Assembly: GCA_009927255.1 (NCBI GenBank)
Contig: RFNJ01000096.1
Span: 1 to 41,085, forward strand
Source: Pseudomonadota bacterium
GTDB taxonomy: Bacteria; Pseudomonadota; Alphaproteobacteria; UBA2136; UBA6156
DNA: 41,085 bases
Direction of reading: 5' to 3'
The notes under the pieces were generated by a model. It made no database searches and was not told the DNA's origin. It was given only the letters and a program-made list of their open reading frames with translations. The position numbers and the translations under genes are program-made. Below are positions 1 to 41,085 of this stretch, one piece after another. Position 1 is the first letter of the stretch. The number at the start of each line of letters is the position of its first letter.

Positions 1-2
1 TG

Positions 3-617
3 TTGGGCCGAGACCCCGGCGTCACCTTGGCCGCCCACGATTACTTGGTGAACGTCTCCGGCGTGCTTAAGTCAGCGGGCCTCATCGAAGAACAAAAGTT
101 CCAAGTTTTGGCCACTTCCGCCAGCCGCGATGGCCTCACCGGCCTCTACGACAAATCCACTTTCGCCCGCCTGCTCTCCGATGAACTGGCCCGCCAAGCT
201 CGTTTCGGCCGTCCGGTCACGCTGGTGTTGGTGGATATCGACCACTTTAAAAAACTGAACGACACCTTCGGCCACGCTGATGGCGACGTGGTGCTTGCCC
301 AAGTGGCCCAACTCATCGCCGCCCAAGCCCGCAGTACCGATAGCTGCGGGCGGTTTGGTGGCGAAGAATTCGGCGTCATTTTGCCCGAAGTAGACGCCCA
401 AGCAGGGAATTTATTGGCCGAACGGATCCGCGCCAACGTGGAAAGATATTTCACCACCACGCCCTACAAAGTCACCGTCAGCATTGGTGTTGCCAACGGC
501 ACACCGGGAGTCAAGGCCGAAGACCTCGTCCGCGCCGCCGACGCCGCGCTGTATCAAGCCAAACACCAAGGCCGCAACCGCGTTTGTTTAGCCACCGAAA
601 TCGTCACCACGATTTAA
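3..617 (+). CDS. GGDEF-domain protein (diguanylate cyclase), 5' end probably truncated by the window
   Basis: LTGLYDKSTFARLL..., VDIDHFKKLNDTFGHADGD, GGEEF signature (RFGGEEFGVILPE), and RxxD (RSTD) five residues upstream of GGEEF, as in a c-di-GMP I-site. Confidence 0.9.
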   Translation: MGRDPGVTLAAHDYLVNVSGVLKSAGLIEEQKFQVLATSASRDGLTGLYDKSTFARLLSDELARQARFGRPVTLVLVDIDHFKKLNDTFGHADGDVVLAQVAQLIAAQARSTDSCGRFGGEEFGVILPEVDAQAGNLLAERIRANVERYFTTTPYKVTVSIGVANGTPGVKAEDLVRAADAALYQAKHQGRNRVCLATEIVTTI

Positions 618-621
618 GGTA

Positions 622-650
622 TTGACAATTCAACCTGTTCGCCATATTTA
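622..650 (+). promoter_or_regulatory. Putative sigma70-type promoter for an intergenic RNA: TTGACA (622-627), 17-nt spacer, TATTTA (645-650)
   Basis: Perfect -35 consensus, 17-nt spacing and a 4/6 -10 box, just after the GGDEF stop codon; no plus-strand CDS follows before recJ (minus). Confidence 0.5.
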
Positions 651-656
651 GGCTAC

Positions 657-875
657 TCATTACTTAACACGCCGCATCATAAATTAGCCCATTTCCCAGT
701 TCCCCAGCTACCAGTGATGGGCTGACGGAGGAGTCGGAAAGCCCCTTAATAGCTGCTAACTGCGGGCCATCACTGGTTGGCGCTTCCCCCGCAAGCAGCA
801 GCTTTCCCCACAATGGTTACAGAGGGTGCAAACTCTGCAACCACCCCCCACAGCGCACAGCTGTGGGGGCTCTTT
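657..875 (+). ncRNA. Candidate structured small RNA with an H-type pseudoknot and its own terminator
   Basis: Stem A CCAGTGATGG(711-720)/CCATCACTGG(767-776); stem B AGCTGCT(751-757)+TGCGGG(761-766) with CCCGCA(788-793)+AGCAGCT(797-803); order A5'-B5'-A3'-B3' is a pseudoknot. Also hairpin TGGTT-A-CAGAG/CTCTG-C-AACCA (814-843), and a terminator hairpin. Confidence 0.5.
845..875 (+). terminator. Rho-independent-like terminator hairpin
   Basis: CCCCCACAGC (845-854) / GCTGTGGGGG (860-869) followed by CTCTTT; may also serve recJ from the other strand. Confidence 0.6.
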
Positions 876-878
876 CAT

Positions 879-2699
879 TTACACCACCGCATCCTTCACC
901 TGCACATCCAACAACGCCTTGCCATTAAACACCCGCGGCCGCAGCGTTGCCGCCAAAGTTAGCGCCCGCCCACCCGATTGCCCCAGCACCGCCCCCAGCG
1001 GCGTATTCATCGCCCCAAAGCAAATCGCATCCACCCCACCACCACCCACACCGGCCAGCCGCAGGCGCAAGTGTTCTTGGGTCGCCCCCACCGGCTTGGC
1101 ATGCACAATCCGCGCTTGCTCCAAGGCCAAAACTGGCTCGGGATTACCATTGCCAAACGGCCCCAACTGCTGCAGCGCCTGCCCCATGTCCGGCGTCAAG
1201 TTCGCCACACTCGCCCGCGCCGCAATCCCCAACTGCGGCGCCAACCGCACCGCCAGCGGAATATCCGCCATAGTACTATCTTGGGCCAACTGTGCCGCCA
1301 AAGCCTGCGCCAACAATCGCCCAAACGCCGCCAAGTTGGCAGGCTGTAAGGTAATCCCCGCCGCCATCGCATGCCCGCCACCACTCAGCAGCACATCGCC
1401 GCACGCCCGCACTGCCGCACCCAAATCCAGGCCAACCACACTGCGTCCCGACCCCTTCAACACTCCATGCTCATCCACCCCCAGCACAAAGGTCGGGCGG
1501 TTAAACCGCTCCTTCACCCGCGCCGCCACAATCCCTGCCACCCCGGGGTGCCAGCCTTGGCCATGCAGCACCAGCGCCAATGTTGCATCGGTAAATTGCC
1601 CTTCGGCTTGCGCCAATGCCTCGCGCAAAACCTCTTTCTCAATCGCCTGCCGCTGGGTGTTTAATTCCTGAAGCCGCTGAGCGAAAACCAACGCCTGCGC
1701 ATCATCATCAGTCAGCAATAAATCCATTGCGCTGCGCGCACTCTCCACCCGCCCCGCCGCATTCAGCCGTGGCGCCAAGCCAAAGGCCAGACCGATGGCG
1801 CTCACATCATCCCGCACCCCCGCTACGCTGGCCAACGCCGCCAAGCCGCGATGCTGCCACGTCGCCAACTGCTGTAAACCTTTGGCCACCAGCACGCGGT
1901 TATAGTCCACCAACGGCATCACATCCGCCACCGTGGCCAGCGCCACCATTCCCAGCAACGGGGTGAGTGAAGGCTCTACCCGCTCCTTAAAAAACCCACT
2001 CTCGCGCAAATGCCGATTCAGCGCCATCAGCACATAAAAAATCACCCCGCTGGCACACAGGTTCTGTAACGGGCTGGCACAGTCGGCACGCTGCGGATTC
2101 ACAATCGCCAACGCCGGCGGCAAGCTCGCCCCCGGCTGGTGGTGGTCGGTCACAATCACTTCCATCCCCAAGGCTTGGGCTTCAGCCAAAGCTTCATGCG
2201 CGGTGGTGCCGGTATCTACCGTTACCAGCAGCCGCACGCCTTGCCCATGCAATACGCGCATGGCGGCTGGGTTGGGCCCATACCCCTCACTCAACCGCTC
2301 CGGAATATAAACAATCGGCTCCGCCCCAAATCCACGCAAATACCGCACCAAAATCGCACACGCACAGGTGCCATCCACATCATAATCACCAAAAATCCCC
2401 ACCACTTCACGCGCCACAATCGCCTGCGCCAAGCGTCGCACCGCCACATCAAGGTCTTTCAGCGTAAACGGCGGAGGCAATTGCTCCAACCGCGGGTTCA
2501 AAAACACCGTCGCTCGCTCCGCCAAACCAAACCCCCGCGCCGCCAAAATCTGGGCAATCAACGGCGACATCCCCGTGCTCTGCGCCAAAGCCGCCGCCTG
2601 CCGAGAATTCCCCTCCGCCCAAACCCACCGCTGCCCAAGCACTGAAAGCTTATCCCCGCCCAAAGGCGCCAAAACCGCTGCCGCATTGCCCATATTCAT
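879..2699 (-). CDS. recJ: Single-stranded-DNA-specific exonuclease RecJ
   Basis: DHH-family motifs GIFGDYDVDGTCACAIL, VTVDTGTTAHEAL, VTDHHQPG, and C-terminal SGGGHAMAAGITL; full-length 606 aa. Confidence 0.95.
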   Translation of the reverse strand: MNMGNAAAVLAPLGGDKLSVLGQRWVWAEGNSRQAAALAQSTGMSPLIAQILAARGFGLAERATVFLNPRLEQLPPPFTLKDLDVAVRRLAQAIVAREVVGIFGDYDVDGTCACAILVRYLRGFGAEPIVYIPERLSEGYGPNPAAMRVLHGQGVRLLVTVDTGTTAHEALAEAQALGMEVIVTDHHQPGASLPPALAIVNPQRADCASPLQNLCASGVIFYVLMALNRHLRESGFFKERVEPSLTPLLGMVALATVADVMPLVDYNRVLVAKGLQQLATWQHRGLAALASVAGVRDDVSAIGLAFGLAPRLNAAGRVESARSAMDLLLTDDDAQALVFAQRLQELNTQRQAIEKEVLREALAQAEGQFTDATLALVLHGQGWHPGVAGIVAARVKERFNRPTFVLGVDEHGVLKGSGRSVVGLDLGAAVRACGDVLLSGGGHAMAAGITLQPANLAAFGRLLAQALAAQLAQDSTMADIPLAVRLAPQLGIAARASVANLTPDMGQALQQLGPFGNGNPEPVLALEQARIVHAKPVGATQEHLRLRLAGVGGGGVDAICFGAMNTPLGAVLGQSGGRALTLAATLRPRVFNGKALLDVQVKDAVV

Positions 2700-2714
2700 C
2701 CTCTACCCATAGCA

Positions 2715-2740
2715 CAAAAAAGCCGCCTCTAGGGCGGCTT
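2715..2740 (-). terminator. Intrinsic terminator downstream of the phasin-like gene
   Basis: AGCCGCC/GGCGGCT hairpin followed on the minus strand by TTTTTT. Confidence 0.75.
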
Positions 2741-2762
2741 GGATGCCTATAAAATAAGCAGA

Positions 2763-3251
2763 TTAGGAGCTACGCTTGCTACCTTCTTGGCTACCCTGCT
2801 TGCCCCACTCCATCCCCTGCATCATTTGTTTGCTGATGATGTCACTGCACTGGCTCTGCGCCTTCTGCCAATAGCTGGCCATTTCTTGGGCGCAGCTTTG
2901 GGCTTTTTCGGCAGCTTTTTGGCTCAGTTGGGTTTGCTTTTGCATATATTCTTCCATGCCCTTGGCGCTGCCCAGTTCGCGCATCGCTTCAATGCAATCT
3001 TCCATGGTGCTTTGGGCGTATTTAAACTGCTTTTCGGTGCAGGTGCTGCAAGTGTCGGCAATGGTGGTGCTCACCTTCTTCATAATTTCCATGTTCTGCT
3101 TGCCAGCCTGCATGCTGGCGCTCATTGCGGTGTTCATGTCCCACATTTTCTGCATCGTGGTCTGAAAGTTTTGGGCATAGTTCGCAGGGTCAAACATCTT
3201 GGCAAATTCAGGGTTCATCATGGCAGGATTAAACATGGCAATAGCATCCAT
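2763..3251 (-). CDS. Phasin-like family protein (162 aa)
   Basis: Small, Met/Gln/Ala-rich, amphipathic-helical protein; pattern resembles phasin_2-type proteins; good start and downstream terminator. Confidence 0.55.
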   Translation of the reverse strand: MDAIAMFNPAMMNPEFAKMFDPANYAQNFQTTMQKMWDMNTAMSASMQAGKQNMEIMKKVSTTIADTCSTCTEKQFKYAQSTMEDCIEAMRELGSAKGMEEYMQKQTQLSQKAAEKAQSCAQEMASYWQKAQSQCSDIISKQMMQGMEWGKQGSQEGSKRSS

Positions 3252-3379
3252 TGGTTGTTCTTATGTCGTCAAATCTTACCCACCCCACACCCATTGTCAA
3301 CCACTTTTTTTCACCGCACCAAAGCCCCTGCTGCCTTTTTATCCCAAATATCACACCAGCCAACCAAACAGCCAAGTAT

Positions 3380-4789
3380 TCACTTCTTATCGGCAGTTAT
3401 CGGCGGGTTCTTAATCCCCGCCGTGGTCACCTTCGGCTTGCTGTTTTTCTCTCTAAATTGCGTTTGTGGTTTCAGGCTTACGGCGCTAATTGCCTTCTCA
3501 ACTTGGTTAATACTCCCCGCATATTGGGCATTGGCTGTCGGTGCCGCCTGCACGTTGTTCATATAAGCCGCATCTTTGCCAGTAAGGGTTGGTGCTGCCC
3601 CATGGCTTTCCTCTTTCCACGCTAGCCCTGCGGTCACAATCCGCTGCCGCCAGGTGTTCTCCACAAAGCGCCGTGGCTTAAACTCTGAGGCAATCCCCTC
3701 CTGCGGCCGCGTCAAAAACGCCAAGATATTCCCCGCCGCCGCAGGGGCATACGTCACCTCGCGCCCTACCCACCCCACCGAATATATAATGTTCGGCTGG
3801 GTGCTCCATGGCCCCAGCGCAGGCAAAAAGTCGGGCGTCACCCACTGGGTATAAGCCGCTACTGCGGGCGCTGGCGCCGGGCCAAAGTGCTGGTAAAGGG
3901 TCGGGAATAATTTCTCCATATGCTGCTTCAAGTTCACCACCAGCGCATCATCCGGCTCGGTTTTGGGGGTGGCTTGGCGCGGCTCCAAAATCGCATCATA
4001 AAACACATCCACATGCCCACCGCGCTGCACAATCAGCATATGCCCTTCCTGCAAACGCGTCACCAGCAGCGGCAAATCAAGCGTGCTGGCAACGTCTGGC
4101 GCCACATCAAAGCCCAAATAGTGCCCCCGCGCAGGCCGCAGCGGCGGCAGCATCGCCGCCGGAACCAACTTCTTCGCCAGCTCCACACTACTTAAAACCA
4201 CATAACTCGGCTCCACCGCACTGCCATCGGCCAGCGTCAAGCGCACACTTGCTGGCCCATGAATGCCCAGCTCCAGCCCCACCACCGCCGCGCTTAACGT
4301 GCCAATACCCCGCTCGGCAATCGCCGTTTGTAAAATCTCCTCCAGATTTGGCACCAGCATCTGCCCGCCTTCATCAAACTTTGCTCCCCGCACCGTGCTA
4401 CCCGCCAACCATTTGCGTAAGTTTTCCGCCAGCATTTCGGTGGGTAAAAAAGTAATTTTCTCCCCCGCCAAAGCATCAATCACCGCCTCATCACGCAGCA
4501 GCTTTTCGCGCCCGGGGCTACTGGCAAGGTCGGCGGTGGGCTTGGGTTGCAGCAAGGCGGGCAAACCAAGCCGCTCACTGGCACTGCGCCACAGGTTAAT
4601 GCTGTGCTGGAAAAGCGACGGCAACCCCCCATCGGCATTAATGGAAACCAGCTCCGGATTCATCGGCAAAATCCCCCGTGCGGGCTGCGGCACCAGCACC
4701 ACCGGCAGCCCTTTATGCTGAATTTCCAGCGCCAGCAACAGCGCCGCAGGCCCATGGCCCACAATCACAATCGGCTTGCTCGCATCCAT
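3380..4789 (-). CDS. FAD-dependent oxidoreductase-like protein (Rossmann N-terminus)
   Basis: IVIVGHGPAALLLALEIQHKGLPVVLV resembles a GxGxxA/G dinucleotide-binding fold; start chosen at MDASKPIVIVG rather than the ORF-track upstream Met at 4921. Confidence 0.6.
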   Translation of the reverse strand: MDASKPIVIVGHGPAALLLALEIQHKGLPVVLVPQPARGILPMNPELVSINADGGLPSLFQHSINLWRSASERLGLPALLQPKPTADLASSPGREKLLRDEAVIDALAGEKITFLPTEMLAENLRKWLAGSTVRGAKFDEGGQMLVPNLEEILQTAIAERGIGTLSAAVVGLELGIHGPASVRLTLADGSAVEPSYVVLSSVELAKKLVPAAMLPPLRPARGHYLGFDVAPDVASTLDLPLLVTRLQEGHMLIVQRGGHVDVFYDAILEPRQATPKTEPDDALVVNLKQHMEKLFPTLYQHFGPAPAPAVAAYTQWVTPDFLPALGPWSTQPNIIYSVGWVGREVTYAPAAAGNILAFLTRPQEGIASEFKPRRFVENTWRQRIVTAGLAWKEESHGAAPTLTGKDAAYMNNVQAAPTANAQYAGSINQVEKAISAVSLKPQTQFREKNSKPKVTTAGIKNPPITADKK

Positions 4790-4882
4790 CTGCACATCGT
4801 CCATGCCATCAATCTGCCGCCACCTCAGGCGCCAAAGCAAGCACGGCTTGACGTCCCCCGCCACAGCAAGCAAAGTGCCGCG

Positions 4883-5806
4883 ATGCCAAAGCCACACCTG
4901 CCCAACTCCAACCACACCCACATCCTCAGCGGCCTACCGCTGCGCGATGCCCTGTTGGCGCAGGTCAAAGCCCAACTCCAAACCCACCGCCTCACCCCTT
5001 CATTGCATATCATTCAAGTGGGCAACAATCCCGCCAGCACCGCCTACATCACTCGCAAACAAGCTGCCTGCGCCCAAGTCGGCATCACCAGCCAGTTGCA
5101 CCAACTGCCCGAAACCACCGCCGAATCCACCCTCGCCACCACCATCAAAAAACTCCAAACCAGCCACCATCCCACCGCCATCATCATCCAAACCCCATTG
5201 CCCGTCGGCTGGAACACCCCAGCCGCGCTCAACCTCGTCCCCGCCGCACAGGATGCCGACGGCCTCAGCCACAGCAGCATCGCCCTGCGCCAAAACCAAA
5301 GCCCCACCGTGCTGCTGCCCGCCACGCCGCTTGCCGTGCTGCGCCTGCTGGAACATGCGGGCGTGCAATTGGCAGGCACCCCCATCGCCGTCATCGGTAA
5401 AGGCATGGTCGTCGGCGCCCCGCTGCGCCACATGCTCAGCCAAGCCGGCGCCCACGTTATCGGTATCGATAAATCCACCGCTAACCCCGCCCAAAAATGC
5501 CAACAAGCCCAAGTGGTGGTCAGTGCGGCTGGCGTGCCCAACCTCGTCACCGCCGCATGGCTCACCAAGGGCGCCGTTGTCATAGATGTCGGCATCACGC
5601 GCCAAGCCAGCAAACTGGTCGGCGATGCCAATGCAAGTAGCCTCCAAAATCACGCCCGTATCCTCACCCCCGTCCCCGGCGGCGTCGGGCCAGTCACCGT
5701 CGCCAGCATCCTCACCAACGTTGCGGACGCCGCCTTCCAGCAAGCCAACCTCCCCCGCCCACAGTGGCATATCCCCCGCGCCACCATCCCACTGTCCGCA
5801 TATTAA
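4883..5806 (+). CDS. folD: Bifunctional methylenetetrahydrofolate dehydrogenase/cyclohydrolase FolD
   Basis: YITRKQAACAQVGI (Y-x3-K), QTPLP, DADG, VIGKGMVVGAPL, TPVPGGVGPVT; the ORF-track start (4547) overlaps the divergent gene, so a start at 4883 is preferred. Confidence 0.88.
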   Translation: MPKPHLPNSNHTHILSGLPLRDALLAQVKAQLQTHRLTPSLHIIQVGNNPASTAYITRKQAACAQVGITSQLHQLPETTAESTLATTIKKLQTSHHPTAIIIQTPLPVGWNTPAALNLVPAAQDADGLSHSSIALRQNQSPTVLLPATPLAVLRLLEHAGVQLAGTPIAVIGKGMVVGAPLRHMLSQAGAHVIGIDKSTANPAQKCQQAQVVVSAAGVPNLVTAAWLTKGAVVIDVGITRQASKLVGDANASSLQNHARILTPVPGGVGPVTVASILTNVADAAFQQANLPRPQWHIPRATIPLSAY

Positions 5807-5890
5807 CCACCGCACATTGACGCGCCAAACCCCACCCCCCATAATCCCCCCAATAAAAATTAAAAACTCAAAATAAATCAGGAGCCTTCC

Positions 5891-6709
5891 ATGCCCCACA
5901 TCCGCCCTATGTATAGCCTCATCATCGCCCTCACTCTCGCCGCCCCCATTGCCATCGCCCAAGAAACCCCGGTCGTTGAAGACCACAGCGCGCATATGAT
6001 GGCCACCCCCGCCCCCGCCGCCCAAACGTCCTCCACCCAAGCCTTCCTCCAAGCCAACGATAAAATGCACAAAGGCATGAACATCACCTTCACCGGCGAT
6101 GCCGACACCGACTTCATCATGGGCATGATTCCCCACCACCAAGGCGCCATCGACATGGCCAAAGTCGTCATCAAACACGGCAAAGACCCCGAAGTGAAAA
6201 TGCTCGCGAATGACATCATCAAAGCCCAAGATAAAGAAATCCGCTGGATGCAAGACTGGCTCGAACTCCACGGCCCCAAAACCACCACCAGCCCCGCCAC
6301 CACGCCTGCGGCTGCCCAAGCTGCGGTGTTGGATAGCATGGAAAGCCAAATCCAAGCCGCCCAGCAAAAGGTCAACGAAATCGAAAAACGCATCGAAGCC
6401 AAACCCGCAATGCCGATGTTAGAACCAACTCTCGAAACCATGCCAGAAAGCATCGTTCCAGCAACCACAACCCCCACCACCATCTCCCCAACCGTTACCA
6501 ATAAAACCACCAAAGTCACCACCGAAATGATCCAAAAAGATACCGAAAAACTCATGGCCCCCATCGCTGCCGAAGTCGCCACCGAAGCCTCTGCCACCAT
6601 CAAAACCGTGTCCGAAAAACTCGACGAAATCAGCCCCGAAGCTGCCAACTCAGGCATGATGCCCGAAGAAGATCCCACCACCTTCCGCCAACCCGGCATG
6701 TCCTACTGA
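5891..6709 (+). CDS. DUF305-domain secreted protein with long C-terminal extension
   Basis: Signal-like N-terminus (MYSLIIALTLAAPIAIAQ) and DTDFIMGMIPHHQGAIDMAKVVIKHGKDPEVKMLANDIIKAQDKEIRWMQDWL. Confidence 0.85.
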   Translation: MPHIRPMYSLIIALTLAAPIAIAQETPVVEDHSAHMMATPAPAAQTSSTQAFLQANDKMHKGMNITFTGDADTDFIMGMIPHHQGAIDMAKVVIKHGKDPEVKMLANDIIKAQDKEIRWMQDWLELHGPKTTTSPATTPAAAQAAVLDSMESQIQAAQQKVNEIEKRIEAKPAMPMLEPTLETMPESIVPATTTPTTISPTVTNKTTKVTTEMIQKDTEKLMAPIAAEVATEASATIKTVSEKLDEISPEAANSGMMPEEDPTTFRQPGMSY

Positions 6710-6714
6710 TAAAG

Positions 6715-6750
6715 TGACCGCGCAGCGGTCATGCCGGCGAAGGCCGGTAT
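6715..6750. repeat. Tandem-hairpin intergenic palindromic repeat (REP-like)
   Basis: TGACCGC-GCA-GCGGTCA (6715-6731) followed by ATGCCGGC-GAAG-GCCGGTAT (6731-6750). Confidence 0.6.
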
Positions 6751-6816
6751 CCACGAAAACAGATTATATGAGTAGCACAACACTCAATAAAATCCTGTAA
6801 AAAAAAAGGGAAAAAC

Positions 6817-8799
6817 CTACCCCTTCTTCATATTCATCATTAACACCCCCCCCACCCCCAATAAAGCCAAAACCAGCCCCGCCGCCTGCCCAAAATTGGC
6901 CGAAAAATGGAAAATCATCGTCGCCAACCCCATCATCCCCACCGGCAGCAGCACCATCATCATACCACCAGCCCCCTTGTCATGAATTGCCATATTGCCA
7001 AACTTTTTCGGGTCGTGTTTACGCCCCCGCTCCAACGCCTCACGCTGGTTGGCCAGCAGGCCAAAGCGCGGGTCATCAATCAACCGTAACGCCCCCTCAA
7101 AAGCGGCAATAATCTCATAAAAACTGGCAAATCCACCACGCCGCGCCGTCTCGGCAATCAGTTCGCTGGCCAGTGGGTTAATTGCCATCGGCAGCTGCCA
7201 GCGCCGGTAAAAATGGTTGTAGGGGATTAAATTCGGCGTAAACCGCTGCCGTGGCTTGTTGCTGCCAATGCCTGCCGCCAGCAAATGGTCCATCTGCCAG
7301 TTGGTCAGCCACGGTTTTATGTCTGCCCACACAGTCGGCTTAATCCGCTCTTTCTCCATCACTTTCAGGCTATTCAGCAGTTTGTCGCAGTGGGCCAGTA
7401 GCGGCCCATCGCTCACCGTTTCATCGGCGGGCAGCAAATAGGGCAGCCGCACGTCCTTAAACGGCGTCACCACCATCGCCCACATATACCAATAATTCAG
7501 CGTGCTATCCTGCAGCAGCATCCGCAGTTCTTGGTCGGGGAACACATTCTCCCGCCACGCCCGCCCATCCAGCGCCATATAAAACAGCACTTGGTCAAAG
7601 CTTGGCGTGGGGCACACCTGCGCCATGGTGTTCAAAAACCTCACCCGCACAAACCACCCCATGCTGCCGGTTTGCAGCGGCAGTTGGCGCATGCTGCGCG
7701 CCACTTCGCTATAGTTTTCATAGGCAAGGTGCAAATTCTTTTCAACCTCATCCACCAGTTCCAGCTGTGGCTTGGGTAAATTCACCGCATGCACCAATTG
7801 GGGGTGGAACCACACCACATACAGCGCCGCCCCCCCCAGCGCCCGCAGCGTCACATCGCGCATCGCCTCAAACTCCGCCGTTGTCCATACATCGGGGGTT
7901 ATGCTCGCCAGCAGCGCCCACACCCGCAGCGGCAGGGTGCCATGGCTTAGCAAACCATCCTTGCCCATCAGGTTTTTTGGCTCCAGCACACCCGTCTCGC
8001 GTACCCACTCCAGCACGCGCTCGTGGCCAAAGTGGCGCTCACTGCTTAGCGCCAAGTAGCGGTAAAACATTAAGCGTTCGGGCCGTATCTTCTCGCTAAA
8101 AATCATGCTGCGCTGGGCAAATTCCCGCGCCTCTGGCAGCATGGTCGGGGCTTGGTTGTTGGTCAAATAATATAAAACTTGGCTCAAAAGGGCTAAAATG
8201 GTGTGGTTATGCGGGTCACCCTGCAGCACATTTTTCAGCAAGGTCACGGTGTCCATTGCCCGCCCCGCCTCAAAGGCCCGCACTGCCTGCTGTAGCTTGC
8301 TTAAAACGGGTAATGAAACATTCATCCGCTCACTCTGTTCCCGTGTCATCAGCTCCAGCTCATTGTGCATCAGCGCAAAGCAAACCGCCGCTGGCCCTTG
8401 CAGCTTGTCGGTGGCACGGGTGGGGATAACCTGCGCCATCTCCTGCCACCGTACCAACATGCCATTCAGCAAGCCATCCGGCGCCTCGGCCATTGCCCGT
8501 GGCGCGCTAAATTGCCCCCTGTCAGCCACCGGCACCGCCTGCTCCGCCAACGCCGTACTGGGCTGTTCAATCACCGGCTCTGCCGCTGCCACATAGCGCC
8601 GTTGGTCGGCCAAAACTGCGCGCTGCACTTTGCTGAAAAACGCCAATACATCACGGCTAACCGGAATCAACACCCGCCGCCCATGCTCGTCATCGGCGCT
8701 ACGGCTTTTTTCAATCCGCAGGTTGCGGCGTTCCTGCTGGCGCTTATCCACCTGTCGGCGCAGGGTGGCCAGGGTGTTGCGCATCTCTGCCAGGCTCAT
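6817..8799 (-). CDS. Conserved-looking hypothetical protein with C-terminal transmembrane segments
   Basis: Long ORF; TM-like C-terminus MMMVLLPVGMMGLATMIFHF...AAGLVLALLGVGGVLMMN; start MSLAEMRNTLATLRRQ preferred over the ORF-track Met at 8841; adjoins or overlaps the next gene. Confidence 0.7.
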   Translation of the reverse strand: MSLAEMRNTLATLRRQVDKRQQERRNLRIEKSRSADDEHGRRVLIPVSRDVLAFFSKVQRAVLADQRRYVAAAEPVIEQPSTALAEQAVPVADRGQFSAPRAMAEAPDGLLNGMLVRWQEMAQVIPTRATDKLQGPAAVCFALMHNELELMTREQSERMNVSLPVLSKLQQAVRAFEAGRAMDTVTLLKNVLQGDPHNHTILALLSQVLYYLTNNQAPTMLPEAREFAQRSMIFSEKIRPERLMFYRYLALSSERHFGHERVLEWVRETGVLEPKNLMGKDGLLSHGTLPLRVWALLASITPDVWTTAEFEAMRDVTLRALGGAALYVVWFHPQLVHAVNLPKPQLELVDEVEKNLHLAYENYSEVARSMRQLPLQTGSMGWFVRVRFLNTMAQVCPTPSFDQVLFYMALDGRAWRENVFPDQELRMLLQDSTLNYWYMWAMVVTPFKDVRLPYLLPADETVSDGPLLAHCDKLLNSLKVMEKERIKPTVWADIKPWLTNWQMDHLLAAGIGSNKPRQRFTPNLIPYNHFYRRWQLPMAINPLASELIAETARRGGFASFYEIIAAFEGALRLIDDPRFGLLANQREALERGRKHDPKKFGNMAIHDKGAGGMMMVLLPVGMMGLATMIFHFSANFGQAAGLVLALLGVGGVLMMNMKKG

Positions 8800-8809
8800 G
8801 GTCGCACCG

Positions 8810-9871
8810 TCACGGCCCGGGTTCCGCCAGCCCGCGTTCAATCCTTGCGCTCACATAGGCCAGCACGTCGCTCAGTTTTTCCAGCGGAATCCCCCCGCTC
8901 CCCACCCGAATGCCATTCACAAACACCACCGGCATATCCCCACCGGCCGCAAACGTCCGCGCCAGCAACGTGTCGGCGTCTAGTTCCCGATAAAACCGCC
9001 GCGCATCCGTCATCATCAAGCTGCGCACATCGCGCTCGCGCAATCCACTTTTAATTAACGCATCAAACAACCCTTCGCTGGTGGTGGGCTTGCTTTCAAT
9101 CATCGTGGCCCTAAAGTCCCAATACTTCTGCATCCGCCCCGCCACTTTGCCATAAAACGCGGCTTGATTGCCCTCACTCCCCGCCACACCGCTGGCATTG
9201 CTGGCGGCATAAATGCTCAGCACTTGGGTCTGGCTCACAAAGTCATGCAACGCCGCATCAATCCGCCCCAGCGTCTCATGGCACTTGCTGCACCCCACGT
9301 CCTCAAAAATCACCACCTGAATCGGCGCCCCATTCTCCCCCTTGCTCGGGCTGTGGGCATAGGGGATGATATTAAACCGCTGGTCCAGCAACATCTGCCA
9401 CTCTGGCCCCTGCAATTGCTCAGGGGTCGTCTCCGCACGGTCTTTCGCCAGTTGCTCGGTACGGGTCAGCACTTCCTTGCCACCAATCGTTATTTTCGGC
9501 ACCGCAGCTGGCTTGGCTGCCTCGCCCTCTTTCGCCGCTCCACCGCCATGGCCATCGCCTTCCTTTTTCTTCGGCGCACCGCCCGCCGCTGGCTCAATCT
9601 CCGCCAAAGGCTGCGGTTCAAGGGTCGCAAAATTCTCCGGCACAAAAGGCCGCCGCCGCTTGGGCGCCGTCGTTAGGGCAGGGGCCACAGTCGCCGAAAC
9701 CTCCCCCTCCCGCACCGCCAAAATATCTACCCGCTGCCCCCGCAAGCCATAGCGCACAGCCTCGCCCGCCGTATCAAACAGCTCATTGCCAGCCAGCGCC
9801 ACCGCAGGCAGCGCGCCAACCGTCAGTAAAAGCAGCAACATTTTTCCCATTGTTGTCCCCACTCTAGCCAA
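8810..9871 (-). CDS. Secreted thioredoxin-fold (DsbA/DsbC-like) protein
   Basis: Signal-like N-terminus ([18 protein letters not shown]); [16 protein letters not shown] CxxC motif; later [17 protein letters not shown] resembles the cis-Pro region. Confidence 0.7.
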
Positions 9872-9993
9872 AATCCCCCGCCACGTCGCCCCCCAAAGGC
9901 CCCAAGTCCCTCAACCAACCGCGCCACCTGTTGCCAAGCCCCTACACTTGCCCTAAAAAGAAAATCAGCCAACACCAACCGAAAGACCACAAA

Positions 9994-10335
<342 letters not shown>

Positions 10336-10494
10336 CCAAAATTCTGCACGCATCTATCCGCCGCCCAACATATAAGCAACAACCCCAATTCCCCCAAAAT
10401 TTCTGGCATTGAATCCCTTGCCGTGAAGGCGTATCAAACCTGTGTAAGTCATTAAATATCCGTTTCCCTAAGCGCACATCAACAGGAGCAATCC

Positions 10495-10731
10495 ATGTGC
10501 CAAATCATCCCCAATGTGGTGAGTGACGCAAGCAAGGTGGTCTTTCCTCAAAATCCTACCACTACCTGCCCCACACGTCTCGCCCAACTGCTCAACGAAT
10601 ACCTCACTCAGCAGGGCGAAGTCGTCGGCTGCACTGCAAAGCAGCAACTCAGCACGGTCTGCCAGTCTGCTATCAAGCTGGCAGCTCAAACTGAAGCCGA
10701 CCGCCGTCAAAAACTCTCACAAGCCGCCTAA
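10495..10731 (+). CDS. Small hypothetical protein (78 aa, 4 Cys)
   Basis: ORF preceded by an AGGAG-like site (caacaggagcaatccatg) and followed by a strong terminator. Confidence 0.6.
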   Translation: MCQIIPNVVSDASKVVFPQNPTTTCPTRLAQLLNEYLTQQGEVVGCTAKQQLSTVCQSAIKLAAQTEADRRQKLSQAA

Positions 10732-10753
10732 CAGCGGCAGAAGGGAACAAACG

Positions 10754-10788
10754 AAAAAAGCCTTTTGCTCCCAGCAAAAGGCTTTTTT
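10754..10788 (+). terminator. Intrinsic terminator
   Basis: AAAAAAGCCTTTTGCT/AGCAAAAGGCTTTTTT perfect 16-nt arms. Confidence 0.9.
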
Positions 10789-10878
10789 ACTTGCTAAATG
10801 AAGATAGGTTGGTTATTCCAACAACTGTAAATATCTGCATAGATAGCGTTCCAACTCCAACCACTACGGAGCAAAACC

Positions 10879-11637
10879 ATGACAATCTCATGGGGAAGTC
10901 TGTTTCTGCTGGCACTCAAAATGCTCAAAATGGCCAAATCACTTAAGGTCATTTTGGCGGCAGGAAGTGCCACAGCCTACGCATGGCTATTTTCCTGGGA
11001 AGTTGCCTTTGTGCTCATGTGGGCCATTGGCATCCACGAAATGGGTCACGTCTACGGAATGCGCCGCTGCGGTATACCCACCAAAGGGTTCTACTTTGTC
11101 CCTTTTCTTGGTGGTGCCGCAATTGGCGAAGCTGCGCGCACGGAATGGGATGATGTTTACGTTACGGCAATGGGCCCTACCTGGGGGCTTATCAGTTCCC
11201 TGCCGTTCATCTTCATGTGGCAAGTTACGGGTGAAGTTAAATGGGCTGGATACTCAACACTTATCCTACTCATTAACCTGATTAACCTGCTACCCATCAT
11301 GCCACTTGATGGTGGTCGTCTCACCAAGTCACTCGTCAGTTCAGGGGGCAGCACAGCACTCTGGATTTACCTGTTTTTGTTATGCACGGCTGGCTTCTGG
11401 TTCATGTGGGTAAACGGTCTCTATCTGTTTCTTGGCCTTAGCATCATTGGTGCCTTGGAAGTCGTAGCTGAGGCCCGCCGCAGCAAAAGCGAACGACGCC
11501 CAGCTCTCTCAAGCCTCGAATGGGCCGTCACAGCCAGCTGGTTTATAATCTTAGCAGCGGTCTTGTATGGCATCATCCTAGCCTTCCAAAGTGTGGAAGG
11601 CGCTGGGCTGGTAGCCAAAGTGCTTAAGTCAACTTAA
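10879..11637 (+). CDS. M50/site-2-protease-family intramembrane metalloprotease
   Basis: IHEMGHVYGMRRCGIPTKGFYFVPFLGG (HExxH) and NLLPIMPLDGGRLTKSL; several TM segments. Confidence 0.85.
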   Translation: MTISWGSLFLLALKMLKMAKSLKVILAAGSATAYAWLFSWEVAFVLMWAIGIHEMGHVYGMRRCGIPTKGFYFVPFLGGAAIGEAARTEWDDVYVTAMGPTWGLISSLPFIFMWQVTGEVKWAGYSTLILLINLINLLPIMPLDGGRLTKSLVSSGGSTALWIYLFLLCTAGFWFMWVNGLYLFLGLSIIGALEVVAEARRSKSERRPALSSLEWAVTASWFIILAAVLYGIILAFQSVEGAGLVAKVLKST

Positions 11638-11667
11638 GCAAGATATGCCGAGTCACGATAACCAAAA

Positions 11668-11700
11668 ACAGGGGGCTTATGGCCCCCTGTTAGTTGTTTG
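11668..11700 (+). terminator. Intrinsic terminator (likely bidirectional)
   Basis: ACAGGGGGC/GCCCCCTGT hairpin between convergent genes. Confidence 0.75.
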
Positions 11701-11708
11701 TGCCTTCC

Positions 11709-13352
11709 TCAATCCACCCGCACCTTCACCACTACCCCGCGCAACCAAGCCCCCAGCGCCGGCACAATCTTCGCCAAAACATCGGCAAAGTCGCCCAACA
11801 GTTGCCGGCGGCTCGGCACATGCTGCTGGTTCAGCACCAGCCCATGCAGCGCCGCACCGGCCAGCAGCAAGCTATCCGCCGCCCGCTTGGCATCATCGGC
11901 CAACGTGTGCTCTTGTTGCAGCACCAAGGCCACGCGGGCACCGGCCACCGCCACCGCCATCGCATCCACGTTACCGCGATTCACCGCCGCCAGCGGGCTG
12001 GCATCCACAATCACCACATCAGCAAGCTCACCCACCGCATCCATCAACCGCGCCAAGCCACCCGGCTCACCCAGTTGGTTCAACGTCTCAGGGTGCCGCG
12101 GCGCAGGCAGCACCATCAAGTTCTTAATCCCCACCACTGGCTGCAACGGATTCCACACCTTCAAGCTCTCGCCCTTGCCCACCTTAGCAGGCTTCTTGCC
12201 CGCCACATCGTCCTGCGGCGGCATGCTCCAAGCCTCACCGCGCACTTGCAACAGGTGCGATACATCGCGGTTCTTCAAGTTCAAATCCACCAACGCCACG
12301 GTTTTGCCCATAGTGGCAGTTTTTTCAGCCAGCAGCAGCGCCAGCAAACTACTGCCTTCAAGCCCATGCACACCCAGTAGCACCAACGGCCCGCGCAAAC
12401 CACGCAGCAATGCTTGTTGAATCCGCCCCACCTCACTAAACTGCGCTGGCCGCAAAATCTTCTTCTGCGCCGTCACCACCACACCCGAACGCCCACTCTC
12501 CACCCGCCCCAGCCACGGCAAGCTGCCTGCCAGCGGGATGCCACATGCCTTCGCTGCCTCTGTCGCATTCTTAATCCCCGGCACGCGGCGGCGCGGATAC
12601 ACCATCACCACCCACCCCAGCAACAAGCCCAACAACCCACCCCACATCGCCGCTTGGCTCAAACGCCAGCTCAGCGGCGGCTGCGCAATCATCGTCGCAG
12701 GCTCGGCAAACCACAGCAACGCTTGGCTGCCATTGCGCTGAAAAGCCGTGTTCACCAGCCGTAAATCAGTCTGCAACTGCACAATCTGCGCCGCCAACTG
12801 CTGTTTACGCAACGCCAAAGTCGGGTCAGCCGCCATCGGCACTGTCGGTGTCACCAAGCCCGCAGGCGCCGCAGCCTGCTCAACAGTTGCCCGCAGTTCT
12901 TGCTGGCTCTGTGCTAAAAGTTGCTCAATCCGGCTGCGTTCAGGCGCCAACACTTCCTGAATAAAATTGAACGCCACTGCATCCAGCAACTGCTCCAACC
13001 CCTGCCGCTCATGGCTACGCAAGCCAATCCCCATAAAGTGATCATTAAAAATTTTCAGGCTCACTTGCCGTGGCTCAATTTTCGCCCCCAGCTCATGCCC
13101 CGCATCGGCCAGCAGTTCAGGCTTGGTCAGCATCGCATAAAGCGCCTCGCGGTGCCCACCGGCGGTAATTTTCTGCAGCAGCGGCGCCTTGGCCTGCTCA
13201 CTTTGCAGTTGCAGCAGCACGCGCGCTTCATAATGTTGGGGGGTCAGCAACACTTGGCCCATCGCCAGTAAAGCACCAAAAATCAGCGGCAATACCAACT
13301 TCAACCGCCAGCGCCAAATTTCTGCCAAAGCCACCAAAAACCAAGCCATCAT
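11709..13352 (-). CDS. Wzz/Wzc-like polysaccharide co-polymerase with BY-kinase-like P-loop domain (degenerate Walker A)
   Basis: N-terminal TM plus LTPQHYEARVLLQLQ, coiled-coil region, second TM; C-terminal VALVDLNLKNRDVSHLL and ADVVIVDASPL resemble Walker A' and B of BY-kinases. Confidence 0.7.
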   Translation of the reverse strand: MMAWFLVALAEIWRWRLKLVLPLIFGALLAMGQVLLTPQHYEARVLLQLQSEQAKAPLLQKITAGGHREALYAMLTKPELLADAGHELGAKIEPRQVSLKIFNDHFMGIGLRSHERQGLEQLLDAVAFNFIQEVLAPERSRIEQLLAQSQQELRATVEQAAAPAGLVTPTVPMAADPTLALRKQQLAAQIVQLQTDLRLVNTAFQRNGSQALLWFAEPATMIAQPPLSWRLSQAAMWGGLLGLLLGWVVMVYPRRRVPGIKNATEAAKACGIPLAGSLPWLGRVESGRSGVVVTAQKKILRPAQFSEVGRIQQALLRGLRGPLVLLGVHGLEGSSLLALLLAEKTATMGKTVALVDLNLKNRDVSHLLQVRGEAWSMPPQDDVAGKKPAKVGKGESLKVWNPLQPVVGIKNLMVLPAPRHPETLNQLGEPGGLARLMDAVGELADVVIVDASPLAAVNRGNVDAMAVAVAGARVALVLQQEHTLADDAKRAADSLLLAGAALHGLVLNQQHVPSRRQLLGDFADVLAKIVPALGAWLRGVVVKVRVD

Positions 13353-13467
13353 GTTATTCCTTATTATTAATTATCCCCAAAATACCCCAAGCCCCATCGT
13401 CCGCCAAGCCACCCCCACCACACATCTGCCCGCAAAACATACATTAAAACATACATCAATCAATGCC

Positions 13468-13496
13468 TTGACATCCTCCCCCAATCCGCCTAAAAG
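13468..13496 (+). promoter_or_regulatory. Putative promoter of rplKA: TTGACA (13468-13473), 17 nt, TAAAAG (13491-13496)
   Basis: Consensus -35, 17-nt spacing; places the 5' end about 55 nt upstream of rplK. Confidence 0.5.
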
Positions 13497-13558
13497 CCCC
13501 CCACCACCCCCGAAAAAGTGCATCAGGCGTGGGAGCAACCAATGCGAAAGTAACCAAA

Positions 13559-13987
13559 ATGGCTAAAAAAATCATCGGCTTTGTCAAGCTGCAGGTGCCT
13601 GCAGGGCAAGCCAACCCGGCCCCTCCGGTCGGTCCGGCTCTTGGTCAAAAGGGCCTTAACATCATGGAATTCTGCAAAGCGTTCAACGCCGCCACGCAGC
13701 AAAAGTTCGCCCCCGGCACCCCCGTGCCCGTGGTGATTACGGCTTATGCGGACAGAACCTTCACCTTCGAAATGAAGACCCCACCGGCCACCTGGTATCT
13801 CATGCAAGCGGCCAAAATTCAAAAGGGCGCCGGCACACCGCAAAACCCTATTGGCAAGGTTAAAAAGGCCGATATCAAAAAAATCGCCGAAGCCAAAATG
13901 GCTGACCTCAACGCGGAAGACATCAACGCAGCCATGAAAATCATCGAAGGTAGCGCCCGCTCCATGGGCCTCACCGTGGTGGAATAA
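13559..13987 (+). CDS. rplK: Ribosomal protein uL11
   Basis: [44 protein letters not shown]. Confidence 0.98.
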
Positions 13988-13998
13988 GGAGAATCATC

Positions 13999-14736
13999 AT
14001 GGCAACCAAAAAATCACCCGCAGCCGCCGCCAGCAAAAAAGCTGGCAACAAGCTCACCGCCGCCAAACCCAAAAAGGTTATTCCGGCGTACGATAAACTC
14101 AAGCCCTATCCTTTGGCCGAAGCAGTTGAATTGCTGCAAAAAATGCCCAAGGCCAAGTTCGATGAATCGGTCGACGTCGCCTTTAATCTGGCCGTAGACC
14201 CCAAATATAACGACCAAATGGTCCGCGGTGTCGTCACCCTGCCCCACGGCACGGGTAAAGTGCTGCGCGTCGCCGTCTTCGCCAAAGGCCAAGCGGCCAC
14301 CGATGCCAAAACCGCCGGTGCCGATGTGGTCGGCGCCGAAGACCTCGCCGACAAAATCAATGAAGGCTTCCTTGATTTCGACCGCGTCGTCGCCGCACCC
14401 GACTGCATGGCCATCGTGGGTCGTGTCGCCAAAATCCTCGGCCCCAAAGGCCTGATGCCCAACCCTAAGCTGGGCACGGTTACCCCCAACGTGGCCAAGG
14501 CGGTGAAGGATGTCAAAGGCGGCATGGTGGAATTCAAGGTGGAAAAAGCCGGTATCATCCACGTTGGCGTTGGCCGCCGCAGCTTCAGCGCTGCCCACTT
14601 GGCTGCCAACATCAAAACGCTGGTCGATGCCGTCAAGGCCGCCAAACCAACCGGCGCCAAACAAACCTACATGCTGCGGCTGTCCATCAGCTCCACCATG
14701 TCCCCCGCCGTGCGGATCGACCTCTCCAGCATCTAA
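13999..14736 (+). CDS. rplA: Ribosomal protein uL1
   Basis: Full-length L1 signature incl. [26 protein letters not shown]. Confidence 0.98.
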
Positions 14737-14757
14737 GCTGAAGCAGTCACCCACAGC

Positions 14758-14788
14758 AAAAAGGCCCCCAATCGGGGGCCCTTTCTCG
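14758..14788 (+). terminator. Intrinsic terminator after rplA
   Basis: GGCCCCC (14763-14769)/GGGGGCC (14774-14780) followed by CTTTCTCGTT. Confidence 0.7.
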
Positions 14789-14814
14789 TTATCGTAAAAA
14801 GGCCGTGCAAACCC

Positions 14815-15252
14815 TTAAAGTGCCTGCAAAAGCCGAGAAAGCATCTCCGGCTCTAGGACCGGCATTTCAAGGCTATCTGTTTCGTGGCGCAGTTTGGGTA
14901 ACTGCGCCTGGCTTTTTTCTGTTCTTACTCCTAATATTTCGCAGCCACGGTAGCCTGGTAAGTTGCTGGCTCTCTCCAGCAGACGCCCGGTTAGGTTGCA
15001 AAATATTGTTGGATCGTCTCCCGTTTGCGCATTGATGAACCAAGGTAGTGCATCCAGAGCGATGATATCAGATGAAGTTGCAACAAGAATCTCGGCTGGA
15101 GATGTCACAGCCCATAGCTCACCATGGCGGTACATAATCCAGCGAAACTTTCGCTTTTTATTACTATCCAGCTGCATAAATCTTGCCGACAAATGGTTTA
15201 GCTGGCTAATGTAAACTCCTGCTTCATGCGAAAGCGCGTTACTCTTACCCAT
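14815..15252 (-). CDS. Hypothetical protein (145 aa) between rplA and rplJ, opposite strand
   Basis: Complete ORF with balanced composition unlike surrounding shadow ORFs; GGAGA-like site just upstream on the minus strand; no family recognised. Confidence 0.6.
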   Translation of the reverse strand: MGKSNALSHEAGVYISQLNHLSARFMQLDSNKKRKFRWIMYRHGELWAVTSPAEILVATSSDIIALDALPWFINAQTGDDPTIFCNLTGRLLERASNLPGYRGCEILGVRTEKSQAQLPKLRHETDSLEMPVLEPEMLSRLLQAL

Positions 15253-15740
15253 CGCCGTCTCCTTAAGCTGGCGTTACACGTTAGGCGCTCAGAGGTTCTA
15301 AACAGTCATGTATTTCAATCTCATCATACCGCTATCTCCCTCAAACTCAACTTTTTTATTGCCCTCCTCCCAAAAACCCGCTACAAGCCCCCCATCACCT
15401 GAAGACCGTCGGCGCCCATGTCACGCAGCAATGTGGGGCTTAATCAAGAGAAATCTTGGCCAACCGAGGGGGAATCGCCGCCAAAACGCAAGGCCCCAAG
15501 CCTCAGCCAACTGGCCCAGTTTCCATATTCAGCAAGGTGAGCATAGCCGCATGGGGCGGCAATGCACATAAACCAGGTACTGTTAACAAAGGGAGAATGC
15601 CGAGGCGAAAATGTGGCTTTTCGAGAACCGCAGCGCAGTTTATATATCAATAAATGAGCAGCGTAAGCGCAGAAAAGACACATTTGCAGACCGGCAGGCG
15701 AACCTTTGCTAACAGTACCGAATCGGAAGGTTATATCTCT

Positions 15741-16256
15741 ATGGATAGAAACCAAAAGCAGGCCTTTATCAGCCAGCTGAATGCCGACCTTGCCCAGGCC
15801 AACGCCCTGGTTGTCGCCCACTATCGCGGCACCACGGTGAAGGAAATCACCGCGCTACGCCGCAGTATGCGTGCCGCCGGTGGCAAGGTACAGGTGGCCA
15901 AAAACCGGCTCGCCAAAATCGCCTTTAAGGGCACTCCGTTTGAAGCTACCGTCAGTTCGCTGATGGTCGGCCCAACCGTGCTTGCCTACAGTGCCGATGC
16001 TGTCGCCGCCGCCAAAATCACCCAAAAGTTCGCCGATGGTAACGATAAGTTCACCATCCTCGGCGGTGCCTTGGGCGAAAAGGCGCTGGATGCCGCAGGC
16101 ATCAAGGCGCTCAGCAGCTTGCCAAGCCTGAACGAACTGCGCGGCAAACTGGTCGGCCTCTTGCAGGCACCGGCCACCAAGCTGGCAGGTATCACGCAAG
16201 CTCCCGCGGGCCAAATCGCTCGTGTGGTCGGCGCTTATGCCACCAAGGCTGCCTAA
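15741..16256 (+). CDS. rplJ: Ribosomal protein uL10
   Basis: MDRNQKQAFISQLNADLAQANALVVAHYRGTTVKEITALRRSMRAAGGKVQVAKNRLAK. Confidence 0.97.
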   Translation: MDRNQKQAFISQLNADLAQANALVVAHYRGTTVKEITALRRSMRAAGGKVQVAKNRLAKIAFKGTPFEATVSSLMVGPTVLAYSADAVAAAKITQKFADGNDKFTILGGALGEKALDAAGIKALSSLPSLNELRGKLVGLLQAPATKLAGITQAPAGQIARVVGAYATKAA

Positions 16257-16290
16257 ATCAACAACTAAACCAACCTAAAGGAAACCTAAA

Positions 16291-16668
16291 ATGTCTACCA
16301 ATCTCAACCAAATCGTCGATCAACTCAGCGCGCTCACCGTCTTGGAAGCCGCCGAACTCAGCAAAATGCTGGAAGAAAAGTGGGGCGTTAGCGCTGCTGC
16401 TCCTGTGGCTGCCGCCGCTCCTGCTGCTGGTGCTGCTGCACCTGCTGCCGAAGCACAAAGCAGCTTCAACGTCATGCTGGCTGCCAGCGGCGACAAGAAA
16501 ATCGACGTCATCAAAGTCGTGCGCGAACTCACCGGCCTGGGCCTGAAGGAAGCGAAGGACCTCGTCGAAGGCGCCCCGCAAATGTTGAAAGAAGGCGTCG
16601 CCAAAAAAGACGCCGAAGAAATGAAGAAAAAGCTGGAAGCCGTCGGCGCCAAAGTCGAACTCAAATAG
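16291..16668 (+). CDS. rplL: Ribosomal protein bL12 (L7/L12)
   Basis: [49 protein letters not shown]. Confidence 0.98.
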
Positions 16669-16685
16669 TTCGCCTAACGCTAAGA

Positions 16686-16713
16686 ACAGGGGCCATCAGG
16701 CCCCTGTTTTTAT
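16686..16713 (+). terminator. Intrinsic terminator/attenuator after rplL
   Basis: ACAGGGGCC/GGCCCCTGT plus TTTTTAT. Confidence 0.8.
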
Positions 16714-16726
16714 AAAGCAATGCAAA

Positions 16727-16801
16727 GACGGCGTAGCCGTCATCCCACCCCCATGCGCACCCAACTCGTAAAAGCACAAAAGGTTCCCATGGGGGTAGGG
16801 A
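16727..16801. repeat. Intergenic palindromic repeat block
   Basis: GACGGC-GTA-GCCGTC (16727-16741) then ACCCCCATG (16747-16755) / CATGGGGGT (16788-16796). Confidence 0.55.
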
Positions 16802-16860
16802 TCCAAGGGGGGCTTGCCCAACTCATACCTACTATCATTTCTCAACAGTATCTCGGTGTC

Positions 16861-16930
16861 ACCCCGGGGCATGGCTGGGCCGATTTTTTTTACTATCAAA
16901 AAATCGGGGTGCCCAGCCTGAGCCCGGGGT
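16861..16930 (+). promoter_or_regulatory. Long RNA hairpin in the rplL-rpoB intergenic region (candidate attenuator / RNase III processing site)
   Basis: ACCCCGGG/CCCGGGGT (8 bp), GGCTGGG/CCCAGCC (7 bp), CCGATTTTTT/AAAAAATCGG (10 bp), apical loop TTACTATC. Confidence 0.6.
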
Positions 16931-17079
16931 TACAAAAACACCTTGACACCCTCCGCCCCCCCCAGCTACAAGCACTCACCACTCTGCTTCAGCACCGTGG
17001 TATGCCTCACGCAGGCATCATGCTCACCGGATTTCAGCGGTAAGCCCCAAAGCATTCAAATATAAAGGGGAAAATAGGC

Positions 17080-20000
17080 ATGTCAACATCGTCCGCACCA
17101 CTCTCGCTCACCGAACGCAAGCGCATCCGCAAAAACTTTGGCAAGCTCGAAAGCGTCGCCCAAATCCCCAACCTGCTGGAAATGCAGCAAGTGTCGTACG
17201 ACCTCTTCTTGGCCGAAAAGCGCCAATCGAAAGAAACCTTCTATACGCTCGACGGCGCCTTCAACAGCATCTTCCCCATGAAAGACAACGCTGGCATCGC
17301 CGAACTCGAATACGTCGGCTACCGCTTGGAAGACCCCAAGTTCGATATCGATGAATGCCGCACCCGCGACCTCACCTTCGCCGCCCCCTGCCGCGCCACC
17401 CTGCGCCTCACCATTTGGGATGTCGACCACACCACCGGCGCTCGCAGCGTCAAAGATATTAAAGAGCAAGAAGTTTACTTGGCCGACGTCCCCCTGATGA
17501 CCCAAAACGGCACCTTCATCGTCAACGGTACCGAACGCGTGGTGGTCAGCCAAATGCAACGCAGCCCCGGCGTGTTCTTCAGTCACGATGAAGGCACCAC
17601 CCACAGCAGCGGCAAGCTGCTGTTCAGCGGCCGCATCATCCCCGTGCGCGGCAGCTGGCTGGATTTCGAATTCGACCACAAAGACAACATTTATGTGCGG
17701 ATAGACCGCAAGCGCAAACTCCCCGCCACCGTCATTCTGCGCGCTTTGGGCCTCAGCACCCAACAAATCCTCGATACCTACTACGACAAAGTCAGCGTCC
17801 GTGTCACCGCTGGCAAAGCGAAGCCAAAAGCCAAGGTAGAGGAACAACCAGCCGAAGAACCCAAAACCAAAAAAGGCAGCAAAGCCGCCAAGGCCAAAAA
17901 AGTTGAGGCGAAAGCCGAAACCCCAGCGAAGGCTGGGGGCAGCAAAGCCGCCAAACCAAAATCAGTCAAAGCCAAAAAAGCCGTCACCGAAGCCGTTGAA
18001 CTCACTGGCACCTACGCCCTGGCGTTCGAACCGATGTTCTACGAAGGCGTTAAATTGATGGCCGACTTGGTCGATGCCGACAAAGGCAAAGTGATTGCCG
18101 AAGCCGGTAAAAAGCCAACCCGCCGCCAAATCAAGCAAGCGCAAGAATCCGGCGTCAAGTGGGTCGTCCAAACCACCGAAGACCTCAAAGGCCGCTTCTT
18201 GGCCCAAGAGCTGACTGATAAAGAAACCGGCGAAGTCCTGTTCGACGCCGGCAGCGAAATCACCGACCAAGTCCTCGCCGCAGTCGAAAAGTTGGGCCTG
18301 AAGGAATTCAAAATCCTCAAAATCGACCACTTGAACGTCGGCGCCTACATCCGCAACACCCTGCAAATCGATAAAACCAGCACCCCCGAAGAAGCGCTGG
18401 TGGAAGTCTATAAAGTGATGCGCCCCGGCGAACCACCCACGGTAGAAACCAGCACCAAGCTGTTCAATAGCCTGTTCTTCGACGCCGACAAGTTCGACCT
18501 GTCCGCCGTCGGCCGCATGAAAATGAACGCCCGCTTCGGCCTCAAAACCCCCGACGACGTCAAAATCCTCAAAAAGGAAGACCTCATCGAAACCCTCCGC
18601 GCCTTGCACCGCATCAAGGATGGGCTGGAGCCCGTGGACGACATCGACCATTTGGGCAACCGCCGCGTGCGTCTGGTGGGCGAATTGATGGAAAACCAAG
18701 TCCGCATCGGCCTCCTGCGCATGGAACGTTCGGTGAAGGAACGCATGGGCAGCACCGAAATCGGCAACATGATGCCCAACGACCTCATCAACAGCCGTCC
18801 GCTGTCGGCAGCCCTGCGCGAATTCTTCGCTGGTAGCCAGCTGTCCCAATTTATGGACCAAACCAACCCACTGTCCGAAGTCACCCACAAGCGCCGCTTG
18901 TCAGCCCTCGGCCCAGGTGGTCTCACCCGCGAACGTGCTGGGTTTGAAGTCCGCGACGTGCACACCACCCACTATGGCCGCATCTGTCCGGTGGAAACGC
19001 CCGAAGGTCCAAACATCGGTCTTATCAACAGCTTGGCTACCTACGCCCGCATCAATAAGTACGGCTTTATTGAAACCCCGTACCGCAAGGTGGAAAACGG
19101 TAAAGTCACCGATAAAGTGGTGTATATGTCCGCCATCGAAGAAGGCCGCGAAGTGGTCGCCCAAGCGAACACCGAACTCACCGACAAAGGCCAAATCAAA
19201 GATGACTTCGTGGTCAGCCGCAAACAAGGCGAAACCTTGTTAATTCCCAAGGCCGAAGTCACCTACATGGACGTCTCGCCCAAGCAAGTGGTCTCCATCG
19301 CCGCCGCCCTGATTCCCTTCTTGGAACACGACGACGCCAACCGCGCGCTGATGGGCAGTAACATGCAACGCCAAGCCGTGCCCTTGGTGCGGACTGACGC
19401 CCCGCTGGTCGGCACCGGCATGGAAGCAACTGTCGCGAAGGACAGCGGCATCACCACCGTCGCCAAACGCAACGGTGTGGTGGATAGCGTCGACGGCTCG
19501 CGTATCGTGGTGCGCGCCACGTCCGATGTCCAAGCTGGCCAAAGCGGTGTCGATATCTACCGCCTCACCAAGTTCCAACGCTCCAACCAATCCAGCTGCC
19601 TCAACCAAAAGGCACTGGTCCGCGCAGGCGACGTGGTCAAAAAAGGCGATGTCCTCGCCGACGGCCCCAGCACCGATTTGGGCGAACTCGCATTAGGCCG
19701 CAACGTGGTCGTCGCCTTCATGCCCTGGAACGGCTATAACTTCGAAGACAGTATCCTCATCTCCGAGCGCATCGTCCGCGAAGACATCTTCACCTCCATC
19801 CACATCGATGAATTCGAAGTGATGGCGCGCGATACCAAACTCGGCAGCGAAGAAATCACCCGCGACATCCCGAATGTGGGCGAAGAAGGCCTGCGCAATA
19901 TCGATGAAGCAGGCATCATCCGCGTGGGTGCAGAAGTCAACGCAGGCGATATCTTGGTCGGTAAAATCACCCCCAAAGGCGAAAGCCCGATGACGCCAGA

Positions 20001-21522
20001 AGAAAAACTGCTGCGCGCCATCTTCGGTGAAAAAGCCGCCGACGTCCGCGACACCTCCCTGCGCCTCAGCCCCGGGCTGAACGGTACAGTAGTTGGCGTC
20101 AAAATCTTCAACCGTCGCGGTGCTGAAAAAGACACCCGCACGTTGGAAATCGAAGAAGCCGAAATCGCCAAACTCACCAAAGATACCGACGACGAACGCC
20201 GGGTCTTGGAAGGCGACGCTTTCGACCGCCTGAAGAAGCTGCTGGTCGGCAAAAAGGCCGATGCCCCCGCCAAAGGTAAAAAGTCCGCAATTGCTAAGGG
20301 CAAAACCATCACCGTCGACATGCTGGAAGACATGAAGCCTGCCGAATGGTGGACGATCAGCGTGGCCGATGACAAAGCCCAAAAGCAAATCGAAGCCCTG
20401 CGCGCCAACTTGGATAAATCCCTGTCCGCCCTGCGCAAACGCTTCGATGAAAAAACCAGTAAAATCCGCCAAGCCGATGAACTGCCCCCCGGCGTGCTGA
20501 AAATGGTCAAAGTCTTCGTGGCGGTTAAGCGTAAGCTGCAACCCGGCGATAAAATGGCGGGCCGCCACGGTAACAAAGGCGTGATTTCCAAGGTCAACCC
20601 CATCGAAGACATGCCGTTCCTCGAAGATGGCCGTCCCGTCGATATGGTGCTGAACCCCTTGGGCGTGCCAAGCCGCATGAACGTCGGCCAAATCTTGGAA
20701 GCGCACTTCGGGTGGGCTGCCTATAGTGTGGGCCGTAAAATTGCTGCCCTGCTGGCCGAAGCCAACCAAGGCAAGAAGCCAAACACCAAAGAGCTGCGCA
20801 GCTATCTGTCCGAACTCTACGACAGCAAAGAAACCAGCAAATCGCTGAACGACCTCGACGATGCCGAACTGCTGGAAATGGCCCGCAACCTCAGCAAAGG
20901 CCTGCCCGTCGCCTGCCCGGTGTTCGACGGCGCCAGCGAAGAAGCCATCACCAACCTGCTGAAGGAAGGCGGCTGTGATGTCTCTGGTAAAACCCAACTG
21001 TTCGATGGCCGCACCGGCGATGCTTACGAACAAAAAAGCACCGTCGGCGTCATGTACATGCTCAAGCTGCACCACTTGGTGGATGAAAAAATCCACGCCC
21101 GCAGCATCGGGCCCTACAGCCTCGTCACCCAGCAACCGTTGGGCGGTAAGGCGCAGTTCGGTGGTCAGCGCTTCGGGGAAATGGAAGTCTGGGCCCTCCA
21201 AGCCTACGGTGCTTCCTACACCCTGCAAGAAATGCTCACCATCAAGTCGGATGACGTCTCAGGCCGTACCAAAACCTACGAAGCCATCGTGCGCGGCGAA
21301 ACCAACTTCGAAGCCGGCGTGCCCGAAAGCTTCAACGTGCTGGTCAAGGAAATCCAAGCCTTGGGCCTCAACGTGGAGCTTATGGAGACAGGGCAGGGGC
21401 CAGACCTCCGCACCGATATCGGCCGCCAACCCACCACGCCAAGCCTGCTCGGCGCCACCGGCAACACGCCTCCCAAGCGTAGCCGCCCGGGCCTGCACAA
21501 GCTGAACGACTACAACGCCTAA
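17080..21522 (+). CDS. rpoB: DNA-directed RNA polymerase subunit beta
   Basis: Full-length; [73 protein letters not shown]. Confidence 0.99.
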
Positions 21523-21540
21523 ACGGAAGGGATAGAAACC

Positions 21541-24500
21541 ATGCGCCCCGCGAATAATATCATGAACATGTTCCAGCAACCGGTGGTCAAGCAGTTCGAT
21601 GCCCTGCGCATCGCGCTCTCCAGCCCCGAGCAAATCCGCGCCCAATCCTTCGGCGAAGTCAAAAAGCCCGAAACGATTAACTACCGCACCTTCAAGCCCG
21701 AGCACGGCGGCCTGTTCTGCGCCCGCATCTTTGGGCCAGTGAAGGACTACGAATGCTTGTGTGGCAAGTATAAGCGCATGAAGCACCGCGGTATCGTCTG
21801 CGAAAAATGCGGTGTGGAAGTGATTGAAAGCAAAGTCCGCCGCGAACGCATGGGCCACATCGAACTGGCCGCACCGGTGGCGCATATTTGGTTCCTCAAG
21901 CTGCTCCCCAGCCGCATGGCCGCCTTGCTTGAAATGACGCTGAAGGACTTGGAAGCGATTCTCTACTTCGAAAAATGGGTCGTCACCGAACCGGGCATGA
22001 CAACCCTGTCCAAAGGCCAGCTGATTAACGAAGAAGAGTTTTACCAAGCCGCCGAACAATTCGGCGAAGACAGCTTCACCGCACAAATCGGTGCCGAAGC
22101 CCTGCGCGCCATGCTGCAAGGGATGAACCTGCCGGAACTACAGGCCGAACTCTCCGCCCAACTGACTGAAGACGTGTCAGACATGAAGCGCAAAAAAATC
22201 GTCAAGCGCCTCAAAATGATTAACGCTTTCCTCGAAAGCGGCAACAAGCCCGAATGGATGGTGATGGACACCATCCCGGTATTGCCACCCGAACTGCGCC
22301 CCTTGGTGCCACTCGACGGCGGCCGCTTTGCGACCAGCGACCTCAACGACCTCTACCGCCGCGTCGTCAACCGTAACAACCGCCTCAAGCGCTTGATAGA
22401 GCTGCGCGCGCCCGAAATCATCGTCCGCAACGAAAAGCGGATGCTGCAAGAGTCAGTCGATGCCCTGTTCGACAACGGCCGCCGTGGCCGCGTCATCACC
22501 GGCGCCAACAAGCGCCCGCTCAAGTCCTTGGCCGATATGCTCAAAGGCAAATCTGGCCGCTTCCGCCAAAACTTGCTCGGTAAACGCGTCGACTACTCTG
22601 GCCGTTCGGTTATTACCGTGGGACCAGACCTCCTGCTCCACCAGTGCGGCCTGCCCAAAACCATGGCGCTGGAACTCTTCAAACCGTTCATCTACCACAA
22701 GCTGGAAATGCGCGGCGAAGCCACCACCATCAAAGCCGCCAAAAAAATGGTGGAACGCAAAGAAGATGTGGTGTGGGACGTTCTGGAAGAAGTCATCCGC
22801 GAACACCCCGTGCTCCTCAACCGCGCCCCAACTCTGCACCGTCTCGGTATCCAAGCGTTCGAACCGAAGCTGATCGAAGGCAAAGCCATCCAACTGCACC
22901 CGCTGGTCACCACGGCTTTCAACGCGGACTTCGACGGCGACCAAATGGCCGTCCACGTGCCGCTCAGTCTGGAAGCCCAAATCGAAGCCCGCGTGCTGAT
23001 GATGTCCACCAACAACATCCTCAAACCCGCCGACGGCAAACCGGTGATTGTGCCAAGCCAAGACATGATTCTCGGCCTGTACTGGATTTCACTGGCCCGC
23101 TTCAATGAACCGGGTGAGAACGGCGCCTACGCCGACCTCGGCGAAATCGAGCACGCCCTGATGTCCAAAGCCGTCAGCCTGCACACCCGCATCAAGTACC
23201 GCTTCAAGGGCAAAACCTACGAAACCTCGGTCGGCCGCGCCTACTTGGCCAGCATCCTGCCCATGGGTCAAAATGGCCAATCGCTGCCCTTCAGCCTGAT
23301 CAATAAAGTGATGACCAAAAAGGAAGTCGGTAAGCTCATCCACGAGGTCTACCTGGCCTGCGGTCAAAAGGAAACCTGCATCTTCGCCGATAAGCTGATG
23401 CAACTCGGCTTCCGCTTCGCCGCCAAAGTCGGTATTAGCTTTGGTAAGAATGACATGGTCGTCCCTGCCGACAAAGCCAAAATGGTCAAACACGCTGAAG
23501 ACGAAGTCCACAAGTTCGAACGTCAGTACCAAGACGGCCTCATCACCGCCGGCGAAAAATTCAACAAAGTTATCGATATCTGGCAGCGCACGTCGGATGC
23601 CATTAAGGATAACATGATGAAAGCCATCGGCGACCAACCGCTGAGCGTCGGCAAGGGTAAAGACGCCAAGCAAGTCACCCAGCCCAGCGTCAACCCCATC
23701 TACATGATGGCAACCTCCGGCGCCCGTGGTTCAGTGGCCCAGATGCGTCAGTTGGCCGGGATGCGCGGCCTCATGGCCAAACCAAATGGCGAGTTTATCG
23801 AAACGCCCATCACCGCCAACTTCCGCGAAGGCCTCACCGTGCTGCAATACTTCATCAGTACCCACGGTGCCCGTAAAGGTCTGTCGGATACCGCGCTTAA
23901 AACCGCCAACGCCGGTTACCTCACCCGCCGTCTGGTGGATGCCGCACAAGACTGCGTCATCACCAGCCAAGACTGCGGCACCGAGCGCTTCATCTGGGCG
24001 GCGGATATCACCCAAGCCGGCAACGTCATGGAAACCATGGCCGAGCGTATCTTGGGTCGCACCGTGGCGCACGACGTGCTGCACCCCAGCACCGGCGCGC
24101 TGCTCATCAGCCGTAACAATATCGTCGATGAAGCCAAGGCGACCGAAATCGAAAACGCCGGTATCGAACGGGTCGCCATCCGCAGCCCGCTCACTTGCGA
24201 CAATACCGACGGCATCTGCGCCCATTGCTACGGCCGCGATATGGCCCGCAGCACGCCCGTCACTCTGGGCGAAGCGGTGGGTGTGATTGCCGCCCAGTCC
24301 ATCGGCGAACCCGGCACCCAGCTCACCATGCGGACTTTCCACATCGGTGGTGCCGCCTCGGCGTCAACTGCCCAAAGCAAGGTGGAAGCCAGCAAGGATG
24401 GCGTCGTGCAACTGCCCGAAGTCCTCAACACCATCACCAACAGCAACGGCGAAGCCATCGTGATGTCGCGGAATGCCGAACTGACGGTGAACGACGAAAC

Positions 24501-25698
24501 CGGCCGCACCCGTGAAAGCTTCAAGCTGCCTTACGGTGCCCGCCTGCTGGTCAAAAACGGCGCCAAGGTCAAGTCCGCGCAAACACTGGCCGATTGGGAT
24601 CCCTATACCATCCCCATCATCGTCGAAGCCGCCGGAACCGTGCAATTCCTCGACCTTCAAGAGGGTGTCACCATGCGCGAACAAACCGATGAAACCAGCG
24701 GTATCAGCAGCCGCGTGGTGCTCAACTGGAAAGAAACCGCCCGCGCAGTGGATATGAAACCCAGCATCGTCCTGATGTCGGGTAAGGGCAAAAAGTCGGA
24801 AGTGGTGAATCTGCCCAACGGCTCCAAGGCGGTCTACGCCCTGCCGGTCGGCGCCATCCTCACGGTGGAAGACGGTCAAGACATCCAAGCGGGTGACATC
24901 ATCGCCCGGATGCCCAAGGAAGCCCTGAAGTCGAAGGACATCACCGGTGGTCTGCCCCGCGTTGCGGAACTGTTCGAAGCCCGCAAACCGAAAGACAGCG
25001 CCATCCTCAACGAAGTCCCCGGCACCGTCAGTTTTGGGAAGGACTTGAAGGGCAAGCGCCGCATCTTGGTCACCACCAAGGCTGAAGACGGCACCGAAGA
25101 CCAACGCGAATATCTGGTGCCAAAAGGCATCCACCTGAACGTCCGCGACGGCGATTACATCGAAGCTGGCGAAATGCTGGTGGAAGGCGCCATCGACCCT
25201 CGCGACATCCTCAAGGCGCAAGGTATCGAAGCACTGGCCGACTACATGATCACCCAAATCCAGGAAGTCTACCGCCTGCAAGGTGTGGCAATTAACGATA
25301 AACACATCGAAGTGATTATCCGCCAAATGCTGCAAAAGGTGATGATCACCAAGCCGGGCGAAAGCACCTTCGTGAATGGCGAAATGGCCGACCTGTTCGA
25401 AGTGCGCGAAGAAAACGCCAAGCTGATCCAAGCTGGCAAAGTCCCTGCGGACTACGAACTGCACCTGCAAGGTATCACCAAGGCGTCACTCACCACCCGC
25501 AGCTTCATCAGCGCCGCGTCGTTCCAAGAAACCACGCGCGTGCTCACCGAAGCCGCAACCCTGGGCAAGCAAGACAACCTCAATGGCCTCAAAGAAAACG
25601 TCATTGTCGGTCGCCTCATCCCGGCAGGTACAGGCCGAATGCTCCGCCACATGCGCGCCGGCCAACTGGCCAAGGACGTTACTCCAACCATCGAGTAA
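21541..25698 (+). CDS. rpoC: DNA-directed RNA polymerase subunit beta'
   Basis: [15 protein letters not shown] catalytic motif, zinc-binding CLCGKYKR...CEKCGVEV, full length 1385 aa. Confidence 0.99.
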
Positions 25699-25714
25699 CA
25701 CCCCAAACCAGCCC

Positions 25715-25747
25715 AAAGAAACGGCCCCACAAGGGCCGTTTCTTTTA
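25715..25747 (+). terminator. Intrinsic terminator of the rpoBC operon
   Basis: AAAGAAACGGCCC/GGGCCGTTTCTTT. Confidence 0.9.
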
Positions 25748-25776
25748 TTAAAAAAACTATTGCTCTCAGGGTGAGT

Positions 25777-26640
25777 TTACTCAAGTAACCTACGTAGCAA
25801 CATATTGTTGGCGGTGTGGCCGGGAGCGTTGAGGGTGAGTTTGCCGCGGAGGCATTGGCCGGCGGTGAACATATCGCCCACCGCATCCAGCACCTTGTGG
25901 CGCACGGGTTCGTTGGGGAAGCGCAGGCCTTCAGGATTTTGCACTTGGCCATCTTCGCCAAACACCACGGCGTTGTGGAGGCCGCCGCCTTTGATGAGGC
26001 CGGCGGCTTGGGCGGCGGCGATGTCTTTTTCCAACACAAAGGTGCGGGCAGGGGCGATTTGGCTGCGGTAGGTGACTTCGTCGATTACCCCGCGCCAGGT
26101 TTGCCGCCCCACGGCGGGGTGGGGGTACTCGACGTGGCATTCAATCCGCAGAGCAGCGCGGGCGTCCGGCTCGGCCAGCATCACGCGGCCCGCGTCTTCA
26201 TGGCGCACGGTGCGTTCAATTTTGAGCCATTGGCGTGGGGCGGAGAGTTCTTCTCTCTCTGCTTTATCAATAAGTTCGACCCATGGCAGGGCGCTGCCGT
26301 CGAGGATGGGGACTTCGGGGCCGTCGATTTCTACCAACAGGTTATCTACCCGCAAGCCGTGCAGGGCACTGAGCAGGTGTTCGACGGTGCCGATGGTGGT
26401 GCCGTGTGAATTTTCCAGCACCGTGGCGAGTGGGCCGTGCTTGACCAGCTGGGCGCCGGTGATGCCGCTGAGGATGAAATCCCCCTGCCCTGCCTGAAAG
26501 CCCTTGCGCCTTAAGACAATACCATGATTTTTGGGGGCAGGGTGGAGGGTGACTTCGGCCATGATTCCGGCGTGGAGGCCGATGCCGCTGACCGACATTT
26601 TTTTACGCAGGCTAACTTGCCGAATTGCTTTCAATTTCAA
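25777..26640 (-). CDS. lpxC: UDP-3-O-acyl-N-acetylglucosamine deacetylase
   Basis: GIGLHAGIMAEVTLHPA, TVEHLLSALHGLRVDNLLVEIDGPEVPILDGSALPWVELI, ARTFVLEKDI, VRHKVLDAVGD. Confidence 0.97.
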   Translation of the reverse strand: MKLKAIRQVSLRKKMSVSGIGLHAGIMAEVTLHPAPKNHGIVLRRKGFQAGQGDFILSGITGAQLVKHGPLATVLENSHGTTIGTVEHLLSALHGLRVDNLLVEIDGPEVPILDGSALPWVELIDKAEREELSAPRQWLKIERTVRHEDAGRVMLAEPDARAALRIECHVEYPHPAVGRQTWRGVIDEVTYRSQIAPARTFVLEKDIAAAQAAGLIKGGGLHNAVVFGEDGQVQNPEGLRFPNEPVRHKVLDAVGDMFTAGQCLRGKLTLNAPGHTANNMLLRRLLE

Positions 26641-26727
26641 TATCTTTCACTGACTTAGGTATCATTGCACAGGGGGAGAGGGAAGTCAAAAAAAGAGGGA
26701 CTCTGCCCCTCCTTGTTAATTATATAG

Positions 26728-27897
26728 TTAGTTAGCCTGACGGCGTAGGAAGGCGGGGATTTCGAGGTTGGCGTATTCGTCGGCCTCTTCTTCGCGTTCG
26801 CGCTGCTTGGTGGCGAGGGCTTGGGCGAAATCGCGGACTTCAGCCTTGGGGGCTTCTTCGCGGGGGGTTTGGGCTTCGTGCTTGGTGGTTTTCAGTGCGC
26901 TTAAATCCACCATGTTGGCTTTTTTGCTGCGGACTTCGCCGAGGCCGGTGGCCACCACGGATACGCGAATACGGCCGGTGACGCTGGCATCGTAAGCGGT
27001 ACCGAAGATAATGTTGGCTTCGGGGTCAACCTCTTCGCGGATGCGGTTGGCGGCTTCATCAACTTCGTAGAGAGTTAGGTCATCGCCGCCGGTGATGTTG
27101 ATGAGCACGCCTTTGGCGCCTTGCATAGAGATACCATCCAGCAGTGGGCTACTGATGGCCATTTCGGCGGCGAGAATGGCGCGACGTTCGCCTTCGCTTT
27201 CGCCGGTGCCCATCATGGCTTGGCCCATTTCGCTCATCACGGTTTTGACGTCGTTGAAGTCCAGGTTAATAATCCCCGGCACCAGCATGAGGTCTGTCAC
27301 GCCGCGGACACCTTTGTAGAGGACGTCGTCGGCCATTTTGAAGGCGTCTTGCAGGGTGGTGCGCTCGGTAGCGACGCGGAAGAGGTTTTGGTTGGGAATA
27401 ACAATGACGGTATCGGCGACGTCTTGCATTTCGGCAATGCCGGCTTCGGCTTGCTTCATGCGGCGGGTGCCTTCGAAGCTAAAGGGTTTGGTGACGACAG
27501 CGACGGTGAGAATGCCCATTTCACGGGCCGCACGGGCGACCACGGGAGCTGCACCGGTGCCGGTACCGCCACCCATGCCGCAGGTGACAAACACCATGTG
27601 GCTGCCGCGGATGGCTTCGCAGATTTCTTCGTAGCTTTCTTCGGCTGCCGCTGTGCCAATACTGGGGTTGGCGCCAGCGCCCAAGCCTTCGGTAAGTTGT
27701 TTGCCCAGTTGAATTTTTACTTCGGCGGGATGGCGCTCGAGCACTTGCAAATCGGTATTAGCCACCGCAAAAGTTGCGCCGCCGAGCTTGGCGCGGATCA
27801 TGTTTTCTACTGCGTTTCCGCCGCCGCCGCCAACACCCACCACCATGATGCGTGGTTGATGAACGGTTTCCTTTACAACGGCTATATTTAGCGCCAT
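26728..27897 (-). CDS. ftsZ: Cell division protein FtsZ
   Basis: [31 protein letters not shown]-terminal peptide [10 protein letters not shown]; start MALNIAVV preferred. Confidence 0.98.
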
Positions 27898-28130
27898 TTT
27901 ACGTACTTTCTTGTTGGGCCAATCTTTCATTCATCCTACGCTTGGCTGTGCCCGCCCGCCAACCCCTGCGCTGCATTTTTCCGCAGTTAATCCACCTTTC
28001 TTAATCCCCCCGATGCTTTAGGGCCACACCGTTAAAGTTGGGTGTGAATTGGTGATGAACGTGGGTGGTTTTTGGTAATGGTTATATGCTTGCTCTTGCC
28101 ATGATGGGTGGGTCTGTTATGGTGTTTTCT

Positions 28131-29708
28131 ATGCAAAAAATCACTTTTCTAGCGATTGTCACACTGCTAACCGCTTGCGCCCAAAACCCCGCCACCGGCG
28201 GCAGCATGTTCACGCTGGTAAGCCAACAGCAAGAACTGGCGATTGGTCAGGCATCTGCTAACTATGACCTTAAGACTTTTGGGATGTATCGGCCGCAAAG
28301 CCCGATTACCCGCTATGTTACCAACCTGTGCGATAGGCTATGGAATGTGAGTGAGATGGCGGGGCGGCCTAACCAGTGCATTTTGCTGGATAATCCTGAA
28401 TTTAACGCCACCGCCACACCGGGATATATTACGGTTTACCGCGGCCTACTGCCCTACGTGAGCAGTGAAGCCGAACTGGCCGCCGTGCTGGGCCACGAGG
28501 CTGGCCACAACAATGCCCGCCACATTGCCCAGCGCCAAACCGCGCATACGTTGCTGAATACTGCTATTTTGGTGGGCGTGATTGCCGCGGGGCAGCAAGG
28601 TGCATCGCAGCAAGCGGTGGATGGCGGCGTGCAGGCTGCGCAACAGATTGGGAGAGCCGGGCTGATGACCTACAGCCGCGCCAACGAACTGGAGGCCGAC
28701 GCCCTTGGCCAGCGCTACATGGAGCGCGCCGGCTATGATAAACGCGAGAGTGTGAACATGGTGCGCGGCATGCTGGCCAAAACCGCCTACATGCGCCAGC
28801 TAGCCACGGCGCTGAATGGCGGCGAAGACCCGGGCGACCAGCGCAGTATTTTCTCAAGCCACCCTGCCACGCCCGATCGCATCGCCCAAGCCGCCAAGCT
28901 GGCGGGCGAACCCGATGGCAGCGTGCGCCTGCCCGCTGGCATTACCCCCGCCACCACCCAAAACGACCCCCAAGGCCGCAAGCGATACCTTGAAATGCTG
29001 GATGGCACCACCTTCGGCCCCGCCCGCAAGTTTGGTATAGCGGGTAAGGATTATCTGGCGCTCCCACGCTTCCGCCAACTGCTGGCGTTGCCGCAGGGCT
29101 TTACCCTCACGCACGGCGGCGGCGAAGGCCCCGACCCCAACCGTGGCTGGGAGAAAGCTGAAGAAAATCCCGGCTATTGGCAAGGCGCCCACCCGCAAAG
29201 TGGTACTACGTTTGAGCTCGAACTTTTCCAAGCCCGCCAAGGCATCAACCCCGGTGCTCTGATGGAGCAACTCTTCCGCCCGTTTGAAGACGGTGGCCTG
29301 CAAAAACTGCAACTGGGCGATACCGTGGCCTACACGGGTGCGTTGGCCGAAAAATGGGGCGGCAACAAGCGCATCCGTGCGATTGGTTTTAGCCTGCCGC
29401 ACCAAAACGCCATTGGGATTATCACCATCACCTTTACCAATGCCCAACAGCAGGCGGCGTATGAAGGCGGGTTCCTGAAAGCCATGCAAAACAGCCAAAC
29501 GCTCACTGAGGGCCAAGCTGATAAATACCAGCCATTGGTCATCAAAACCTTCACTGCTGCCACTGGCGATAGCATTGTGCGCCACGCACAAAAAGTACCC
29601 ACTGGCGCCCTGCAAGACGAACTCTTCCGTGCACTGAACAACCTGCAGCCCAACCAAACGCTGCAAGTGGGGCAGGTGTATAAAACCATTGCTGACCCGA
29701 ACCGCTAG
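28131..29708 (+). CDS. M48-family metallopeptidase, putative lipoprotein
   Basis: VLGHEAGHNNARHIAQRQ (HExxH), ELEADALGQRYMERAGYD; lipobox-like LLTACA; start placed at MQKITFLAIV. Confidence 0.88.
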   Translation: MQKITFLAIVTLLTACAQNPATGGSMFTLVSQQQELAIGQASANYDLKTFGMYRPQSPITRYVTNLCDRLWNVSEMAGRPNQCILLDNPEFNATATPGYITVYRGLLPYVSSEAELAAVLGHEAGHNNARHIAQRQTAHTLLNTAILVGVIAAGQQGASQQAVDGGVQAAQQIGRAGLMTYSRANELEADALGQRYMERAGYDKRESVNMVRGMLAKTAYMRQLATALNGGEDPGDQRSIFSSHPATPDRIAQAAKLAGEPDGSVRLPAGITPATTQNDPQGRKRYLEMLDGTTFGPARKFGIAGKDYLALPRFRQLLALPQGFTLTHGGGEGPDPNRGWEKAEENPGYWQGAHPQSGTTFELELFQARQGINPGALMEQLFRPFEDGGLQKLQLGDTVAYTGALAEKWGGNKRIRAIGFSLPHQNAIGIITITFTNAQQQAAYEGGFLKAMQNSQTLTEGQADKYQPLVIKTFTAATGDSIVRHAQKVPTGALQDELFRALNNLQPNQTLQVGQVYKTIADPNR

Positions 29709-29715
29709 CAGCCCC

Positions 29716-30693
29716 ATGCGCACCGCCAGCCTCCTCTCCCTCGTCATCCCCATGCACAACGAAGCCGAGAGCCTGGGGCAGCTGTTTACCCGCCTGGCAA
29801 CGGTGCTGGAACCTCTCAAAATCCCCTACGAAATTGTCTGTGTGGATGACGGCAGCCGCGACGGCACGTGGGATACGCTGAGCCTGCTGCGCCGCACCTA
29901 CCCACAACTGCACCTGATTCGGCTTTCGCGTAATTTTGGTAAGGAAGCCGCGCTGACTGCTGGCCTTGCCCACGCCGAGGGCGATGTGGTGATACCGCTG
30001 GATGCCGACCTGCAAGACCCCCCCGAACTCATCCCCGAGCTGTTGCAAAAGTGGAGCGAAGGCGCCGATGTGGTGCTGGCGGTGCGCAAATCAAGGCCGC
30101 AGGATACTTGGCTGAAGCGCCATAGTGCCGAAGCCTTCTACCACCTGTTTAACAAGCTCAGCCCCACCAAAATCCACCCCAATGCTGGCGATTTCCGCGC
30201 GATGGACAAAGCCGTAGTGCAAACCCTTAGCAACCTGCCTGAAACCGTGCGATTTATGAAGGGCTTGTATGGCTGGGCGGGCTACCCCACTGCGCAAGTA
30301 GAATACGTGCGGCCTGAACGTGCTGCCGGCACCACCAAATTCAACTACTGGAAGCTATGGAATTTCGCGCTCGATGGCATCTTCAGCTTCAGCACCACCC
30401 CGCTGCGGGTGTGGATGTATGTGGGTCTCACCACCGCCTTTTTAGCACTGGCCTACGGCAGCTGGCTGCTGTTACGCACACTGGTGTGGGGAATAGACCT
30501 GCCCGGCTATGCGTCCCTGATGGTCAGCGTGCTGTTTATGGGCGGCTTGCAGCTGTTTACCCTGGGCCTGATGGCCGAATATTTGGGGCGAATTTTCCAA
30601 GAAGTGAAGCGCCGCCCGCCGTATGTCATCGCCCAGCAGCAAGTGGCCAAAACCACACCATCTCACAAAATTTCTCAAAAGCCACAGCGTTAA
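29716..30693 (+). CDS. Family-2 glycosyltransferase (dolichyl-phosphate-mannose synthase/GtrB-like) with C-terminal TM segments
   Basis: LSLVIPMHNEAESLGQLF, CVDDGSRDGTWD, LIRLSRNFGKEAALTAGLAHAEGDVVIPLDADLQDPPELIPEL. Confidence 0.93.
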   Translation: MRTASLLSLVIPMHNEAESLGQLFTRLATVLEPLKIPYEIVCVDDGSRDGTWDTLSLLRRTYPQLHLIRLSRNFGKEAALTAGLAHAEGDVVIPLDADLQDPPELIPELLQKWSEGADVVLAVRKSRPQDTWLKRHSAEAFYHLFNKLSPTKIHPNAGDFRAMDKAVVQTLSNLPETVRFMKGLYGWAGYPTAQVEYVRPERAAGTTKFNYWKLWNFALDGIFSFSTTPLRVWMYVGLTTAFLALAYGSWLLLRTLVWGIDLPGYASLMVSVLFMGGLQLFTLGLMAEYLGRIFQEVKRRPPYVIAQQQVAKTTPSHKISQKPQR

Positions 30694-30782
30694 CGTTTTC
30701 TTGTTGCTAGACTAACCATAGGGGGTTGACTCCTCCACCATCCCATTCATCATACCATCAATAATATAAAAGGTTTAAACCT

Positions 30783-32270
30783 ATGCCACACCTTACCAAT
30801 GCTCATAAGTTCTTTATTGTTGTCGCCCTGGTTGCCATTTGCACCGGCGCTATGCTTTATAAGCTGATTAGCCTAACTACCATCAGCAGCAATGCCAGCA
30901 GCCAGCTGAAGGAAATTGCCCTCATCACCCAGCGCCACATGGAAAGTGACATGATGCACGATGCGATTCGTGGCGACGTGCTGGCCGCAATTATGGTTAC
31001 CAAAGCGCCCGAAATGGTGGATGCCGCGCAGGTGGAGGCTGACTATAACGAGCACATTGCTAACTTTAAGGAAAATGCCAACAACAACTTTAACTCTCCC
31101 GCACTTTCGCCAGAAATTCGTGAAAAATATACTGCGCTGATGGCCGATATTACTGCCTACGGCCAAAGTGCCGAAGCCACTATTGGCATGGCCAAAGCGG
31201 GCCAGAACATCACCAAGGCCGATTGGGACACCTTCATGCAAGCCTTCTCCATGCTGGAAGAATCGATGGGCGCAATGTCCGATAGCATCGGCGTGTGGGC
31301 CACCAACACCGAAACCCATATTAACCAACAGCTGGATGCCGCTGCCCGCATTGCCACATTGCTTGCGATGATGTCGCTGCTGATGACCGCCGCTCTGCCC
31401 ATCTTGGTGTTCCGCCAAGTCTTCCGCCCGCAGGCAAGGGTGCTTAAGCTGTTTGAAAGCGAAATTCTCACCGCCGTAACCAAGTTTGATGACAGCGCCA
31501 CCAATGTGAGTAGAATGGCCGACAACCTCACCCATAAAATCAACACCTCATCGCAAAACGCCACCACCGTGGCCACCGCCGCGCAAAATACCTCACAAAA
31601 CAGCAATACTGTTGCCGCGGCAGCCGAAGAGATTCAATCCTCCCTCACCGGCGTTGCCAGCCAAGTGAACCAAGCCAATCAGGTGGTGAACGAAGCGGTG
31701 GGAGAGCTGGAACGCGCCAAAGCCATCTCCAACCGCCTGAACGAAGCCACCACGCATGTGAAGCAAATCATCGGCCTGATTGGCGAAGTTGCCAGTAAAA
31801 TTAACCTGTTGTCACTCAACGCCAGCATTGAAGCCGCCCGCGCGGGCGATGCCGGTAAAGGCTTTGCCGTGGTGGCGCAAGAAGTTAAATCGCTGGCGGG
31901 CCAAACCCAATCCTCATCGCAAGAAATTATCAAGCAAATCAATGAAGTTTCAGCTGTTTCAGAAGAGGTGGTCGGCGTGATCGATTTCTTCCAAAAATCC
32001 ATCACCTCCATCCAGCAAAACATGGTCACTATCAACGGCGCGGTTTCTGAACAAGAAATCGCCACCAAGCAAATTACGCAGGAAATCTTTGAAAACGCCA
32101 ACCGTAACAAAGAAATCCTCAGCGTGTCAGATGTCATTCTCAACAGCACCCAAACCGCCCTCACCGAATCCGGCACGGTGAAAGATGTTGCCGAAAGCGT
32201 TGCCGTCAGCGCCCGCACCATGACAGGCCAGCTGCAAAGCGCCATCCGCACGATGCGCCTTAGCATGTAG
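30783..32270 (+). CDS. Methyl-accepting chemotaxis protein
   Basis: Two TM segments; signalling tip [43 protein letters not shown]. Confidence 0.9.
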
Positions 32271-32327
32271 CACGCTCGGCCCCCTCCATCATCACACCAC
32301 CCGCCCGCCAAAGCAGCACTTTTTAGC

Positions 32328-32379
32328 CAACTTTGTGCGCAAAACCCATCGCCAAAAGCCCCATATGCGCCTAAAGTTG
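32328..32379 (+). promoter_or_regulatory. Candidate leader hairpin upstream of mdh
   Basis: CAACTTT-gt-GCGC (32328-32340) / GCGC-ct-AAAGTTG (32367-32379). Confidence 0.3.
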
Positions 32380-32399
32380 CCTCGTCATTTAGGCCGTAA

Positions 32400-33368
<969 letters not shown>

Positions 33369-33372
33369 ATCA

Positions 33373-34536
33373 ATGAACATCCACGAATACCAAGCCAAAG
33401 ACCTCTTCCGTAAGTTCGGCGTTGCGGTGCCCGAAGGCATGCTTGCCAAAACCGGCGCCGAAGCCGAAGCCGCCGCTAAAAAAATTGGCACGGCAATTAC
33501 CATTGTCAAGGCCCAAGTCCACGCCGGTGGCCGCGGCAAAGCGGGCGGCGTTAAGGTGTGCAAAAGCCCCGCCGATGCCAAAGCTGCTGCCGAAAAACTG
33601 CTCGGCACCCGCCTCGTCACCTACCAAACCGATGCCAAAGGCCAACCCGTCAACAGCGTGTATGTGGAAAGCGGCATCGACATCGCCCGCGAACTCTATC
33701 TTGCCATCATGCTGGATCGTTCCGCTGGACGCTTAACTGTGATGGCTAGCACCGAAGGCGGCATGGAGATTGAAAAGGTGGCGCACGAAACCCCCGAAAA
33801 GATTTTCCGCGAACAAATCGACCCCGCCTTGGGCCTGATGCCCTACCAAGCCCGCAACCTCGCCTTTGCGCTGGGCTTGAAGGGCGATGAAGTCACCAAC
33901 GGTGTCAAGTTCATGCTGAATTTGGCCAAAGCCTATGAACAACTCGACTGCGCGATGATCGAAATCAACCCCCTGGTCGTCACCAAACAAGGCCAAGTGA
34001 TGGCGCTGGACGGCAAAGTCAGCTTCGATGACAACGCCCTGTTCAAGCACCCCGAACTGCTGGAACTGGACGACACCACCCAGCACGACCCCCGCGAAAC
34101 CGAAGCCCGTAAGTACGACCTCAACTACGTGGGGCTGGATGGCGAAATCGGCTGCATGGTGAACGGCGCAGGCCTCGCCATGGCCACCATGGATATCATC
34201 AAGCACAGCGGCAGCGCCCCCGCCAACTTCCTCGATGTCGGGGGCGGGGCCGACGAAGCCAAAGTCACCGCCGCGCTGAAAATCATTTTGGGCGATACCC
34301 AAGTCAAAGGCATCCTCATCAACATTTTCGGCGGCATCATGAAGTGCGACATCATCGCCAACGGGATTGTAGCAGCCGCCAAAGCGGTCAAGCTGCACGT
34401 GCCGCTGGTGGTGCGCTTGGAAGGCACCAATGTGGAACTGGGCAACGACATCCTCGCCAAATCCGGCCTCCCCATCATCACCGCCAACTCCCTGGCCGAC
34501 GCCGCCCACAAAATCGTCAAAGCAATCCGGAAGTAA
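33373..34536 (+). CDS. sucC: Succinyl-CoA synthetase beta subunit
   Basis: [53 protein letters not shown]. Confidence 0.97.
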
Positions 34537-34539
34537 ACT

Positions 34540-34911
34540 ATGAAAAAATCTTTTGTATTTTTCCTAATTTCTTTACCTTCTTTATTATTTGCAAATTCTA
34601 ATTCAGATAGTAAGTATTTTGCTGATATGGGAGATAAATTTCTAATTTGTTCTACTTTTTATAAAATAGGATCTGGATGTGTAAGCGATACTCATCCTGA
34701 TATAAGTGATGTTTTGGATAATTCTTCAGAATTATATCTTGGTTCAGCAGTCAATTTTTATAAAAAAACTAATACTGATGTTGATGCAATTGCAGCTAAA
34801 TATGATCTGATGAGGAAATCTTTACTAAATGAAATGAAAAATCATTGTCAAAATATCTCAATATTAACTTTAAAATACGGTCAAAATTGTAAAAATCTAA
34901 TCGATAAATAA
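34540..34911 (+). CDS. AT-rich orphan secreted protein (123 aa, 4 Cys in the predicted mature part) between sucC and sucD
   Basis: Starts 3 nt after the sucC stop; signal peptide [20 protein letters not shown]-ending codons, in contrast to flanking genes. Confidence 0.75.
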
Positions 34912-34943
34912 TTAAAATTAATAAACTTAAGAAAGACCTCCCT

Positions 34944-35834
34944 ATGTCCATCTTCATCACCCCCGAAACCAAAGTCATCACCCAAGGTATCACCGGTAAA
35001 AACGGCACGTTCCATACCGAGCAAGGGCTGAAATACGGCACCAAATACGTCGGCGGCGTCACCCCCGGCAAAGGCGGCACCACCCACTTGGGCCTGCCGG
35101 TGTTTAATACCGTAAAAGAAGCGGTGGAAAAAACCGGCGCCGAAGCCAGCGTCATCTACGTCCCACCACCCTTCGCAGCCGATAGTATTCTGGAAGCCGC
35201 CGATGCAGGTATTCGCCTCTGCGTCTGCATCACCGAAGGCATTCCCGTGCTGGATATGGTCAAGGTCAAGCGCCGCCTGCTCGACCCCAAAAACACCATG
35301 CGCCTGGTCGGCCCCAACTGCCCTGGCGTCATCACTCCGGGGGAAAACGGCACCGGCTGCAAAATCGGCATCATGCCCGCCCACATTCACCGCAAAGGCA
35401 CCATTGGGATTGTCAGCAAATCGGGGACTCTCACCTACGAAGCAGTGAAACAAACCACCGATGTTGGCCTCGGCCAAAGCACCTGCGTGGGGATTGGTGG
35501 TGACCCTGTGCATGGTACAAATTTTATTAGTGTTCTGAGTGCTTTTGAGGCTGATCCGCAGACAGAAGCTATTGTTATGATTGGAGAAATTGGTGGGATG
35601 GCGGAGATTGAGGCTGCTGATTACATTAAGTCCGCCATCACCAAGCCGGTGGTGGGTTTTATTGCTGGCGCCACTGCGCCCAAAGGCAAACGGATGGGAC
35701 ATGCTGGGGCGATTATTAGTGGTGGCGACGACACCGCCGAAGCCAAAATCCGCGCTCTTCAGCAAGCTGGGGTGGTGATGGTGAACAGCCCTTCCGAGTT
35801 GGGGCAGACAATGAAGAAGCTGCTGAGGAAATAG
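34944..35834 (+). CDS. sucD: Succinyl-CoA synthetase alpha subunit
   Basis: [67 protein letters not shown]. Confidence 0.97.
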
Positions 35835-35846
35835 CGAGATGTAGAT

Positions 35847-35877
35847 AAAAACGGCCCCTGTATGGGGCCTGTTTTTT
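35847..35877 (+). terminator. Intrinsic terminator after sucD
   Basis: GGCCCC/GGGGCC flanked by AAAAA...GTTTTTT. Confidence 0.8.
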
Positions 35878-37288
35878 AGCCGCGTCGGAATTCTAGTTCA
35901 AACACACTACCGCCACCATTACGGCTGGTTACGGTGGCGTTGCCGCCGTGCTGGCGCATAATTTCAGCCACAAGCGCGAGGCCCAAACCAGAGCCGGTAC
36001 CTGCGCCGCTTTTGCTAGGTTCTCCCGCTGGACCTTGCCAGAAACGGTTGAACACCAAGCCTTGTTCATGCGGCGGAATACCTGCGCCACGATCGCGCAC
36101 TTCAATGCTGCCGACTTTGGTGACGACCACTTCCACAATGCTATCTTTGGGGCTGTGGCGAATGGCGTTATCCACTAAATTTACGATTGCTTCGCCCACT
36201 TGCAGTTCATCGAGCCATACATTCACTGCGCGGTCGGGGGCGTCAAAGCGCAGTTCTATCCGCTGCTTGCGGGCCAATGGCACCATGCTGCCGACCACTT
36301 CACGCACCACGGGAGTTAAGTCGGTTACTTTCAGCGTTGCGCTGTTTTGGCTTAGCACTGCGAAATGCAGCAGCTGGCGGACGAGCCGATCCATCCGGTG
36401 GACATCGCGCAATACATCGGCCTTGCCTTTAAAATCGGCCAGTTGTTCAAGGCGCGCTTGCATGACGGCTAGCGGGGTTTTGAGCTGGTGGGCAGTGTCG
36501 GCAGTGAGGGCTTGCTGGGCACTAAGACTGCGCCCGAGTTCCACCAACACATCATTAAAAGCATTTACGACGGGGCGGATTTCGCGCGGGATATTGCGCC
36601 CTTCAATGCGTGCGACGCCATCCATACGGAGTTTACTACCTACCGCTGCAACCTCACGCGAGAGGGCGCGCAGTGGCCCCAGTGCGCTGCGGGTTAGCCC
36701 CGTGACAGCCAACACCGCTAGCAGGAACAGCGGGCCAATCAGCAGCAGCAAGTCGCGCATCAGGGCGACGCGGGCGGCGTTCATCAGTACGTCGTCAATC
36801 GTGCGGTATTGGCCGACCACTACAAAAATTTTGTTATTACGGGGGGTATCCACCGGCTGCACCAACATATAGAGCGCCCGCTCGGCGCCATCGCGCTCAC
36901 GGGTATCTAGCATGGTGGCCACGGCAGGATACAGCGCCATGCTGGGGGAAAGCCATGTGGAGGCCATGGGGTTGCTTTCGGCCAGCACTTTGCCTTTGTC
37001 GTCATACACCGAATAAACATAGCCGCTATCTCGCCGGAAATAGGCTGCTGCGACATCGTTGGGTAGTTCGACGCGCACGCCGCCGCCTCTAAACACCAAG
37101 CCCGCTAACAGTTCGGCGCTTTGGCGGCGTAGCAATTCGTCTTGGGCGCGGTCGCCGGCTTGCTCGAGCGTGCGGTCAACCACCCAAATTACTCCGCCCA
37201 ACACTAACAGCAAAATAAGCACCAAGCGCAGCACCAACCCTAGCAGGAGGGAGTCGGTGAGCCGTCCGCTTACATGCTTGAGCGCCAT
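35876..37288 (-). CDS. Sensor histidine kinase (TctE/QseC-like)
   Basis: Two TM regions, H-box TADTAHQLKTPLAVMQARLEQL, NLVDNAIRHSP, RDRGAGIPPHEQGLVFNRFWQG, GSGLGLALVAEIM. Confidence 0.92.
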   Translation of the reverse strand: MALKHVSGRLTDSLLLGLVLRLVLILLLVLGGVIWVVDRTLEQAGDRAQDELLRRQSAELLAGLVFRGGGVRVELPNDVAAAYFRRDSGYVYSVYDDKGKVLAESNPMASTWLSPSMALYPAVATMLDTRERDGAERALYMLVQPVDTPRNNKIFVVVGQYRTIDDVLMNAARVALMRDLLLLIGPLFLLAVLAVTGLTRSALGPLRALSREVAAVGSKLRMDGVARIEGRNIPREIRPVVNAFNDVLVELGRSLSAQQALTADTAHQLKTPLAVMQARLEQLADFKGKADVLRDVHRMDRLVRQLLHFAVLSQNSATLKVTDLTPVVREVVGSMVPLARKQRIELRFDAPDRAVNVWLDELQVGEAIVNLVDNAIRHSPKDSIVEVVVTKVGSIEVRDRGAGIPPHEQGLVFNRFWQGPAGEPSKSGAGTGSGLGLALVAEIMRQHGGNATVTSRNGGGSVFELEFRRG

Positions 37289-37968
37289 TATTTTTGCTCC
37301 TCTAGCAGGTAGCCAATACCGCGGATGGTTACCAACGCCACATTCGCCTTGGCCCCCACCAGCAGCTTGCGCAGGCGGTGGACTGCGACTTCTAGCGCAT
37401 TGCGGCTTTCGGGCTTGCTCTCCCCATAAAGCGCCTGCTCCAGCACATCTTTGCCCACCACCTGCCCTGCGCGTTGCAGCAGGTGCCGCAGCAGCACCAC
37501 TTCACGCTTACCAAAGGCTGCGGTTTTACCGGCCACCATCACCGTTTCGTGCAGCGTATCCAGCTTCACATTACCTGCTTCTAAAATCATTCCTGCTGGC
37601 CCGCTGCTGCGCCGTAGCAGGGCTTTCACCCGCGCCAAAAGCTCAAACAAACTAAACGGCTTGGGCAAATAATCATCCGCCCCCGCTTCCAGCCCAATCA
37701 CCCGCTCTTTCGGCAAGCCCAAGGCAGTCAGCATCAAAATCGGCACACCATTGCCCGCCGCCCGCAGTTCACGCACCAAATCTAAGCCGTCGCCGTCAGG
37801 CAGCCGACGGTCCGAAATCACCGCATCAAACGGCATTTTCAATAGCTCACGCGCCTCGCGCAACGTGCCCGCCACACTGGCGGCAAAGCCGTGCTGGCGC
37901 AGGGTTTGTTCAATAAACCCCGCCAAGCTCTTCTCATCTTCAATCACTAAAATACGCATAACTTTCAA
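37288..37968 (-). CDS. OmpR-family response regulator
   Basis: MRILVIEDEKSLAGFI, VISDRRLPDGDGLDLV, LMLTALG, GADDYLPKPFSLFELLAR, winged-helix C-terminus; start codon coupled to the kinase. Confidence 0.95.
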   Translation of the reverse strand: MKVMRILVIEDEKSLAGFIEQTLRQHGFAASVAGTLREARELLKMPFDAVISDRRLPDGDGLDLVRELRAAGNGVPILMLTALGLPKERVIGLEAGADDYLPKPFSLFELLARVKALLRRSSGPAGMILEAGNVKLDTLHETVMVAGKTAAFGKREVVLLRHLLQRAGQVVGKDVLEQALYGESKPESRNALEVAVHRLRKLLVGAKANVALVTIRGIGYLLEEQK

Positions 37969-38138
37969 TCTCCTATCCCCAACCTAGCGCGCAATCCTTC
38001 AACCTGCAAGCCACAAAGAGTCACCGCACTTACATCATGCTTACAACTCCACCATCGCATCTTCCCAAGCACCCCAAAGCCACCTAGCATCCACTCCGTC
38101 CACCTGTGTGGAATTAACCAAAAAAGGAATCAAACCCC

Positions 38139-38360
38139 ATGAAAAATCTCGTTCTTGCTGCTGCCTTGGCCATCGTTGCCGCTCCAGCTTTTGCTGCCGA
38201 CCACGGCGACCACGCTGGCAAAATGGATAAAATGATGGACAAAGTTACTGCCGAAGTGGTGAGCGAAACCACGGCTGCTGTTTCTGCCACCGAAGCTGCT
38301 GTAGCGACTGAAGCCAAAGAAATGAAGCACGAAATGAAGAAAGAGCACAAAGCTCATTAA
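38139..38360 (+). CDS. Small secreted/periplasmic Ala/Glu/Lys-rich protein (73 aa)
   Basis: Signal peptide MKNLVLAAALAIVAAPAFAADHGDHAGK; own terminator. Confidence 0.65.
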   Translation: MKNLVLAAALAIVAAPAFAADHGDHAGKMDKMMDKVTAEVVSETTAAVSATEAAVATEAKEMKHEMKKEHKAH

Positions 38361-38393
38361 CCATTTTGTTGCCGGTTCATGGCAAAAATGAGC

Positions 38394-38416
38394 AAGCGGC
38401 CTACGGGCCGCTTTTT
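38394..38416 (+). terminator. Intrinsic terminator
   Basis: AGCGGCC/GGCCGCT plus TTTTT. Confidence 0.8.
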
Positions 38417-38419
38417 GAT

Positions 38420-38869
38420 TTAGCTACGCAGCGATTGGAAGAAAGTTTGGAGTTGTTGACGGCAGGCTTGTTCTTCTATTCCGCCGAGGATTTTGGGTTT
38501 GTGGTGCATGTGTTGGGGGACTTGGGGGCCGTTGGTGGTGCCGCCGGATTTGGCGTCATACGCGCCGAAAATGATGGTGCCGATGCGGGCGTGGCAGAGG
38601 GCGGCGGCGCACATGGGGCAGGGTTCTAGCGTGACCGCAATGGTGCATTCTTGGAGGTATTTGTGGCCTTGGGCGGCGGCTTGCTGCAGCACCAGCATTT
38701 CGGCGTGAGCGAGCGGATTTTGCTGGGTTTCGACTAAATTATGGGCTTGGGCGATGACTTCACCTTGGGCGTTGACGAGGATAGCGGCAACTGGAAGCTC
38801 ATGCTTACTGGCCCCTTGCTGGGCGAGGGCGAGGGCTTGGTTTATCAGGGTGGTGGGGTTGAGGGCCAT
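38420..38869 (-). CDS. tadA: tRNA(adenine34) deaminase TadA-type cytidine/deoxycytidylate deaminase
   Basis: HAEMLVLQQA and LEPCPMCAAALCHARIGTIIFGAYDAKSGG; start MALNPTTLINQAL preferred. Confidence 0.88.
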   Translation of the reverse strand: MALNPTTLINQALALAQQGASKHELPVAAILVNAQGEVIAQAHNLVETQQNPLAHAEMLVLQQAAAQGHKYLQECTIAVTLEPCPMCAAALCHARIGTIIFGAYDAKSGGTTNGPQVPQHMHHKPKILGGIEEQACRQQLQTFFQSLRS

Positions 38870-38893
38870 GCCAAGCTGATATAGGGTGTTTGG

Positions 38894-39598
38894 ATGCGAC
38901 CGACAATAGGCATTATGATGGATTGGCTGGGGCAAGGCAGCTATAGCCCGCGGCCGCATTATGTGATGCGTGATAGTTATTTTGCTGCTGTGTGGGATGC
39001 GGGGGGGCTACCAGTGGGCATTCCGCTGCTGGAAGATGCTGGTGATGATTACCTTGCCCGCGTGCAGGGTGTGGTGGTGCCGGGGGGGGATTATCCCAGC
39101 CCTAGCCGGTGGTATGGGGATGGGCATGGGATTTTGGATGAACACCCAAGAACTATTGTAAATGAGCGCTTAATTAGGGACCTTTTGGGGCGGGATATTC
39201 CATTTTTGGCAATTTGCGCGGGGCACCAGGAATTGGCGGCGGCGACGGGTGGTTTGCTGTATTGGCGGGTGCGTGAGAGTTTGGCCAATGTGGCGGAGCA
39301 TCGGAGTGGAGACCCAAGCAAAACCTGCCATTCGGTGCAGGTGGAGGCGGGGAGTTTGTTGCATAAATTGGTGGGGGTTGGCGAGATTGAGGTGAACAGC
39401 CACCACCATGAAGCTGTGCGTAGTGTGAGCGGTGGTGTGGTGGTAAGTGGACGGGCGCCCGATGGGGTGATTGAGGCGATTGAGGTGCCCGGGCGGCGGT
39501 TTGCGCTGGGGGTGCAGTGGCACCCAGAGTTTGGTTTGACTGAGGCTGACCATTTGATTTTTAAGGGGTTTGTGGAGGCGGCGGGTGCGGCTGAATAA
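38894..39598 (+). CDS. Class-I glutamine amidotransferase-like gamma-glutamyl hydrolase (peptidase C26/PuuD-like)
   Basis: RPTIGIMMDW, GVVVPGGDYPS, FLAICAGHQELAAATGG, GVQWHPEFGL. Confidence 0.88.
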   Translation: MRPTIGIMMDWLGQGSYSPRPHYVMRDSYFAAVWDAGGLPVGIPLLEDAGDDYLARVQGVVVPGGDYPSPSRWYGDGHGILDEHPRTIVNERLIRDLLGRDIPFLAICAGHQELAAATGGLLYWRVRESLANVAEHRSGDPSKTCHSVQVEAGSLLHKLVGVGEIEVNSHHHEAVRSVSGGVVVSGRAPDGVIEAIEVPGRRFALGVQWHPEFGLTEADHLIFKGFVEAAGAAE

Positions 39599-40325
39599 GT
39601 ATTTGCAACAGGCGGGGGTGGGCAGCCGCCGCGAGGCAGAGCGCTTGGTTTTGGCGGGTTTGGTGACGGTGGATGGCAAGTTGGCCGATGTGACGACAGT
39701 GGTGGCGGAAGGGGCGGAGGTGCGGGTGGAGGGGCGAGTGGTGGCGCCAGAACGTGCTGAATTGCCGCGAGTTTTTGCTTATCATAAACCCGTGGGGGTG
39801 ATTGTGACGGCGCGCGACCATGAGGGGCGTAAGACGCTGTATGAGGCGTTGGCGGAGTTACCAAAATATGAGCAATTACCAAGGCTTATGCCGGTGGGGC
39901 GGTTGGATTTGAACAGCGAAGGCTTGCTGCTTTTGACCACCGATGGGATGCTGGCGCAGACGTTGATGAGCCCGAAAACGGCGCTGCGGCGGGTGTATCG
40001 GGTGCGGGTGTTTGGCGAGCTAAGTGCTTCAGAAATAGCGGAATTTAGGCGGGGGGTGACGGTGGAGGGGGTGTGGTACCGGGGTGCAGACGTGGTGCTT
40101 GAAAAGACCGGTGAGAGTGGCAGCAACCGGTGGTATCGGGTGGTGTTGACGGAGGGAAAAAACCGCGAAATACGTCGTATTTTCAAGCACTTTGGCTGCG
40201 AGGTGAACCGCTTGGTGCGTGAGCAGTATGGGCCGTTTGTATTGGGAGATTTGGCGCGTGGGGGATTGCGGGAAATTGAAGTTGATGAAGTTAAGAAGTT
40301 ATTGAAAAGTTTAAATAAAAAATGA
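39570..40325 (+). CDS. RluB/RsuA-family pseudouridine synthase with S4 domain
   Basis: RLNKYLQQAGVGSRREAERLVLAGLVTVDG; PVGRLDLNSEGLLLLTTDG; EGKNREIRRIFKHFG; overlaps the previous gene, real start may be GTG near 39585. Confidence 0.92.
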   Translation: MWRRRVRLNKYLQQAGVGSRREAERLVLAGLVTVDGKLADVTTVVAEGAEVRVEGRVVAPERAELPRVFAYHKPVGVIVTARDHEGRKTLYEALAELPKYEQLPRLMPVGRLDLNSEGLLLLTTDGMLAQTLMSPKTALRRVYRVRVFGELSASEIAEFRRGVTVEGVWYRGADVVLEKTGESGSNRWYRVVLTEGKNREIRRIFKHFGCEVNRLVREQYGPFVLGDLARGGLREIEVDEVKKLLKSLNKK

Positions 40326-40379
40326 TACATTTTGATTTTTACCCTAAAATGATTTTTTTAATTCAAAACGGGGGTTTTG

Positions 40380-40916
40380 ATGGCAGAGTTTAAGGACAGG
40401 ATTACGGCGGGGCGGTTGAAGGGGCGGAAATTGGTGCTTCCTGAGGATGAAAGTGTGCGCCCGAGTAAGAATCGGGTGCGGCAGGCGGCTTTTAACATGT
40501 TGAATAGTCGGGTTGATTTTACAGGTGTGGTGGCGGCGGATGTGTGTTGCGGCAGTGGTGCGTGGGGGCTGGAAGCCTCTTCAAGAGGGTGCGAAATGGT
40601 ATTTTTAGTGGATTTAAATGTGATTTATGCCGAGCGGAATGTGCGTGCGTTTGGGGTGGAAACGGGTGTGAAGGTGGTGCGAAGTGATGCACGCAGCTGG
40701 CAGCCCCCTGCCCCCTTGGGTTTGGTGTTGGCTGACCCGCCTTATGGCAAGGGGTTGGTGCAGGCGCTTTTGCGGCGGCGTGGAGAGTTGGGGGCGGCGG
40801 GTAGCTGGTGGTGCGTGGAGACCGAGCGTGATGCGGTGCTGGACTGGACGGGGTTTACCGATGTGGAGCAACGCGGGCATGGAGGGAGTTGGGTTTGGGT
40901 GGGGAGGCAGGAGTAG
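40380..40916 (+). CDS. rsmD: 16S rRNA (guanine966-N2)-methyltransferase RsmD-like
   Basis: DRITAGRLKGRKLVLPEDESVRPSKNRVRQAAFNML, CCGSGAWGLEASSRG, LADPPYGKGL. Confidence 0.88.
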   Translation: MAEFKDRITAGRLKGRKLVLPEDESVRPSKNRVRQAAFNMLNSRVDFTGVVAADVCCGSGAWGLEASSRGCEMVFLVDLNVIYAERNVRAFGVETGVKVVRSDARSWQPPAPLGLVLADPPYGKGLVQALLRRRGELGAAGSWWCVETERDAVLDWTGFTDVEQRGHGGSWVWVGRQE

Positions 40917-40976
40917 GTGTTAGGGATTAGGTGTTAGGTGTTAGGGAAGGTTGATGGGGGTAGAGGGTGTTAGGAC
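40914..40976 (+). repeat. Short direct-repeat tract of TAGGTGTTAGG-like units
   Basis: taggtgttagggattaggtgttaggtgttaggg...gtgttagg. Confidence 0.6.
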
Positions 40977-41041
40977 GGTTCAGGGCGTTCAAGATTTTGG
41001 TGCTTCGTGGAGGGTGGGCGACACGGGTGGTGCCGGATAGG

Positions 41042-41085
41042 TGATGGGCACCCCGAAATTGCGTAGTGGCAATTTCGGCCCATCA
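41042..41085. repeat. Long inverted repeat/hairpin at window end
   Basis: TGATGGG-cacc-CCGAAATTGC-gtagtg-GCAATTTCGG-CCCATCA (17 bp of pairing with a 4-nt bulge). Confidence 0.7.

What the first reader, a model, noticed from the sequence alone, without database searches (positions are those of the whole stretch)
622..875. Free-standing intergenic RNA gene candidate with a long-stem H-type pseudoknot
Seen directly: a TTGACA-N17-TATTTA promoter just after the GGDEF stop, then about 215 nt without a convincing ORF, containing interleaved perfect stems: A5' 711-720, B5' 751-766, A3' 767-776, B3' 788-803. Stem A is 10 bp; stem B is 7+6 bp around a 3x3 internal loop. Stem A also encloses a small hairpin (GGGCTGAC..GTC..AGCCC, 719-744) whose GGAGGA loop is Shine-Dalgarno-like; its first two nucleotides overlap stem A. 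A further 5+5 bp hairpin (814-843) and a 10-bp GC terminator follow. The downstream gene recJ is on the opposite strand, so this is not an obvious 5' leader. The layout (own promoter, compact fold, terminator) suggests a trans-acting RNA. I could not match it to tmRNA, RNase P, SRP or 6S RNA by eye.
Basis: partly seen in the sequence, partly recalled or inferred. Interest (0 to 1): 0.75.

Follow-up and report, generated by a model that had tools for sequence, protein, structure and literature searches.

The report
Orphan pseudoknotted small RNA candidate
Between two genes of an uncultured alphaproteobacterium lies a stretch that looks like a small RNA gene with its own promoter, an unusually strong interleaved fold and a terminator, but no relative of it could be found, so whether it is a working regulator remains unproven.

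Summary
A TTGACA-N17-TATTTA promoter-like site is followed by interleaved stems A (11 bp, 710-720/767-777) and B (7+6 bp, 751-766/788-803), a GGAGGA-loop hairpin, a 5+5 bp hairpin and a 10-bp terminator. The pseudoknot pair of stems is stronger than in any of 70,000 dinucleotide shuffles and is among the two strongest in the 41-kb window (the other is its own reverse complement). Nested folding of the core is not unusual (z -0.5 to -1.4), and energy does not decide between pseudoknot and nested folds. Rfam gives nothing, and the genome's tmRNA lies elsewhere. Covariance models found no homologue in the 17 other held genomes of the order or in several hundred sampled across the class. Relatives with the same GGDEF-recJ junction lack the element, so covariation cannot be tested. 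One new feature: four UUCCC motifs within 120 nt (22 in 41 kb on this strand), two predicted accessible. The best reading is a lineage-specific small RNA, free-standing or released from the GGDEF 3' UTR, that pairs through UUCCC seeds with ribosome-binding sites. The fold is moderately supported; the function is inference.

The parts
3..617 (+). GGDEF diguanylate cyclase gene, 5' end cut by the contig start; upstream neighbour on the same strand
   Evidence: Pfam PF00990 E 8.2e-43
622..650 (+). promoter-like site TTGACA-N17-TATTTA
   Evidence: 0.06% of shuffles of the intergenic stretch
657..709 (+). predicted 5' tail, C/U-rich, with UUCCC motifs at 693 and 700; can alternatively pair with 715-724 or with L1
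710..720 (+). stem A 5' arm (11 bp with 767-777)
719..744 (+). hairpin with GGAGGA loop inside pseudoknot loop 1; its first two bases compete with stem A
751..766 (+). stem B 5' arm (7+6 bp around a 3x3 internal loop)
767..777 (+). stem A 3' arm, abutting B5' with no spacer
778..787 (+). pseudoknot loop 3, holding most of the third UUCCC (784-788)
788..803 (+). stem B 3' arm
804..813 (+). single-stranded linker with the fourth UUCCC (804-808), the most accessible one (unpaired probability 0.98 with the pseudoknot imposed)
814..843 (+). 5+5 bp hairpin
   Evidence: z -3.7 for 810-843
845..875 (+). intrinsic terminator, 10-bp stem, weak U-tract
879..2699 (-). recJ, convergent neighbour

Best explanation
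A lineage-specific small RNA of about 215 nt, transcribed from the promoter at 622-650 (and probably also present as the 3' end of the GGDEF mRNA) and ended at the terminator at 845-869. Its body is a pseudoknot in which stems A and B can stack end to end. It would act in trans: exposed C/U-rich UUCCC(C) segments, above all the linker 804-808 and loop 3, would pair with G-rich ribosome-binding sites (GGGGAA-type) and block translation, with Hfq as likely helper. Shown here: the sequence anatomy, the statistical excess of the two stems and of UUCCC, absence from known families, absence from relatives, and presence of hfq in the genome. Inferred: transcription, the pseudoknot in solution, trans action, and any target.
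For: Promoter-like site, stems, hairpins and terminator in the right order. Pseudoknot stem score not reached in 70,000 shuffles. Four UUCCC within 693-808 against a mean of 0.36 in shuffles, and the densest place on either strand of the window. hfq is present. No coding signal. Redundant UCCC motifs as the pairing sites of an sRNA are demonstrated for LhrC of Listeria (PMC4132741), and a UUUCCUCCCU core for the alphaproteobacterial SisA-D sRNAs (PMC12559287).
Against: No homologue and hence no covariation. Nested folding of the core is ordinary. Two of the four UUCCC motifs, 693 and 700, are predicted partly paired with loop 1 (unpaired probability 0.37 and 0.22). The terminator U-tract is weak and there is no expression evidence. 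Stem strength is symmetric between strands.
Confidence: 0.38

Rival explanations
1. It is only the 3' UTR and terminator of the GGDEF mRNA: an mRNA tail that stabilises or ends the transcript, with no independent RNA function.
For: Same strand, starts right at the GGDEF stop, and the only visible terminator of that gene in G000 lies at 845-869. In relatives the GGDEF gene is followed by other hairpins and variable sequence.
Against: A full TTGACA-N17 promoter-like site sits after the stop codon. A terminator needs no 27-pair interleaved fold.
Confidence: 0.27
2. It is non-functional inserted or decayed DNA at a variable junction, and the stems are a chance or DNA-level inverted-repeat feature.
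For: The GGDEF-recJ gap differs in every relative: 32, 188, 407, 529 and 658 nt with different content. There are no homologues.
Against: 0 of 70,000 shuffles reach the two-stem score. Promoter, fold and terminator are in order, and UUCCC motifs cluster.
Confidence: 0.2
3. It is a protein- or RNA-titrating sponge: the GGAGGA-loop hairpin captures CsrA, or a C/U-rich sRNA as the G/A-rich loop of Caulobacter CrfA does.
For: GGA-rich hairpin loop at 727-732 and a csrA gene in the genome. CrfA sequesters SisA-D through a G/A-rich stem loop (PMC12559287).
Against: Only one such hairpin; known CsrA sponges of the CsrB type carry many (established knowledge). The GGAGGA loop is itself predicted to pair with the 5' tail (unpaired probability 0.16).
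Confidence: 0.09
4. It is a diverged member of a known housekeeping RNA or ribozyme class.
For: No 6S RNA was detected in the order by RF00013, so a diverged one must exist somewhere or be absent; length about 215 nt and a free-standing layout would suit.
Against: No Rfam family matches 600-900 even at E 10 except two irrelevant minus-strand hits. tmRNA is at G000:C104. Not found in relatives, which a housekeeping RNA would be.
Confidence: 0.04

Closest known systems
LhrC sRNA family of Listeria (multi-UCCC sRNA; PMC4132741)
   Same: Several redundant UCCC-containing sites in loops and single-stranded stretches as the presumed mRNA-pairing sites.
   Different: Unrelated phylum and sequence; LhrC has no described long pseudoknot; targets here unknown.
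SisA-D / alpha-R8 sRNAs and the CrfA sponge of Caulobacter (PMC12559287)
   Same: Same class of bacteria; C/U-rich anti-Shine-Dalgarno-like seed (UUUCCUCCCU) in SisA-D and a G/A-rich loop in CrfA; both kinds of segment occur in this one RNA.
   Different: No Rfam match to any family; seed here is UUCCC rather than UUUCCUCCCU; different architecture.
H-type pseudoknot RNAs in general
   Same: Order A5'-B5'-A3'-B3' with abutting stems.
   Different: Stems of 11 and 13 bp and a 30-nt loop 1 containing its own hairpin are much larger than in typical H-type pseudoknots (general knowledge, not tested).

Membership tests
tmRNA (RF00023 / RF01849) | match to the covariance model, tRNA-like domain and tag reading frame | tested here: not met
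   No match in the window; the genome's tmRNA is at G000:C104
6S RNA (RF00013) | match to the covariance model | tested here: not met
   No match in 600-900 at E 10 nor in the order
Any Rfam 15 family (RNase P, SRP, riboswitches, ribozymes, described sRNAs) | score at or above the gathering threshold | tested here: not met
   0 matches in the window; weak irrelevant ones at E 4.8 and 6.1
Trans-encoded bacterial sRNA | own promoter and intrinsic terminator around a non-coding stretch | tested here: met
   (sequence level only)
Trans-encoded bacterial sRNA | expressed discrete transcript | not testable with these tools
   no RNA data
Trans-encoded bacterial sRNA | conserved sequence or structure in relatives | tested here: not met
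   no homologue in the order or in the class sample
H-type pseudoknot RNA | two interleaved stems beyond chance | tested here: met
   0 of 70,000 shuffles
H-type pseudoknot RNA | compensatory change in both stems | tested here: inconclusive
   no second sequence found, so no covariation can be counted
UCCC-motif sRNA (LhrC-like mode of action) | several accessible UCCC seeds | tested here: inconclusive
   four UUCCC, but only 784 (0.70) and 804 (0.98) predicted accessible
CsrB-type CsrA sponge | many GGA-loop hairpins | tested here: not met
   one GGAGGA hairpin, although csrA is present

The most novel reading that the evidence does not exclude
A new class of small RNA in which a long, coaxially stacked pseudoknot presents C-rich seeds and a Shine-Dalgarno-like loop, with the 5' tail switching between pairing with the GGAGGA loop and being free.
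Probability: 0.12. Interest if true: 0.55.

Novelty: new member of a known kind. Interest (0 to 1): 0.3.

Why it matters
If real, it would be an orphan regulatory RNA in a little-studied alphaproteobacterial order with small genomes, and an example of an sRNA whose body is a long pseudoknot rather than simple hairpins. It would also show how a small RNA gene can arise at a junction whose content turns over between genera. As it stands it is a candidate, not a discovery.

Tried and rejected
Rfam at gathering and at E 10: nothing relevant. blastn of the region against 60 relatives, phages and plasmids: only itself. Exact pattern of the GGAGGA hairpin in viral contigs: none. Two single-sequence covariance models, stem-B and stem-A versions, on the order and one on the class: of the weak hits, those whose contexts I read lie inside genes (a nuoJ-like gene in L112, a prophage primase-like gene in L115, a pilus-assembly-like gene in L118). 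L111, L113, L114, L116, L119 and L120 were judged on alignment and score only. tmRNA and 6S identities rejected. Small ORFs in the stretch have no Pfam match. A 7-nt match between the accessible UUUCCCC segment ending at 808 and the GGGGAAA before rpoB was seen but is post hoc and not counted as evidence.

Full report
Observation. Stem B's 5' arm abuts stem A's 3' arm, so the two could stack end to end. Loop 3 is 10 nt and spans an 11-bp stem, which I judge feasible; that is inference, not modelling.

Chance. I scored the best interleaved pair of stems (stacking energies, at most 3 nt at the junction) in 657-813. The observed score is -50.1; none of 10,000 plus 60,000 dinucleotide shuffles reaches it, the best being -49.5. 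In 2,048 sliding windows over both strands of the window only the reverse complement of the same place scores higher, and the next unrelated place scores -45.5. So the pair of stems is unusual, but it does not by itself say which strand is the RNA. The site was picked by a reader out of 41 kb, which costs some of this significance. Nested folding tells a weaker story: z is -0.55 for 657-806 and -1.44 for 657-843, and the z of -3.7 for 655-875 owes much to the 3' hairpins. The nested MFE of 657-875 is -82.7; stems A and B plus independently folded loops and 3' hairpins come to about -90 before any pseudoknot penalty (from the terms). With a usual penalty the two are close, so energy does not decide.

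Identity. No Rfam family reaches its threshold anywhere in the window, and a permissive search of 600-900 gives only two irrelevant weak hits. The genome, G000, is a 1.23-Mb assembly in 180 contigs of an alphaproteobacterium: named recJ relatives are alphaproteobacterial, best about 44% identical. Its tmRNA is at C104, so the element is not tmRNA. Small frames in the stretch have no Pfam match.

Relatives. blastn finds only the window itself among 61 genomes. Covariance models carrying stem B (R1) and stem A (R2) find only the window in the 18 genomes of the order. R1 finds one weak hit besides the window in 387 class genomes (L116, E 0.007, 20 bits), with most of the inner part of stem B absent in the alignment. 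The weak hits whose contexts I read lie inside genes. The GGDEF-recJ adjacency itself is kept in several relatives, but the gap is 32 to 658 nt with other content, for example in G001, the only other genome of the genus held. The element is therefore specific to this species as far as these collections show, and covariation cannot be counted.

An added feature. UUCCC occurs at 693, 700, 784 and 804, four of the 22 on this strand of 41 kb, and no other 189-nt stretch on either strand has more than two apart from those overlapping this one; shuffles average 0.36. With the pseudoknot imposed, 804-808 is open (0.98) and 784-788 mostly so (0.70), but 693 and 700 are predicted to pair with loop 1 (0.37, 0.22), which also hides the GGAGGA loop (0.16). 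UCCC-type seeds that bind Shine-Dalgarno regions are proven for LhrC (PMC4132741), and in alphaproteobacteria a UUUCCUCCCU core serves in SisA-D, which is sponged by the G/A-rich loop of CrfA (PMC12559287). hfq and csrA are both present in G000.

Mechanism and verdict. The best-supported reading is a small RNA, separate or released from the GGDEF 3' UTR, that pairs through UUCCC seeds with ribosome-binding sites. The anatomy is shown; expression, fold in solution, trans action and targets are inferred. The main rivals are a plain 3' UTR with terminator and non-functional variable sequence. In G000 no terminator is visible between the GGDEF stop and 845, which keeps the 3' UTR rival alive. As a comparison for the promoter, the tmRNA of the same genome has TTGTAG-N17-TATGTA 8 nt before its 5' end (my reading), a similar -10 form, but the 5' end of tmRNA is normally made by processing, so this is weak support.

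Noticed in passing
G000:C104:7787-8213 (L107); also L101, L106: The order to which this genome belongs has a standard one-piece tmRNA (RF00023 over cut-off in 12 of 18 genomes, none with permuted alpha_tmRNA over cut-off), whereas 87 of 96 genomes drawn across the class carry the permuted two-piece form over cut-off. This is a retained or regained ancestral form in one order and may be worth a study of its own. The tag in G000 is long: AKAKSNVIAFRPRTSAGAFAMAA.
   Followed up: partly
window 618-878; L003-L007: The GGDEF-recJ junction is variable between relatives: gaps of 188, 529, 407, 658 and 32 nt in L003-L007 with different content, at least some of it other small genes.
   Followed up: partly
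window 17063-17070 versus 802-808: The rpoB ribosome-binding region (AAAGGGGAAAATAGGCATG) holds GGGGAAA, the complement of the accessible UUUCCCC of the candidate RNA; a possible target, seen post hoc.
   Followed up: no
window 17086, - strand: A TTGACA-N16-TATATT promoter-like site runs antisense at the very start of rpoB.
   Followed up: no
whole order (18 genomes): No 6S RNA is detected by RF00013 at E 0.1 in any of the 18 genomes, though the same search rings in Caulobacter.
   Followed up: no
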